Source: Sulfurihydrogenibium subterraneum DSM 15120
Lineage (GTDB): Bacteria > Aquificota > Aquificia > Aquificales > Hydrogenothermaceae
NCBI RefSeq assembly: GCF_000619805.1
Contig: NZ_JHUV01000010.1
Span: forward strand, 1-64,000
DNA length: 64,000 nt
Direction: 5' to 3'
The position numbers and the translations under genes are program-made. Shown in pieces: positions 1 to 64,000 of the stretch (positions are counted from its first letter, which is position 1; every line of letters starts with the position of its first letter). A model generated the notes under the pieces. That model did not search any database, had not been told where the DNA came from, and saw nothing but the letters and a program-made list of their open reading frames with translations.

Positions 1-298
1 ATAGTTTTATTATGAAAAATAAAACAGTATTTTACTGAAAATGCTTTTATTGTCAAATTTTTAATATAAAATAAAACATTGTTTGATTAAAATTTTTCTA
101 ATAGCTTTATATTTAGTAGTATAGAAATTGATAAATGAGCAATTTTTAATATAACATTGTTTTATTGCACACTTTTTATGCAGTAATTTTTGAATATGTT
201 TAAGTCTAAAACTCTGTTTTATTTGTATAAGTATATGAAAAATAATATTTTCTTTGAAAAGTTTGAAAATTATCTCATTTTTGCTTAAAATGTAAATA

Positions 299-1255
299 AT
301 GGAAGAGATTATAACATTTGAAGTAAATGAAGAATACATAGGATTAAGGTTAGACCAGTTTTTAGCGAAAGTCTATCCAGAGTATTCTCGGTCTTACTAT
401 CAAGACTTGATAGAAAAAGGCTTTATTTTAAAGGAAGATAAACCAGTTAAAAAACCTTCTTTAAAGGTTAAAGCTGGGGAAATTTATAATGTCGTTATAC
501 CACCACCACAACCTTTAGAAATAAACCCAGAGAATATACCGTTAGACGTATACTATGAAGATGAAGATCTTGCGGTTGTTTATAAACCTCCAGGAATGGT
601 AGTTCACCCTTCAGTAGGGCACACAAGTGGAACCCTTGTAAATGCACTTTTGTATCATTTTAAGAATGTATCTATGTATCAGGGAAAAGAAAGGGCAGGA
701 ATAGTCCACAGACTTGACAAAGATACAGCAGGTTTAATAGTGGTTGCAAAGTCAGAGTTTGCCCACAAAGAGCTCCAAAAAATGTTTCAAAACAGAGAAA
801 TAGATAAAAAATATAAAGCAATCGTGGTAGGCATTGTAAAGAAAGACCACGGTATAATAGATTTACCTATCGGAAGGTCAATATACGACAGACAAAAGAT
901 GGGAATAGTAGCAACAAATCTAAGAGATGCCCTTACGGAGTACTGGGTTGAAAAAAGATGGGAGGAACATAACCTTACAATGGTTGACATAAAACTTCAT
1001 ACAGGAAGAACACATCAAATAAGAGTTCATTTTTCAGCTATAGGACATCCACTTTTAAACGATGAAGTTTACGGATTTAAAAAAAGTAAATTAGGTTCAA
1101 AGTTAGCGGTAGAGCTGTCAGATATTCTTAACTATCACGCACTTGTCGCCTACAGTCTGGCATTTAAACATCCACGAACTAATAAAGATTTACACATAAA
1201 GTTAGAGAAACTCCCACACCCAATTCCATACATCATTGAGAAGTTAGATGGTTAA
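299..1255 (+). CDS. rluD: RluD-family 23S rRNA pseudouridine synthase
   Basis: Isomerises uridines in RNA, most likely 23S rRNA, to pseudouridine in the cytoplasm. An N-terminal S4-like RNA-binding domain (about residues 13-70) precedes the RluA-type catalytic domain. The signature GIVHRLDKDTAGL places the catalytic Asp at about residue 140, and GRTHQIRVH is the conserved C-terminal motif. The length (318 aa) is normal for RluD. It opens a + strand run and overlaps the next gene by 8 nt. The 298 nt upstream are AT-rich and contain no convincing gene. RluA-family members are hard to separate by eye, so RluC or RluB-like target specificity remains possible. Confidence 0.9.
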   Translation: MEEIITFEVNEEYIGLRLDQFLAKVYPEYSRSYYQDLIEKGFILKEDKPVKKPSLKVKAGEIYNVVIPPPQPLEINPENIPLDVYYEDEDLAVVYKPPGMVVHPSVGHTSGTLVNALLYHFKNVSMYQGKERAGIVHRLDKDTAGLIVVAKSEFAHKELQKMFQNREIDKKYKAIVVGIVKKDHGIIDLPIGRSIYDRQKMGIVATNLRDALTEYWVEKRWEEHNLTMVDIKLHTGRTHQIRVHFSAIGHPLLNDEVYGFKKSKLGSKLAVELSDILNYHALVAYSLAFKHPRTNKDLHIKLEKLPHPIPYIIEKLDG

Positions 1256-2876
1256 AAAAATCCTTTTATCAATACTTTTCACAGTATTTTTTTCTTATGC
1301 AGATTATGACCAGATTTTAGACCTGTATAAATCAGACTTTGAAAAGATTGACTTAGATAAAGCATACTCAGTTATTAATGATAGCAAAAATTTTGCTCTA
1401 AGTAGTTATGTAGCTCTTAAAGTAGCTTCCTTTTTGTATTACAGTGGAAACTTAGAAAAGGCAGAAAAGTTTATAGACCAAGCAGATAAAAAAGCCTTTC
1501 TAAAAGAAGACTATCCGTTTTACCTTTACATCTACTCAAAAGTAAAAAAAGATAAGCAAGCTTTAATAAACCTTGCAACTGAATTTACTTACACATATTA
1601 CGGCTATAAGGCATACTTAGAATTATACCCTCAGCTGTCAGAAGAAGATAAGGAAAAAGCTGTAGAAAGCTGTATAAAAAATAGACATTACGAAAAAGTT
1701 AAATATTTAATTTATACATTAGAAGACCAAAACGCTATTAACTACTACCTTTTAAGATTAACGAAAGATGTATCCTACTTTTTAAGTATAAGCCAAGATA
1801 GTCCATATTATGAAAAGGCTTTAAAATTGGTTTCAAGCTTTAACAAAGAGTATGAAAACAGTTATATTAACTACCTTATTGAAAAAAATCAGCTGGATAA
1901 ACTCAAAGAGTTTTTAACTCAAAGGGCAAAGGGAGAGTTTTACAGACAAAATTATGACTTATTTTTAATGTATGTAGAACTTTTAAAAAGCTACTTTCAA
2001 ACTCTATCCCCAGACTTGACTTGGCTGATGTTTTTATACAATTACACTCAAGGAGAAAAAGACCTTGCAAGTTATTACTTAGACCAGTATAAAAAATACT
2101 CAAAAGACCCTTATAAGATACTTTACTGGGAATCTTTGTTAAATGAAAATCAGCTAACTGTCCCTAAAACTCAGTTAAAAGTAGAAGATATTACACCCTA
2201 TCTTGCACTTATTTACTATAAAAACAAAATCAAACCAGATATTCTTAAAAACAGAAGATGCTCTTTAGACACAGACAGTATAGCTTTAGTAATAGAACAG
2301 TTAAGAGAAAATGAGTATAAACTTGCCTACATAGAAGGAAACGATTACATTAAAACAAACCCTTGTGAGAGGCTTTACAGCATAATGCCAGAGATTACTG
2401 TAAAGTGTTTTGGTCAAAATTCACTGTGTAGTTATGTAAAACCATTTTTAAAAGTAGAAGATAAAAAGTTGGAAAATATAGCTTACGCTGTTATAAAACA
2501 GGAGAGCTTTTTTGACCCTTACGCTATCTCTTGGTCTAACGCTGTAGGACTTACTCAATTTATCCCTAAAACAGCCAAGTGGACAGCTGAAAATCTAAAG
2601 GTTGATAACTTTGACATTACCGACCTTTTTAATCCTGATTTAAGTATAAAGTTTTCCCTGTGGTATTTAAACAGGCTTATCAGTATGTTTGATGGAGAAC
2701 TTATTTACGTATTTGCATCTTACAATTCTGGAGAAAATGCTGTAAAAAAATTTATAGAAAATAAAAAGCCAAGAGATTTAGCAGAGTTTATAGAGATGTA
2801 CCCTTATGATGAAACAAGGGATTATGTTAAAAAAGTACTAAGAAACTATGTTATATACGAAGCTCTGGAGGAGTAA
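1248..2876 (+). CDS. slt: Lytic murein transglycosylase (Slt-like)
   Basis: Predicted periplasmic enzyme that cleaves peptidoglycan glycan strands with 1,6-anhydro product formation. A hydrophobic N-terminus (MVKKILLSILFTVFFSYA) is a probable signal peptide. A long alpha-helical superhelical region fills about residues 20-400, as in Slt70. The C-terminal SLT domain (about 405-530) has the catalytic Glu in VIKQESFFDP followed by AVGLTQFIPKTA and FASYNSGENAV. The 542 aa are slightly shorter than E. coli Slt70. It is translationally coupled to the upstream pseudouridine synthase gene (8-nt overlap), and the riboflavin synthase gene starts 3 nt after its stop. Confidence 0.88.
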   Translation: MVKKILLSILFTVFFSYADYDQILDLYKSDFEKIDLDKAYSVINDSKNFALSSYVALKVASFLYYSGNLEKAEKFIDQADKKAFLKEDYPFYLYIYSKVKKDKQALINLATEFTYTYYGYKAYLELYPQLSEEDKEKAVESCIKNRHYEKVKYLIYTLEDQNAINYYLLRLTKDVSYFLSISQDSPYYEKALKLVSSFNKEYENSYINYLIEKNQLDKLKEFLTQRAKGEFYRQNYDLFLMYVELLKSYFQTLSPDLTWLMFLYNYTQGEKDLASYYLDQYKKYSKDPYKILYWESLLNENQLTVPKTQLKVEDITPYLALIYYKNKIKPDILKNRRCSLDTDSIALVIEQLRENEYKLAYIEGNDYIKTNPCERLYSIMPEITVKCFGQNSLCSYVKPFLKVEDKKLENIAYAVIKQESFFDPYAISWSNAVGLTQFIPKTAKWTAENLKVDNFDITDLFNPDLSIKFSLWYLNRLISMFDGELIYVFASYNSGENAVKKFIENKKPRDLAEFIEMYPYDETRDYVKKVLRNYVIYEALEE

Positions 2877-2879
2877 AAT

Positions 2880-3512
2880 ATGTTTACAGGGTTGATTGAA
2901 GAAGTAGGAAAGATAAAAAGTATTAAAAAAAACTCTGATGGAATAAGGTTGGTTGTGAGCTGTAGAAAAGTGTTAGATGGAACTGTTTTAGGAGATAGTA
3001 TAGCGGTAAATGGTGTTTGTTTAACAGTTGTAGAGATGGATAAAGAAAGCGTAAGTTTTGACGTGTCTCAAGAGACTATAAAAAGAAGTAATCTTTCCTT
3101 TTTAAAAACTGGAGATTATGTAAACCTTGAAAGGTCTTTGACCCCACAATCTAGACTAGGAGGACACATAGTTCAAGGACATGTTGATACCACAGGAAGT
3201 ATAGTATCTATAACCCCACTTGGAAGCCACACAAACTTTAAAATATCTTTTCCACCTGAGTATGAAAATCTTGTAATAGAAAAAGGGTCTATCGCAATAG
3301 ACGGAATAAGCCTAACTATAAATTATCTAAACAAAAATGTTATAGACTTAAACATAATTCCCCATACCCTTGAAAACACAAACCTTAAATATAGAAAAGT
3401 GGGAGATGTTGTAAATATAGAGTTTGACATTCTTGGAAAGTATGTTGCCAAGATGATTGGAAGGTGGTATGATAAAGAAGAAAAGTTAAAAAATCTACTT
3501 GAAAACTGGTAA
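2880..3512 (+). CDS. ribE: Riboflavin synthase, alpha subunit
   Basis: Catalyses dismutation of two 6,7-dimethyl-8-ribityllumazine molecules to riboflavin. Two tandem lumazine-binding domains are visible: residues 1-95 begin MFTGLIEEVG and carry GDSIAVNGVCLTV, and residues about 97-190 carry GHIVQGHVD and the matching IDGISLTIN. The 210-aa length is typical. It sits 3 nt after the transglycosylase gene and just before a K+ channel gene, so grouping is by operon packing and not by pathway. No FMN riboswitch is seen upstream, and no other rib gene lies in the window. Confidence 0.95.
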   Translation: MFTGLIEEVGKIKSIKKNSDGIRLVVSCRKVLDGTVLGDSIAVNGVCLTVVEMDKESVSFDVSQETIKRSNLSFLKTGDYVNLERSLTPQSRLGGHIVQGHVDTTGSIVSITPLGSHTNFKISFPPEYENLVIEKGSIAIDGISLTINYLNKNVIDLNIIPHTLENTNLKYRKVGDVVNIEFDILGKYVAKMIGRWYDKEEKLKNLLENW

Positions 3513-3516
3513 AAAA

Positions 3517-4647
3517 ATGAAAAATAAAAAAATTCCACACTATGGAAAAGTAAAACCTATCAATTACAGATACATCTACGAAGAACAATTTTATGATGTT
3601 TTGGGAAAACTCAAACTCCCTTTAATGATAGTTATATTTACAACTATGGTTGGTGTCCTCATATTTATGATAGCAAATAATAAATCCGATGGACAAAGTG
3701 TTGTAAATTTCTTTTTCCATACGGTGATATCTATTTCAACTATAGGATATACAGAAGGATACAGTGAAAATGTTATAATGAACAGACTCCTCTCTGCAGT
3801 CTTTATTATAATTGCTTTTCCTTTAGGATACATGTATGGACTTGTTAAAACAATACAAGTTCTGACTACAAGCAACCTTGATAAAATATACAGATACTGG
3901 AGGATGTATAAAGATATGGAAAAGATAAACGACCACTTTATAATTACTCCCTTTAATGAGATAACAAAAGAGATAATGAAAGACTTTAAAAAGAGAAAAA
4001 TACCATTTATACTGATTGAACCTGATAGAAGTAAAGAACAAGAGATACAGGCGTTTAATCCAAATTATTACGTTTTTGATGAACCACACAAAAGGGCTGT
4101 TTTACTCGGATGTTTTATAGAAAGGGCAAAGGGTTTGATAACAGCTTTTGAAGAGAATACTCAGGATTTGGCGGTAATAGTAACAGCAAGGCTAATAAGA
4201 CCTGATAAAGATAATTTCTACATCTTTGCTACTGCAACTACAGAAGGGTCTGCAGAAAAGATGAAGCTCCTTGGAGCTAATGAGGTTATCGTTCCACAGC
4301 AAACAATAGGCAAAAGAATAGTATCGCTAGTATTACATCCACCTTCTCCTATAGTTTCCAACTTTTTAAACAAAATAGCTTTTGGCGAGAGAACAGATAT
4401 AGATATTGCAGAAGTTTACGTAGATGAAAACTCTTGGATAGTGGGAAAAGCTTTAAAGGACATACATTTAAGGAAAAATACTAATACTACTATTGTCGCT
4501 ATAGTTAAACCTGACGGAAAAATGGATATCGCTCCAAGTGGTGATACAATTATAAAAGCAGGAGAAACTCTATTACTACTTGGCAAACCTGTTAACGTTG
4601 AAAAAGCGAAAATTTACATAAATAAACCACAGGAGGTTGAGTCTTGA
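3517..4647 (+). CDS. Ion channel with RCK/TrkA-N domains (potassium channel)
   Basis: Predicted inner-membrane K+ channel of the Kch/MthK type. It has two membrane helices (about residues 32-52 and 90-112) flanking a pore loop whose filter reads STIGYTEG, close to the consensus TVGYG. A cytoplasmic RCK_N (TrkA-N) domain (about 130-260) and an RCK_C (TrkA-C) domain (about 290-370, ending ...GETLLLLGKP) follow. The RCK_N region lacks an obvious GxGxxG, so the ligand is uncertain. I chose the ATG at 3517. An in-frame TTG at 3499 would overlap ribE and add MKTGKK. The next gene begins within its stop codon. Confidence 0.85.
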   Translation: MKNKKIPHYGKVKPINYRYIYEEQFYDVLGKLKLPLMIVIFTTMVGVLIFMIANNKSDGQSVVNFFFHTVISISTIGYTEGYSENVIMNRLLSAVFIIIAFPLGYMYGLVKTIQVLTTSNLDKIYRYWRMYKDMEKINDHFIITPFNEITKEIMKDFKKRKIPFILIEPDRSKEQEIQAFNPNYYVFDEPHKRAVLLGCFIERAKGLITAFEENTQDLAVIVTARLIRPDKDNFYIFATATTEGSAEKMKLLGANEVIVPQQTIGKRIVSLVLHPPSPIVSNFLNKIAFGERTDIDIAEVYVDENSWIVGKALKDIHLRKNTNTTIVAIVKPDGKMDIAPSGDTIIKAGETLLLLGKPVNVEKAKIYINKPQEVES

Positions 4648-4997
4648 TAAACTGGGGAAAAGTTTGGTCAGACTTTTTTATATTCTTGGCTTTGACTTCA
4701 AATATTGGGTTTATCTTTAGTCATGACCCTTATCAGCTAATTATTGCTATCGGTGTAAATCTTATAGCAACTGTTTTAAAGTTTGGAGCTAAAAAAATTC
4801 TATCTGCAGAGCTTTTAGCAACAGCGTTAGTTGCAGACCTTCATTTAATTCCTGCAGCTATACTTTACTTTTCTGAAACTCACGTAGACTTAGCAATAGG
4901 ACTTGCTGTAGGAGCTGCTGTTGCAAACGCCATATCTATAATCTTACTTTTTATTGAAATGGTCATGGAGTATAGAAAACAAGAAGATAACTATTAA
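4644..4997 (+). CDS. Small integral membrane protein coupled to the K+ channel
   Basis: A 117-aa protein of unknown function with about four hydrophobic helices and a charged C-terminus (MEYRKQEDNY). The TTG start at 4644 is fixed by an AGGAGG at 4631-4636 seven nt upstream, and TTG overlaps the TGA stop of the channel gene. This translational coupling suggests an accessory or co-regulated role with the channel (inference). It resembles the DUF6394-type proteins that sit beside TrkA-domain genes in other chemolithotrophs, but I am not certain of that family. Its stop codon overlaps that of the convergent lptB by 3 nt. Confidence 0.75.
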   Translation: MINWGKVWSDFFIFLALTSNIGFIFSHDPYQLIIAIGVNLIATVLKFGAKKILSAELLATALVADLHLIPAAILYFSETHVDLAIGLAVGAAVANAISIILLFIEMVMEYRKQEDNY

Positions 4998-5728
4998 ACT
5001 AAAACAAAGTCTTCTCCCAAGAAGACTTTTCTTACTTCTTCGTTTTCTACTATTTCTTTAGGAGTTCCTTCAGCTATCACTTTGCCGTGGGCTATTATAT
5101 AAGCTCTATCTGTTATTTTAAGTGTTTCTCTTACGTTGTGGTCTGTGATTATAACGCCTATCTCCTTTTCTACTAAAGACTTTATAAGAGAGTTTATCTC
5201 TTTTACTGATACAGGGTCTACTCCTGCAAACGGTTCATCTAATAGTAAAAAAGAAGGGTTTATTATAAGACTTCTGGCTATTTCTAACCTTCTTCTTTCT
5301 CCTCCTGATAAGGTTGATGCTTTCTGGTCTTTTAAGTGTAAAATGTGAAACTCTTCTAAAAGGTCTTTTGCTTTTCTCTCTCTTTCAACTGGAGAGATGT
5401 CTTGAAACTCTAAAAACATCATCAGGTTTTCCCAAACTGTTAAATCTCTAAATATAGATGATTCCTGAGGTAAGAAGCTGATACCTTTTTTAGCTCTTTC
5501 GTATACAGGCTGATTGGTAATATCTTCACCGTTTAGTATTACATTTCCCCTGTCTGGTTTTAAAAATCCTAAAAGACATTTGAAGGTTGTGGTTTTTCCA
5601 GCTCCGTTTGGTCCAAGAAGTCCTACTATCTCTCCTTCTTCTGCGTATAAAGATACTCCTGCAACAACGGTTCTACCTTTAAAACTTTTTTCAATGTTTT
5701 GAAGCTGAAGTTTTGCTTTTTCCATCAA
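4994..5728 (-). CDS. lptB: LPS export ABC transporter ATPase LptB
   Basis: Cytoplasmic ATPase that drives extraction of lipopolysaccharide through LptFG. The ABC hallmarks are Walker A (GPNGAGKTT), Q-loop, signature LSGGERRRLEIARSL, Walker B with FLLLDEPFAGVDP, and the H-loop ITDHNV. The 244-aa length and the C-terminal end VFLGEDFVL are typical of LptB and distinguish it from amino-acid LivF/LivG proteins. It is the last gene of a five-gene operon with rsmD, coaD, lptE and holA, and lptE supports the LPS assignment. lptA, lptC, lptF and lptG are not in the window. Confidence 0.93.
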   Translation of the reverse strand: MMEKAKLQLQNIEKSFKGRTVVAGVSLYAEEGEIVGLLGPNGAGKTTTFKCLLGFLKPDRGNVILNGEDITNQPVYERAKKGISFLPQESSIFRDLTVWENLMMFLEFQDISPVERERKAKDLLEEFHILHLKDQKASTLSGGERRRLEIARSLIINPSFLLLDEPFAGVDPVSVKEINSLIKSLVEKEIGVIITDHNVRETLKITDRAYIIAHGKVIAEGTPKEIVENEEVRKVFLGEDFVLV

Positions 5729-5730
5729 AA

Positions 5731-6723
5731 TTATTTTATCAGATTTTTAATAACAAACTCTGTTAACTTTTCTACAGGGTCTTGGAAGAAAACTTTTTGT
5801 TGTATTTCTAAAGTGTAAAGACCTTTTATTAATCTTTCAAGGTCTTCATCTTTTAACATTTTCAGTATGTTTAAGATGTTTGCTTTCTGTATAGGAGCTG
5901 TTATTCCAACTTTTTTAAATGCTTCTTCTTGGTCTATACCTTTTTCAATTAAAGATTTAAAGTAAAGGGTCTTTTCAAGCTGATATAAAATTAGACTTTG
6001 AATCTCAAAAGGATGAGAGCCGTTTTCAATCAGGTTTAATAGTATTTTTAAAGCAGTTTTATCTTTTTTGAAAAACTGAGATAGAAAGATAAATACATTA
6101 TCTTCAAACTTTGGCGTGATTACTGCGTCTATATCCTCTTTTGTTATAGTATCTTTATCAGCTGTGTATAAAAGTAGTTTTTCAATCTCGTTTTTAGCCA
6201 GTGTAAGGTCGTTGTTAAGCAGAGATACAAGGTATTTTAAGTCTTCTTCTGATATTTTTTTACCTTCTCTGCTTAGTTTGTTTTTTATAGATGTGTAAAA
6301 TCCTGATGGTGTAAGCTTACTTGATACTAAGATATCTGATAAAGATACTATCGTTTTGTAAGGTTCAGAGGAAGGTATTTTATCAAAAGAGCAAGCCATT
6401 ATAAATCTTGTAGGCAGGCTTACTTTTTTTAGTGTTTCTAAAAATAGCTTTATTTCATCTTTTTTTAAATTGTTGACAAACTCATCAAAATTTCTGACTA
6501 TTATTGTTCTTTCTGTTTGAAATAATGACTTTGTCCCAAGCTCGTTTAGAAGTGTTTTAAAGTCGAGACTGTCTCCCCAAAAAACTGTTGAAGGAGTTGA
6601 AGATTTTACTTTTTCTAAAAACAGTCCTTTTGTTAACTCTTCGTTGCCGTATATGAGTATTAACGGCTTTAAGTTTGATAAGTTAAACTCTTTTAAAAGT
6701 TGTTGTATTTTTATCTCGTTCAT
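5731..6723 (-). CDS. holA: DNA polymerase III delta subunit
   Basis: Clamp-loader delta subunit, which opens the beta sliding clamp. The protein (330 aa) has the HolA layout: an N-terminal P-loop-less AAA+-like region (LILIYGNEELTKGLFLEKV), a central lid domain, and a C-terminal helical domain with the family-typical segments NDLTLAKNEIEKLLLY and NVFIFLSQFFKKDKTALKIL. Sequence conservation in this family is low, so the identification rests on these patches and on the context. It overlaps lptE by 4 nt, the same lptE-holA adjacency as in Escherichia coli, and lptB follows after 2 nt. Confidence 0.87.
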   Translation of the reverse strand: MNEIKIQQLLKEFNLSNLKPLILIYGNEELTKGLFLEKVKSSTPSTVFWGDSLDFKTLLNELGTKSLFQTERTIIVRNFDEFVNNLKKDEIKLFLETLKKVSLPTRFIMACSFDKIPSSEPYKTIVSLSDILVSSKLTPSGFYTSIKNKLSREGKKISEEDLKYLVSLLNNDLTLAKNEIEKLLLYTADKDTITKEDIDAVITPKFEDNVFIFLSQFFKKDKTALKILLNLIENGSHPFEIQSLILYQLEKTLYFKSLIEKGIDQEEAFKKVGITAPIQKANILNILKMLKDEDLERLIKGLYTLEIQQKVFFQDPVEKLTEFVIKNLIK

Positions 6724-7202
6724 AGCTCTGACAGTATTGAAAGTACCCTTATTTTAATTAATTTTCCAAGTTCTTCAAATGCGTATCTTTTTTCAAAGTC
6801 AGACCTTAAACCTGTTCCTACGTAATGGGTTTTTTCTCTAAAAGTTTTATCTGTCAAAATGTTGCCTTTTAAGTCTTCTAACTTTATATTTAAATTTACT
6901 TCAACTGCATAAACGTTGGCTCTTTGAGAAGGTGAATAACCTATACTGTAAAAGTTTATACTGTTTAACGCTACATAAAGATTATAATTTGTCTTTTCTC
7001 CACATTCAAGTTTGTTTCCTGACTGTAGAACTCCGTCGCTTATGTTTCTGTAAAGAATGTCTTTTAAAGTAGGCTCTGGAGAGTTTATAACTAAATCTTT
7101 AAAGCATACTACTTTTTTTTCTTCTGGTTTATATACGTGGTAATCTTTAACTGTGCAACCAGTTAAAATAAAGGCTAATAAAATAGTTAAGACTTTTCCC
7201 AT
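6720..7202 (-). CDS. lptE: LPS-assembly lipoprotein LptE
   Basis: Predicted outer-membrane lipoprotein that plugs the LptD barrel. The N-terminus has a lipobox (LLAFILTGC, Cys about residue 16). The mature 145 aa show the LptE/RlpB pattern: a conserved region with a predicted beta sheet (ANVYAVEVNLNIKLEDLKGNIL) and a C-terminal helix (YAFEELGKLIKIRVLSILSEL). It overlaps coaD by 16 nt and holA by 4 nt. The family diverges strongly, so context (holA and lptB in the same operon) carries much of the weight. A generic DUF4136-like lipoprotein is the alternative. Confidence 0.72.
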   Translation of the reverse strand: MGKVLTILLAFILTGCTVKDYHVYKPEEKKVVCFKDLVINSPEPTLKDILYRNISDGVLQSGNKLECGEKTNYNLYVALNSINFYSIGYSPSQRANVYAVEVNLNIKLEDLKGNILTDKTFREKTHYVGTGLRSDFEKRYAFEELGKLIKIRVLSILSEL

Positions 7203-7687
7203 AGTGCTTTTACCTTTTCTTCTAACATGCTTTTTACAAATGGGGTAACCATACTGCTTACATCACCCCCGTGTATTGCTACATCTTTTACTATGGTAGA
7301 GCTTATATGGATAAGTTCCTGCTGTGGCATCATAAAAAATGTCTCTACTTTATCTAACTTGTAATTTGTCATAGCTATCTGAAGTTCATACTCAAAATCT
7401 GTAAACAGTCTAACACCTCTTATTATAATCTTTGTATCATACTTTTTCATAAAATCAACAAGTAAACCTGAAAAACCTTCTACTATAACTCTTCCTTTAT
7501 ACTTACTTACAGCGTCTTGAAACATTTTTATTCTTTCTTCAAGGGAAAAAAATGGTTTTTTCTTTGGGTTTTCTGCTATTGCCACAACAACCGTTTCAAA
7601 TATGTTAAGTGCTCTCTCTACTATGTCAAGATGACCAAAATGCACAGGATCAAAGGTTCCAGGATACACACATACCTTCGTTGTCAT
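7187..7687 (-). CDS. coaD: Phosphopantetheine adenylyltransferase
   Basis: Penultimate step of coenzyme A synthesis: transfers AMP from ATP to 4'-phosphopantetheine. The nucleotidyltransferase motif GTFDPVHFGHLDIVERA contains the (H/T)xGH signature, and the C-terminal motif ISSTIVKDVAIHGGDVSSMV replaces the usual ISSSxVREIA. The length (166 aa) is standard. It overlaps rsmD by 4 nt, the common rsmD-coaD pair of many bacteria. panB, another CoA gene, is far away near 45.6 kb. Confidence 0.95.
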   Translation of the reverse strand: MTTKVCVYPGTFDPVHFGHLDIVERALNIFETVVVAIAENPKKKPFFSLEERIKMFQDAVSKYKGRVIVEGFSGLLVDFMKKYDTKIIIRGVRLFTDFEYELQIAMTNYKLDKVETFFMMPQQELIHISSTIVKDVAIHGGDVSSMVTPFVKSMLEEKVKALWEKS

Positions 7688-8151
7688 TCCTTTCTCCAGA
7701 AAGATATTACCGTGTCTCCGTACTTTCTACTTTCTAAAAAGTCATCTGGTAGTATATTACTTAAATCGTTGTTTGACCTATGTTCTACTATCAAAATGCC
7801 GCCTTCCTTCAAAGTATCAAAAGACAACTTTATAAGTTTATCATAAAATTTATAATCGTAAGGAGGGTCTGCAAAGATTACGTCAAAGGGTTGGGCTGTT
7901 TTCAGAAACTTTAAGGCATCAGAGACTATAAAGTTAGTATTTGCATAATTTTTTGCTTTTTTCTTTATATCTTCAATCCTTTTTTTCTCTATATCAACAA
8001 ATACTACAGACTTTGCCCCTTTTTCCAGAGCTTTTATTCCTACCTGTCCTGTTCCAGCAAAAAGGTCTAAAAAATCTTTACCTTTAACAGAGTAAAGGAT
8101 ATTAAAAATTGCCTGTAATACTAAGTTAGAAGTAGGTCTTAAATCTCTCAT
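7684..8151 (-). CDS. rsmD: 16S rRNA (guanine-N2)-methyltransferase RsmD, short N-terminus
   Basis: SAM-dependent methyltransferase for m2G966 of 16S rRNA. The SAM-binding motif is DLFAGTGQVGIKALEKGA and the catalytic motif is FADPPYDY. Usual RsmD proteins are about 180-190 aa and begin with a GxxKGRxL segment. This one starts directly at MRDLRPTSNLVLQAIFNIL, so about 20 residues are missing. No in-frame ATG, GTG or TTG exists between this ATG and the hairpin at 8173-8194, and no Shine-Dalgarno sequence is visible. It may be truly short or use a non-standard start. It heads the coaD-lptE-holA-lptB operon. Confidence 0.85.
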   Translation of the reverse strand: MRDLRPTSNLVLQAIFNILYSVKGKDFLDLFAGTGQVGIKALEKGAKSVVFVDIEKKRIEDIKKKAKNYANTNFIVSDALKFLKTAQPFDVIFADPPYDYKFYDKLIKLSFDTLKEGGILIVEHRSNNDLSNILPDDFLESRKYGDTVISFWRKE

Positions 8152-8172
8152 AGAAGATATAATAACATAAAA

Positions 8173-8194
8173 AGAGGGGCATACAAACCCCTTT
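8173..8194 (-). terminator. Intrinsic terminator of the bd-type oxidase operon
   Basis: On the minus strand, AGGGG (8 nt loop) CCCCT forms a short GC stem followed by CTTTTTAT. It lies after the last small gene of the oxidase operon and before rsmD. Confidence 0.7.
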
Positions 8195-8227
8195 AAATGG
8201 AGGTGTGGTTCAAAAGAGAAAACACAA

Positions 8228-8431
8228 CTACCAAGTGGCAGCGTAAAATAAAATAAGGTTATAACCTATATGGAAAGTTTCACAAAGGATATAAATAAAC
8301 AGTAAAAATCTAAAGAAAATCCTTAAATCTCCTTCATATTCTATTGATAATCTAAAAAGAATGTAACCAATAAAAACCTGTAAAATACCTGAGAAAATAA
8401 GGGGCAAAAAGCCCCAATACTTTTCTGTCAT
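8228..8431 (-). CDS. Small membrane protein of the bd-type oxidase operon
   Basis: A 67-aa protein (MTEKYWGFLPLIF...) with two probable membrane helices separated by a short acidic/basic loop (IEYEGDLRIFFR). The ATG at 8431 overlaps the TGA of the upstream cytochrome gene (ATGA), which argues for this start over an in-frame ATG at 8449 deeper in the neighbour. Last gene before the terminator. I infer an accessory subunit, analogous in position to CydX or CcoQ, but there is no recognisable similarity to either. Confidence 0.65.
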   Translation of the reverse strand: MTEKYWGFLPLIFSGILQVFIGYILFRLSIEYEGDLRIFFRFLLFIYILCETFHIGYNLILFYAATW

Positions 8432-9792
8432 TTTAGTTCTGTTATCCACTTGGCAATTTTTTCAGCTTCGTCTTTTGGAACGTTGGTCATGGGAGTCATT
8501 GGAGGGTATCCTGGCCAGTTGGAAGGTTGTGGTTGGTATATGAGCTGAACTATTTTGTCAGGTGTGTATCCTCTCTTTGCAACTTCTTTAAATGCTGGAC
8601 CTACAATCTTTTGGTCTACGGAGTGGCAGGCAGTACAGCCATTTTTGGCTATTAACTTTTCACCTTCAGACAAATGTGAAGCTTCTGCAACGGATATTCC
8701 AGTAGGCTTACTTTTTGCTTCTTTGTAATCTTTTTCTACTTGGGCTAAATATTCTTGAGTGTTTTTCTGCATTTGAGCTATAGCTAGTTCTAAAAGAGAT
8801 ATTCTCATACCGTGCCTTGTAAGTCCCATAAATACAAGAGTGATTGCTAAAAATCCAGCTGCGGCATAAACAGCTTTTGTAGGTATGTTATCGTTAAGAA
8901 AGTGTTTTAGCATTATAGCAAGAGCTACAAGTATTGATATTACTGCTATGATTATAAATAATTCAAAACCTTTTGAATAGAAGCTTTCAATTCCGTAGTT
9001 AGGAAATTGGAAGAATGCAAGTGTTCCTACAAACAAGTTAATTACAGTTGGAACTACAAACCATGCCTTTCCTTGTCTAATAAGTATGTTTGCTGCTTCT
9101 AAATCTTGACCTTTATTCCTTTTATAAATACCATAAAGTAGCATAAACATACCGTTTACTGCAAAAGCTCCAAGGTAAAAATGTGCTAATCTGAAAATAA
9201 CATCTGGTCTTGTAACAACATCCCAAAAGTGAGTATTAGGAGTCCATGTAGAAGGGGTAAGGTACAGCTGAACGGTAGACATAAACACAGGTGGAAGTGA
9301 TAAAAAGAGTATAGCAGCAATAGCTCCTATTGTTATATGAAGAGCTTTGTGGTTTTCAAGTTTATGCCAGCTAAACTTATACAAGTAGGATATTAAGAAT
9401 GCCACTACGTTTCCCCAGATTATGTGAAGCCATTGTGGAGAGTTCATAACAGATGCAGAGTAGAAAAAGGCTGTGTACATAACAGATACAATTAGAAGTG
9501 GTGCCACACCCCAAAGAGCTCCCATATTCTCACTTATTGTGACAGGTGTAGTTAGTAAATAGGCCACTCTGTCGTAATTTTTATCTCCTCTTAAATGCCC
9601 AATCCAGTTATTTATTACAGAAAGTACTGAAGATCCTAAAAGTACGTTAATAAATACAATGTGTACTAAAAACGATACTACCAAAAGAATATGGAATACA
9701 GGAACTAATATTACATCCATACCACCTGTAGGTAGTGGTAATGGAATGTCGTGGGGTAGATAGTTAAATACTGGATTATTTGGATTATTCAT
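8428..9792 (-). CDS. bd-superfamily oxidase-like subunit 2 with C-terminal cytochrome c domain
   Basis: A 454-aa membrane protein with about nine hydrophobic helices (to residue about 330) and a C-terminal class I cytochrome c domain with CTACHS at 386-391 and candidate distal Met in YPPMTPM. The segment FRLAHFYLGAFAVNGMFML resembles the CydA region that supplies the haem b558 His (E. coli VKFVHTVASGYVTGAMF). An N-terminal pair of His (PVFHILLVVSFLVH) also sits where CydA has a haem ligand. It overlaps the paralogous subunit by 8 nt. I read it as half of a quinol-site-lacking bd-superfamily enzyme taking electrons through haem c (inference from motifs). Confidence 0.72.
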   Translation of the reverse strand: MNNPNNPVFNYLPHDIPLPLPTGGMDVILVPVFHILLVVSFLVHIVFINVLLGSSVLSVINNWIGHLRGDKNYDRVAYLLTTPVTISENMGALWGVAPLLIVSVMYTAFFYSASVMNSPQWLHIIWGNVVAFLISYLYKFSWHKLENHKALHITIGAIAAILFLSLPPVFMSTVQLYLTPSTWTPNTHFWDVVTRPDVIFRLAHFYLGAFAVNGMFMLLYGIYKRNKGQDLEAANILIRQGKAWFVVPTVINLFVGTLAFFQFPNYGIESFYSKGFELFIIIAVISILVALAIMLKHFLNDNIPTKAVYAAAGFLAITLVFMGLTRHGMRISLLELAIAQMQKNTQEYLAQVEKDYKEAKSKPTGISVAEASHLSEGEKLIAKNGCTACHSVDQKIVGPAFKEVAKRGYTPDKIVQLIYQPQPSNWPGYPPMTPMTNVPKDEAEKIAKWITELK

Positions 9793-11173
9793 TGTTAAGC
9801 CCTCCTGTATTGTTTTTTGCTGTTATAGTTTCTTTTTGATTAACTAAAGTTGAAAGGTAAGCTGCTAAAGCTTTTCTTTCTTCGTCCGTTCCTACAAACG
9901 GTGGCATAAAAGGTGTAGCTGGTGAGTTTAAAGTTCCTATTCTGTAATAGATAGCAGTTTCACCAAGACCTTTAACTTTTTTAGTTATTGCGTTTACACC
10001 GTTAACAGAATGACAAACTCTACACTCAAGTTTAAATAAATACTCTCCTACTTTTACTTTGTTTTCTTCAGTTATAGTCCTGTACTGAGGAGGAACAAAA
10101 GATGCATACTTTAACACTCCAACTTGGTTTAAATGTGCAACATCAAAGTTTCTTATTCCATGAGCGTACATATAACCATATATTATGTAAGGTTTTCTAA
10201 CAAACTCTCTTATCCTTTCAAACTCTGCAACTAAAAAAACGTAAGATACCATCATTAAAGAAGCTAAAGCAAATGGGACTGCTTTTGGCTTTATATAAAA
10301 TGCAAATACTGCAACTAATATTAAAACAAAGGCACCAAGCAATGCTATTATGAGCATCTCTTTATGTCCTATGTACTTTGTTGTAAGACCTGCTACAAAC
10401 ATTAGAGATTTAGCTTCTGGAGGAATTTGAGCATAGTACCAAAGACCAAATACTGCTGTTATTGGTATTGTTGCCAGTACAATTCTACCAAACCATCTTT
10501 CCGCTTTCTCTCTCAAATCTAAATCATTCCTTGTAAACCACCAAGTCCAATACATCGATATTGCAGCAGCAAATCCTATTGCAAAGAAAGTCCTAAACAT
10601 CAAAGATGGTATCCAGCTTGGATTAAACAGTGATGCTAAATAATCTGGTTGTGCAGGGAAATCTGATTTTAACCAGTTTCCAGGAGTAAGCATAAATCCA
10701 AGTATTGCTGTAATTATTACCATTGTTAGCCATGATGCTACCGCGTAAACTACTCCAAACTTTAAGTTTGCGTGCCTTTTTTCCCATCCGTAGCTTTTCC
10801 AAGTTAAGAACCATAAAAGTAGAAAAATTAACTCAACGTTAAACACAATCCACTCTGTAAACCACTTCCAGAAGAAAACTCTAAGAAGCGATCCTATAGC
10901 CGGAGGGTCTATTATGTTTGCATGAATCCATATACCAATACCTGTCAAAGCACCTATAGCTGTAGCTGCTACAAAAAGTACAAACAAAATTTTGTAAGTA
11001 AGGTCGTAGAGCTTTTGATCGTTGGTTTTAATAGCGTACCATTGGGTTAAAGCTAGTACTATACTACCTCCTACCGCTGCACCGTGGGAAATTAAAACGT
11101 GCAAAATAGCATCAATAGCAAAGATGAGCCTATGCCCTAAAACGGGCATCTCAAAAATCGGGTAATCAAACAT
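9785..11173 (-). CDS. bd-superfamily oxidase-like subunit 1 (CydA-like) with C-terminal cytochrome c domain
   Basis: A 462-aa membrane protein whose N-terminus (HRLIFAIDAILH) matches the CydA motif SRxQFAxxAxxH, the haem b595 ligand region. Helix FFWKWFTEWIVFNVELIF matches the CydA AIEGLMAFFLESTF helix, with both acidic residues kept. Two CydA features are altered: TGLTMEFQF is TGIGIWIHA (the conserved Glu is missing), and the His of KFVHTVASG is Arg (MFRTFFAIG). No Q-loop is present. A cytochrome c domain follows, CRVCHS at 384-389 and FMPPF as possible axial Met. Good Shine-Dalgarno GGAGG five to seven nt before the ATG. Electron donor presumably a cytochrome c and not quinol (inference). 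Confidence 0.78.
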   Translation of the reverse strand: MFDYPIFEMPVLGHRLIFAIDAILHVLISHGAAVGGSIVLALTQWYAIKTNDQKLYDLTYKILFVLFVAATAIGALTGIGIWIHANIIDPPAIGSLLRVFFWKWFTEWIVFNVELIFLLLWFLTWKSYGWEKRHANLKFGVVYAVASWLTMVIITAILGFMLTPGNWLKSDFPAQPDYLASLFNPSWIPSLMFRTFFAIGFAAAISMYWTWWFTRNDLDLREKAERWFGRIVLATIPITAVFGLWYYAQIPPEAKSLMFVAGLTTKYIGHKEMLIIALLGAFVLILVAVFAFYIKPKAVPFALASLMMVSYVFLVAEFERIREFVRKPYIIYGYMYAHGIRNFDVAHLNQVGVLKYASFVPPQYRTITEENKVKVGEYLFKLECRVCHSVNGVNAITKKVKGLGETAIYYRIGTLNSPATPFMPPFVGTDEERKALAAYLSTLVNQKETITAKNNTGGLNNE

Positions 11174-11216
11174 GGCGCACCTCCTATAATTTAAAGTTAA
11201 ATTTTATGGTAATTTA

Positions 11217-11245
11217 ACTATAAAATAAAATATGATTTTTGTCAA
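11217..11245 (-). promoter_or_regulatory. Sigma-70-type promoter of the bd-type oxidase operon
   Basis: Minus strand TTGACA (11240-11245), 17-nt spacer, TATAGT (11217-11222), about 45 nt before the start codon of subunit 1. Confidence 0.75.
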
Positions 11246-11291
11246 GTTTTTTGATAAAGGAAATTCTCCAATTTGTGTTATCATATGAGTT

Positions 11292-11861
11292 ATGAAAAAG
11301 TTTGTTGTCTGTATAACTGGAGCAAGTGGTTTTGTATACGGTAAAAGGTTAGTTGAGGAGCTCTCTAAAAATCACTTTGTCCATCTTGTTGTATCAAACG
11401 CAGCTTACGTTGTAATGGAAAAAGAAGAAGGTATAAACAAAACAGGTTTTTTAAAAAGTTTAAACAAAAATGTAGAGGTTATATCAAACCAAAATATAGG
11501 AGCTTCCATATCAAGCGGTTCATACTTGACAAAAACAGAAGGTGTGATAGTAGCTCCCTGTTCTATGGATACACTATCAGCTGTAGCAAATGGAATAAGT
11601 TCTAACCTTATCCAGAGAGTCTGTGATGTTGCGCTAAAAGAAAGGAAAAAACTTCTACTTCTTGTAAGAGAGATGCCTTTTTCCCTTGTCCATGTTGAAA
11701 ATATGAGAAAAGTGATGCTTGCAGGTGGTATAGTAGCGTCTGCATCTCCTGCCTTTTACCACAAACCAAAAACAGTAGATGATATGATAAACTTTGTTAT
11801 AGGAAAAGTTTTAGACATTTTCGAAGTAGAACACAATCTCTATAAAAGGTGGGAAGGTTAG
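11292..11861 (+). CDS. ubiX: Flavin prenyltransferase UbiX
   Basis: Joins dimethylallyl phosphate to FMN to make the prenylated FMN cofactor of UbiD decarboxylases, used in quinone synthesis. The N-terminal flavoprotein motif CITGASGFVYGKRLVEEL and the segments VAPCSMDTLSAVANGISSNLIQRVCDVALKERKKL and LLVREMPFSLVHVENM... are characteristic (quoted in part: APCSMDTLSAVANGIS). The length of 189 aa is standard. It faces away from the oxidase operon across a 118-nt intergenic region. The ubiD partner is not in the window. Overlaps the upstream end of the recombinase gene region. Confidence 0.93.
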   Translation: MKKFVVCITGASGFVYGKRLVEELSKNHFVHLVVSNAAYVVMEKEEGINKTGFLKSLNKNVEVISNQNIGASISSGSYLTKTEGVIVAPCSMDTLSAVANGISSNLIQRVCDVALKERKKLLLLVREMPFSLVHVENMRKVMLAGGIVASASPAFYHKPKTVDDMINFVIGKVLDIFEVEHNLYKRWEG

Positions 11862-11863
11862 AG

Positions 11864-12757
11864 GTGAAGTTTTCTGAATGCTGTGAACTTTTTCTGTCTT
11901 ACATAGCGGATAAATCTCCAAACACAATAAAAAATTACAGTGTAGATTTAAAACAATTTATAAAAATAGTTGGAGATAAAGAAGTAGAACTTGTTTCAAA
12001 GTCTGACGTTGCAAAATTTCGTATGGTTTTACAATCTCAAAGGAAAAAATCTTCTACAATAGCAAGAAAACTTGCTACTTTAAACTCATTTTACCAGTAC
12101 CTTATAGATTTAGAGTTAGTAAAAGTATCACCTATCACAAAATCCCACAGACCTAAAATATCTCAAAGAATACCTTCTTCTCTTTCAAACGAAGAAATAA
12201 AAACACTTTTAAAAAATATAGACAACCTTCAAGACAAAGCTATTGTAGTACTTCTTCTAACAACAGGACTTAGGTCTTCAGAGCTCCTAAACATAAAAAA
12301 ATCAAATATTTTAATAGAAAGACAAGGACAGACATTCTCTGTTGACAAAGCAGTAGAAGAAGGATTAAAAGAAGATGACATAGCCTACATAAGAGTTGTA
12401 GGCAAAGGAGACAAAGAAAGAGAAGTCCCAATTACAGGCAGACCTTTACAGATACTTTTAGAATACCTAAAAGAAGTAACCCCTTACATTGACAGTAAAA
12501 CACCAATATTTCCTATTTCTTATCACACACTTTGGAGAAAGATAAAAGACATTGGTAAAAAAATTGCCATTTCTTTACACCCTCACAAGTTAAGACACAC
12601 AGCTGCGACAGTAGCCTTGGCATCGGGAGCAGAGCTAAGAGTAATTCAAGAACTTTTAGGACACGCTTCTCCTATTACAACGGCAAGGTACGCAAAAGTA
12701 GGTCAAAAACAACTTTTAAAAGCAACAAAAGCACTATCAGAAAATATTGATTTATGA
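11864..12757 (+). CDS. xerC: Tyrosine recombinase, XerC/XerD type
   Basis: Site-specific recombinase, probably resolving chromosome dimers at dif. The N-terminal SAM-like core-binding domain (about residues 1-95) is followed by the catalytic domain with GLRSSELL (Arg), GKGDKEREVPI (Lys), LHPHKLRHTAA (HxxR), LLGHASPITT (His) and the Tyr nucleophile in ARYAKVG. About 25 residues (RQGQTFSVDKAVEEGLKEDD) expand the usual beta-hairpin region. The GTG at 11864 has GGGAAGG about 7 nt upstream and gives a typical Xer N-terminus. A GTG at 11849 is an in-frame alternative overlapping ubiX. XerC versus XerD cannot be settled here. Confidence 0.88.
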   Translation: MKFSECCELFLSYIADKSPNTIKNYSVDLKQFIKIVGDKEVELVSKSDVAKFRMVLQSQRKKSSTIARKLATLNSFYQYLIDLELVKVSPITKSHRPKISQRIPSSLSNEEIKTLLKNIDNLQDKAIVVLLLTTGLRSSELLNIKKSNILIERQGQTFSVDKAVEEGLKEDDIAYIRVVGKGDKEREVPITGRPLQILLEYLKEVTPYIDSKTPIFPISYHTLWRKIKDIGKKIAISLHPHKLRHTAATVALASGAELRVIQELLGHASPITTARYAKVGQKQLLKATKALSENIDL

Positions 12758-12766
12758 GGTAAAAAA

Positions 12767-13003
12767 ATGGATGTTTTAAACATTATTTTAAAAGTTGAAG
12801 AAAAAAATCCGTTAGACATCTCAAACCTAAAACAGTGCGACCCATACTCTTCATTTGGTGTTTTTTGTAATGCAGACTCTTTTATTGAAGGTATCGTTAT
12901 TATAGTAGGAGTAGCCTTGATGTTTGGAGCAAGTATGTGGTTTGTAAAGAAAAATCAAGAAAGTGTCCAGAGAGAAAAAGAAGATAAACAAAACGATGCA
13001 TAA
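12767..13003 (+). CDS. Small single-span membrane protein upstream of a P-type ATPase
   Basis: A 78-aa protein that I do not recognise. Residues 1-38 are soluble and contain two Cys (KQCDPYSSFGVFCNADSF). One membrane helix follows (about 40-60, IEGIVIIVGVALMFGASMWF), then a highly charged tail (KKNQESVQREKEDKQNDA). A GAGG lies 8 nt before the ATG. The end overlaps the likely ATG of the P-type ATPase by 8 nt, so the two are translationally coupled. A regulatory micropeptide role for the pump is a possible inference, not shown. Confidence 0.65.
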   Translation: MDVLNIILKVEEKNPLDISNLKQCDPYSSFGVFCNADSFIEGIVIIVGVALMFGASMWFVKKNQESVQREKEDKQNDA

Positions 13004-15515
13004 TAAAAGTGTAGAAGAAGTTTTAAAAGAACTAAAGTCTTCAATAAATGGGTTATCTACTGAAGAAGCAGAAAAGAGATTAAAGATTTACGGTAAAAAC
13101 AGAATAGAGTTAGAAGAAGAAAGTTTATTAAAAATTTTTATTAGGCAGTTTACAAATCCTTTAATTCTCATACTAATAGTGGCATCGTTTATAGCCCTTT
13201 ATATGGGAGATTTGAAAGATTTTTACTTTATTGTTGGTATCGTTTTTATCAATGGGATGATAGGTTTTTATCAAGAGTATAAAGCAAAATCAAAGATAAA
13301 AGACCTTTTACAACTGTCAGTTCCAAAAGTAGAAGTTTTAAGAGATGGAAAGACTGTTGAACTATCTTCTGAAGACATAACTGTAGGTGATATTGTTATT
13401 CTTAGAGAAGGTGATGTTATTCCTGCAGATGTTAGATTTATAGAAACAAATAACATTTTAGTAGATGAATCTCTACTGACAGGAGAATCTATACCTGTAG
13501 AAAAACATGCGGAGAAAATCTTACCTTTAGATACACCAATATACGAAAGAGAAAATATAGGATTTGGTGGAACATACGTCGTCAAAGGTATTGGTAAAGC
13601 TGTTGTTTTTGCTGTTGGACTAAACACAGAGATGGGCAGAATATACAGTAAGTTAAAGGTTAAAGAAAGAGAAACACCTTTAACAAGGGCTATAGGGAAT
13701 TTTTCTAAGAAGTTAATAATCACACTTATAATTATTCTATCCTTTATTCTTGTTATAGGACTACTTCAAGGAAAAGATTTAAAAAATCTTATTATGCTTG
13801 TAATAGCACAACTTGTTTCTTCAGTCCCTGAAGGTCTTCCTATAGTAATTACGATAGCTTTAGTAATCGGTGCAATAACACTGTATAAAAAGAAAGTTCT
13901 TATAAGACAGCTTCCAGCTGTTGAATCTTTAGGTAGTGCAACCTTTATCTGTACAGACAAAACAGGAACTATAACAGAAAATAAGTTAAAGGTTGAAGAA
14001 ATATACTCTCTTGATAAGGATATAGTGCCGTTAATCTTTACTCTGTGTAATGATTCAGAGATAGAAAGAGGAGACCCAATAGAAATAGCTATGTTAAGAT
14101 GGCTTGAGGATAATGGTTATGATTACATAGATATAAGAGAAAAACACCCAAGGATATGGCTTTATCCCTTTGATACAAAACTCAAGCTTATGGCCTCTAT
14201 CCATAAAGTAGAGAATAAAAACATCCTTTTTATAAAAGGTGCTTTTGAGTCTTTAGAAAAGTTAGCAATAAATAAAGAAGATGTAGAAAAGTTAAAATCA
14301 AAATACGACCAAATGGCAGAAAGTGGATTAAGAGTTTTAGCTTTTGGTTATCAAATTTTAGATCATTCTATAGATGATATTAATAAAGCAAGAATTAATT
14401 TGATAGGTTTAATAGGATTTTTAGACCCACCAAAACAAACTGCAGTAGATGCTGTAAAAGCAGCTAAACAGGCAGGAATAAAAGTTATTATGATAACAGG
14501 GGACAGTTTAAAGACAGCCATATCTGTTGCTAAAATGGTGGGCATACACGAAGAAGGAAAATTAACATTAGAAGGTAAAGATTTAGAAAAGTACACAGAT
14601 GAAGAATTAAAGAATTTGCTTTACAACATTTCAGTAGTTGCAAGATCTACACCTGAGGATAAGTACAGAATCGTTAGAATACTACAATCATCTGGTGAAC
14701 AGGTTGTAATGATGGGAGATGGGGTTAACGATATGCCTGCAGTAAAAGCTGCTGATTTAGGAGTAGCTATGAATGAAGGTTCACAAGCAACAAAATCCGT
14801 GGCAAAAATGATTCTTTTAGAAAGAGATTTATCGGTTACAGTAGATGCTATAAAAATTGGTAGAAGAATATCTCATAACCTTAGAAAAACAATCCATTAT
14901 CTGCTTTCGACAAATATAGGTGAAATACTTATACTATTTTTTGCGTTTATTTTAGCACTTCCACAACCTCTGTATGCGACCCAGATTCTTTGGATAAACT
15001 TGGTAACAGATGGAATTCAAGATAAACCATTAGTTTTAACAAAAGAAGAGGTTTGGATATTTAAACTAAATCCTAAAACTTTTTCTATATGGTTTATTGA
15101 TAAAATTCAAATCTTTAGAGTTTTGTATTTTTCTACGCTAATGGGGTTAATAATAATAGGAATATTTTATTATCTTCTAAAAACTACCTTTTTAGATGTG
15201 GCTATAACATTAACATTTCTAAATTCAATATTTTTTCAATGGGCAAACGGTTTACAGTCTGTAAGAGAATTACCTTTTTTCTACAATGTTTTAGAAAATT
15301 TTAAGGCGAACCCTTACATATTTATAGTAACAACTTTCATAGGGCTACCTATTCAGGTTGCCATAATATACTTCTTCCCAGATTTTCTTCATTGTGTCCC
15401 AATATCTTTTAAAGATTGGATGTATCCATTTTTGGTATTTGTTATAGCGTTCTTTCTTATAGAAATTAGGAAGTGGTTTGAGTTTTTACTCTTTAAAAAA
15501 GTGTATAATATTTAA
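12996..15515 (+). CDS. Cation-transporting P-type (P2A-like) ATPase
   Basis: Membrane pump, 839 aa from the ATG at 12996 (a GTG at 12963 lies deep in the upstream gene). It has the cation-ATPase N-terminus (KSVEEVLKELKSSINGLSTEEAEKRL, quoted in part), TGES, the phosphorylation motif DKTGTITEN, MITGDS and GDGVNDMPAVKAADLGVAM. M4 carries PEGLP, as in Ca2+/Mn2+ pumps. M6 reads NLVTDGIQDKPLV where SERCA/PMCA-like pumps have NLVTDGxPALAL, so the ion specificity is uncertain (Ca2+ or Mn2+ are reasonable guesses). There is no heavy-metal CPx motif and no N-terminal metal-binding domain. It forms an operon with the 78-aa membrane protein. Confidence 0.88.
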   Translation: MHNKSVEEVLKELKSSINGLSTEEAEKRLKIYGKNRIELEEESLLKIFIRQFTNPLILILIVASFIALYMGDLKDFYFIVGIVFINGMIGFYQEYKAKSKIKDLLQLSVPKVEVLRDGKTVELSSEDITVGDIVILREGDVIPADVRFIETNNILVDESLLTGESIPVEKHAEKILPLDTPIYERENIGFGGTYVVKGIGKAVVFAVGLNTEMGRIYSKLKVKERETPLTRAIGNFSKKLIITLIIILSFILVIGLLQGKDLKNLIMLVIAQLVSSVPEGLPIVITIALVIGAITLYKKKVLIRQLPAVESLGSATFICTDKTGTITENKLKVEEIYSLDKDIVPLIFTLCNDSEIERGDPIEIAMLRWLEDNGYDYIDIREKHPRIWLYPFDTKLKLMASIHKVENKNILFIKGAFESLEKLAINKEDVEKLKSKYDQMAESGLRVLAFGYQILDHSIDDINKARINLIGLIGFLDPPKQTAVDAVKAAKQAGIKVIMITGDSLKTAISVAKMVGIHEEGKLTLEGKDLEKYTDEELKNLLYNISVVARSTPEDKYRIVRILQSSGEQVVMMGDGVNDMPAVKAADLGVAMNEGSQATKSVAKMILLERDLSVTVDAIKIGRRISHNLRKTIHYLLSTNIGEILILFFAFILALPQPLYATQILWINLVTDGIQDKPLVLTKEEVWIFKLNPKTFSIWFIDKIQIFRVLYFSTLMGLIIIGIFYYLLKTTFLDVAITLTFLNSIFFQWANGLQSVRELPFFYNVLENFKANPYIFIVTTFIGLPIQVAIIYFFPDFLHCVPISFKDWMYPFLVFVIAFFLIEIRKWFEFLLFKKVYNI

Positions 15516-15537
15516 AAAACTTTTAAGGAGGTTAATT

Positions 15538-16194
15538 TTGGTTAAAGTTGCGTGGAGTACTACCCATCAAGAGTTTATAATATCAGACCATTACTACTTT
15601 TCAAAACTTCAAAGATATGCAAAAGAAAATGATATATTGGTAGATGAAGTTGATGAGTTTGAAAAGTTTGCTAACTACGACGTTATTATCTTTAACTATC
15701 CAGAAATTCCTTTTAAAAAAGAAGAAGTTGACTTTATAGAAGACCTTGTTAAAAAAGGAAAAAAAGTAGGTATATTTGCATACTACAAAAACGAAGATAG
15801 AATAGCAGACACTTGCAACACAATGGCAGAAAGGTTTGGAATAAAGTTTAACGGGGACATCATTACTGACGATGTTAATAACTACGATAACGACAATCTA
15901 CTTATAACTACTACAAAAACAAGCCAAAAGATGAAAGAAAAAGGTATAAATAAAGTTGTACTTGCTTGTACAGATAGCCTCTCAATTATAGGCAACAATG
16001 TTATGCCTATTATTTACGCAGAAGACACTGCAAAATCTCTACTTGGTAAAGATAAAATACTATTTGCAAGATACCAAGACTCTTCTGGAGGATGTTTTAT
16101 AGCAGGAGGAACTTGTGTATTTTGGGATAACTACTCAATAGACCTATACAACAACAAAGAGTTATCAATACAGCTTCTATCTCATAAGAAATGA
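15538..16194 (+). CDS. Conserved hypothetical protein, possible amidotransferase/IFT52-like fold
   Basis: A 218-aa soluble protein. The TTG start at 15538 is set by AAGGAGG at 15525-15531 six nt upstream. The alternating beta-strand/helix pattern (YDVIIFNYPEIPFKKEEV, DLVKKGKKVGIFAYYKNED) and the end FIAGGTCVFWDNYSIDLYNN are reminiscent of class I glutamine amidotransferase-like or GldG/IFT52-type domains, where a late glycine-rich turn precedes an N-x-E-L element. No catalytic Cys-His-Glu triad is evident. It overlaps trmI by 4 nt, suggesting co-expression, but I cannot assign a function. Confidence 0.7.
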   Translation: MVKVAWSTTHQEFIISDHYYFSKLQRYAKENDILVDEVDEFEKFANYDVIIFNYPEIPFKKEEVDFIEDLVKKGKKVGIFAYYKNEDRIADTCNTMAERFGIKFNGDIITDDVNNYDNDNLLITTTKTSQKMKEKGINKVVLACTDSLSIIGNNVMPIIYAEDTAKSLLGKDKILFARYQDSSGGCFIAGGTCVFWDNYSIDLYNNKELSIQLLSHKK

Positions 16195-16949
16195 TAAAAG
16201 AAGGCGATACAGTCCATCTAAAAGGTAAAAAAGACTCATTTTTTGTTATAGTAGAAAAAGATAAAGAATTTTCTACCCATAAAGGAACTATAAAATTTAA
16301 CGATATTATAGGAAAAAATTTCGGAGATACAGTCCTAACCCACAAAGGTGAGGAGTTTCTCATTTTAAGACCCACCCTTTATGAACTTATAATGTACGGC
16401 ATAAAAAGGTACACTCAAATTATATATCCAAAAGACTCTGCTTATATCACCTTAAAACTTGGGCTTACATCTGGAATGAAGGTTTTAGAATCTGGAATAG
16501 GAAGCGGAGCTCTTACAATGGTGATGGCTAACGCACTAAATCCAGATGGAAAAATATACGTTTATGAAAAAGAAGAAAAATTTTTAAAAAATGCACTAAA
16601 TAACCTAAAACTTGCAAAGTTAGACCATATTGTTATTCCTCATCTTCAAGACCTATCTCAGCCGATACAAGAGAAAGATTTTGATGCTGCATTTATAGAC
16701 GTTAAAGAGCCTTGGCTGTATATTGAAAATGTTAAATCTGTATTAAAAGAAGGAGCTGTAATAGGTTTTTTAGTCCCAACTACCAACCAAGTTGTTGAAA
16801 TTTTAAAAGAGTTAAAAAGGTTAGACTTTTTAGATTTAGAGGTAGAAGAGATTTTACTTAGAAGTTATAAACCAGTTCCAGACAGACTTCGTCCAGATGA
16901 CAGAATGGTAGCCCATACAGGATATCTTATCTTTGCAAAAAATGGATAA
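16191..16949 (+). CDS. trmI: tRNA (adenine-58-N1)-methyltransferase TrmI
   Basis: Forms m1A58 in the T-loop of tRNA, important for thermostability in thermophiles. An N-terminal beta-rich domain (GDTVHLKGKKDSFFVIVEK; THKGTIKFNDIIGKNFGD) precedes a Rossmann methyltransferase with VLESGIGSGALTMVMANAL and the downstream VYEKEEKFLKNALNNL. The C-terminal R-P-x-x-R-M-V-A-H-T-G-Y motif is typical of TrmI. 252 aa, as expected for bacterial homotetrameric TrmI. Overlaps the hypothetical gene upstream by 4 nt (ATGA) and proB downstream. Confidence 0.92.
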   Translation: MIKEGDTVHLKGKKDSFFVIVEKDKEFSTHKGTIKFNDIIGKNFGDTVLTHKGEEFLILRPTLYELIMYGIKRYTQIIYPKDSAYITLKLGLTSGMKVLESGIGSGALTMVMANALNPDGKIYVYEKEEKFLKNALNNLKLAKLDHIVIPHLQDLSQPIQEKDFDAAFIDVKEPWLYIENVKSVLKEGAVIGFLVPTTNQVVEILKELKRLDFLDLEVEEILLRSYKPVPDRLRPDDRMVAHTGYLIFAKNG

Positions 16950-18057
16950 ACCTATGGAAAAAAGTAAATTAATAGAAAAAGCAAAAAGGATAGTTATTAA
17001 GATAGGTTCTCAAATACTTGAGAAAGATAATGATATAGATACAGACTTTATAAAAGACCTTGCAAACCAGATAAAAAACTATCCAGATAAAGAGTTTATT
17101 ATCGTTTCTTCAGGAGCTGTCTTAGCTGGTGTAAAAAAGTTAAAACTGCCATCTAAACCCAAAACAATTACAGAAAAACAAGCAGTAGCAAGTGTTGGAC
17201 AAGCATACCTTATGCAAATTTACGACAAAATTTTTTCAGAAAAAGATTTAATAATAGGTCAGATGCTACTTACTATAGAAGGACTACAAGAGAGAAAGAG
17301 ATATTTATACGCAAAAGAAACGTTAAATAAACTACTTGAATATAAAGTTATTCCTATAATCAACGAAAACGACGCAATAGCTGTAGAAGAAATAGTTTTT
17401 GGAGATAATGACTACCTTTCTTCCCACGTTTCTGTTTTGGCAGATGCAGATTTACTTATAATAATTTCAACTGCAGGGGGACTTTACACAGACGACCCAT
17501 CAAGTCCTAACGCACAGCTTATAAAAGAAGTCTTTGACGTAGACTATGCACTAAACTATGCAAAATCATCAAAATCAACATTTGGAACGGGCGGAATGAG
17601 AAGTAAGTTAGAAGCTGCAAAGATAGCAACATCACACTCTATTCCAGTGATGATTGTACCGAAAAAAAGCGGTATTATAGACATGGTTTTAAATGGTCAG
17701 GAAGTAGGGACTTTTATATATCCTTCCAAGAAAAAGAAAATGTCAGGAAAAAAAAGCTGGCTTGCCCTTCTATCCCATCCTAAAGGTAGAATAGTTGTAG
17801 ATAAAGGAGCTGAAAAAGCACTTAAAGAAGGAAAAAGTTTACTTCCCAGCGGTGTTAAAGAAGTAGAAGGAATTTTTAATCCAAAAGACACTGTAGCTAT
17901 CGTAAACGAAGAAAATATAGTTATAGGAAAAGGAATAATTAACTTAAGTTATAAAGATTTAAAAAAGATAAAAGGTTTAAAAACAAAAGAAGCTTCCCAA
18001 ATACTTGGAAAGGACGTTGAAGAAGTTATACACAGAGATAATTTAGTTATTTATTGA
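16942..18057 (+). CDS. proB: Glutamate 5-kinase
   Basis: First step of proline synthesis, phosphorylation of glutamate to gamma-glutamyl phosphate. The amino-acid kinase domain begins AKRIVIKIGSQILEK and contains SSGAVLAG, INENDAIAVEEIVFGDND and FGTGGMRSKLEAAKIA. A C-terminal PUA domain (about residues 275-365) begins KGRIVVDKGAEKAL. Candidate starts are ATG at 16942 (chosen; overlaps the trmI stop) and ATG at 16954; a TTG at 16933 is less likely. proA is not nearby. Confidence 0.92.
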   Translation: MDKPMEKSKLIEKAKRIVIKIGSQILEKDNDIDTDFIKDLANQIKNYPDKEFIIVSSGAVLAGVKKLKLPSKPKTITEKQAVASVGQAYLMQIYDKIFSEKDLIIGQMLLTIEGLQERKRYLYAKETLNKLLEYKVIPIINENDAIAVEEIVFGDNDYLSSHVSVLADADLLIIISTAGGLYTDDPSSPNAQLIKEVFDVDYALNYAKSSKSTFGTGGMRSKLEAAKIATSHSIPVMIVPKKSGIIDMVLNGQEVGTFIYPSKKKKMSGKKSWLALLSHPKGRIVVDKGAEKALKEGKSLLPSGVKEVEGIFNPKDTVAIVNEENIVIGKGIINLSYKDLKKIKGLKTKEASQILGKDVEEVIHRDNLVIY

Positions 18058-18071
18058 TAGTGGAGGAAGTT

Positions 18072-18902
18072 ATGTTAAAGAAATTTTTAATAGGTTTAGT
18101 AGGAGTATTTATTGCCTTTTATATCATATCCTCTATAAGAGAAGCATCTAAACCAAAGGTTGCTCTTATTAGAGTTAACGATACTATTATGGATCATATG
18201 GAAACAGTTTCTAACATATCCCAAGCAGAAAAAGAAGATTCTATAAAAGCTGTAGTTATTGCAGTTGACAGTCCGGGTGGAGCTGTAGGGGCTTCTCAAG
18301 AAATCTACAGAGCTATAGAAAAATTAAGAGAGAAAAAACCAGTAGTCGTTTCTATGGGAAATGTTGCAGCTTCTGGAGGATACTACATATCTGCACCAGC
18401 TAACGTAATATATGCAAACCCAGGGACGATAACCGGAAGTATAGGCGTTATCATCCAACAAGTAGATTTAAGCGAGATTCTAAACAAGATAGGTGTAAAG
18501 GTAAATACAGTTAAAAGTGGAGAAAACAAAGACATACTATACCCTACAAAACCACTTACACCAGAACAAAGACAGATTTTAGAAAAAACTGTTATGGATG
18601 TGTATGACCAATTTTTAGACGCAATAGTAAAGTATAGACCAATAAAGAAAGAAGTTTTAAAAACTTACGCAGATGGCAGAGTATTTAGTGGAAGAGAAGC
18701 TCAAAAAATTGGCTTGGTTGATAAACTTGGAAACATTCAAGATGCTGTAAGAGAGGCAAGAAAATTAGGAAAACTTCCAGAAGATGCTCCAGTTGTTGAA
18801 ATAAAACCACCAAAACCACTTTTAGAAGAACTTCTAAAATCAAAATTTGGAATTTTCATAGAAAAACCTAAAACGGGAATATACTATTTAATGAGTTTCT
18901 GA
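18072..18902 (+). CDS. sppA: Signal peptide peptidase SppA (short type)
   Basis: Membrane-bound serine protease that degrades residual signal peptides. One N-terminal membrane helix (FLIGLVGVFIAFYIISSI) is followed by the SppA domain: AVVIAVDSPGGAVGAS, the nucleophile Ser in GNVAASGGYYISAPA, and GTITGSIGVI. The conserved Lys is expected in the VKSGENKD region. The 276-aa size matches the short single-domain SppA of many bacteria. The ATG at 18072 has GGAGG five nt upstream (18062-18066), which decides it over a TTG at 18054. Confidence 0.92.
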   Translation: MLKKFLIGLVGVFIAFYIISSIREASKPKVALIRVNDTIMDHMETVSNISQAEKEDSIKAVVIAVDSPGGAVGASQEIYRAIEKLREKKPVVVSMGNVAASGGYYISAPANVIYANPGTITGSIGVIIQQVDLSEILNKIGVKVNTVKSGENKDILYPTKPLTPEQRQILEKTVMDVYDQFLDAIVKYRPIKKEVLKTYADGRVFSGREAQKIGLVDKLGNIQDAVREARKLGKLPEDAPVVEIKPPKPLLEELLKSKFGIFIEKPKTGIYYLMSF

Positions 18903-18970
18903 CAGATATCATAACTAAATAAAATTAGATAGGATAACTTATTAGAAAATTTATTTAGGAGGTTGTTGTG

Positions 18971-19318
18971 ATGCAAACACAAACAGTGAACTTTATCGTT
19001 ACAGAAACGGCTGCTAAAGAAATCAAAAGAATAGCAGACGAGAACCAAATAGAAAACCCTATTTTAAGGGTTAGAGTTGTTCCTGGTGGATGTTCTGGTT
19101 TCCAATACGCTATGGGATTTGACGATGAAATCTCTGAAAACGACAAAGTCGTTGAAGCAGAACACGGAGTAAAAATAGCTATAGATGAATTTAGCGCACC
19201 TTACATAAATGGTGCTGTTTTAGACTACGTAATGGACTTTATGGGCGGTGGATTTACTATTAAGAATCCTAACGCTGCAGGTTCTTGTGGTTGTGGAAAC
19301 TCTTTCTCTTGTGGTTAA
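18971..19318 (+). CDS. A-type iron-sulfur cluster carrier (IscA/ErpA/HesB family)
   Basis: Carries or delivers Fe-S clusters. The family signature is complete: RVRVVPGGCSGFQYAMGF with the first Cys, and the C-terminal pair SCGCGNSFSCG with the Cys-x-Cys. 115 aa from the ATG at 18971; a GTG three nt upstream (18968) is an alternative and both are served by AGGAGG at about 18957-18962. The number of Fe-S enzymes encoded nearby (two molybdoenzymes, polyferredoxins) makes its presence unsurprising. Exact class (IscA, ErpA or SufA) cannot be resolved by eye. Confidence 0.92.
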   Translation: MQTQTVNFIVTETAAKEIKRIADENQIENPILRVRVVPGGCSGFQYAMGFDDEISENDKVVEAEHGVKIAIDEFSAPYINGAVLDYVMDFMGGGFTIKNPNAAGSCGCGNSFSCG

Positions 19319-19328
19319 TATAGAAAAT

Positions 19329-19344
19329 GGGGCTTCAAAGCCCC
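19329..19344 (+). terminator. Hairpin after the A-type Fe-S carrier gene
   Basis: GGGGCT-TCAA-AGCCCC starts 10 nt after the stop codon. It lacks an immediate U-run, so termination may be partial. Confidence 0.5.
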
Positions 19345-19408
19345 TGTAAAATTTAAATTCTATATTTTTTGATTATTTTTCTTCAACTTTAAACTTATCA
19401 AAATCAAA

Positions 19409-19441
19409 AACTCCAGCGGTGATTATAACACCACTGAAGTT
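19409..19441. terminator. Bidirectional terminator between Fe-S carrier and SOD genes
   Basis: Thirteen-base arms with two mismatches (AACTCCAGCGGTG / CACCACTGAAGTT) around a 7-nt loop. On the minus strand, where the SOD gene ends, the stem is followed by TTTTTGATTTT, as expected for an intrinsic terminator. Confidence 0.75.
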
Positions 19442-19459
19442 TTCAATCAAAGATAATAA

Positions 19460-20203
19460 TTAAAACTTAACAGCCTTATTAAATCTTTCGTTTACAACAT
19501 CCCAGTTTAAGTTTTTGAAAAACGCATCTATGTAGGGTGGTCTTTTGTTTTTCTGGTCTACGTAGTATGCATGCTCGTAAACATCAAGCACTACAAGTGG
19601 AACAGAGTAAACAAATCCATATTGATTGTGGGCATCAAAACCGTTTACAACCAAAATTTTGTTGTACAGGTCATAGGATAAAGTAGCCCAACCTCTGCAG
19701 GCTATTCCTGTTGCTTTTATCTCATTGATACAGTTGTCAACAGAACCAAAATACTCTTCTATCATTTTCTTAAGCTCGGGAGAAGGCTCGCCTTTTCCAC
19801 CTGCTATAAGGTTTTCAAAATAAAGCTCGTGAAGAACGACTCCCATATAGTTAAAACTTTCCTCTACCTTTAAAGCTCTGTACTCTGAATAGTTTTGATT
19901 TGCTTTAGACCTGTCTGCAAAATTTGAAGCAAGCTTTTCCTGTATCTCATTATACTTAGCAACATACCCTTTGTAATGAGCTTCAAAATGAACTTCAATC
20001 TGATCGTCTGATATTCCTACCAGACCTTTTGGTTTTAAATGATCCTTTGGCTGAAGTTTTACTGCTTTCATCTTTTTACCTCCTGATTTAGATTTAATTG
20101 ATTTTTTTTCTTCTCTTTCTAAAATCTCCATAGCAAACAAGTTATCTGTTAAAATTAAAGAAGCTGACAAGCCTGATAATTTAAGGAAATTTCTTCTATC
20201 CAT
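19460..20203 (-). CDS. sod: Fe/Mn superoxide dismutase with Tat-type leader
   Basis: Dismutates superoxide. The Fe/Mn-SOD metal ligands are recognisable: VHFEAHYKGYV (His), VLHELYFENL (His), and DVYEHAYYVD (Asp and His). Typical length is about 200 aa; this reading has 247, because an N-terminal RRNFLKLSGLSASLIL twin-arginine-like leader and a Lys/Glu linker precede the enzyme. An internal ATG (20071, residue 45) has its own GGAGGT seven nt upstream and would give a 203-aa cytoplasmic form beginning MKAVKLQPKDHL. Both starts have good Shine-Dalgarno sites. It is transcribed away from the superoxide reductase gene. Metal choice (Fe or Mn) is not determined. Confidence 0.92.
   Translation of the reverse strand: MDRRNFLKLSGLSASLILTDNLFAMEILEREEKKSIKSKSGGKKMKAVKLQPKDHLKPKGLVGISDDQIEVHFEAHYKGYVAKYNEIQEKLASNFADRSKANQNYSEYRALKVEESFNYMGVVLHELYFENLIAGGKGEPSPELKKMIEEYFGSVDNCINEIKATGIACRGWATLSYDLYNKILVVNGFDAHNQYGFVYSVPLVVLDVYEHAYYVDQKNKRPPYIDAFFKNLNWDVVNERFNKAVKF
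20071..20083 (-). promoter_or_regulatory. Internal ribosome-binding site and start codon in sod
   Basis: Minus strand GGAGGT (20083-20078), six nt, ATG (20071). The Gly-Gly codons of the linker SGGKK form the Shine-Dalgarno sequence. Initiation here would skip the twin-arginine leader. Confidence 0.6.
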
Positions 20204-20258
20204 ACTCTACCTCCGATTTTTAGTAAGTTTAAGTTGCTAAAATGCCTTTATCTATGAT

Positions 20259-20293
20259 AACGGTCATTATATGCAAGTGATTAACGTCATTAT
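20259..20293. promoter_or_regulatory. Direct repeat in the sod/superoxide reductase divergent region
   Basis: AACGGTCATTAT (20259-20270) and AACGTCATTAT (20283-20293) are near-identical, 24 nt apart start to start, about two helical turns. The first copy overlaps a minus-strand TATAAT (20266-20271), the probable -10 of sod. A shared operator for both divergent genes is inferred. Confidence 0.4.
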
Positions 20294-20359
20294 TCAAAGT
20301 ATAAAGTGTAAGATAAAATATATTATGATAAAAAATCAAATTAAACAGGAGGTATAAAA

Positions 20360-20764
20360 ATGCCAAAAGTTAATAGTTACGTAGACATTTCACAAATCGA
20401 CAAAGAAGCGAAGAGAGACTTCATTGACAGACACTCACCATTTGTTTATGTAGAAGGAGAAGCTGTAAAAGGTCAAAAGTTAAAAGTTAAAGTAAGAGTT
20501 GGAAATGAGTATGTACACCCAGACGACTTTGATCACTACATAGCTTACGTTCAGCTTTGGGATGGAGATACCTTACTTGGACAAGCAACTTTTACACCAG
20601 GTTCTCTTGGAAACAAACCAAACCAAGCAGAAGTAGACTTTTACATTGTTCCAACTAAAGACAAATTAAGATTAAATGCTATGAGCTACTGTACAAAACA
20701 CGGTTTATGGCAAAGCGAAACTGTTGAAGTAGAAGTTTTAGAAGGACAACCAGCTACTGCATAA
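20360..20764 (+). CDS. sor: Superoxide reductase (class II, neelaredoxin-type)
   Basis: Reduces superoxide to peroxide at a mononuclear Fe(His4Cys) centre without making O2. 134 aa, matching the rubredoxin-domain-lacking class. Visible ligands are the His of RHSPFVYVEG, the two His of EYVHPDDFDHYIAYVQLW and the Cys/His of SYCTKHGLW. AGGAGG lies 8 nt before the ATG. It is divergent from the SOD gene with a shared 156-nt promoter region and ends at a strong terminator. Rubredoxin or another electron donor is not encoded nearby. Confidence 0.88.
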   Translation: MPKVNSYVDISQIDKEAKRDFIDRHSPFVYVEGEAVKGQKLKVKVRVGNEYVHPDDFDHYIAYVQLWDGDTLLGQATFTPGSLGNKPNQAEVDFYIVPTKDKLRLNAMSYCTKHGLWQSETVEVEVLEGQPATA

Positions 20765-20769
20765 CATCT

Positions 20770-20800
20770 AATCCCCCTTAAAGGGGGATTTATTTTTTTT
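20770..20800 (+). terminator. Intrinsic terminator after superoxide reductase
   Basis: AATCCCCC-TTAAA-GGGGGATT perfect stem followed by TATTTTTTTT. Confidence 0.93.
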
Positions 20801-20811
20801 CTTTAAATTCA

Positions 20812-20840
20812 TTGAAAATCTTTTTAAAAATCTTTATAAT
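20812..20840 (+). promoter_or_regulatory. Sigma-70-type promoter of pepA
   Basis: TTGAAA (20812-20817), 17-nt spacer, TATAAT (20835-20840), 31 nt before the pepA start. Confidence 0.75.
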
Positions 20841-20871
20841 ATCTCAAAAATTCATCTTAGAGGTGTAATCT

Positions 20872-22374
20872 ATGAAAATAGATGTAGTTTCAAAGAAGTT
20901 AGAGTCTGTAAAAACAGATGCATTAGTATTTCCTTTATTTGAAGAAGAAAAAAAGTTTTCTGGCAATCTTGAAAAAATTGATAACATTTTAGAGGGAGCT
21001 GTATCACATTTATTTAAATCTCAAAAGTTTAAAGCTGGAGAAAATAACTTTTTAGTAGTCCCTACTTTGGGAAAGATAAAAGCGGACTATGTTGTTTTGG
21101 CAGGACTTGGTTCTAAAAAGAAATTTGAGTTAGATGCTTTAAGAAAACTTTCTGCTAATACTGTTAGAAAGTTAAAATCAATAAAAGCATCTGACTGTGT
21201 TATTGATTTAGATTTAAACTTAGAAGATGTAGATTTGAAAGAAGCTGTTCAGTCTATTACAGAAGGTGCTATTTTAGGAAATTACAGTTTTGATAAATAT
21301 TTTACAAAGAAAGAAGACTTCAAAGTAAACTCAATTCAAATAAACGTTTCTAAAAAAGCTGATAAAGATGTATTAAAAAAATATGTAGAAATAGGAAAAG
21401 TTTTAGCAGAAGCCCAAAACTTTACAAGAGACCTTGTAAATGAACCAGCCAACGTTATAAATACAGTTCAATTTGCAGAAATCGCGGAAAACTTAGCAAA
21501 GCAGTATGGTTTTGAAATAAAAATTTACGATGAAGAAGAAATAGAAAAGATGGGAATGGGAGCTTACCTTGCAGTTGCAAAAGGTAGTGAAAATCCACCA
21601 AGATTTATACATCTAACTTACAAACCTAAAAAATCAGAAGGTGAAATTGCGATAGTTGGAAAAGGATTGATGTTTGATAGTGGTGGTCTTAACATAAAAA
21701 CTGGAGACTTTATGAGATGGATGAAAACAGATAAATCTGGAGCTTGTGCAGTCCTTGGAATATTTAAGGCTATTGGTGAGTTAAAACCAAATATAACAGT
21801 CCACGGTATAGTTGCGGCTGCTGAGAATATGCCAAGTGGAAAATCTTACAGACCAGATGATATATTAAGGGCAAAAAACGGAGTAACGATAGAAGTTGGA
21901 AACACTGATGCAGAGGGAAGATTAACTCTTGCAGACGCTTTATCTTATGCATCAGAGTTAAAACCAGATGCAATTATTGATATGGCTACTTTAACTGGTG
22001 CGTGTGTAGTAGCTCTTGGAGAGTTTACAGCTGGAGTTATGGGCAACAATCAAAAATTTATAAACGAAGTTTTAAAGATTTCAGAAAAAACTGGAGAATG
22101 GATGTGGCAGCTTCCTTTTAACGATAAACTTAGAGAGCAGATAAAAGCACCTCATGCAGATGTATACAACGTAGGAACCACAAGATATGGAGGAGCAATA
22201 ACAGCTGGACTATTTTTAGAAAAGTTTGTAGACCCTAAAATACCTTGGGTACACATAGATATAGCAGGACCTTCCCACCATACTTCAGGTTGGTATTATC
22301 ATCCAAAAGGAGCTACAGGAATTCCAGTAAGAACAATAACAACACTGTTGTTGAAAAGGGCAAAATACATATAA
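20872..22374 (+). CDS. pepA: Leucyl aminopeptidase (M17 family)
   Basis: Cytoplasmic two-metal aminopeptidase. The variable N-terminal macro-like domain (about 1-165) is followed by the catalytic domain with FTRDLVNEPANVIN, GKGLMFDSGGLNIKTG, KTDKSGA and the metal-binding/active-site NTDAEGRLTLADAL. 500 aa is the usual hexameric PepA length. PepA also acts as a DNA-binding architectural factor for Xer recombination in E. coli; a Xer gene exists at 11.9 kb, but a link here is speculative. Single gene with its own promoter; a possible 49-aa ORF follows. Confidence 0.95.
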   Translation: MKIDVVSKKLESVKTDALVFPLFEEEKKFSGNLEKIDNILEGAVSHLFKSQKFKAGENNFLVVPTLGKIKADYVVLAGLGSKKKFELDALRKLSANTVRKLKSIKASDCVIDLDLNLEDVDLKEAVQSITEGAILGNYSFDKYFTKKEDFKVNSIQINVSKKADKDVLKKYVEIGKVLAEAQNFTRDLVNEPANVINTVQFAEIAENLAKQYGFEIKIYDEEEIEKMGMGAYLAVAKGSENPPRFIHLTYKPKKSEGEIAIVGKGLMFDSGGLNIKTGDFMRWMKTDKSGACAVLGIFKAIGELKPNITVHGIVAAAENMPSGKSYRPDDILRAKNGVTIEVGNTDAEGRLTLADALSYASELKPDAIIDMATLTGACVVALGEFTAGVMGNNQKFINEVLKISEKTGEWMWQLPFNDKLREQIKAPHADVYNVGTTRYGGAITAGLFLEKFVDPKIPWVHIDIAGPSHHTSGWYYHPKGATGIPVRTITTLLLKRAKYI

Positions 22375-22400
22375 TAAAAGCTGTTGCTGAAGACGTTAAT

Positions 22401-22550
22401 ATGGGTATAACTTTGGAAGAGAGACTTGAGCAAGAAATGAAAAAATACGAAATAAAGACTTTTGCTGATATAGTTAAAGCATTAATAGACCATCCTGACT
22501 GGCTTGAAGAAAAGAATAATTTCTATAAAGGAAGGCAGATGCCTTCCTGA
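22401..22550 (+). CDS. Possible 49-aa protein downstream of pepA
   Basis: ATG at 22401 begins MGITLEERLEQEMKKYEIKT and ends KGRQMPS. The peptide is amphipathic and probably helical, with plausible coding composition (FADIVKALIDHPDWLEEKNNF, quoted in part). It starts 26 nt after the pepA stop, and its last codons lie within the terminator hairpin. The Shine-Dalgarno sequence is weak (GAAG). I do not recognise a family. Confidence 0.5.
   Translation: MGITLEERLEQEMKKYEIKTFADIVKALIDHPDWLEEKNNFYKGRQMPS
22529..22548. terminator. Terminator hairpin between pepA region and the FAD protein gene
   Basis: AGGAAGGC-AGAT-GCCTTCCT perfect 8-bp stem between two convergent transcripts. On the + strand it is followed by GATTTATATT. 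It overlaps the end of the 49-aa reading frame. Confidence 0.7.
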
Positions 22551-22556
22551 TTTATA

Positions 22557-23165
22557 TTACTTAGCATCTGGTACATCGTGAACAACAACGTTTTTGCCAG
22601 CCCATAATGCCTGTATATTGCACGCCACTTGAACACCACTTCCAGCTGCACAAGCGTACATAGTACTAACACCTGCTATCAACCCTGCTGCGTAGAGACC
22701 TTCTCTAATTTTGTTATCTTCATCAACTTTTAGCTGGATTTTACCCGGTCTTGGAGACCTTTTGTTTTCTATAACTTCTACACCTTCACACTCTATGTTA
22801 AACTCGTGGAATCCTGTTGCAAACACAACTATATCAGCTAAATACTCTTTACCATCTTCTGTAATTACTTTAAAGTTTTTGTACTCACCTTCTACTTTAA
22901 CTACTCTTCCATTAACAATGTCAACATTTCCGTAGCTTTGAGCTTGTTTTTTTAAGTTTTCCAGACTTTCTTTTCCAAGTATTCCTTGTGGAAGTCCGGG
23001 TACGTTATAAAGCTGAGCTTTTAGCAAGTCAGATGAATCATTATCAATCACTAAGTATTTTCTGTTTTCTCCCCATTCAAAGTGTCCCTTTGCAGATGCA
23101 AGGGTTAAAGCACAGGAAAGTCCTGCAGGTCCTCCGCCAACTATTACTACGTCATATTTTCCCAT
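22557..23165 (-). CDS. FAD-dependent oxidoreductase, thioredoxin reductase-like, FAD domain only
   Basis: A 202-aa flavoprotein: the dinucleotide motif VVIVGGGPAGLSCALTLASA at the N-terminus, the ATG motif in VVFATGFHEF, and the C-terminal FAD motif LYAAGLIAGVSTMYACAAGSG (quoted in part). Thioredoxin reductases are about 310 aa with an inserted NADPH domain and a CxxC. Both are absent here, so the electron donor must be different (no NAD(P)H domain visible). Cys residues occur in IECEGVEV and MYACAAG. It overlaps nothing but lies 3 nt downstream of a small membrane protein gene and gyrA on the same strand. Confidence 0.8.
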   Translation of the reverse strand: MGKYDVVIVGGGPAGLSCALTLASAKGHFEWGENRKYLVIDNDSSDLLKAQLYNVPGLPQGILGKESLENLKKQAQSYGNVDIVNGRVVKVEGEYKNFKVITEDGKEYLADIVVFATGFHEFNIECEGVEVIENKRSPRPGKIQLKVDEDNKIREGLYAAGLIAGVSTMYACAAGSGVQVACNIQALWAGKNVVVHDVPDAK

Positions 23166-23168
23166 TTT

Positions 23169-23387
23169 TCACCTCCTATCAGGTTTGTTTTTAAAACTTA
23201 GATACAGATTGTAAGCTGAAACGTAAACTATTACAGCTCCAGCTATTACTGGAAACAAAGAAATTAAGATTCTTCCAAATGCTAAAGTAGGGTCAGAAAA
23301 ATCTACTTTAAAGATATAGGGCAAGTTATTGAAAATAGCATACAAACCTATAATTATGCCCAGAAAGTAAAGAGCTTTAACTATCAT
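23169..23387 (-). CDS. Small two-helix membrane protein
   Basis: A 72-aa protein with two hydrophobic helices ([20 protein letters not shown] and [20 protein letters not shown]) joined by a short loop and ending in a basic tail ([10 protein letters not shown]). Its start overlaps the end of gyrA by 11 nt, and the FAD-protein gene follows 3 nt after its stop. It may help place the FAD protein at the membrane, but that is inference only. No family recognised. Confidence 0.65.
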
Positions 23388-25767
23388 TTTCTACTACTTC
23401 AAATTTTGGTAGTTTTATAACTTTCATTATACTGTCAGCTTCAAAGTTAAATTTATTTTCTCCAGCAGATGTTCTTTTTCCTATTGGTATTATAGATGGG
23501 TCTATTTTAATTTTTAGTAATTTTCCGTGTTTTGTTTGAATTAAAACCTCTTCACCTATATCTATTGGAATCATAGAGACTACATAGTCATCTTTATTAT
23601 CAAGTTTTATAGCCATTAAACCTTTTTGTCCTCTTTTCTTTATAGGGAACTCAGACTTTTCAACTAATTTCATATAACCTTTTGAAGTTGCAACTAAAAT
23701 GTAGTTATGCCCATCTATCAAAAATGATCCTGCAACTTCATCAGAAGGGTCTAAATCTATTCCTTCTACACCTTTTGCTTTATCTCCCGTTACTCTAACT
23801 TCATTTCTTTCAAAAAGTAATAAGTCAGCATTTTTTGTGTATATTCCTATATAAGAAGGATTTTGGTCTGCTATAGCAACTGCTAACTCATCTCCTTCAT
23901 TTAAAGGCATTACAGTATGGTTATGGGATTTGTAGAAAATATCTTCATCAAACATTCTTTTTATAATACCTTTTTTAGTTATTAAGAATACTCTGTTTTC
24001 TTCTCCTTCTCCTTGATAAATTGTTCCTACAATCTCTGAATCAACTTTTAACTTACCTTCTCCTTTTGGAAGGTCTATAACAAGGCTCCAATCTGCTTTT
24101 CCTTCTTTTGTAAAGAATGCAACAGGTTTAGAACTTTCTACTTCTTGGATAGAAATTATCTTTTCCCCTTCTACAGAATTTAAGGAAATGCTATTTACTA
24201 TCTTTTGTAAGATTTCATTTTTATCGATATTTTCATCTACTTTCTGATTGTAGACTTTTCCTGAGGACATTACAGCAAACATAAAGTACTCTTTAAAGGT
24301 TAGCTCTTTTTCCACGGATATGGTAGTTTTTCTTTCATCAGAGTATTTGGAAAGCATTTCATCCATCTCTTTAATAAAGACTTTTATCTTTTCTTCTTCG
24401 CTTGAAAGGATTTTTTTATAGTTTTCTATTTGACTTTCAAGATCTTTTTTCTCTTCTTTTAACTTACTAGTTTCTAAAGCTGTAAACCTTGCAAGTCTCA
24501 TATCAAGAATTGCGTTTGCTTGAGTTTCTGTAAGGTTATATCTTGTTGTTAAAAGTTCCCTTGCCTGTGATGTATCTTTTGAAGACCTCACTATATCTAT
24601 TACTTTATCAGCATTTTCTAAGGCTACAATTAAACCTTCTACTATGTGGAGTCTGTTTTCTGCTTTTTCAAGGTCAAACAGCGTTCTTCTTGTTATAACT
24701 TCAAGTCTGTGTTTTATAAACTCTTGGAGTATCTCTTTTAGGCTTAAAACTTTTGGTTGTTTATCTACTAAGACTGTAAGGTTAACAGGGAAGTTTTTTT
24801 CAAGAGGAGTACTTTTGTATAGTTTTTTTAATACTTTTTCTGGGTTTGCATCTCTTTTAAGTTCTATAACTATTCTTATACCCGTTCTATCTGATTCATC
24901 TCTTAAATCTGATATACCTTTTTCTTTTCCTGTTCTAACAAGTTCTGCTATCTTTTTTATAAGTTCTACTTTGTTAACTTGATAAGGTATCTCGTAAATG
25001 ACTATTCTTTGTCTGTTTCCGGGCAGTTTTTCAATCCTTGCTTTACCTTTTATTGTTATGGAACCTCTTGCTGTTTTGTATATATCTATTATTTCTTCGT
25101 GAGAGTTTGTTATTATTCCACCAGTTGGAAAATCTGGACCTTTTATGAACTGACAGAGCTCCTCAACTGTTGCGTCTGGAAATTGAGCAAGGTATTTTAG
25201 AGCTTCTGCAACTTCTGTAAAGTTGTGAGGAGGAATACTTGTAGCAAGTCCAACTGCAATTCCAGATGTTCCGTTGCATATAAGGTTTGGAAACTTTGAA
25301 GGTAAAACAGTCGGTTCTTCTAACGATGAGTCGAAGTTTGGTATCATATCAACGGTATTTTTATCTATGTCCTCAAGCATTTCAACGGCAAGTTTTGTAA
25401 GTCTTGCTTCTGTATAACGCATTGCAGCTTGAGGGTCTCCATCTATTGAACCGAAGTTTCCTTGACCATCTATAAGTGGGTATCTCATAGTAAAGTCTTG
25501 AGCCATTCTAACAAGTGCATCGTAAACGGAAGTATCTCCGTGAGGATGGAATTTACCTAAAGTCTCACCTACTACTCTCGCAGATTTTTTATAAGGTTTG
25601 TTTGGTAGTAGTCCAAGTTCGTACATTGCATACAAAATTCTTCTTTGGACGGGTTTAAGACCGTCTCTAACGTCTGGAATAGCCCTTCCAGCTATAACAG
25701 ACATTGCATAGTCTATGTATGCACTTTTTATTTCTTCCTCTATAGGAATTTTTTTAATGTCTTCCAT
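23377..25767 (-). CDS. gyrA: DNA gyrase subunit A
   Basis: Breakage-reunion subunit of the type II topoisomerase. The N-terminal region shows [34 protein letters not shown], and the active-site Tyr in [12 protein letters not shown]. The C-terminal half is the six-bladed beta-pinwheel DNA-wrapping domain; a GyrA-box-like [12 protein letters not shown] lies late, suggesting gyrase and not Topo IV. 796 aa is normal. AGGGG six nt upstream of the ATG. gyrB is not in the window. Confidence 0.93.
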
Positions 25768-25799
25768 AAATACCCCTTATTAAAGTTTAATAATTAACT

Positions 25800-25808
25800 A
25801 TTATAACA
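25800..25808 (-). promoter_or_regulatory. Extended -10 promoter of gyrA
   Basis: Minus strand TGTTATAAT (TGnTATAAT) 33 nt upstream of the gyrA start; no clear -35. Confidence 0.5.
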
Positions 25809-25888
25809 TTTTCAATAGGTATCAGATGATTTCAAATTGAAATAGGCTTATTTAATTTTTAAATAGTTTAATTTTTTTAAATTATCAG

Positions 25889-25910
25889 AGAGTTAGTGTT
25901 TATTAACTCT
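25889..25910. promoter_or_regulatory. Dyad upstream of the sulfur operon, possible activator site
   Basis: AGAGTTA-N8-TAACTCT, a perfect 7-bp inverted repeat. Its left part contains GTTAGTGTTT, also present at 26018 and 34096. Its centre lies about 60 nt upstream of the sigma-54 promoter, the place expected for an enhancer-binding protein. The rest of the 319-nt region 25768-26086 is AT-rich and contains no gene. Confidence 0.5.
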
Positions 25911-25952
25911 TTAAGTTTATAAAAAATTAATAATATTAAGATTCTTTAATAA

Positions 25953-25970
25953 TTGGCATTAAAATTGCAT
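25953..25970 (+). promoter_or_regulatory. Sigma-54 (RpoN) promoter of the sulfur operon
   Basis: TTGGCATTAAAATTGCAT matches the -24/-12 consensus TTGGCAC-N5-TTGCA. The GG and GC dinucleotides are separated by exactly 10 nt. It lies 116 nt before the rhodanese start codon. Confidence 0.65.
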
Positions 25971-26016
25971 ATCTCCTTTTTTAAAGGAATAAGTTTTATA
26001 ACTACGTTTTAATTTA

Positions 26017-26054
26017 GGTTAGTGTTTGACAACTTGAAAATATTAGGTCATATT
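26017..26054 (+). promoter_or_regulatory. Repeated regulatory element with overlapping -35/-10, copy 1
   Basis: GGTTAGTGTTTGACAACTT (26017-26035) is identical to a copy at 34095-34113. It contains TTGACA (26026-26031), and CATATT (26049-26054) lies 17 nt downstream. The element has GTTA-N8-CAAC partial dyad symmetry, like the site at 25889. It may be a regulator site overlapping a sigma-70 promoter. Confidence 0.6.
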
Positions 26055-26086
26055 AATATTCAAATCTTTTAATAGGAGGTTTTAGA

Positions 26087-27004
26087 ATGAAGAAAGTTTT
26101 CACACTCGCAGCAGCAGGACTCTTAACAGTAGCAGCAACTTCAAAAGCTGCAGATTTACTCATCTCTGTAGACCAAGCAAAAGACTTGGTTGGAAAAGCA
26201 GTATTTGTGTGTGGTGATGACCCAAAAACTTTCCAAGCAGGACATATTCCAGGAGCTCAAAATGCTTACGCTCACGACATTCACTTCCTCTCTGACATTA
26301 AAAAGTGTGGCGGACTTCCTATGTGTGAATCTACTGCACAAAAGTTCATATCTGAGCTTGGAATTAGCAACAACTCTCACGTAATAGCTTATGACGATGG
26401 TAAAGGACCTAACGCATCTGGTGTATGGTTCTTCCTTTACTTATACGGAGTTGACAACGTTCAAATGTTAGACGGTGGTTTTGCTACTTGGAAAGCAAAA
26501 GGATTACCTGTAGAAACAGGACCTGCTAAAAAACCAGCTCCTGGTAAGTTTACTGTAAAAGTAAGAAAAGATATATTAGCTACAAAAGATGAAGTATTAA
26601 AGGTTTCAAAAGAACCTAACTATGTGATACTTGATGCAAGAAGATTTGAAGAATACACAGGTAAAACTCTATTGGAAGCATTGGAAGCTCCTGGAAAACA
26701 CAAGCAAGTTGAAAGAGGTGGACACATTCCTGGGGCTAAATTCTTTGAATGGAAAAAACTTGCAGCTAACCCTAACGGTGAACCTGACAAACCTATATTT
26801 AAACCTGTAGATCAAATCAAAAAACAACTTGAAAGAGCTGGAATTACTCCTGATAAAACAGTTATCTCTTACTGTCACGTAGGACTTGGAAGAGGTTCTT
26901 TCGTATTTGCGGCTTTAAAACTAGCAGGATATCCTAAAGCAAAAGTTTATGTTGGTTCTTGGGACGAATGGGGTAATGATAAATCTTTACCTTTAGAACA
27001 GTAA
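26087..27004 (+). CDS. Exported two-domain thiosulfate sulfurtransferase (rhodanese)
   Basis: Transfers sulfane sulfur, e.g. from thiosulfate, in the periplasm. A signal peptide (residues 1-21, cleavage about SKA-AD) precedes two rhodanese domains. The first (about 25-145) is inactive, lacking the Cys loop. The second (about 165-300) has the catalytic Cys263 in SYCHVGLGRGSFVF. The loop is CHVGLGR in place of the common CxxGxR/T. It is the first gene of the sulfur operon, with AGGAGG upstream, a sigma-54 promoter and the 19-bp element. Likely role: supplying or accepting persulfide for the downstream transporter and molybdoenzyme (inference). Confidence 0.9.
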   Translation: MKKVFTLAAAGLLTVAATSKAADLLISVDQAKDLVGKAVFVCGDDPKTFQAGHIPGAQNAYAHDIHFLSDIKKCGGLPMCESTAQKFISELGISNNSHVIAYDDGKGPNASGVWFFLYLYGVDNVQMLDGGFATWKAKGLPVETGPAKKPAPGKFTVKVRKDILATKDEVLKVSKEPNYVILDARRFEEYTGKTLLEALEAPGKHKQVERGGHIPGAKFFEWKKLAANPNGEPDKPIFKPVDQIKKQLERAGITPDKTVISYCHVGLGRGSFVFAALKLAGYPKAKVYVGSWDEWGNDKSLPLEQ

Positions 27005-27010
27005 TCAATC

Positions 27011-27032
27011 AAGGCTGGCTTTTGCCAGCCTT
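27011..27032 (+). terminator. Hairpin between rhodanese and YeeE/YedE genes
   Basis: AAGGCTGGC-TTTT-GCCAGCCTT, perfect 9-bp stem, followed by CTTATTTAATTT. It is probably a partial terminator that raises rhodanese expression over the distal genes. Confidence 0.7.
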
Positions 27033-27059
27033 CTTATTTAATTTCAGGAGGTTAGTATC

Positions 27060-28181
27060 ATGGAACATACAAATCATCTTATAATGGGTCTCATAACAGG
27101 TGCTTTATTTGGTTTCGTCCTCTTTAAAGTTGGAGCTGTAAGGTATTCTCGCGTTGAAGGTATGCTTCTTTTAAGGGACTTAAAAATTATGAAGTTTGCA
27201 TTTACTGGCATAGCTACAGCTTCAATAATCTATGGACTTGCTGATATTCTTGGATTTGCTGAGTCTACAAACCTTATTCCAAGGATAATGCCGTATATGG
27301 GTGTGGCACACCTTATAGGTGGTGTGATGTTTGGAATTGCTATGGCTTCTGCCGGTTTTTGTCCAGGAACTTGTGTTGCAAGGGTAGGAGCTGGTAAATT
27401 TATATCAGCTGCAGGGGTTGTTGGTTTAGTTTTAGGTGTTATTATTTACAACGCTATTCAACCTTCTCTAATAGAAGCAGGTATTTTAGGTAATAGACAA
27501 GATTTAACACTTTATGGTGTTTTAGGAGTTCCTTACGGTCCATTAGCTGTTGCATGGGGTATTTTATTCTTAATTTTTGCTTTAATCGCAGACTGGTTAG
27601 ACCCAGCTAAAAAACTTTATCAAGAGAAAACAAGTTTTAATCTTATAAAAAATGAATGGCACTGGGCTATAGGTGGTGTGGCTGCGGGTTCAATAATTGC
27701 ATGGGCTACAGCTCAAGGAGAGTATTTAGGTTTTTCAGGAGCATTACTTGCTTTAATAGGTTGGATTTCCCATTTAATAGGACATCCTATATCAAATGTT
27801 GTTCCTCAGGTTAATGAAGGGATAATATGGCATTCAGGATTAATATTAGGTGTTTTACCGGGAGCATTCTTAGCTGCCATAATATCAGGTAGATTTAAGT
27901 TTGACCCTGTTCCTCCTGCTTTTGCAAAGGTTACTCCAATTCCATACGTAAGGATGATTCTGGTTTTCTTTGCGGGATTGTTCTTAGCATTAGGAGCTTT
28001 AATAGGTGGTGGTTGTACAACAGGAGCGTTTTTAGCTGCATATCCTACACTTTCTATTGGTAGTATGGCAATGTCTGCTACTTACTTTGTAGTAGGGGTC
28101 TTAACTGCAAACCTAATCTACTTTGGTAGGTGGTCAAGATTTGTAGAAGCTAAAAAAGAATCTGAAGAAGTTTATGACTAA
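27060..28181 (+). CDS. YeeE/YedE-family sulfur transporter (TsuA-like)
   Basis: Polytopic inner-membrane protein (373 aa, about nine to ten helices) with the two half-repeats of the YeeE/YedE family. Each repeat carries a conserved Cys motif: ASAGFCPGTCVARVGAG and IGGGCTTGAFLAAYP. In the characterised thiosulfate transporter TsuA, such Cys residues line the path. Sitting between two rhodanese genes, it probably moves thiosulfate or another sulfane-sulfur compound (inference). The N-terminus is MEHTNHLIMGLITGALFGF. It may deliver sulfur to the cytoplasm for assimilation, or be part of a sulfur relay. Confidence 0.85.
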   Translation: MEHTNHLIMGLITGALFGFVLFKVGAVRYSRVEGMLLLRDLKIMKFAFTGIATASIIYGLADILGFAESTNLIPRIMPYMGVAHLIGGVMFGIAMASAGFCPGTCVARVGAGKFISAAGVVGLVLGVIIYNAIQPSLIEAGILGNRQDLTLYGVLGVPYGPLAVAWGILFLIFALIADWLDPAKKLYQEKTSFNLIKNEWHWAIGGVAAGSIIAWATAQGEYLGFSGALLALIGWISHLIGHPISNVVPQVNEGIIWHSGLILGVLPGAFLAAIISGRFKFDPVPPAFAKVTPIPYVRMILVFFAGLFLALGALIGGGCTTGAFLAAYPTLSIGSMAMSATYFVVGVLTANLIYFGRWSRFVEAKKESEEVYD

Positions 28182-28194
28182 CGAGGTGAGTAAG

Positions 28195-28332
28195 ATGAGT
28201 ATGACAGAAAGATTACTTTTTTGGATTGCTATAGTGGTTTTGCTTGTTTCAGTGTTTGGTGTTAAAAAGCATGTATCCGAGCTTGACGCTAAAGTGTCTC
28301 AAGTTCAAACTCAAACTGGAGGTCAACAATGA
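28195..28332 (+). CDS. 45-aa single-span membrane peptide of the sulfur operon
   Basis: ATG at 28195 with GAGGTGAG about 8 nt upstream reads MSMTERLLFWIAIVVLLVSVF, then a charged/Gln-rich tail ending TQTGGQQ. One membrane helix (residues 7-21). It starts 13 nt after the YeeE/YedE stop, and its TGA overlaps the next ATG (ATGA), so it is tightly embedded in the operon. The helix is followed by a heptad-like stretch (VSELDAKVSQVQ). Function unknown; a small partner of the transporter or of the membrane-anchored rhodanese is possible. Confidence 0.75.
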   Translation: MSMTERLLFWIAIVVLLVSVFGVKKHVSELDAKVSQVQTQTGGQQ

Positions 28333-28820
28333 GTCCAAAAATTGAAAGAGGTATTTATGTAGCAATAATATTGGTTCTTGCGATTGTTTTAATATCCTTT
28401 GGTAAGAAAGAAGTTGAACTTAAAAAACAGATACCTATAACAGCAGAAGAATTATACAAAAAATTATCTAATCCTAAGATAAAAGTACAAATTATAGATG
28501 TTAGAGAGTTAACTTTAAGTGATGAAGTAGGTGGGTATGAGGACTCAAGGATACCCGGAGCTCTACCTTATCCTAACTGTGATGATTCAAAGATGAACCA
28601 AGGATATTTAGTAGAAGCTAAGAAAAGGATAAATCCTTACATGTATACAGTTATTATCTCAGCAGATGGAAATCCAGAGATTTTTAAAAAGTGTGCTGAA
28701 AAGTTTACAAACGCTCAAAACTTGGCTGGTGGAATGAAAGCATGGCAAGAAGCCGGATTACCTGATGAGTCTGGAGAGTACACTCCACCTAAAGCAGGTG
28801 GTGGTGGTGGATGTTTATAA
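28329..28820 (+). CDS. Membrane-anchored rhodanese-like protein lacking the catalytic Cys, C-terminal GGGGGCL tail
   Basis: 163 aa: one N-terminal membrane helix (about residues 9-24), then a periplasmic rhodanese domain (about 36-145) with VQIIDVRE and NLAGGMKAWQEAGLP. The active-site loop reads VIISADGNPEIF, with Ser/Ala where the catalytic Cys should be (about residue 111-112). Other Cys are C84, C122 and C162. The last eleven residues PPKAGGGGGCL put a Cys one residue from the end of a Gly-rich flexible tail, reminiscent of sulfur-carrier arms such as SoxY. The same PKAG-x3-GCL ending occurs in the protein encoded at 34176. ATGA overlap with the 45-aa gene. Confidence 0.82.
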   Translation: MSPKIERGIYVAIILVLAIVLISFGKKEVELKKQIPITAEELYKKLSNPKIKVQIIDVRELTLSDEVGGYEDSRIPGALPYPNCDDSKMNQGYLVEAKKRINPYMYTVIISADGNPEIFKKCAEKFTNAQNLAGGMKAWQEAGLPDESGEYTPPKAGGGGGCL

Positions 28821-28844
28821 AAAAATAATACCGGAGGTAAAGTA

Positions 28845-31733
28845 ATGGCTTTATCAAGAAGGGACTTTTTAAAAAGTATGTCAGTAGCAAGTACAGCTTT
28901 AGGACTTGGTTCAACTGAGGCTTTTGCGAAATCAAAGGCTATGATTATAGAGGATCCAAGGGCTTCATATCCTAACTCATCTTTTGTAGAAAATATGTAC
29001 AGAAAAGAGTTTGCATACACTTATGGAAAGAAAGAAGAACACGGAACAGCTTACCACTGTGTAAACTGTCAAGGTAACTGTGCGTGGGACGTATGGGTAC
29101 AAAACGGTATAGTAACAAGGGAAAACCAAGCAGCTAATTATCCTCTTTTAAATCCTAAAATACCAGATGCAAATCCAAGAGGATGTAATAAAGGTGTTCA
29201 ACACTCTCAAGTTATGTATGAAAAAGACAGAATCCTCTATCCTATGAAAAGAGTTGGAGAGAGAGGAGAAGGTAAGTGGAAGAGAATATCTTGGGATGAA
29301 GCTATCACAGAAGTTGCTACGAAAATATACGAAACTATGTTAACTGTTGGTCCTCAAGGAAACTACATACACGTTGGTGCAGGTATGCTTACAGAAGCAA
29401 GAGCAGCATCAGGTAAAAGACTTGGAACTCTGCTTGGAGCTGTAAGACCTTACATAGCTTCTTACGTTGGTGATATGTTCCCGGGAGTGTCTTTAGTATA
29501 TGGTGAAGGTAATATTGGGTTCTCTTACGATTTTGTTTATACTGCAAACGTTCAAATTTGGTGGGGGCAAGACCCTAACAAAACAAGAATTCCAGATGCT
29601 CACTGGGTTTGGGAAGGTAAATACAACGGTGGAAAGGTTATAGTTATTACTCCAGATTACAACGCAACAGCAAAGGGAGCTGACCTATGGGTACCTGTAA
29701 GAGCAGGATATGATGGATTTTTAGCGATGTCAATAATAAACGAAATAATCCAGCAAAAACTTTATAAACCTAACTTTATAAAAGTATTTACAGATTTACC
29801 TTTCTTAGTAAGACTTGATAACAAAAAACTCTTAAGACTATCAGACATAGATAAAAATGACCCTATGTTTGATAAAGAGATATTCCACAATATGGAAGAA
29901 AAAGCTCATGGAAAAGAATTTGAAGAGCATGAAGTGTTCTTATCTTACAACCTTAAAAACGGTAAGTTTACGATAATGCCCGGTTCTGAAGGAAACCCAA
30001 TTAAGACATTAAGATTAAAAGACCTTGGATGGGATATAGACCCTGCTTTAGAAGGTGTTTACGAGGTAAAACTAAAAGATGGTTCAAAAGTTAAAGTTAC
30101 ACCTGCTTTTGAATTATTAAAAGCAGAAGCTGCAAAATTCCCAGCTGAAAAAACATTTAAGCTAACAAACGTTCATCCAAAAATAGTTCAGCAACTTGCA
30201 AGAGATATAGCACTTCCAAAAGTTGCGTTTATATCTATGGGATTTACAATTGGTAAATACTTTAACGGTATGCTAGCTCAAAGAGCTATAGCGTCTATTA
30301 CACCACTTTGTGGAAGACTTGGACCTTACGGTGGATTTAACTCTGAGAATGAGTGGTCAATATCTGGATTGGCAAAAATATCTGGATTTGCTGGTAAATA
30401 TAAGGAAAGATTTGCCTCAGGATTCGTAAGTGAGTTTGTCCTTGGTAATATGATGCAAGACTTTGACAAACTCTACGAAGAAGATACGTTTAAACAAGCA
30501 ATGGGAATGTCAAAAGATGAGTATAAGAAGAAAGTTGAAGAGATGCTTTCAAAATCCGAAGGTGATAAAGGAATAGGACACGGAAAGTCTTACTGGAACG
30601 ATGTTCAGACATTCTTACTATTTGCAGACGCAAGATTTAGAAGAAATAAGGGTTCTTCTTATAAAAAAGCATTTTTAGAAAAAGCTAAATTTATAGCTTA
30701 TGTAGATTTTAGAATGTCAGATTTTGCAAACTATGCAGATATCCTTTTACCAGCGAAATCTCACTACGAAGTTTGGGATTTAAGGACAAACCCAGGATAC
30801 CATAGATTTGCAAACTTAGCACATCCACCTGCAAATCTAAAACCTGTTGGAGAGGCTAAATCTGAGTGGGAAATCTGCACTATGATTGTTGAAAAAATCC
30901 AAGAAATTGCGATGAAGAAATACAAAGAAACAGGAGATCAAAAATACATCAAAATACCAGACCCAAAACTTTCAAAAACTGGATACAGAGACCTTGATAC
31001 ATTAGTTGACGAGTATACGATAAATGGGCAACTTAGAGACGATAGAGATGCTGTAGAGCTTGCTCTTGAAAACACAGACCAGTTTAAACCTAACACAATA
31101 GAATCTATGTTCAAAAGAGGTGGTTATTTAGTGTTAAACGAAAAAGCTGGAAAATCCTCACCTCTATATCCAGATAAACCATATAACGTATTTGAAAACA
31201 ACCTCTACCTTTATGAAAGATTTGAAACTCTATCTGGAAGAATAACTTACTACGTAGATGATGACTTATGGATACAGGAAGGTGCAAATGTCCCAACAGC
31301 AAAAGAACCTATTAGACCAAGAAAGTTTCCATTTGTACTTATGACACCACACGCAAGATGGTCAATCCACTCTACATATAAGACATCAACTATTCTCCTT
31401 AGACTTCAAAGAGGAAAACCTTACGTAATGATAAACCCTGAAATCGCAAAGAAAAAAGGCATTAAAGACGGTGATGAAATAAGAATTTACAACTCTATAG
31501 GTGAATTTTACGCAATGGCTAAGGTATACCCTTCTTGTCCGAAAGATGCAATAATTCTTGAACACGGTTGGGAACCATTCTTCTACAAAGGAAGAAAAGG
31601 ACACAACGAAGTTGTAGCATCACCTTTAAACCTGTTAGAGCTTTCAGATGGTTGGGGACATCTTAAGTTTGGTGGAAACTGGGATGGTAACCAGCATGCT
31701 TACGAAACTTCCGTTGATATAGAAAAAGTTTAA
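28845..31733 (+). CDS. Type II DMSO-reductase-family molybdoenzyme, catalytic (alpha) subunit
   Basis: 962-aa Mo-bisMGD enzyme with an N-terminal Tat signal (SRRDFLKSMSVASTALGLG), hence periplasmic. The FS0 [4Fe-4S] site is His71-x3-Cys75-x3-Cys79-x34-Cys114, exactly the spacing of NarG, which marks the type II clade (NarG, DdhA, SerA, EbdA, ClrA). Asp210 in SYVGDMFPG aligns with the Mo-ligating Asp. Segments IPDAHWVWEGKYNGGKVIVI and ITPDYNATAKGADLWVPV (quoted in pieces) match the family. Beta and haem-b gamma subunits follow. Given rhodanese and YeeE neighbours, a sulfur oxyanion is a likely substrate, but nitrate, selenate, DMS or hydrocarbon are family alternatives. Confidence 0.9.
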   Translation: MALSRRDFLKSMSVASTALGLGSTEAFAKSKAMIIEDPRASYPNSSFVENMYRKEFAYTYGKKEEHGTAYHCVNCQGNCAWDVWVQNGIVTRENQAANYPLLNPKIPDANPRGCNKGVQHSQVMYEKDRILYPMKRVGERGEGKWKRISWDEAITEVATKIYETMLTVGPQGNYIHVGAGMLTEARAASGKRLGTLLGAVRPYIASYVGDMFPGVSLVYGEGNIGFSYDFVYTANVQIWWGQDPNKTRIPDAHWVWEGKYNGGKVIVITPDYNATAKGADLWVPVRAGYDGFLAMSIINEIIQQKLYKPNFIKVFTDLPFLVRLDNKKLLRLSDIDKNDPMFDKEIFHNMEEKAHGKEFEEHEVFLSYNLKNGKFTIMPGSEGNPIKTLRLKDLGWDIDPALEGVYEVKLKDGSKVKVTPAFELLKAEAAKFPAEKTFKLTNVHPKIVQQLARDIALPKVAFISMGFTIGKYFNGMLAQRAIASITPLCGRLGPYGGFNSENEWSISGLAKISGFAGKYKERFASGFVSEFVLGNMMQDFDKLYEEDTFKQAMGMSKDEYKKKVEEMLSKSEGDKGIGHGKSYWNDVQTFLLFADARFRRNKGSSYKKAFLEKAKFIAYVDFRMSDFANYADILLPAKSHYEVWDLRTNPGYHRFANLAHPPANLKPVGEAKSEWEICTMIVEKIQEIAMKKYKETGDQKYIKIPDPKLSKTGYRDLDTLVDEYTINGQLRDDRDAVELALENTDQFKPNTIESMFKRGGYLVLNEKAGKSSPLYPDKPYNVFENNLYLYERFETLSGRITYYVDDDLWIQEGANVPTAKEPIRPRKFPFVLMTPHARWSIHSTYKTSTILLRLQRGKPYVMINPEIAKKKGIKDGDEIRIYNSIGEFYAMAKVYPSCPKDAIILEHGWEPFFYKGRKGHNEVVASPLNLLELSDGWGHLKFGGNWDGNQHAYETSVDIEKV

Positions 31734-31745
31734 GGAGGTATTTAG

Positions 31746-32897
31746 ATGTCAAAAAGACAACTTGCAATGGTAATGGATTTAAATAAATGTATAGGTTGCC
31801 AAACTTGTACAGTTGCATGTAAAACACAATGGACTAACAGAAACGGAAGAGAATATATGTATTGGAATAACGTTGAAACACATCCTGGAGCTGGATATCC
31901 AAGAAACTGGATGGAAGCTGGTGGTGGTTTTGACCAAGACGGTAATTTAAGAGATGGTATTATTCCAGATATGGTATTAGACTATGGAGTACCGTGGGAT
32001 TATAACCACGATGAACTTTTCAACGGTTCACTTTTACAAACTAAATCCAATTTAGAATGGGGACCAAACTGGGATGAAGATGTAGGAGGAGGAGAGTATC
32101 CAAACTCTTACTTCTTCTACATCCCAAGAATATGCAACCACTGTTCTAACCCTGGTTGTCTTGCTGCATGTCCAAGGGAAGCTATATTTAAAAGAGAACA
32201 AGACGGTATAGTTTTAGTTGACCTTGAAAGATGTCAAGGTTATAGATACTGTATAGCAGGATGCCCTTACAAGAAAATATACTTTAACCCTAAAATATCT
32301 AAATCTGAAAAATGTATATTCTGTTTCCCAAGGGTAGAAAAAGGTTTACCTCCAGCTTGTGCTCACCAGTGTGTAGGTAGAATAAGATTTGTAGGATTTT
32401 TAGATGACGAAGAAGGACAAGTTTATAAATTAGTTCATAAATACAAAGTTGCCTTACCACTTAGACCAGACTTTGGAACTCAACCAAACGTTTACTATGT
32501 TCCACCATTATTTGAACCACCAAAATTTGATGATAATATGGCTCCTATAGAAGATTCAAAAAGAATTCCTATGGAGTATTTAGAGCTCTTATTTGGAAAA
32601 GAAGTTCACCAAGCACTTGAAACTTTAAGAAAAGAAATGGAAAAAAGATCAAGAGGAGAAGAGTCTGAGCTAATGGATATTCTTATCGCATACTCCCACA
32701 GAGACATGTTCAGACTTGACAATAACTATTATCAACAAGAAGCTGCTAAAAAAGGTCTTAAAGGTTCAGAGTTTTTCAAAGTAATAGACCAAAGATACTT
32801 ACAAGGGTCAAACACTCAAAGAGTAGAGATCAAAGACTACACATTCCATGAAAAGATTTTACCGCTTCCACAAAAAGAAAAACATGAAGGTCATTAA
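31746..32897 (+). CDS. Type II molybdoenzyme beta subunit, four Fe-S clusters
   Basis: 383-aa electron-transfer subunit (NarH/DdhB/EbdB type). Four Cys groups are seen: CIGCQTCTVAC near the N-terminus; CNHCSNPGCLAACP; CQGYRYCIAGCPYKK (the NarH motif is CRGWRMCVSGCPYKK); and CIFCFPRVEKGLPPACAHQC. No signal peptide, as expected for a subunit co-exported with the Tat-bearing alpha. AAGGAGG lies upstream of the ATG, 12 nt after the alpha stop. A terminator-like hairpin separates it from the gamma subunit gene. Confidence 0.93.
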   Translation: MSKRQLAMVMDLNKCIGCQTCTVACKTQWTNRNGREYMYWNNVETHPGAGYPRNWMEAGGGFDQDGNLRDGIIPDMVLDYGVPWDYNHDELFNGSLLQTKSNLEWGPNWDEDVGGGEYPNSYFFYIPRICNHCSNPGCLAACPREAIFKREQDGIVLVDLERCQGYRYCIAGCPYKKIYFNPKISKSEKCIFCFPRVEKGLPPACAHQCVGRIRFVGFLDDEEGQVYKLVHKYKVALPLRPDFGTQPNVYYVPPLFEPPKFDDNMAPIEDSKRIPMEYLELLFGKEVHQALETLRKEMEKRSRGEESELMDILIAYSHRDMFRLDNNYYQQEAAKKGLKGSEFFKVIDQRYLQGSNTQRVEIKDYTFHEKILPLPQKEKHEGH

Positions 32898-32904
32898 AAA
32901 CTCA

Positions 32905-32923
32905 GGGCAGGAAAATCCTGCCC
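32905..32923 (+). terminator. Hairpin between beta and gamma subunit genes
   Basis: GGGCAGG-AAAAT-CCTGCCC (up to 8 bp) followed by GTTATTTTAAC; probably a partial terminator within the operon. Confidence 0.65.
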
Positions 32924-32957
32924 GTTATTTTAACTAATCAAAACAAGGAGGTAAATA

Positions 32958-34091
32958 ATGAAAAAAGCTTTATCTTTACTCGCTTTATCAACTTTAATAA
33001 TATCTTCTAACGCTGGTACAGATAAGTTTGAAGATGATGTTATAGAAGCTAAACAAATTGCAAATATAACAGAAGAAAGCCTCTTATCATCTCCTACAAA
33101 AAAAATAACTTTATACCAACAATATTCAGTCGCTTTAAATGATGCAAACGCTAAAAAAATAATAGAAGAACAAAAACCAATAGAAGCAGAAGTTTCCATA
33201 GGTTATAACCAAAAGGAAATAGGTATATTAATAAAGTGGAAAGATGAAACAAAGTCAGTCCAGCCTGCTATGGCTACAAATAAGTATGGAGATGGTGTAT
33301 CTGTCCAGTTTCCGATAAAGTATGGTAAAGGAACAACCTTTGCTTACATAGGAATGGGAGATACAAAGCATCCTGTTATGACTTACTTAAAGAAAGCTGT
33401 AGAAGGAAGAGATTATCAAAAAGCATTTATAGCTGAAGGTTTTGGAAGTTTAACAGAAATTCAAGAAAAAGGTTATACCTTTACAATGAAGTACGACGAT
33501 GCAAACAAACAATGGATAGCATATATTAAAAAACTTATAAAAACAGCTGATTTAAACCTTGCTTCTGGAATGGTTCCAGTATCTTTTGCAATATGGGACG
33601 GTGATTCTTTAAACAGAGATGGAAATAAAGTTATATCTAACTGGAAGTTTATAAAAATGGGTAATGCAAAAGTAGACCCTAACTACTTAAAATACATTTC
33701 TTGGGGATACGGTGAGATAGGTAATCCAGAAAGAGGAAAAGAGCTTATGATTCAAAACGGATGTAATGGTTGTCATAGATTTGCAGACCAAACTACAGCT
33801 CCCGAAGGTTTAGCTCCTAACCTTTCAAAAATAGGAGGATACTCCAACCCTGCATACTTAAGAGAATCTATAGTAAATCCAAACGATGTTGTAATTAGAA
33901 ACCTTAACATAAACAGACACTATAACAAATCCGCTGAGAAAGATAAAAACGGAGCTTATCCAAATAATGATATGTACACTTGGTATATAAAAGATGAGAA
34001 GGGCAATCTAACTTCTAAGATGCCACCTTACGCTCACTTATCTGAACAGGATTTAAAAGATATTGTAGCGTACTTGAAAACTTTAAAATAA
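32958..34091 (+). CDS. Type II molybdoenzyme gamma subunit: haem b (EB_dh) domain fused to cytochrome c
   Basis: 377 aa. A signal peptide (residues 1-19, ISSNAG) is followed by an ethylbenzene-dehydrogenase-type haem b domain (about 40-235) with the typical DGVSVQFP and FAIWDGDSLNRDGNKVISNW (quoted in pieces). A class I cytochrome c domain follows with CNGCH at 269-273 and a probable Met ligand in SKMPPYAHLSEQDLKDIVAYL. In DdhC and EbdC the gamma subunit has haem b only and hands electrons to a separate cytochrome c. Here the acceptor is fused. AAGGAGG lies 8 nt before the ATG. Confidence 0.87.
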   Translation: MKKALSLLALSTLIISSNAGTDKFEDDVIEAKQIANITEESLLSSPTKKITLYQQYSVALNDANAKKIIEEQKPIEAEVSIGYNQKEIGILIKWKDETKSVQPAMATNKYGDGVSVQFPIKYGKGTTFAYIGMGDTKHPVMTYLKKAVEGRDYQKAFIAEGFGSLTEIQEKGYTFTMKYDDANKQWIAYIKKLIKTADLNLASGMVPVSFAIWDGDSLNRDGNKVISNWKFIKMGNAKVDPNYLKYISWGYGEIGNPERGKELMIQNGCNGCHRFADQTTAPEGLAPNLSKIGGYSNPAYLRESIVNPNDVVIRNLNINRHYNKSAEKDKNGAYPNNDMYTWYIKDEKGNLTSKMPPYAHLSEQDLKDIVAYLKTLK

Positions 34092-34094
34092 CTT

Positions 34095-34132
34095 GGTTAG
34101 TGTTTGACAACTTAATATTAAAAACTTAGTAT
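34095..34132 (+). promoter_or_regulatory. Repeated regulatory element with overlapping -35/-10, copy 2
   Basis: GGTTAGTGTTTGACAACTT (34095-34113), identical to 26017-26035. It contains TTGACA (34104-34109), and TAGTAT (34127-34132) lies 17 nt downstream. It lies just ahead of the small secreted protein gene at 34176. Confidence 0.65.
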
Positions 34133-34175
34133 GGTTACTAAAATTGAATGTTAACTTAATAAGGAGGTTAGTATC

Positions 34176-34574
34176 GTGAAAAAGTTATTTTTAGCTATAG
34201 GACTAACTCTTAGTTTATCAGTGCTCTCCTTTGCTGAAGATGTAGGAGAAGATGTTGAACTATCAAGTGCTGTTATAACAGCAAAGTCCTGTGCAGAAAA
34301 AGCAAAAGAAACAGGAAGCTTTGAACTTTTGTCAAGCTGTCCGCCTGTTGAAGCAGAAAAAAGTGGTTATGTAATATATGACGTTACAGAAAACACTTTT
34401 TATGCAATAGAGCCTAAAAATGTATATTACTTTGAGCTTGATGAAGGATTTGGCGGAAGTATAGACGCAAAAGGAAAAATTGTCAAAAAAGAAGGTGATT
34501 TACCTGTATTAGAAGTTCAAGAATACAAAATATCTCCAAAACCAAAAGCAGGATTTTTCAAAGGGTGTTTATAA
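34176..34574 (+). CDS. Small secreted protein with C-terminal PKAGFFKGCL tail
   Basis: 132 aa, GTG start at 34176 with AAGGAGG nine nt upstream. A signal peptide (about residues 1-20, VLSFA-ED) gives a mature protein of about 112 residues with Cys39, Cys55 and Cys131. The last residues KPKAGFFKGCL align without gaps with PPKAGGGGGCL of the inactive rhodanese encoded at 28329. I do not recognise a family. Shared tail, shared 19-bp upstream element and position suggest a role with the sulfur molybdoenzyme, perhaps as a thiol carrier (inference). Confidence 0.7.
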   Translation: MKKLFLAIGLTLSLSVLSFAEDVGEDVELSSAVITAKSCAEKAKETGSFELLSSCPPVEAEKSGYVIYDVTENTFYAIEPKNVYYFELDEGFGGSIDAKGKIVKKEGDLPVLEVQEYKISPKPKAGFFKGCL

Positions 34575-34623
34575 AAAATTTAAATAGGTGTATTGAAAAA
34601 TTTAATTTGCCTATTAATTGGGA

Positions 34624-34648
34624 ATATGTTAATAATTAAGTTTATAAT
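34624..34648 (+). repeat. 25-bp direct repeat (left), target-site duplication candidate
   Basis: ATATGTTAATAATTAAG plus TTTATAAT at 34624-34648 is identical to 35612-35636 and directly abuts the IS left end. It contains TATAAT. Confidence 0.75.
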
Positions 34649-34695
34649 ACCTTGAGTGAGAAATTCATTTTTTCAATTTTATTTCTAATAAAAAG

Positions 34696-34741
34696 CCAAA
34701 AGTAGCTCGGGTTATAATATACCCAAACTACTTTTGGGAGG
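34696..34741 (+). promoter_or_regulatory. Leader hairpin with embedded -10 box and transposase ribosome-binding site
   Basis: CCAAAAGTAG (34696-34705) pairs with CTACTTTTGG (34728-34737), with an inner GGGT/ACCC pair. TATAAT (34713-34718) lies in the loop. The right arm runs into the Shine-Dalgarno GGGAGG (34736-34741). A transcript started from the internal -10 lacks the left arm, while read-through RNA would fold and hide the ribosome-binding site. Confidence 0.6.
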
Positions 34742-34747
34742 TCAAAA

Positions 34748-35584
34748 ATGCAACTGGAAAAGTTTTATAACATACTTCTCAAAAATTTTCAATCATTTAA
34801 AGTTTCTTTTTATAAAAATACAGCTAAATCTAATGCTGGTAGAAAACCAAAAATTACCGATGAAGAAATAGCAGCAGCTTTCATCTTATCATACATGACT
34901 GGAATGCCTGTTTTGAAAATAGCAAGACAATTTATTGATGACTCTATAAAGTCTTATCACATATTTAGAAAGTCAAGAATTAAAAGAATATACGAACTGC
35001 TTAGAATATATCTACAAATGAGAATACTGTCTGTAATTATAGAAGTTTTGGTATCTAATAAAAAACCAAGACTTATAGTAGATGGTACAATACTTCCAGT
35101 AGCTAATTTAAACAGAGCAAGAACCCAGAGAATAAAGAGATTTAATGGAAAGATGTTTTGGGTAAGAAGAAAAAGAAATCTATACAGTCAACACTACAAA
35201 AAAAGAGTAAAATTTGAAGAGATATACTATGGAGTGCTTGTTATGGTAATTTGTGATACAAAGGGAAGAGTTTATGATATTTGGTTTCATCCAGCAAGTT
35301 ATCATGAAGTTAAATCTTTTAGATTAAGAGCAAAAACCAGTATTTGGTTTAAAAGACTTATAAGCTTTTTTGAAGTAATAGGGGACAAAGGGTATAGAGG
35401 ATGTGAGAATGTTATCGTATGTGAGACAAAAGAGGATAAAGCTCAGAGGCAGATTATTGAAAGCATATTTTCAAGGTTAAAACAATTTAACGCTCTTAGT
35501 AGATGGAGAAAAGGTATAACGCTTCTTTCCTATTTGTATGCTTATGCAATAGGTTATAGCTTTTTCAGGTACTGTGAGGTTTAA
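34748..35584 (+). CDS. Transposase, IS982-like DDE family
   Basis: 278 aa. A helical N-terminus (GRKPKITDEEIAAAFILSYM) is followed by a DDE core: first Asp in LIVDGTILPVAN, second in VIGDKGYRG, and Glu in IIESIFSRLKQFNALSRW, then LLSYLYAYAI. ASYHEVKSF and the core spacing resemble IS982 transposases, though IS5-type remains possible. It appears intact, with a GGGAGG six nt before the ATG. The reading frame ends 11 nt before the right inverted repeat. Confidence 0.88.
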   Translation: MQLEKFYNILLKNFQSFKVSFYKNTAKSNAGRKPKITDEEIAAAFILSYMTGMPVLKIARQFIDDSIKSYHIFRKSRIKRIYELLRIYLQMRILSVIIEVLVSNKKPRLIVDGTILPVANLNRARTQRIKRFNGKMFWVRRKRNLYSQHYKKRVKFEEIYYGVLVMVICDTKGRVYDIWFHPASYHEVKSFRLRAKTSIWFKRLISFFEVIGDKGYRGCENVIVCETKEDKAQRQIIESIFSRLKQFNALSRWRKGITLLSYLYAYAIGYSFFRYCEV

Positions 35585-35611
35585 TTATGGCATTAATTTC
35601 TCACTCAACGT

Positions 35612-35636
35612 ATATGTTAATAATTAAGTTTATAAT
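35612..35636 (+). repeat. 25-bp direct repeat (right), target-site duplication candidate
   Basis: Identical to 34624-34648 and immediately follows the IS right end. It lies 22 nt upstream of the Fe-S subunit gene of the second molybdoenzyme and carries a duplicated TATAAT that may act as its -10. Confidence 0.75.
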
Positions 35637-35657
35637 TATAGAACGGAGGGTTAAATA

Positions 35658-36293
35658 ATGAAACTTGGATTCTTGGTGGATTTAAGTAGATGTATGGGGT
35701 GTATGGCTTGTGCTGTATCATGTAAAGCCGAAAATGATGTTCCTTTACATAGTTGGAGATTAAGAGTTAAATATATAGACCAAGGAGAATTTCCAGAGGT
35801 AAAAAGACATTTTGTTCCTCTTAGATGTAATCACTGTGAAAATGCTCCTTGTGAAAGAATTTGTCCTGTAAGTGCATTACATTACCTTCCTAACGGTATT
35901 GTAAACGTAGACCATAACAGATGTATTGGGTGTGCATCTTGTATGATGGCTTGTCCCTACAATGCAATTTACATAGACCCAATAACAAACTCTGCGGATA
36001 AGTGTACTTATTGTGCTCATAGAATAGAAGTTGGAATGATGCCAGCTTGTGTAGTTGCATGTCCAACTCATGCAAACATATTTGGCGATTTAGATGACCC
36101 TGAAAGTGAAATTTCTAAATATTTAAAAGAACATAAAGATATAATGGTTAGAAAACCAGAGTTAAACACAAAGCCAAAACACTTCTACGTAAGAGGTTCT
36201 ACAGTTGATCTTGACCCACTATCTTCAGAAAGACCAGAAGGTTATACACTCTTTACAGAAGTTAAGTTTTTAGACCATATAGGAGGGCATTAA
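35658..36293 (+). CDS. Molybdoenzyme electron-transfer subunit, four [4Fe-4S] clusters (PsrB/TtrB-like)
   Basis: 211 aa with four Cys groups: CMGCMACAVSC, CNHCENAPCERICP, CIGCASCMMACP and CTYCAHRIEVGMMPACVVACP (in order from residue 12). This layout is that of DmsB/PsrB/TtrB/SoeB subunits. There is no signal peptide. It is the first gene of the second molybdoenzyme operon (B-C-A order), and the NrfD-like gene follows after 2 nt. CGGAGGG lies 9 nt before the ATG. The native promoter region has been altered by the IS insertion. Confidence 0.93.
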   Translation: MKLGFLVDLSRCMGCMACAVSCKAENDVPLHSWRLRVKYIDQGEFPEVKRHFVPLRCNHCENAPCERICPVSALHYLPNGIVNVDHNRCIGCASCMMACPYNAIYIDPITNSADKCTYCAHRIEVGMMPACVVACPTHANIFGDLDDPESEISKYLKEHKDIMVRKPELNTKPKHFYVRGSTVDLDPLSSERPEGYTLFTEVKFLDHIGGH

Positions 36294-36295
36294 TC

Positions 36296-37177
36296 ATGTT
36301 GGGATCTGAAGTAACTTTTGACGTTGCATTACCAAAGGTTGTTTGGGGATGGCTTGTTTCAACAAATATGTGGGCTAAAAGTATCGCAACAGGAAGCTTT
36401 CTTCTTGGTTTGTACTTTATAAAGAAGTATCCAGAAAAAGATGCATTTTTTAGAAAATGGGTTCCAATACTTGGATTAATTTTTATAGGTATTACACTTT
36501 TAGTAACGGTTTTAGATCTTCACCATATGTTTAGATTTTGGAAGATATTTGTATTTGCACATTTTACCTCTGCAGTTACACTTGGAGCTTGGGTTGTTTC
36601 TGGTTTTGTTGTTGTACTCTTAATATCTTTCTGGTCGTGGATAACTGGTAATAAAAAACTTTTTGATAAAGTTATGATTCCTGGATTTTTATTGGCATTC
36701 TTTTCAACTATTTATACAGCAGGTATAATGGGTGAAGCAACAGCAAGAGAGTTGTGGGTTTTTCCTGCTGAAATGATTCAAATGCTTCTATCTGCTACCC
36801 TAGCAGGTTCTGCGGTTTACCTTTTAATAATGACTATTTATAAAGTTGAGATGGAAGAAGTAAAAAGAGAACTTGGCTATATACTTATAGGTTCTGCGTT
36901 TTTATCAGGAATGATGTACCTTGGAGAGATTTTATTTGCAAGAATGCACTCAGAATTTTCCCATAGAGCTGTGGAAATTTTAACATTTGGCAGCCTTGCA
37001 CCTATGTTCTGGCTTGGAGTATTCTTAACTTTTATTATTCCAACAATCTTGGTAGGAATAGCAAATGAAAAGAAAAAGTATGAGTATGCTTTACTTGGCT
37101 CAATATCTGCTTTAATTGGTCTTTGGTTTGTAAAACATTCATGGCTTTTAGCTCCTCAAATGTTACCACTTAGTTAA
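36296..37177 (+). CDS. NrfD/PsrC-family membrane anchor subunit
   Basis: 293 aa, about eight hydrophobic helices, no haem-binding His pairs like DmsC's or NarI's that I can identify. It begins WGWLVSTNMWAKSIATGSFLLG, the NrfD-like first helix, and contains DLHHMFRFWKIF and ARELWVFPAEMIQ. It anchors the B and A subunits to the membrane and exchanges electrons with menaquinone (family knowledge). It is followed after 14 nt by the catalytic subunit gene. Confidence 0.85.
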   Translation: MLGSEVTFDVALPKVVWGWLVSTNMWAKSIATGSFLLGLYFIKKYPEKDAFFRKWVPILGLIFIGITLLVTVLDLHHMFRFWKIFVFAHFTSAVTLGAWVVSGFVVVLLISFWSWITGNKKLFDKVMIPGFLLAFFSTIYTAGIMGEATARELWVFPAEMIQMLLSATLAGSAVYLLIMTIYKVEMEEVKRELGYILIGSAFLSGMMYLGEILFARMHSEFSHRAVEILTFGSLAPMFWLGVFLTFIIPTILVGIANEKKKYEYALLGSISALIGLWFVKHSWLLAPQMLPLS

Positions 37178-37191
37178 TAAGGAGGGTTGAT

Positions 37192-40100
37192 ATGATAAAG
37201 ACAACAAGAAGAAACTTTTTAAAGGGAGCTGCAGCTTCTATTGGAGCGGTTGCATTAGCAAAAGGAGTTTTTGAAAAAGTAGAAGCCGATAATAAAGTTG
37301 CAAACAATCAAGAGTTAACATTTGAGCCTAAACATTTGGACTACTATCCACCGTTTGAAAAGTGGAACGACTGGAAAGAGCCTGCAGGAAACTACTGGAA
37401 AATACACGGTGGAGCTCTAAGGGATGGTGTAAAACTTATTAACTATATGATTGTTCCAACTGTTTGTAATAACTGTGAAGCTGCATGTGGTTTAACAGCT
37501 TGGATAGATAAAGATACTTTAACTGTTAAAAAGTTTATGGGTAATCCTTTCCACTCTGGGTCAAGAGGAAGAAACTGTGCAAAAGGCTACGCAACACTTG
37601 CTCAAATGTACGACCCTGACAGAATACCATTTCCTCTAAAGAGAGCTCCTGGAAGCAAAAGAGGAGAAAATAAATGGGTTAGAACTACTTGGGAAGAAGC
37701 TTTAGAAACAATCGGAAAAAGAATGAGAGAAGTTCTCCTTAAAGGAGATGAAATATCAAGAAAACAGATTATTTATCAAGTTGGAAGACCTAACGAAAAT
37801 GGTTTTCACGTAAAAAGAGTTGTTTGGTCTTGGGGTGTAGATGGTAGAAATTCACACACTAATATATGCTCTTCAAATGGAAGATTTGGAAATATAGTCA
37901 CTGTAGGAGATGACAGAACTTCTCCAGACTTTGCAAACAGCAGGTTAATACTCCTTGTATCTTCTCACGCTGCAGATGCTGGACACTACTACCAACAACA
38001 CGCAGGATATATAGCAGATGCAAGGGCAAAAGGTGCAAAACTTGTAGTTATAGACCCAAGAATGTCAAATTCTGCTGGAATGGCAGACCTTTGGATTCCT
38101 GCATGGCCTGGAACAGAAGCTGCAATAAACCTTGCAATGATAAGCAGGCTTGTAAAAGAAGAAAAATTCAATAAAGATTTTGTAAAGAGATGGTTTAACT
38201 GGAAACAGTTTATAGAAGACAAAGAATACTTAAACTTCTTAAAAGAAAAAGGATTTTTAACAGAAGTACCTTCTGGAAATTCTTTTGAAGATTTTGTAGC
38301 AGTTTTAAAGGATATTTATAAAGACTATACGTTTGAATGGGCTGCTCAAGAAGCAAAAATTCCAGTATCTATGTTAGAAAAACTCTATGAGATGATACTT
38401 TGGGCTGGAGATAGAATAACTCAGTACCACTGGAGAGCTGTTGCTGCTGGAAACAGAGGTGGATGGATGGGTGCAGGTAGGACAGGAACAATACTTATGG
38501 CATTTATGGGTGCTATAGGAAATGTAGGAGGTGTAGGCTGGTACAAATGGCACACCATATCTATAGGAGATAGAGGTGGTAGCGCATGTATGGCTGATAC
38601 GCCTGAATCAGTTAAAGCTTGGAATGAACTTGAGTGGCCTCCAGAGTGGCCTATGTCTGCTTATGAGCTTAGCTATCTCTTACCTCACTTATTGATGGAT
38701 GATGAGTGGAGAAATAAATGGAAAGAAAAAGGTCTTAAAATACCTGATAAAGTAGAAGTTTGGTTTTCTAGAATATATAACCCAGTTTGGATTAACCCTG
38801 ACGGTTTTAGATGGGTTGAAGCGTTAAAAGATGAGAACAAGTTTGGTTTAACCATTTACATGTCTCCTATATGGGCTGAAACTGCCTTTTATTGTGATTA
38901 CATCTTACCTATGGGACTTGCAGGAGAAAGACATGATCAACACTCAGAACCTACTAAACCAGAAAAATGGACAGGATTTAGACAACCTGTTTTAAGAGTT
39001 GCATTACAAAAGATGGGCTGGAAACCAAACGACCCTGCAAAAGCTACATTAGAAGCTCACAAAAAAGTAGGTTTTGGTGAAATATGGGAAGAAGGCGAGT
39101 TTTTCGTTAACCTTGCATTTTCAATTGACCCAGATGGATCGTTAGGTATTAGAAAATACTGGGAATCAAAACAAAACCCAGGTAAACCTGTTACAATGGA
39201 AGAATATTACAACGCTGTATTTTCAACCCTACCAAAACTCAGTGAAGTGTGTAAACAACTTGGTATTACTCCTTACGAGTATATGAGAGACAGAGGAGCT
39301 TGGACAGAAGCGACAGATGTTTACAACGTACACGAAAAACCATTACCATACGACCCTGATAAAAAAGCTTATCAATACGATGGAAAGTGGATACCAGAGA
39401 GTGAGATAAAGATAGAAAACGATATAGCTTACCATGTAGAAGAAGGCGGTAAAAAACATAAAATAGGTATAGTTAAAGATGGAAAAATAATAAATGGATT
39501 TAAAACCCCTTCTGGACAGATAGAATTCTACTCTCTAACTTTAAAAGAGTGGAAATGGCCAGAGTATGCAATACCAATATATCCAAGAAACGCTGAAGAA
39601 AGAAAGCAGATGATTCACATCGTATCCCAAGTTCATCATGATTATATGAAAGAAGAAAACGCATTTGTATTAAACCCAATCTTCAGACTACCGTATCTAA
39701 TCCATACAAGGTCAGTAAATGCAAAATGGCTTATGGAAATAGGACAAAACCACAATCCTGTATGGATATACGAAAAAGATGCTAAAAGATTAGGTATCAA
39801 AAGAGGAGACGCTATAAAAGTAAGAGTAGTAGATACACTTACAGGTATAGAGACAGGATACTTTGTTGCAATGGCTATGCCTACACAAGCAACAAGACCT
39901 GGCGTGGTAGCTTGCTCTCACCATAACGGTAGATGGAGGCTTGTAAACGAGGTAAAAATAGATGGATTTAAACACGAGCTTGGTGTAATGAGATTAGGTT
40001 CTGTATTGGTTGATATTCAGCAAAAAGGCAGCCAGATTTTCATGAGAACTAAAGAAGGAGTAAAACCGTTTAAATCATGGCAGTTCCCTGAATTTAACAA

Positions 40101-40407
40101 AGATACAGAGCAAATATGGTGGAAAGGAACAACTGGCGTCTTCCAAAACGCAGTATTCCCAGCAAACCCAGACCCATTATCAGGTATGCAATGCTGGCAC
40201 AAGAAGGTTTTAATTGAGAAAGCAGGTCCTGAAGACAAGATAGGAGACGTGTTTGTAGATATAAACAAAACTTGGGAAGTTTACAAAGCTTGGAGAGACC
40301 AACTTACAAGACCTAACTACCAACCAGGTGGTTTGAGAAGACCTAAGTGGATGCCAAGACCTTGGTTCCCAATTGACGACGAGTACTGGAAATTCCCATC
40401 AGCATAA
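37192..40407 (+). CDS. Mo-bisMGD oxidoreductase catalytic subunit (PsrA/TtrA/SreA-like), sulfur compound
   Basis: 1071 aa with a Tat signal (TTRRNFLKGAAASIGAVALA), so periplasmic. FS0 [4Fe-4S] ligands are Cys92-x2-Cys95-x3-Cys99-x29-Cys129 (CNNCEAACG ... GRNCAKG). Cys226 in SHTNICSSNGRFG is a candidate Mo ligand. The molybdopterin dinucleotide-binding domain covers about residues 840-1000 (VSQVHHDYMKEEN; GIKRGDAIKVRVV; ACSHHNGRWR). The length and the B-C-A arrangement resemble tetrathionate, polysulfide or sulfur reductases and SoeABC. The direction of catalysis cannot be read from sequence. Ends at a strong terminator. Confidence 0.88.
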   Translation: MIKTTRRNFLKGAAASIGAVALAKGVFEKVEADNKVANNQELTFEPKHLDYYPPFEKWNDWKEPAGNYWKIHGGALRDGVKLINYMIVPTVCNNCEAACGLTAWIDKDTLTVKKFMGNPFHSGSRGRNCAKGYATLAQMYDPDRIPFPLKRAPGSKRGENKWVRTTWEEALETIGKRMREVLLKGDEISRKQIIYQVGRPNENGFHVKRVVWSWGVDGRNSHTNICSSNGRFGNIVTVGDDRTSPDFANSRLILLVSSHAADAGHYYQQHAGYIADARAKGAKLVVIDPRMSNSAGMADLWIPAWPGTEAAINLAMISRLVKEEKFNKDFVKRWFNWKQFIEDKEYLNFLKEKGFLTEVPSGNSFEDFVAVLKDIYKDYTFEWAAQEAKIPVSMLEKLYEMILWAGDRITQYHWRAVAAGNRGGWMGAGRTGTILMAFMGAIGNVGGVGWYKWHTISIGDRGGSACMADTPESVKAWNELEWPPEWPMSAYELSYLLPHLLMDDEWRNKWKEKGLKIPDKVEVWFSRIYNPVWINPDGFRWVEALKDENKFGLTIYMSPIWAETAFYCDYILPMGLAGERHDQHSEPTKPEKWTGFRQPVLRVALQKMGWKPNDPAKATLEAHKKVGFGEIWEEGEFFVNLAFSIDPDGSLGIRKYWESKQNPGKPVTMEEYYNAVFSTLPKLSEVCKQLGITPYEYMRDRGAWTEATDVYNVHEKPLPYDPDKKAYQYDGKWIPESEIKIENDIAYHVEEGGKKHKIGIVKDGKIINGFKTPSGQIEFYSLTLKEWKWPEYAIPIYPRNAEERKQMIHIVSQVHHDYMKEENAFVLNPIFRLPYLIHTRSVNAKWLMEIGQNHNPVWIYEKDAKRLGIKRGDAIKVRVVDTLTGIETGYFVAMAMPTQATRPGVVACSHHNGRWRLVNEVKIDGFKHELGVMRLGSVLVDIQQKGSQIFMRTKEGVKPFKSWQFPEFNKDTEQIWWKGTTGVFQNAVFPANPDPLSGMQCWHKKVLIEKAGPEDKIGDVFVDINKTWEVYKAWRDQLTRPNYQPGGLRRPKWMPRPWFPIDDEYWKFPSA

Positions 40408-40414
40408 ATCTATT

Positions 40415-40438
40415 AAGCGGGTTGAAAAAAACCCGCTT
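40415..40438 (+). terminator. Intrinsic terminator after the second molybdoenzyme
   Basis: AAGCGGGTT-GAAAAA-AACCCGCTT perfect 9-bp stem followed by TCTTTTTATATT. Confidence 0.93.
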
Positions 40439-40481
40439 TCTTTTTATATTAAAAATATCTCTTTTACTTTAGGAGAAACAA

Positions 40482-41126
40482 ATGGATGAAAAAATAGCAG
40501 AAAACCAAGCAAGGATAAACATGTACGCTTTTTTATCAAGACTTTTAGTTGAAGAAATAGATGAGGAGCTTCTAGATAAAATAAAATACACTCCAGAGTT
40601 GCTAGAACTTTTTCCAAACACAAAAGAGTGGGAAACCTTTAAAACAAAAACAACTAAACAGCTTATAGACGAAGACCTAAATGTAGACTATACTACTGTT
40701 TTTATACTTAATGCATACCCTTATCAATCTGTTTTTATGAACGATGAAGGGCATATAAACCCTACTCCTACAAATCCTACCTTACAGTTTTATTTAGAAA
40801 ACGGTTATGAGATAGACCTAAATAAAACAAGAGTCTTATCTCCAGACCACATAGCCATAGAACTTGAATTTATGATAACACTTATAAAAGAGCAACTTAC
40901 CGCCTATTCAATTAATAACCCAGAAGAAGAAAAAAAATATTTACAACTTCAAAAAAGATTTATGGAAGAACATCTATTACAGTGGGCTCCTATATACTTA
41001 CTGGCGGCAAGGGATATGGCAGAAACGCCTTTTTACTACGACGTTTGCCAGACAACCTTAGAGTTTATAATGTCAGACTATGAATACATACTACAGCAGT
41101 TAGAGGAATTTGAAAATGTCAGTTAG
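40482..41126 (+). CDS. TorD/DmsD-family molybdoenzyme chaperone
   Basis: 214-aa all-helical cytoplasmic protein that binds the Tat leader and apo-form of a molybdoenzyme until cofactor is inserted. Family features: an N-terminal YAFLSRLL segment, the central SPDHIAIELEFMITLI (consensus PDHIxxELEFM) and EEHLLQWAPIYL. It serves probably one or both neighbouring molybdoenzymes; no other chaperone of this type is in the window. AGGAG precedes the ATG. Its end overlaps the polyferredoxin gene by 11 nt. Confidence 0.87.
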   Translation: MDEKIAENQARINMYAFLSRLLVEEIDEELLDKIKYTPELLELFPNTKEWETFKTKTTKQLIDEDLNVDYTTVFILNAYPYQSVFMNDEGHINPTPTNPTLQFYLENGYEIDLNKTRVLSPDHIAIELEFMITLIKEQLTAYSINNPEEEKKYLQLQKRFMEEHLLQWAPIYLLAARDMAETPFYYDVCQTTLEFIMSDYEYILQQLEEFENVS

Positions 41127-42198
41127 ATTATCCTTTGATATATACTCCTGCGTAAGAGTTTACTACAGGTATGCAGACTGTAGAAAGTGTGTTGACGTAT
41201 GTCCTGTAGAAAACACTATAACTTTAGAAAACGACAAAATAAAAGTAAACTATGAAAACTGTATAAACTGTGGTGCCTGTGTAGGAAACTGTCCTACAGA
41301 AAGCTATAAAATTCAAGGTTTTGATTTACCAGAATTTTACTCTAAATTTATCCAAGAAGAAAACAACTTAATAAGCTGTAAGTTAAACGTTCCTTGTCTT
41401 TCCGCCTTAGATGAAAATTATCTAACAACTTTTTGTATAGAAAAAGAGAGGGATATTGTCTTAGATATAAAATACTGTCAAACCTGTAGTATAGGAAAAC
41501 AGTTAGACTTAATTAATAAAAATGTAGAAAAAGCAAATTATATACTTGAAGCTGTAGGCGTAGACTATAAGGTCAAAACAGAAGAAGTAGGCTACCAAAA
41601 GCCTGAAAGTAAAGAAAACAAAAGAAGGTCTTTTTTAAAGATGTTTGTAAAACAGACAGCTTCTTTAGCCTTTTGGGCAGTTGCTGAAAAACTTCCACCT
41701 ATTGATGAGTCTCAAACAGGAGACAGAGAGTTTAAAAACATAGTAAGTGAAAAAGTTTATCCTATTAAAAGAGAGATTTTAATCAATGCCTTATCAAAGT
41801 TAGATACAGAAGGTAAGTACTTTGAAGTAGATAAAATCGAGTTTTCTTCTGATAAATGGATAGACAACAACTGTACCAACTGCTCTATTTGTTATAATGT
41901 CTGTCCTACAGGAGCTCTAACATCAAGTGATAGTAAATTAAAAGTTCTATTTAGCCCTTCTTTATGTATTAAATGTAGAATATGCCACGACGTTTGCCCA
42001 GAAAAATGTATCCACTTGGAAGAAAAACTTTATGTGTCAGACTTTGTTTCTAAAAAGTATAAAGTTTTAGCTGAGCATGTTATGATACCTTGTAGCGAGT
42101 GTTTAGTGCCATTTTCTTACAAAGGAGATACGACGGTCTGTCCAAGATGTAGACAGCTTGAAGATGAACTAAGAGAGCTTCTTAAGATTGGAGATTGA
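41116..42198 (+). CDS. Polyferredoxin-like protein with internal twin-arginine motif and zinc-ribbon tail
   Basis: 360 aa from the ATG at 41116 (GAGGA about 8 nt upstream; TTG at 41110 is an alternative). Order of parts: two N-terminal [4Fe-4S] motifs (CRKCVDVCP at 22-30; CINCGACVGNCP at 49-60), a Cys-containing linker (CKLNVPC; CQTCSIG), an internal KRRSFLKMFVKQ twin-arginine-like motif at about 169-180 followed by a hydrophobic stretch, two more [4Fe-4S] motifs (CTNCSICYNVCP; CIKCRICHDVCP) and a Cys4 zinc-ribbon-like tail (CSEC...CPRC). Coupled to the TorD-like chaperone gene, suggesting maturation or electron transfer for the molybdoenzymes. The exact role is unknown. Confidence 0.72.
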   Translation: MSVRLSFDIYSCVRVYYRYADCRKCVDVCPVENTITLENDKIKVNYENCINCGACVGNCPTESYKIQGFDLPEFYSKFIQEENNLISCKLNVPCLSALDENYLTTFCIEKERDIVLDIKYCQTCSIGKQLDLINKNVEKANYILEAVGVDYKVKTEEVGYQKPESKENKRRSFLKMFVKQTASLAFWAVAEKLPPIDESQTGDREFKNIVSEKVYPIKREILINALSKLDTEGKYFEVDKIEFSSDKWIDNNCTNCSICYNVCPTGALTSSDSKLKVLFSPSLCIKCRICHDVCPEKCIHLEEKLYVSDFVSKKYKVLAEHVMIPCSECLVPFSYKGDTTVCPRCRQLEDELRELLKIGD

Positions 42199-42895
42199 CT
42201 GCTTTTATAAAAACTACATTAAAGTTTAACAATAAAGGTTTTTTATACTCTGAAAACTTTTTGTAAATCTTCCTTTTTTCTCCTATTGTACTTCCTGCTT
42301 TTCCTACTGAAGAACCTGTAAAATGAAGATGTAAAAGTAAATCTAATCCAGATTTAAACTCTAAGTTGTATTCTTTTGTTTCTAAATGCTGTATATTATA
42401 GTTTTTTGATAAAAGTTTAGTTAAATTTTCTACAGAGATAAAGTCAAAGTTTTTTTCTCCTAAAATCTTTTCAACCACTTTAAAGCTGTTTTCTACTGGC
42501 ATACAGAATAAAAATTTTCCATCTTTCTTTAAAACTCTGCTAATTTCATTAAAACTTTTTTCTAAATTAGTCCAATGTAAAGCAAAGTTAGACACAGCAT
42601 AATCAAAAGTGTTTGATTTAAAAGGTAGATTTTCTATATCTCCAACAATAATTTTTGGATTTTTATCTTTATAACTTTTTGCCATACTAAAAGATATGTC
42701 TAAACCTATAATATTTTTATTTAAAAAACTGGTTAATATTCCCGTTCCACAGCCTAAATCTATACCTAATCCATATAAATCTTTTGAAAGGTTTGCCAGT
42801 TTAATGGCAGTCTGTTTCTGAACGTAAATTTGAGTTTCATAACTTTTAATAGCTTTCGTGAAAGATATCTTTATTCTACTTTTACTGACAGACAA
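42182..42895 (-). CDS. bioC: Malonyl-ACP O-methyltransferase BioC
   Basis: Methylates malonyl-ACP so that it can prime fatty-acid synthesis towards pimeloyl-ACP methyl ester. The 237-aa class I SAM methyltransferase has GIDLGCGTGIL, FDYAVSNFALHWTNLEKS (the SNxALQWxxD-type BioC motif) and RVLKKDGKFLFCMP. It overlaps the bioH-like gene by 14 nt and ends in convergent overlap with the polyferredoxin gene. In isolation it could be a generic methyltransferase; the bioW/bioH context makes BioC likely. Confidence 0.82.
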   Translation of the reverse strand: MSVSKSRIKISFTKAIKSYETQIYVQKQTAIKLANLSKDLYGLGIDLGCGTGILTSFLNKNIIGLDISFSMAKSYKDKNPKIIVGDIENLPFKSNTFDYAVSNFALHWTNLEKSFNEISRVLKKDGKFLFCMPVENSFKVVEKILGEKNFDFISVENLTKLLSKNYNIQHLETKEYNLEFKSGLDLLLHLHFTGSSVGKAGSTIGEKRKIYKKFSEYKKPLLLNFNVVFIKAVNLQS

Positions 42896-43526
42896 CTTCC
42901 AACAAGTCCCTTTCTAAAAATGGTGCATGATGAGAGTCAAACAGATAAAGTTGACTGTTTTTTATTTTTTGACTGGTAAAAAATGCAGCTTCTTTGTTTA
43001 CTATTGTGTCTTTTATACCGTGTATTATGTGAGTTTCACATTCTATGCTTGGTAAAATATCTCTAAGGTCTAAGTTTATAAAGTCGTTAAGCAGTGCAAT
43101 ACTGCCATCTTTTTCTGGAACAAGGCATCCAGGGTCTTTTTCTACAGCTGATATTCTAAAATTTTTAACTGTTTTTTCAAAATCTTTTTTAAGGTTTATC
43201 ATAAACGCTTTTATACTTGCCTTTGGACTTCCAAGTTTTTCATCTTCAAATTTAGGACTAAAACCTATAAGTACTAATTTTTTAATATTTTTATTTTTTA
43301 AAGCAGTTAAAACGCTTACGGAAGCTCCTAAAGACCATCCTATTAAAGTTGTAGGCTGGTTAATACTATTTGATATGTAATTTGAAAAAGATTCTATAGA
43401 TATAAATGTATAATCTTTATTTCCACCGTGAAAAGGAAGGTCTAAAAACTCTGCATTATCTAAGTAAAAGTAATCACTCCATACATTCTTAGAAAAACCC
43501 CATCCGTGAATGAAAATTCTTCTCAC
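42882..43526 (-). CDS. bioH: Pimeloyl-ACP methyl ester carboxylesterase, BioH/BioG-like
   Basis: 214-aa alpha/beta hydrolase: RRIFIHGWGFSKNVW at the N-terminus, nucleophile Ser in GWSLGASVS, probable acid in HGIKDTIV (Asp), and His in DSHHAPFLE. BioH has GWSLGG. Some lineages use the analogous esterases BioG, BioK or BioJ, so the exact subtype is uncertain. Its place between bioW and bioC (4- and 14-nt overlaps) supports the role of cleaving the methyl ester of pimeloyl-ACP methyl ester. Confidence 0.78.
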   Translation of the reverse strand: MRRIFIHGWGFSKNVWSDYFYLDNAEFLDLPFHGGNKDYTFISIESFSNYISNSINQPTTLIGWSLGASVSVLTALKNKNIKKLVLIGFSPKFEDEKLGSPKASIKAFMINLKKDFEKTVKNFRISAVEKDPGCLVPEKDGSIALLNDFINLDLRDILPSIECETHIIHGIKDTIVNKEAAFFTSQKIKNSQLYLFDSHHAPFLERDLLEVVCQ

Positions 43527-44260
43527 TGTAAATCCCCTAAATTTTTTATCAAAAATGCTTTTTTTTCTAAGTATTCATAAAGATCTTCTATATTTACTGT
43601 ATCCTTTACAAAGTATATTCTACCACCTTTTTCGTTTGATTTTTGTTTTAATGGGTTTATTCTGTAGTAGGTTGTTTTGGTTGCAACATATCCAATTGTA
43701 TAATCTGGGTCATCTGATATACAGTATTCTGCTACTATACTTACATGGTTTAGATTTTTTGTAGCCAAGGCTATTGCATCTACTGTTCTTTCTGTGTATC
43801 CTTTTTCTTTTAAAAGTTGTGTAATACTCTCTCTGTCTTCAAAATCTACGTTAACTGTTCTTACGCCTCTTATTTTATCCTTTTCTAATCTTTCTCCTGA
43901 TAGACTTACTATCATTGCACCTCTCATATTTTCTCCATCTGCAGCTCCCTGATGAATCAGATCTATATACTTTTCTGCTACTTTTTTATCTACTCCTTGG
44001 TTTTGCAAAATTTCAACCGCTACTTTATTGCCTTCTATCCAATCTTTAACATTAAATGTTTTTATGTTTAGGCTTTTTTCTATGTAGTGTAAATCATTTA
44101 TCTTTTCGACCTTTATGTTTAAAAAGTCAAAATCTTTAGGTCTTTGGGAGAGCTGGCTTATAACAATAGGTAAGTCCTCTTTTAAAACTATTCTCTCAGC
44201 TCCTGAAATGTGTTTTCCTTGTAAGCTTGCTCTCATTTTTACAGAGAAGTACTCTTTCAT
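43523..44260 (-). CDS. bioW: 6-carboxyhexanoate-CoA ligase BioW
   Basis: Activates free pimelate to pimeloyl-CoA. 245 aa, matching known BioW. Diagnostic sequences are FSVKMRASLQGKHISGAERIV, GAADGENMRGAM and IRGVRTVNVDF (quoted in part). It overlaps the thioesterase gene upstream and the bioH-like gene downstream, each by 4 nt (ATGA-type). The presence of BioW with BioC/BioH is unusual (see findings). bioF, bioA, bioD and bioB are not in the window. Confidence 0.92.
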   Translation of the reverse strand: MKEYFSVKMRASLQGKHISGAERIVLKEDLPIVISQLSQRPKDFDFLNIKVEKINDLHYIEKSLNIKTFNVKDWIEGNKVAVEILQNQGVDKKVAEKYIDLIHQGAADGENMRGAMIVSLSGERLEKDKIRGVRTVNVDFEDRESITQLLKEKGYTERTVDAIALATKNLNHVSIVAEYCISDDPDYTIGYVATKTTYYRINPLKQKSNEKGGRIYFVKDTVNIEDLYEYLEKKAFLIKNLGDLQ

Positions 44261-44649
44261 TCCAGTACGTGTTTATCTAAAACGTAGCATTTAAACAATC
44301 CTTCAAAAAACTGCTGATTAGAATCTTCTATGTGTCCTACTACTTTAACTGTAATTTTCTTTCCTTCTTGAGATATTACTTCACTTTGAAAAATTGCATT
44401 TTGACCTAACTTCAGTGGTTTTAAAAACTTTACTTCTGCACCGCCTAAAACTACATTAGGGTGGTTCACTGTTAACATAGCACAGTAGTCTGCAGCTGAG
44501 AAGATGAATCCTCCGTGTATAAGTCCTTTTTCGTCTGCTACCATTCTCTCGTCTGTAATTAGTTTCACTGTGGCGGTTTTGCATTCTTCTATGGATACAG
44601 GGTATCCACTTAGAGAGTTGTCTATCTTATGGTGAGTTTTTATCTGCAT
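44257..44649 (-). CDS. Hotdog-fold thioesterase of the pimelate cluster
   Basis: 130-aa PaaI/FapR-type hotdog protein with GLIHGGFIFSAADYCAMLTVN (the HGG-x9-14-D helix motif) and LGGAEVKFLKPLKLGQNAIF. It lacks the N-terminal HTH of FapR, so an enzymatic role is expected: hydrolysis of an acyl thioester. Immediately upstream of bioW with a 4-nt overlap, it could release free pimelate from pimeloyl-ACP for BioW to activate (inference). Confidence 0.8.
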   Translation of the reverse strand: MQIKTHHKIDNSLSGYPVSIEECKTATVKLITDERMVADEKGLIHGGFIFSAADYCAMLTVNHPNVVLGGAEVKFLKPLKLGQNAIFQSEVISQEGKKITVKVVGHIEDSNQQFFEGLFKCYVLDKHVLE

Positions 44650-44650
44650 T

Positions 44651-45256
44651 TTACAACCTCTTACTTCCTTCTCTGATTACTTTTATTTTACCGTTTTCTA
44701 CTTTTACTATGGTTGATGGAACATTTTTTTCAACCTTTCCACTGTCAACATAAAGGTCTATACTGTCTTTAAAGTATTCTATCGCTTTTTCTATGTCTTC
44801 AGCGGGTGTTAAGTCTGATGGGTTTGCACTTGGAGCTACAACTGGTCTTCCTAACTCTTTTAAAAAAGATAGAAAAACAGAGTCATCTGGAATCCTAAAG
44901 CCTAATGAGTTTTTGCCTCTATGTAGATACTGAAACTCTCCTTTATGGTCTTCTACATCAAATATTACGGTAATACCTTTTTTATTTAAAATCTTTTCTC
45001 CTTGAGGATTAGGTTTTATGTTAAATTTTTTTAAATCTTCCGAAGATGGTATTAGTATGATAAAAGGTTTGTCTTCTGGTCTTCCTTTGAGTTTGTATAT
45101 TTTTTCAACGGCTTGTTTGTTTAATGCGTCTGCAAGTATGCCGTAAATTGTGTCTGTTTTTGCAATAACTAATTTTCCTTGTTTTATGTAAGGGATTGCA
45201 TCAAAAAGGTTATTTGATACTTTAATATGAGTATTCATCTGTTGGAAATTTTCCAT
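44651..45256 (-). CDS. tsaC: L-threonylcarbamoyladenylate synthase (TsaC/Sua5 family)
   Basis: Makes the TC-AMP intermediate of t6A37 tRNA modification. 201 aa, the YrdC-only form. Motifs: VIAKTDTIYGILADA, YKLKGRPEDKPFIIL, and VVAPSANPSD. The start given overlaps panB by 35 nt; an in-frame ATG at 45238 (MNTHIKVSNNL) would also give a complete YrdC domain. The thioesterase gene follows directly. Confidence 0.9.
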   Translation of the reverse strand: MENFQQMNTHIKVSNNLFDAIPYIKQGKLVIAKTDTIYGILADALNKQAVEKIYKLKGRPEDKPFIILIPSSEDLKKFNIKPNPQGEKILNKKGITVIFDVEDHKGEFQYLHRGKNSLGFRIPDDSVFLSFLKELGRPVVAPSANPSDLTPAEDIEKAIEYFKDSIDLYVDSGKVEKNVPSTIVKVENGKIKVIREGSKRL

Positions 45257-46010
45257 CTTTTACCTCTTGATTGTAGGAAGATAGAGCCTGTTTTATTAGT
45301 TTGCCTGCTTCAAGGTATCTTTTTACAAACTTAGGTGTTTTTTCAAATATTCCTATCAGGTCGTGGAAAACAAGTACTTGTCCATCTGTATCTTTTCCAG
45401 CTCCTATGCCTATGGTAGGTATTTTTAAGCTATCTGTTATTGTTTTTGCTAAATCTGACGGGACAGCTTCTAACACTATAGAAAAAGCTCCAGATTCTTC
45501 TAATGCTTGTGCATCTTCTAATATTCTTTTTCTACTGTCTATGGTTTTACCTTGGACTTTGTAGCCTCCAAAGAGGTTTATAAATTGCGGCGTTAATCCT
45601 AAATGTCCCATTACTGGTATTCCTATGGATACTAATTTTTTTGTGATTTCTAAAACTATTCCAGCTCCTTCTAACTTAACTGCGTTTGATCCTGATTCTT
45701 TTATTACTCTACCTGCATTTTTAACAGCTTCTTCTACTGAGGTGTGATAACTCATAAATGGCATATCTACAACTATAAAAGTGTTTGGAGCTCCTTTTCT
45801 AACAGCTTTAGCGTGATAAATCATTTCATCTAATGATACTGGCAGAGTTGAGTTGTTGCCTTGAATTACCATCCCAAGAGAATCTCCAACAAGAATGGCA
45901 TCTATTCCAGATTCTTCACAGAGTTTTGCAGACCAGTAGTCATAGGTAGATATCATAGTTATTTTTTGCCCTAACTCTTTTGCTTTAAAAAACTGTGTAA
46001 TGTCTTTCAA
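45222..46010 (-). CDS. panB: 3-methyl-2-oxobutanoate hydroxymethyltransferase
   Basis: First committed step of pantothenate synthesis, adding a hydroxymethyl group from methylene-THF to ketoisovalerate. 262 aa with MISTYDYWSAKLCEESGIDAILVGDSLGMV (quoted here as GDSLGMVIQGNNSTLPV), KLEGAG, VMGHLGLTPQ and the late GAGKDTDGQVLVFHDL. Typical length. First gene of the panB-tsaC-thioesterase-bioWHC run on the minus strand, which thus concerns CoA and acyl-CoA precursors. Confidence 0.95.
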   Translation of the reverse strand: MKDITQFFKAKELGQKITMISTYDYWSAKLCEESGIDAILVGDSLGMVIQGNNSTLPVSLDEMIYHAKAVRKGAPNTFIVVDMPFMSYHTSVEEAVKNAGRVIKESGSNAVKLEGAGIVLEITKKLVSIGIPVMGHLGLTPQFINLFGGYKVQGKTIDSRKRILEDAQALEESGAFSIVLEAVPSDLAKTITDSLKIPTIGIGAGKDTDGQVLVFHDLIGIFEKTPKFVKRYLEAGKLIKQALSSYNQEVKDGKFPTDEYSY

Positions 46011-46125
46011 AATGTTTTTACTCCGAAAGTTAGCTTTGAAAATATTATATATGCTAATAGTGAGTTTTTCCAGAATGTAAGTCAGAAAAAAAGAAAGGTG
46101 GAGGATGTTTAGAAGAATGAGCTAA

Positions 46126-46214
46126 AATTCCTTCATAGTCGGGAGAAAACCGAGATTTTTGAAGGCGGAGGATTTAGCGTTGTTGACTTCAATTCCCTCA
46201 TAGTCGGGAAAATC
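46126..46214. CRISPR. Possible CRISPR remnant: two degenerate repeats, 65-nt period
   Basis: AATTCCTTCATAGTCGGGA at 46126-46144 (then GAAAAC) and AATTCCCTCATAGTCGGGA at 46191-46209 (then AAAAT) differ at a single position in the core. The shared TTCCC...GGGA can form a small stem, and the GAAAAC ending and the 36-nt gap are CRISPR-like. But the gap sequences also resemble each other partly (GGYGGAGGAT), so a 65-bp tandem duplication of some other element is possible. No cas gene is in the window. Confidence 0.4.
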
Positions 46215-46224
46215 TAAAAAAATT

Positions 46225-47262
46225 TTAATTTCTATAAATATACTCAATAATCTTCTCTGTTGCAGAGAGGATAGAGTGTTTCTTTATTTCTTGGTGTAGT
46301 TTTAACAAATCGTTGTTTAAAGACTGCTTTATCTTTTCCTTTAATGTGTCCTGCGTTAAATCTTTCTCCTCAATTATCTCACACAAACCTAAATCATAAA
46401 GCCATTTAACGTTATAAAACTGATGGTTAGAAGCTGCGTAAGGATAAGGTATAAATATAGCGTACTTTCCAAAGGCTAAAATCTCGTTTACAGTTCCAGA
46501 CCCGCTTCGTGATACGATTAAGTCCGCCTTTTTATACAGCTCCTGCATGTTTTCGTAGTAATCGTAAACAGTTAGATTATTAAGTTTTGGCAACTCAACT
46601 TCCCACTTGCCTTTTATCAAGATAAATTCAATTTCTGGTAGAGTTTTTGCAAGGTTTACAGTTATTTCAGATAGCTTTTTAGACCCTTGACTTCCTCCTA
46701 CAACTAAAACAGTTTTTTTATCTGTAGGTGTGTAGATATAATTTTTAGCTTCTTCTATTATGGCTTTTCTAAGGGGCATTCCTGTTAAAAATGTTTTTTT
46801 AGGATTAAAAAATTTCTTTGTGTAATGGAAAGTTATAAATATTTTTTTCGCAAAGAAAGACAGTAAACGATTTGTGTAAGATGGGATAGAGTTTTGCTCG
46901 TGAATGTATAAAGGAGTTTTCGTTAAAAAAGATGCAAATCCAAGAGGAAAAGAAGTATATCCTCCAAAACATATTGAAAAATCAGGTTTTTCTTTTTTTA
47001 TTAACTTTTTTACTTTAAAGGTTGTTTTTAAAAGAGAGTAAATCCCTTTAACTTTTCCAAAAAGTCCTCTTCCTCTTACAGCTTCCATTCTAAGTAGTAT
47101 AACTTCGTCTGCGTAGGCAAAACCTTTTTTAGCTTCTATCCCTTTGTCTGTCCCTACGTATATTACTTTATAACCTTTTTCTTTTAAAGCCTGTGCGACA
47201 GATAAGGCAGGATAGTAATGTCCTCCTGTTCCACCACCAGATATAAAAACAGTTTTCATCAT
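46225..47262 (-). CDS. murG: UDP-GlcNAc:undecaprenyl-PP-MurNAc-pentapeptide GlcNAc transferase
   Basis: Makes lipid II from lipid I on the inner face of the membrane. GT-B fold, 345 aa: SGGGTGGHYYPALSVA (first glycine-rich motif), FGGYTSFPLGFA, HEQNSIPSYTNRLLS, GGSQGSKKLS and SRSGSGTVNEI. It overlaps ftsW by 4 nt. Third gene of the murD-ftsW-murG order, a standard dcw-cluster segment. Confidence 0.96.
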   Translation of the reverse strand: MMKTVFISGGGTGGHYYPALSVAQALKEKGYKVIYVGTDKGIEAKKGFAYADEVILLRMEAVRGRGLFGKVKGIYSLLKTTFKVKKLIKKEKPDFSICFGGYTSFPLGFASFLTKTPLYIHEQNSIPSYTNRLLSFFAKKIFITFHYTKKFFNPKKTFLTGMPLRKAIIEEAKNYIYTPTDKKTVLVVGGSQGSKKLSEITVNLAKTLPEIEFILIKGKWEVELPKLNNLTVYDYYENMQELYKKADLIVSRSGSGTVNEILAFGKYAIFIPYPYAASNHQFYNVKWLYDLGLCEIIEEKDLTQDTLKEKIKQSLNNDLLKLHQEIKKHSILSATEKIIEYIYRN

Positions 47263-48356
47263 TTCCTCTTTACAAAACTTACTTTTACAGGTTCTTTAGA
47301 TATTCTTAAAAGTATGCCAATATAAACAAAAGACATTAAAAGAGAAGACCCTCCATAACTTATAAAAGGCAGTGTAAACCCAGTAGAAGGAAAAAGGTTA
47401 AGATTTACAAACATGTGAAACACTGCATTTAAAGTGATAATGTAAGTTATTCCTAAACCTAAAACCTGTGTAAAAAGGTCTTCTTTTTCTAAAGAGATTT
47501 TAACACCTCTGTATAAGATAATAAAAAATAGAAATATAACCAAAGAAGTTCCTATCAATCCTGTTTCTTCTCCTAAAAGGGAAAATATGTAGTCTGTATG
47601 AATCTCTGGAAGGTAGTTTAACTTTTGAGTTCCCATTCCTATTCCTTCTCCAAAAGGTCCTCCTTTTGCAAAGGATAACATAGCCTGATATGGCTGATAT
47701 CCTTCTTTTGAAGATGGGTCAGGGTTAAGCCAGCCTTTTAGTCTGTTGAAAGCATAATTACTTTTTAATATAAAAAACATCACAAAAACAGGAATAATAA
47801 AAAATACAGGTGTTAAAACGTATCTAACCTTTAAAGGAGATGAAAAAAGAATCAAACCTGTAAGAATAAATAGAAAAAGCGCAGCTCCCTTGTGTGGCTC
47901 AACTGCCACAAGTAGCCCTATCAATCCAACAATAAAGTATATAACAACAACAGGTTCAAAACTGTCTAACTTATCTTCTTTCCGTGATAAATACTTGGCT
48001 ATAAACAAGACAGTGGCAAACTTTACAAACTCTGAAGGTTGAAACTTAAACAAGCCTAAGTTTATCCATCTTTTTGTTCCTGTTCCGTCAGATGGTAAAA
48101 TCAAAACAACTATCAAAAGGATAATAGAAATTATAAATATAAGGTAAGCATTTTTTTTCCAAAAATCTATAGGAATAGAAAAAGCAACGATTAAACCAAT
48201 TGTTGCAATTATCAAAGAGAGAATGTGTCTTTTAAGATAGTAAAACGGGTCAGAAGTAGCGGTATAAGTAGCACTGTAGATGGCAACTAAACCTATTATA
48301 ACAAGTAAAGCAAAAGATATAAATAAAGCCCAATCTATATAAAAACTTCTAACCAT
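47259..48356 (-). CDS. ftsW: SEDS-family peptidoglycan polymerase FtsW
   Basis: Polytopic divisome glycosyltransferase, 365 aa with about ten helices. SEDS motifs: GTGTKRWINLGLFKFQPSEF, HTDYIFSLLGEETGLIG and LPFISYGGSSLLM. Its place between murD and murG, overlapping both, supports FtsW over RodA. Confidence 0.94.
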   Translation of the reverse strand: MVRSFYIDWALFISFALLVIIGLVAIYSATYTATSDPFYYLKRHILSLIIATIGLIVAFSIPIDFWKKNAYLIFIISIILLIVVLILPSDGTGTKRWINLGLFKFQPSEFVKFATVLFIAKYLSRKEDKLDSFEPVVVIYFIVGLIGLLVAVEPHKGAALFLFILTGLILFSSPLKVRYVLTPVFFIIPVFVMFFILKSNYAFNRLKGWLNPDPSSKEGYQPYQAMLSFAKGGPFGEGIGMGTQKLNYLPEIHTDYIFSLLGEETGLIGTSLVIFLFFIILYRGVKISLEKEDLFTQVLGLGITYIITLNAVFHMFVNLNLFPSTGFTLPFISYGGSSLLMSFVYIGILLRISKEPVKVSFVKRK

Positions 48357-49623
48357 TTTTACTTTCCAAACTTTTTACGATACTTATATACTGATTTCCT
48401 CTGTCAGCATAACTTTTAAACATATCAAAACTTGCACACCCTGGAGATAGTATTACAGTATCTCCTTTTTCGGCATTATTGTAGCTTTTTATTACAGCAT
48501 CTTCTAAACTGTCTGCAAGTTCTACCTGAGTGTAATTTTCTATCATACTTTTTATCTGTTCTTTGTCTCTTCCTATGATTATGGCTTTTTTTACTTTTTG
48601 TTTTAACTTGTCTGATAAAGCAGAAAAGTCTCCTCCTTTGTTTATACCGCCTAAAATCAGTATTACGTTTTTATCAAAGCTGTCTATTGCCTTTTCAACT
48701 GCTTGGACTGTGGTAGCTTTTGAGTCGTTATAAAAAGAAATACCGTTTATACTACTTACAAACTCTATCCTGTGGGGAAGAGGTTTAAACTCTTGAATAA
48801 CTTTTAATACACTATCTAAATCCAGTCCATACAGATAAGATACAAGTAAAGATGCCATTACGTTTTGAAGGTTGTGAAGTCCTACCAGTAAAGTTTTAAC
48901 TTTAAACTCTATTTTTTCTTTTTCTTGAAGTACAAGTCTGTATTCTCTTGACCCTTCAATACCTTTTAGGTAAATCCCTTTTTTGTCCTCTGGAAGCTGA
49001 TTTAATGAAAAGTAGTAAATCTGACTTTTTGCTTTTACTTGTCTTAGACAGTTGTCATCGTAGTTTAAAACAAGATAATCTTCCTCTTGTTGATTTTTAA
49101 AAATTTTAAACTTTGAAAGAATGTAATGTTTCATCTTTTTATGCCAATCAAGGTGGTCTTTTGATATGTTTAGTATAACCGCTATTTTAGGTTTAAATCT
49201 TTTGGTAGAGTAAAGTTGAAAAGAAGACAGTTCCAATACTGCAATTTCGGTTTTATTATCCGCTTCTATAAAAGGTACTCCGTAATTTCCCCCTACAAAA
49301 ACACTTTTTCCAGATAGATTTTTAAAAATCTCATACACTAGCGACGTAGTGGTAGTTTTACCATCTGTTCCTGTTATTCCGATAATGTCTCCTTTAAAGA
49401 AGCTACAAGCATACTCTACATCTGAGATTATCGGGATTTTATTTTTTCTTGCAAATTTATAAATCCTGTGATAAAAGGGAATGCCAGGAGAAACTATTAT
49501 AAGCTGTGGATTTAAGTTTGTTAGACTATCTTGGTCATCTATTATTACATTTTCTATCTTTTTTTCGTCTAAAAACTTTTTTACCGCTAAGCCAGTTTTC
49601 CCTTTTCCGTAAATTAGTATCAT
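48349..49623 (-). CDS. murD: UDP-N-acetylmuramoylalanine-D-glutamate ligase
   Basis: Adds D-Glu to UDP-MurNAc-L-Ala in the cytoplasm. 424 aa: an N-terminal Rossmann-like domain (LIYGKGKTGLAVKKFL), the ATP-binding loop GITGTDGKTTTTSLV, ISKDHLDWHKKM and YNDSKATTVQAVEKAI. Slightly shorter than E. coli MurD. First gene of the murD-ftsW-murG operon, overlapping ftsW by 8 nt. Confidence 0.95.
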   Translation of the reverse strand: MILIYGKGKTGLAVKKFLDEKKIENVIIDDQDSLTNLNPQLIIVSPGIPFYHRIYKFARKNKIPIISDVEYACSFFKGDIIGITGTDGKTTTTSLVYEIFKNLSGKSVFVGGNYGVPFIEADNKTEIAVLELSSFQLYSTKRFKPKIAVILNISKDHLDWHKKMKHYILSKFKIFKNQQEEDYLVLNYDDNCLRQVKAKSQIYYFSLNQLPEDKKGIYLKGIEGSREYRLVLQEKEKIEFKVKTLLVGLHNLQNVMASLLVSYLYGLDLDSVLKVIQEFKPLPHRIEFVSSINGISFYNDSKATTVQAVEKAIDSFDKNVILILGGINKGGDFSALSDKLKQKVKKAIIIGRDKEQIKSMIENYTQVELADSLEDAVIKSYNNAEKGDTVILSPGCASFDMFKSYADRGNQYISIVKSLESKNG

Positions 49624-49671
49624 TTATAGTTAAACTCCTATAAGTTTCGCAAATTCAAATTATAATTATAT

Positions 49672-49699
49672 ATCATAGCAAGCATAAAAAGGCTGTAAA
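49672..49699 (-). promoter_or_regulatory. Probable promoter of murD-ftsW-murG
   Basis: Minus strand TTTACA (49694-49699), 16-nt spacer, TATGAT (49672-49677), about 50 nt upstream of the murD start. Confidence 0.5.
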
Positions 49700-49737
49700 A
49701 AGAACTTTTTAAATTTATTCATCTATTTTTAATAAAC

Positions 49738-49765
49738 TTGACAATAACACACTAAACCTTATATT
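49738..49765 (+). promoter_or_regulatory. Probable promoter of dnaJ-hspR
   Basis: TTGACA (49738-49743), 16-nt spacer, TATATT (49760-49765), 41 nt before dnaJ. No full HspR-type inverted repeat (CTTGAGT-N7-ACTCAAG) is seen here. Confidence 0.6.
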
Positions 49766-49806
49766 ATAGTTATATAACAAAGTTTTAACAAGAGGTACTG
49801 ATAAGT

Positions 49807-50955
49807 ATGGCAGAGAAAAAAGATTATTATGAAATTTTAGGCGTTAGCAGGAATGCAACTCAAGATGAGATAAAAAAAGCGTACAGAAAACTTGCAAGAC
49901 AGTACCATCCAGACTTAAACCCTAACAACAAAAAAGAAGCTGAAGAGAAGTTTAAAGAAATAACAGAAGCTTATCAAGTTTTATCTGACCCTGAAAAAAG
50001 GAAAATTTACGACCAGTTTGGCCATGCAGGATTAAGTGGTAGCTATCAAGACTTTTCAAAACAGTATCGTTATCAAGATATAGGTGGAATAAATATTGAA
50101 GATTTATTTGAAGATTTAGACGATATATTTGGTTTTGGATTTGGAAAAAGAAAAAGCTCAAGACAACAAAGAAGACAGACTTACTATCAACCAGAAAACG
50201 GTGCGGATATATACCAAACTGTTACAATATCCCTTGAAGATGCATACAACGGTACAACCTTAGAGTTAGAAGTTCCAAGATACGTAATATGTGAAGCCTG
50301 CGGTGGAACTGGAGAAAAAGCAGGGTCAGAAGCAAAAGTTTGCCCAACTTGTGGTGGAACAGGAGAAGTATATCAAAATTTAGGTGGATTTTTAAGACTG
50401 TCTCAAACCTGTCCAACCTGTGGAGGAAAAGGTGTAATCCAAGAGCCTTGTGAAGTTTGCAACGGTAGAGGCCTTGTTATAAAGAAAGAAATAGTAAAAG
50501 TCAGAGTTCCACCAGGAGTTGACAATGGCTCTAAATTAAGAGTTCCCGGTAAAGGACACAGTGGAAGATTTGGCGGTGTACCAGGAGATTTATGGATTGT
50601 AATAAATGTTAAACCTCACTATCTCTTTGAAAGAAAAGGAGATAACATTTACTTAAAGGTAAATCTTTCTGTAGCAGAAGCGATAGAAGGCACAAGTTTA
50701 GAAGTACCTCTAATAAATGGAAAAACAGAAAAAGTTGAAATAAAACCCGGAACACAACCCGGCGATAAGATAAGACTTTACGGTAAAGGTATGCCAAGAC
50801 TAAAACAGTCTGGATACGGAGATTTAGTTGTAGAAGTAAACGTTGTAATTCTTTCAATAAAAGAACTATCAAAAGATGCTAAAAAATGTGTAAACAAACT
50901 TAAAGAAGAACAAAAAATAACAAATAGATTTTATAAATCCAAGTTAGAGGTTTAG
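49807..50955 (+). CDS. dnaJ: Chaperone protein DnaJ
   Basis: Hsp70 co-chaperone, 382 aa. The J domain (residues 5-68) has the HPD in [11 protein letters not shown]-type linker ([11 protein letters not shown]) follows, then four zinc-finger repeats: [24 protein letters not shown] and CEVCNGRG (about residues 160-222), then the two substrate-binding C-terminal domains. It is immediately followed by an HspR-type regulator gene, an arrangement known for autoregulated dnaJ/dnaK systems. dnaK and grpE are not in the window. Confidence 0.96.
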
Positions 50956-50959
50956 GGCT

Positions 50960-51385
50960 ATGAAGGACAGAAGAAAAGAACCTTTATATATGATAGGAAC
51001 AGTTGCAAAGATGTACAACATCCATCCTCAAACCCTAAGACTTTACGAAAAAGAAGGGCTCATCGTTCCTTCACGGACAAAAGGTAAAACAAGAATGTAC
51101 TCAGAAGAAGACTTAGATAGACTTGAGTTTATACTGTTTTTAACAAGAGAGATGGGTGTTAACCTTGCCGGAGTAGATGCAATTCTTAGAATGAAACAAC
51201 AGATAGAAGAACTTCAAAACCAGATACAGCTTCTTTTAACAAAAATTCAAGAAGAGATTAGAGAAAAGTACATAAACGACCAAACCCAGCAACAAAACGC
51301 TTTAGTTCAGCTTCCAAAAGTAGAAATAATGAAGATAGAAGAGTATATTTATAAAAAGTATAAAAAGAAAAAGGGTGATAAATGA
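50960..51385 (+). CDS. hspR: MerR-family heat-shock regulator HspR
   Basis: 141 aa: MerR-type winged HTH (MIGTVAKMYNIHPQTLRLYEKEG) with SRTKGKTRMYSEEDLDRL, then a coiled-coil dimerisation helix (VDAILRMKQQIEELQNQIQLLL, in part) and a long basic tail (YIYKKYKKKKGDK). MYNIHPQTLRLYEKEGLI is the HspR hallmark. It starts 4 nt after dnaJ and overlaps prmA by 4 nt. Expected to repress chaperone genes with DnaK as co-repressor (family knowledge). Confidence 0.9.
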   Translation: MKDRRKEPLYMIGTVAKMYNIHPQTLRLYEKEGLIVPSRTKGKTRMYSEEDLDRLEFILFLTREMGVNLAGVDAILRMKQQIEELQNQIQLLLTKIQEEIREKYINDQTQQQNALVQLPKVEIMKIEEYIYKKYKKKKGDK

Positions 51386-52156
51386 AAAAGTATATATGTG
51401 AGATAGCTTCGGAATTATTTGAAATATTCTTAGTAGAACTAAATGGATACGGTGTTGAAATTTTAAACAAAGATGAAAATTTAACACTTTTTGCAATTTA
51501 TGATTATGATAAAGAAACTATACTCAATATTTTTGAAGATTTAGGCAGTGGAAAAATAGTTTTAGAAGAAGAGATAAAAGAAGAAGACTGGGAAGAAAAG
51601 TGGAAAGAAAACTTTAAAACTATAGAAATTCCACCTTTTATAGTAATTCCTGAGTGGGAAGTCTATCAAGGAAATGATTTAATTCCTATAAAATTAAAAA
51701 TAGCTATGGCTTTTGGAACAGGACTACACCCTTCTACTCAGATTATGCTATCTTTAATCCCAAAGTATGTGTCCCAAGGAGATAAAGTTATTGATGTTGG
51801 ATGTGGAACAGGAATTTTGTCTATAGCTTCAGCAAAACTTGGAGCAGAAGTAGATGCAATAGATATAGAGAAGGAAGCTGTAGAAGAGTGTAAGATAAAC
51901 AGCTGGGAGAATGAGGTAAAAGTAAACTGCTGGCAAGCAAGTATAGAAGATATTAAAAACAGCTATGATATTGTATTGTCAAATCTTCAAATGGAGATTT
52001 TTGATAAGTACTTTGATAGACTAAAAAATCTGTTTAAAAAATACTGGTTAATCTCTGGAATATTTAAGGACGAAAAAGATAAAATATTAAAGATGGCTGA
52101 AGATAATGGGTTAGAGGTTGTTGAGATAAAATCAAAACCAGAAGAAGGAAAGCCCG

Positions 52157-55564
<3,408 letters not shown>

Positions 55565-55608
55565 AAATTTTTAAAAGTTTTTCGATACTGTAATGAAAGG
55601 GGAAAGAT

Positions 55609-56502
55609 ATGTTAGAATTTACAGGAGAAAGATATATTCCAGATTTGAAAGAAGCACAGATAAGCTATGAGCACTGGCACAGATACCTTTATGCATCTTA
55701 CTTTGCCAAAGACAAAGTCGTATTAGATATAGCTTGTGGTGAAGGTTATGGTTCTGATTTTCTATCTAACTATGCAAATAAAGTTATAGGTGTTGATATT
55801 GATAAAAATAGTATAAATCATGCAAAGAGTAAGTATAAAAAAGAAAATTTAGAGTTTATGACTGGTAGTGTATCAAATATTCCAATAGAAGGAAGTAAAA
55901 TATTTGATGTTATAGTCTCTTTTGAAACAATAGAGCATGTAGATGAAGAAACCCAAAGTATGTTTATACAGGAAGTTAAAAGATTGTTAAAAGAAGACGG
56001 TATTTTTATTGTTTCTACGCCTAATAAAGAAGTCTATACAGATAAAACTGGTTTTAAAAATCCTTTCCATATAAAAGAATTTTATATAGATGAGTTCAAA
56101 GAATTTTTAAAAACATACTTTAAAAATGTTAAACTTTTGGGTCAAAAAGTATATCCAGTATCTTATATATGGGATATGGAAGAAAAAAACAACACTTTAA
56201 AAGAATACAAAATAGAATTAAACGAAAATGGCTTTCGCCCTACTAATAAACCTAAGGAAGTTTTACTTGTAATTGCTATTTGTTCTGACCAAGAAATCTT
56301 AGAAAATCACAACTCTATTTTAGTAGATTTAAACGAAACTTTAACAACCAAACTAATTAAAGAGTATCTTGATTTGTTACACAGATTAGATTTAGAAAGA
56401 AAAGTCATAAATAAACTAAACGAAAAAATAGCTTTCTTGGAAAATAAAATAAACAGACTTGCAGAAAAAATAAGGCAAAAAAAGAAAGATGATAGAGAGT
56501 AA
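55609..56502 (+). CDS. Class I SAM methyltransferase, glycan-cluster type
   Basis: 297 aa. Methyltransferase core (about residues 35-160): VVLDIACGEGYGSDFLSNYA, VIGVDIDKNSINHAKSKY, FDVIVSFETIEHVDEE and RLLKEDGIFIVSTPNKEVY. The C-terminal 60 residues form a coiled coil (LDLERKVINKLNEKIAFLEN, KINRLAEKIRQKKKDDRE). Such proteins are common in polysaccharide and glycoprotein clusters; the three following genes are glycosyltransferase-like. AAAGGGG lies about 8 nt before the ATG. Acceptor unknown. Confidence 0.83.
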   Translation: MLEFTGERYIPDLKEAQISYEHWHRYLYASYFAKDKVVLDIACGEGYGSDFLSNYANKVIGVDIDKNSINHAKSKYKKENLEFMTGSVSNIPIEGSKIFDVIVSFETIEHVDEETQSMFIQEVKRLLKEDGIFIVSTPNKEVYTDKTGFKNPFHIKEFYIDEFKEFLKTYFKNVKLLGQKVYPVSYIWDMEEKNNTLKEYKIELNENGFRPTNKPKEVLLVIAICSDQEILENHNSILVDLNETLTTKLIKEYLDLLHRLDLERKVINKLNEKIAFLENKINRLAEKIRQKKKDDRE

Positions 56503-56532
56503 AATCTGAGTTATAAATATGGAGCTTCCAAG

Positions 56533-59469
56533 ATGAAAAACATACCTAAAGTATCCGTGTTAATACCTACCTATAATAGACCTTACTTCTTAGAGCAAGC
56601 TTTAGAGAGTGTTATAAATCAGACTTTAAAACCTTATGAGTGTATCGTTGCAGATGATAGCTCAAATCCTACAGAAAGTCAAAAGAATTATGAAGTTGTT
56701 AAAAAGTTTTCAGAAAAGTATCCTTTCGTAATTTATCACAAAAATGAGAAAAATTTGGGACCTGCAGGAAATTACAAAAACCTTTTTAACCTTGCGTCAG
56801 GAGATTTTATCCACTTTCTTGGAGATGATGATATTTTAAGTCCTATTACTTTAGAGCTTTTAGTCAAACCTTTAATAGAAGACCCAGAGGTTAAAGTATC
56901 AGCAGGAAAAACTTTATTTGTAGATGAAGATTTAAATATTGTTAATTCAAATATGTTTATAAATCATTATAAAATGCAGCGAAAATACTTTAAGAATAAA
57001 AAAGTAAATGGTAAAGAGTTTATAGAGGACAGTTTGAAACATTTAATCAACTCGTTAGGGTCTTTTTCTGGTTTTATGTTTAGAAAGAAAGACGTAAGTT
57101 TTGAGCTTTTTAAACATGAAGATTTTGAGTTTGTAGCAAATGCAGATTGGTTTCTATGGATGAGTTTGGCAAAAGATGGATACCTATATTTGTATAACTT
57201 TTTTACAAACATGTTTAGAGTTCATCCAAGTCAAGATAATTTACAAATAAGTACTCAAGAAAAAGGACGAAGGGAAATCTTATATTTTTTATCTTTAAAG
57301 TTTTTAGATTACCTGAAAGTAGATAAAGATAAAGTAAATAGAAAAGCTAACGTAGAAGAAGTTATATTTGGAACTTATTTTTATTATAAACCTATTCTTG
57401 AAAGAGTCTTAGACTTTTACAAACAAAACTTTCTTAAAGATGTACAAGATTTAAGTTTAACAAGAGCTGGATTTAGTATAATCATTATAACCTACAACTC
57501 AAGTCAGACTATACTAAACTGTTTAGAATCTATAAAAAGTAGCCTTTTAACTGCTCAAGACGAGATAATAATTTTTGATAATAACTCAAAAGATAACACT
57601 GTAGAATTAGTAGAAAACTTTAAAGAAGCAAATAAACAGATTAATATTAAACTGATTAAAAACCCAGAAAATATAGGATACTCAAGAGCTATAAACAGAG
57701 CTGTAGATTTATCTCAAAATCAATACCTTGTTTTTCTAAACCCTGACACAGAAGTTATATCTAAAGACTGGTTAAATCAGTTTTACAAAGTTTTAAAAAA
57801 TAAAAATGTTGGTATGGTAGGAGCTGTATCTGACGTTGCATTTTACAAAAATAAAGTATCTACATACACAAACCTTTTAGGAATATTAGATGACCAAACA
57901 CTTGAAAAACATTTAAAGCTGTTTTATTCTGGTAAAAAAATAAAAACTGATTCACTATCAGGATTTTGTATAGGAATAAGAAAAGATACTTTTTATAATC
58001 TTGGAAAGTTTGATGAAGACCTAATTTTAGGTTTTGATGATTTTGATTTTTCTTTAAAAATGCAAAATTCTGATTTAAAACAGATAGTTTTACCCTCTGT
58101 TTATATAAAGCATTACGATCATAAATCCTTTGAAACAGATAAAGAAAATGCAGAGAATTTAAATAAAATCAGTTTATACAACTTTATAAAAAAACTCATA
58201 AAAACGTATGGATACGGCAACGTTCCAACACCTTTTGATTTATTTTTAAAAAAAGATAAGGTAAAAAATGCACCTTTTTACCCATTTCCTTTATCAGAAG
58301 GAAGATACAGGTTTGTTTTTGACTTCTTTAATGAAGGTAAAGATAAAAACTTTTTTAAAGAAAAAGCAAAAATAATCAAAAGAAAACCTTACATAACAAT
58401 CATAACGGTAAATTACTTCTCTTCTGATTATTTAGAAAAGCTCTCAAAATCTATAGTAGAAAATCCTTATCCAAATATAAATTTTGTAGTGGTTGACAAC
58501 TCAGAAAATGAGGAAGAGTATGAAAAGTTAAAGCTAATTCTTGAAACTACTTTTAAATTTAAAGATGAAAATACTAAAAAGTATTTCCTAATAAAAAACA
58601 AAAATACAGGTTATGCAGGTGGTAATAACCTTGGAGTAGATTTTGTAAAACAAAATCTTCCTGAAACAGAGTATATTTGGATATTAAACCCTGATACTAT
58701 TTTATCCCAAAATGCACCTTTAGAGCTTTTAAGGACTGTCGAATACACAAATGCTGACGTTGCTACTTGTAAGATTTTAATGTATGAGAATGACAATGTC
58801 CAATATGACGGAGTAAGAGTTTACATTAATGGTCTTGAAAATCATAAAGATTATGGTCTTTTTAGACCTTTTGCTTTAAGCGGTTCAAATATTTTTATAA
58901 AAAATCAGGCATTAGAAAAACTTCCAAGACCTTTATTTAATGAAGAATACTTTTTATACTTTGAAGATAATGAGTTGTTTATAGAAATGCAGAAAAGAGC
59001 TGTAAAAGTTATATACACCCCATTTACATTCATAAGACATAAAGTAGGAGCTTCTACACAAGGGTATTACTATAATCCTGTAAGCTACTATTATATATGC
59101 AGAAATCAGTTATACATTTACGATAAGTATGAAAAAGATAAAATTGTCAATTATCGGAGAGTAATGGACTATCTTATTGAAACAGCTAAAAATTCAATAG
59201 TTTTAGAGGATAATTACTCACTTAGCTTTTTAAAGGCTGTTTATGACTACTATAAAAGTATAAAAGGTAAGCAAGTAACTATTTTTTTAGACAAAAATGC
59301 TGTAAAAGAAAAATTAAAACAATTAGAAGAGTCTTCTTTGAAAGAAATAAATTTAGATGCTAAAATAGAATACCTATTTTTAAAAGCATATTTAAAACCT
59401 AAAAATCTCAAAGCTATGTTAAAATTTGTAGAGGAAGTTTTAAAAAAGAAATATCTAAAGTTTATATAA
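56533..59469 (+). CDS. Large glycosyltransferase with three GT2-like domains
   Basis: 978 aa. Three GT-A modules: domain 1 begins KVSVLIPTYNRPYFLEQALE (about residue 5) with HFLGDDDILSP; domain 2 begins GFSIIIITYNSSQTILNC (about 314) with YLVFLNPDTEVIS; domain 3 begins YITIITVNYFSSDYLEKL (about 618) with YIWILNPDTILSQ. All three keep an Asp-rich metal site. Domains 2 and 3 look like rhamnosyl-transferase-type GT2. It could build a repeating or branched glycan by itself. Between the methyltransferase and GT/TPR genes; probably cell-surface polysaccharide, S-layer or flagellin glycosylation (inference). Confidence 0.87.
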   Translation: MKNIPKVSVLIPTYNRPYFLEQALESVINQTLKPYECIVADDSSNPTESQKNYEVVKKFSEKYPFVIYHKNEKNLGPAGNYKNLFNLASGDFIHFLGDDDILSPITLELLVKPLIEDPEVKVSAGKTLFVDEDLNIVNSNMFINHYKMQRKYFKNKKVNGKEFIEDSLKHLINSLGSFSGFMFRKKDVSFELFKHEDFEFVANADWFLWMSLAKDGYLYLYNFFTNMFRVHPSQDNLQISTQEKGRREILYFLSLKFLDYLKVDKDKVNRKANVEEVIFGTYFYYKPILERVLDFYKQNFLKDVQDLSLTRAGFSIIIITYNSSQTILNCLESIKSSLLTAQDEIIIFDNNSKDNTVELVENFKEANKQINIKLIKNPENIGYSRAINRAVDLSQNQYLVFLNPDTEVISKDWLNQFYKVLKNKNVGMVGAVSDVAFYKNKVSTYTNLLGILDDQTLEKHLKLFYSGKKIKTDSLSGFCIGIRKDTFYNLGKFDEDLILGFDDFDFSLKMQNSDLKQIVLPSVYIKHYDHKSFETDKENAENLNKISLYNFIKKLIKTYGYGNVPTPFDLFLKKDKVKNAPFYPFPLSEGRYRFVFDFFNEGKDKNFFKEKAKIIKRKPYITIITVNYFSSDYLEKLSKSIVENPYPNINFVVVDNSENEEEYEKLKLILETTFKFKDENTKKYFLIKNKNTGYAGGNNLGVDFVKQNLPETEYIWILNPDTILSQNAPLELLRTVEYTNADVATCKILMYENDNVQYDGVRVYINGLENHKDYGLFRPFALSGSNIFIKNQALEKLPRPLFNEEYFLYFEDNELFIEMQKRAVKVIYTPFTFIRHKVGASTQGYYYNPVSYYYICRNQLYIYDKYEKDKIVNYRRVMDYLIETAKNSIVLEDNYSLSFLKAVYDYYKSIKGKQVTIFLDKNAVKEKLKQLEESSLKEINLDAKIEYLFLKAYLKPKNLKAMLKFVEEVLKKKYLKFI

Positions 59470-59482
59470 AGGGGGCTTTAAT

Positions 59483-60718
59483 ATGAAAATTACGCTTGGA
59501 ATTTTAAACACTATCAAAGGAGAAAATCCTGTTAGGGAAGAAGTTTTAGAAAGTATTCAGGACAATTTAGATTATTTTGACCAAATTATTTTCACAGGTA
59601 ATGAGAGTTTCTTTGAAGACTCAGAAATAGAAGCTGAGTGTCTAAACTTAGACACTGACAATAAAGCAGTAATGAGAAACGCTATTTTAGAAAATGCAAA
59701 AAATGAGTATATCTTCTGGATGTCTGATACAACTGTTTTAGAGTTTGATATGATTCCAGAGATGATGGAAAATTTTGAAAACTATGAAGATGTAGACATA
59801 GTATATCCCAATATGTCTATAGTGGATAATAGTGGATTAGAAACTCCTGTTATACTTCAAGACCTTTATAACAAAGAAACTGACTTGCTTATGAGTTTAA
59901 AGATTGAAAAATACTTTCCTGAGTATGGAATAATCACAAAAAAAGATTTATTCAACAAAACTGGAAAATTTGATGAAGAGTTTGAAGATTATGAATTTTA
60001 TAACTTTTTGTATCAGAATATAGACAACATCAGGTTAAAACTTGCAGAGTTTAACTACGTGGTTATTCATCATTCTGAATCTTTTATAGATACTTCTTTT
60101 AGAAGCTATGGGCTAAGAAAGGCTATAAAAAAATATCCTTTATCAAAATTTTTCCCTAAATTAAACTGGGAAAACGAAAATTTAGCGTTAGCTACAGCTT
60201 ATACATCTATAGGAGATGTTTTATCTGATTACTTAGACTACTATAACGCATCTCAACATTACAGACAAGCAGCTTTAAGCTTTCATAACAAAGTATCTCT
60301 GTTTAAGCTTGTAAATACATACTACAAGATGGGACTGTTTGATGAAGCTAAAAAGCTTTCTACTCAAGACCAAGGTTTTTCTGAAGATGAAATAAAAAAT
60401 TTGATTTATCAGATAGATAAAACACAAGAGTTAATAACAGCCATAGAAAAAGCGATAGAAGAAGGAAAACTTCAAGAGGTAATAGCCTCAATTAACGATG
60501 TAGCATCATTCTATTCAGGAGCTCCAATATACAACATCTTAGGAATTATAGAGTTTTACAGTGGTAATAAAGAAAATGCTTACAAATACTTTTACAAAGC
60601 TGCAACTATGAACCCTTTAGACGAAAACATTATCCATAACCTTACAGATATGGCTAACATGTTAGGTAAACAAGAAAAAGTTAAAGGACTGTTTAAAAGA
60701 TTACTTGGAGAAGTTTAA
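59483..60718 (+). CDS. GT-A-like protein with TPR repeats, degenerate metal site
   Basis: 411 aa. The N-terminal 200 residues have a GT2-like fold pattern (MKITLGILNTIKGENPV; DYFDQIIFTGNESFF; YIFWMSDTTVLEFDMIPEM), but the usual DxD is SDTT, so activity is doubtful. The C-terminal half is TPR-like helices (DYYNASQHYRQAALSFHNKV; YNILGIIEFYSGNKENAYKY). GGGGG lies about 8 nt before the ATG. Likely partner or acceptor-recognition protein for the neighbouring glycosyltransferases (inference). Confidence 0.7.
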   Translation: MKITLGILNTIKGENPVREEVLESIQDNLDYFDQIIFTGNESFFEDSEIEAECLNLDTDNKAVMRNAILENAKNEYIFWMSDTTVLEFDMIPEMMENFENYEDVDIVYPNMSIVDNSGLETPVILQDLYNKETDLLMSLKIEKYFPEYGIITKKDLFNKTGKFDEEFEDYEFYNFLYQNIDNIRLKLAEFNYVVIHHSESFIDTSFRSYGLRKAIKKYPLSKFFPKLNWENENLALATAYTSIGDVLSDYLDYYNASQHYRQAALSFHNKVSLFKLVNTYYKMGLFDEAKKLSTQDQGFSEDEIKNLIYQIDKTQELITAIEKAIEEGKLQEVIASINDVASFYSGAPIYNILGIIEFYSGNKENAYKYFYKAATMNPLDENIIHNLTDMANMLGKQEKVKGLFKRLLGEV

Positions 60719-60726
60719 ATCTTAAT

Positions 60727-63474
<2,748 letters not shown>

Positions 63475-64000
63475 CTACTTTGTGTATATATCCGTAATAA
63501 ATTTTAACACTTTATCTTTTAAAGGTAAAACTTTCATAAATTTTTTCTTAAGTTTTTCAAACTGTTCTTTGTACTCTTGATACTCTGGTTCTTTTACTAA
63601 AAGTTCAAGCTGGTCTATTATGTCGTTTGCTTCTTTAAAGTTTTTCTTTTCAATAAGTTCTTCTACAGCTTCTATAAGTACAGGTACGTATTTAGGTTCT
63701 ATTTTTAGGTTGTAATCTATCTGAAGTCCTTTTATAAAGTTTTCAGCTGCTTGAACTTTTTTACCTTCGTTTAACTGTTTTTTTGCAAGTTCAAAGTAGT
63801 ACTTTGCTATATCTATAAAATACTGTATTTCTTCTGGAACAAGTATTACTGCTTTTTTAAGGTTTTCTATTGCATCTTCGTAAAGTCCAAGATGGGCTAA
63901 AGAGTGGGCTTTATAAACGTAAGCATCTACAAAGTACTTATTTTTTTCTATAACTTTGTTAAACTGTTCTATGGCTTGTTGATACTTTCTTGCGTTATAT
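63475..64000 (-). CDS. TPR-repeat protein, C-terminal part (runs off the window)
   Basis: Partial gene with stop TAG at 63475-63477 and no start inside the window; 174 codons are visible. Reading the minus strand gives tandem TPR-like helices such as NARKYQQAIEQF, NKYFVDAYVYKAHSLAHLG, LYEDAIENLKKAV and PEEIQYFIDIAKYYFELA. The end ...FEKLKKKFMKVLPLKDKV is basic. It lies 9 nt upstream of serS on the same strand. Function unknown; the missing N-terminus may define it. Confidence 0.75.
   Translation of the reverse strand, partial: YNARKYQQAIEQFNKVIEKNKYFVDAYVYKAHSLAHLGLYEDAIENLKKAVILVPEEIQYFIDIAKYYFELAKKQLNEGKKVQAAENFIKGLQIDYNLKIEPKYVPVLIEAVEELIEKKNFKEANDIIDQLELLVKEPEYQEYKEQFEKLKKKFMKVLPLKDKVLKFITDIYTK

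Follow-up and report, generated by a model that had tools for sequence, protein, structure and literature searches.

BioC, BioH and BioW coexist across the Aquificota and may act in one route to pimeloyl-CoA

Introduction

Where do bacteria that make biotin through BioW obtain their pimelate? In the BioW pathway, as in Bacillus subtilis, free pimelate is activated to pimeloyl-CoA, and a 2024 review states that for no strain, B. subtilis included, is the pathway that makes this pimelate known (PMC11089781). Escherichia coli, in contrast, has no BioW: a BioC-type methyltransferase and a BioH-type serine esterase yield pimeloyl-ACP, which goes straight to BioF. The window analyzed here (64,000 nucleotides of Sulfurihydrogenibium subterraneum DSM 15120, contig NZ_JHUV01000010.1) carries candidate genes for both systems in a single row, next to a thioesterase gene. 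We therefore ask whether BioC and BioH could supply the pimelate that BioW consumes, and whether the thioesterase connects them.

Results

The initial annotation recognized four overlapping genes at 42182-44649, and all four open reading frames are found there, on the minus strand. They overlap head-to-tail by 4 nt (thioesterase/bioW), 4 nt (bioW/BioH-like) and 14 nt (BioH-like/BioC-like), and these overlaps are almost unchanged among relatives. The gene run is longer than first annotated, extending upstream as far as sua5 and panB. In order of transcription, it comprises the following:

45222..46010, minus strand: panB, ketopantoate hydroxymethyltransferase, the furthest upstream of these genes
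44651..45256, minus strand: sua5/tsaC-type L-threonylcarbamoyladenylate synthase, upstream in the same run
44257..44649, minus strand: hotdog-fold (4HBT) thioesterase-like protein, PH1136/FapR-C-terminal-like, 130 aa
43523..44260, minus strand: bioW, 6-carboxyhexanoate (pimelate)-CoA ligase, 245 aa
42882..43526, minus strand: BioH-like short alpha/beta hydrolase, 214 aa, GTG start, triad Ser65-Asp173-His200
42182..42895, minus strand: BioC-like SAM-dependent malonyl-ACP O-methyltransferase, 237 aa, TTG start

The later genes bioF, bioA, bioB and bioD are present in the same genome, each scoring above its cut-off.

By family models, the predicted ligase is unambiguously BioW: it scores 253.6 bits against PF03744 (cut-off 25), 285.9 against NF002360 (226) and 218.8 against TIGR01204 (193.6). 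The residues that bind pimelate in Aquifex aeolicus BioW are Tyr188, Tyr200 and Arg202 (PMC9544090). In our alignment, which is numbered by its first row and runs one below the published numbering, the corresponding Y187, Y199 and R201 are invariant, and the window protein retains all three. One genome in our set (G001) encodes a BioW identical at 240 of 240 positions to the solved A. aeolicus enzyme and also has an adjacent bioH-bioC pair.

The methyltransferase is more divergent. TIGR02072 is its top model at 118.6 bits, below the cut-off of 185, with the best non-BioC family at 46.7 bits. Several Desulfuromonadales BioC proteins encoded inside bio operons also fall under this cut-off (162-182 bits). 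Y19 and Q26 of the BioC N-terminal motif are invariant, and SAM motif I (D-x-G-x-GT) is retained. The N-terminal motif, with its conserved Phe, Tyr and Gln, is common to Desulfuromonadales BioC and missing from background methyltransferases. The closest solved protein is BioC 8x8i. Aquificota BioC proteins form one clade (support 99/98) that tracks the families of the phylum, suggesting that BioC is old and vertically kept there. Scores drop to 69-81 bits in Aquificaceae-type genomes, close to those of background methyltransferases on the same model; BioC function in these genomes is thus indicated by the clade, the N-terminal motif and the pairing with BioH. Tree and motif together support the assignment as a divergent BioC and make a mis-assigned methyltransferase unlikely, although the fork splitting BioC from background methyltransferases is weak (51/47).

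The esterase is likewise divergent from its E. coli counterpart, and shorter (214 versus about 256 aa). Its top model is TIGR01738 at 80.3 bits, below the cut-off of 207, and Aquificaceae-type genomes score 53-79 bits. The Ser-Asp-His triad (S65, D173, H200) is invariant across 26 sequences. An AlphaFold2 model (pLDDT 94) has its top TM-score among the listed matches, 0.87, to E. coli BioH (4etw). The ACP-contacting arginines of E. coli BioH are R138, R142, R155 and R159. In the window protein, the aligned positions of R138 and R142 hold Lys and Asn, and the short cap leaves R155 and R159 unalignable; Arg124, near the first two positions, is invariant in the BioH-like family. Pfam matches up to E 10 gave general alpha/beta hydrolases and no BioG family, which speaks against a BioG identity.

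Scores under the curated cut-offs could mean that the BioC-like and BioH-like proteins are both mis-assigned, that no pimeloyl chains are made, and that BioW draws on pimelate from some unknown route, as in B. subtilis. We consider this quite improbable. TIGR02072 and TIGR01738 are the best-scoring models for every member tested, and both the N-terminal motif of the methyltransferase and the invariant triad of the esterase argue against it, as does the gene order, since bioC directly preceded by an esterase gene is a standard arrangement (PMC3494674).

We find that the combination extends far beyond this locus. A co-occurrence survey, suggested when the locus was first annotated, showed that 83 of the 88 good Aquificota genomes encode BioW, BioC and BioH together, among them that of A. 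aeolicus, the source of the crystallized BioW; as a count over one phylum, this is not independent evidence. Of the five exceptions, two lack all three proteins (G007 and G113), one has no BioC or BioH matches (G063) and two each miss one (G021 and G024). We found no earlier report of this combination in Aquificota in the open-access literature, and its phylum-wide occurrence is confirmed here. A BioI-type P450 was absent from all 136 Aquificota genomes searched, ruling out BioI as a pimelate source in the phylum. B. subtilis, whose pimelate source is unresolved (PMC11089781), does have BioI; Aquificota have the BioC/BioH pair instead.

Outside the phylum, 29 of 42 sampled BioW genomes were without a strong BioC. 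Many BioW genomes thus fit the expectation that organisms usually rely on one route; those of Aquificota and Desulfuromonadales do not. For Desulfuromonas, bioC-bioH plus bioW was noted by Rodionov et al. in 2004 and read as two different pathways; Geobacter keeps bioC-bioH without bioW (PMC545781), which indicates that BioC/BioH can act alone elsewhere. The gene orders differ: thioesterase-bioW-bioH-bioC in Hydrogenothermaceae, bioW-bioF-bioH-bioC in Desulfuromonadales and bioH-bioC-bioW-bioF in a Bacilli metagenome-assembled genome. Operon linkage of these genes has arisen more than once. The Desulfuromonadales operon brings together the same three early genes as the window, but with bioF inside and no thioesterase found, whereas in Aquificota bioF lies elsewhere and the combination is phylum-wide.

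The thioesterase has the 4HBT fold (PF03061, 29.8 bits), and its nearest solved relative is PH1136 (1ixl, E 4.5e-30). Its catalytic-type His45 and Asp54 (HGGFIFSAAD) are invariant. It shares a fold family with PH1136, HP0420, Cj0977 and FapR, whose members in other genomes have no tie to biotin genes; in our alignment Cj0977 lacks the HGG motif that the clustered protein retains. Similarity to the ligand domain of FapR, a domain that binds malonyl thioesters, is distant. The gene overlaps bioW in all eight loci examined (by 4 nt in seven), yet it adjoins bioW only in the genus of the window and in genus g6. Of the 83 good genomes that encode BioW, BioC and BioH, 21 have no match to it at E 1e-8, among them two of the same family (G104 and G097). 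Elsewhere its neighbors are genes unrelated to biotin, and in A. aeolicus it is fused to MtnA, a methionine-salvage enzyme. Most of the thioesterase-lacking genomes tested have other 4HBT proteins, but none was found in G097, so no single replacement can be named. The proposal that this thioesterase links the two halves therefore fails as a general rule.

Discussion

We propose that the cluster specifies a single hybrid route for the first stage of biotin synthesis, in which pimelate is formed. BioC would methylate malonyl-ACP, fatty acid synthesis would extend the product to methyl-pimeloyl-ACP, and the BioH-like esterase would take off the methyl group. Next, a hydrolase whose identity varies within the phylum may free pimelate from ACP. 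BioW, by its established chemistry, would use ATP and CoA to turn this pimelate into pimeloyl-CoA, which would serve BioF. In the genus of the window, the releasing hydrolase could be the hotdog protein, whose gene appears to be co-transcribed with the others; elsewhere another enzyme would have to act, possibly the BioH-like hydrolase itself. BioW would be necessary if BioF prefers the CoA thioester, and B. subtilis BioF, which cannot use pimeloyl-ACP, provides a precedent (PMC11089781, PMC7645780). The joint retention of the three genes suggests a sequential route, as redundant routes should have led to the loss of one somewhere in these small genomes. Judged from gene content, the order of BioC/BioH before BioW is likely, and the full scheme, with a hydrolase that varies across the phylum, is the reading we favor by a little. 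Whether the three form one obligatory pathway in Aquificota, from methyl ester on ACP through free pimelate to recharging on CoA, we regard as evenly balanced. Of the initial proposal, BioC/BioH as the source of pimelate for BioW thus survives as a sensible and testable idea, consistent with the coexistence of the genes and the lack of a BioI P450, while its thioesterase link does not.

The main alternative is that two routes run in parallel. BioF would use pimeloyl-ACP made by BioC/BioH directly, BioW would only recover pimelate that is imported or leaked by hydrolysis, and the genes would cluster as servants of the same vitamin. This accords with the two-pathway reading of Desulfuromonas (PMC545781), with the ability of E. 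coli BioF to take both thioesters (PMC6138646) and with the lack of a conserved, dedicated linking hydrolase. However, a salvage enzyme should be lost at times, and BioW is almost never apart from BioC/BioH in the 88 good genomes. We therefore consider parallel routes possible but rather doubtful.

Within the sequential route, which is our preferred reading, no consistently linked hydrolase for the release step was found in the phylum, and two candidates, each a special case of this route, stand at a similarly low probability. That the clustered hotdog protein is a dedicated pimeloyl-ACP (or methyl-pimeloyl-ACP) hydrolase is suggested by its overlap with bioW in all eight loci, its invariant His and Asp and its distant likeness to FapR. 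Its patchy distribution, non-biotin neighbors and MtnA fusion nevertheless make this unlikely; moreover, the clustered copies show neither special acceleration nor active-site change, and the nearest solved relative is from Pyrococcus; for Thermococcales, only bioB is reported (PMC6138646). Alternatively, the BioH-like enzyme might free pimelate itself, by hydrolyzing the thioester as well as the methyl ester, or by acting on free monomethyl pimelate, in which case a separate thioesterase would be unnecessary. The short hydrolase and the non-arginine residues aligned with R138 and R142 would fit this idea. In 11 of the 19 family loci that have BioH, no thioesterase is present and bioW is followed immediately, or with a single small ORF in between, by the BioH gene; the Desulfuromonadales operons likewise do without a thioesterase. 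(The small ORF, seen in other genera, has no match in Pfam, NCBIfam or PADLOC; its confident structure model is mostly helical.) Conversely, the thioesterase activity is only putative, BioH-type esterases are variable in general and the model has its top TM-score among the listed matches to ordinary BioH; we thus hold this candidate, too, to be improbable.

A phylum that keeps BioC, BioH and BioW together without BioI offers a concrete candidate for the source of pimelate and a clean genetic test. If the sequential route is correct, a biosynthetic source of pimelate would for the first time be known for organisms that use BioW, among them A. aeolicus, which provided a reference BioW structure. 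The acyl-donor specificity of BioF would then explain a seemingly wasteful, ATP-costing transfer of the acyl chain from ACP to CoA.

Coexistence of BioW with BioC and BioH in Aquificota

The initial annotation proposed that BioC/BioH, which yield pimeloyl-ACP, coexist with BioW, which converts pimelate to pimeloyl-CoA. This is confirmed, and the coexistence is broader than was thought. Among 136 Aquificota genomes, 88 of them good (≥90% completeness, ≤5% contamination), we detected BioW in 121 (86 good), BioC in 122 (84 good), BioH in 118 (84 good), and all three in 110 (83 good, combined from per-gene lists). A Fisher value computed for this co-occurrence ignores kinship and is not readable as a probability. 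The five good genomes short of the trio lack all three proteins (G007 and G113), BioC and BioH (G063), BioC (G021), or BioH (G024). Genus g23 (genomes G112 and G113) is the only genus without any of the three; BioF also scores much lower there (285-303 bits), which suggests that biotin synthesis was lost as one unit.

The later biotin pathway is complete. At the threshold used, bioF occurs in 86 of the 88 good genomes, and S. subterraneum itself carries bioF together with bioA, bioB, and bioD, each of the latter above cut-off. The 136 genomes searched yielded no P450, and BioI is accordingly absent. In genome G001, BioW is identical to the crystallised Aquifex aeolicus enzyme at 240/240 residues, and bioH and bioC form an adjacent pair.

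C11:187381-188427, bioF of S. subterraneum
C1:1504932-1506135, bioH-bioC pair of G001

The window cluster and its proteins

The four cluster genes lie at the coordinates, and on the minus strand, that had been claimed for them.

44649-44257, minus strand, thioesterase
44260-43523, minus strand, bioW
43526-42882, minus strand, bioH-like
42895-42182, minus strand, bioC-like

The minus-strand order is panB, sua5, thioesterase, bioW, bioH-like, bioC-like, with successive spacings of -35, +1, -4, -4, and -14 nt. Convergent with bioC is a plus-strand group (37192-42198; named by eye) comprising a large molybdopterin-oxidoreductase-like gene, a small possible assembly-chaperone gene, and an iron-sulfur protein gene, the last ORF of which overlaps the bioC 3' end by 17 nt.

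BioW exceeds its family-model cut-offs, and its nearest solved enzyme is A. aeolicus BioW. The BioC-like and BioH-like proteins are divergent, since their best models score below cut-off (TIGR02072, 118.6 vs 185 bits; TIGR01738, 80.3 vs 207 bits). A PDB profile search with the BioC-like protein returned BioC (8x8i) as first match. Aquificota BioC-like proteins form a single clade (support 99/98) whose internal branching mirrors the families. Because support is weak for the fork between BioC and background methyltransferases, the tree by itself is no proof of orthology. An N-terminal motif (conserved Phe, Tyr, and Gln) is common to these proteins and to Desulfuromonadales BioC from bio operons, and is not present in the background methyltransferases compared. 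One genus has another methyltransferase gene, grouping with the background, immediately upstream of bioW (L040:1526-2167, plus strand); the true bioC of that genome is located elsewhere.

In the BioH-like protein, esterase residues Ser65, Asp173, and His200 are invariant in 26/26 sequences. Its predicted structure is confident (pLDDT 94), and among the matches listed E. coli BioH gives the highest TM-scores (0.87 and 0.86), plant strigolactone-receptor-type hydrolases following just below. An esterase gene directly upstream of bioC is a standard arrangement (PMC3494674).

In the window's family, Hydrogenothermaceae, most genera have bioH after bioW, and several have bioC there as well. In the second large family of the order, bioH and bioC mostly adjoin each other at a distance from bioW; in family f5 (e.g., genome G122), all three genes are separate. 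Six loci from four other genera of the window's family carry, between bioW and bioH, an uncharacterised gene (116-121 aa) that overlaps the end of bioW. Two members searched had no Pfam, NCBIfam, or PADLOC match; the structure model is confident and mostly helical.

L043:7342-7701, ORF between bioW and bioH
L039:7659-8024, ORF between bioW and bioH
L040:2917-3279, ORF between bioW and bioH
L044:7574-7924, ORF between bioW and bioH
L045:6331-6681, ORF between bioW and bioH
L047:6710-7063, ORF between bioW and bioH

The clustered thioesterase

A hotdog (4HBT) protein of 130 aa, closest to Pyrococcus PH1136, is the fourth member of the cluster; a linking role between BioC/BioH and BioW had been proposed for it. 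As a general rule, this role is not supported. The family occurs in 93/136 genomes (66/88 good), nearly always as a single copy, and was not found in 21 of the 83 good genomes carrying the trio. Among loci examined, adjacency to bioW is restricted to the window's genus and g6, a second genus, where the arrangement is tight (8/8 loci); elsewhere its neighbours are unrelated genes. In A. aeolicus (G001) it forms the N-terminal part of a fusion with MtnA, the S-methyl-5-thioribose-1-phosphate isomerase of methionine salvage (L124:4290-5657, minus strand), which may point to a function beyond biotin synthesis. The clustered copies form one clade of ordinary branch length, and their His and Asp are identical to those of other family members. 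These features are most readily explained by a general hotdog hydrolase having joined the bioW operon in one lineage; there it is possibly the linking enzyme.

One route or two

Of 42 BioW genomes from other phyla, 13 carry a strong BioC (>160 bits). The Desulfuromonadales operon is bioW-bioF-bioH-bioC, and that of one Bacilli MAG is bioH-bioC-bioW-bioF (the last gene called from its start only); neither contains a thioesterase gene. Both gene sets were already recorded in Desulfuromonas and read as two different pathways (Rodionov et al. 2004; PMC545781). The main rival to a single route is that BioC/BioH and BioW run in parallel, with BioW as a recovery enzyme. The data show that the two halves coexist and are linked, that the later pathway is complete, and that BioI is missing. 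Since neither half has been lost, we infer successive steps of one route, and consider this sequential reading the better one, at roughly even odds.

In such a sequential route, BioC and BioH together with fatty acid synthesis would build the pimeloyl chain, which would then be set free as pimelate. Candidates for this release are the BioH-like enzyme itself, the clustered hotdog protein (for the window's genus), and some different hydrolase. BioW would reactivate the pimelate for a CoA-requiring BioF, a specificity exemplified by B. subtilis BioF.
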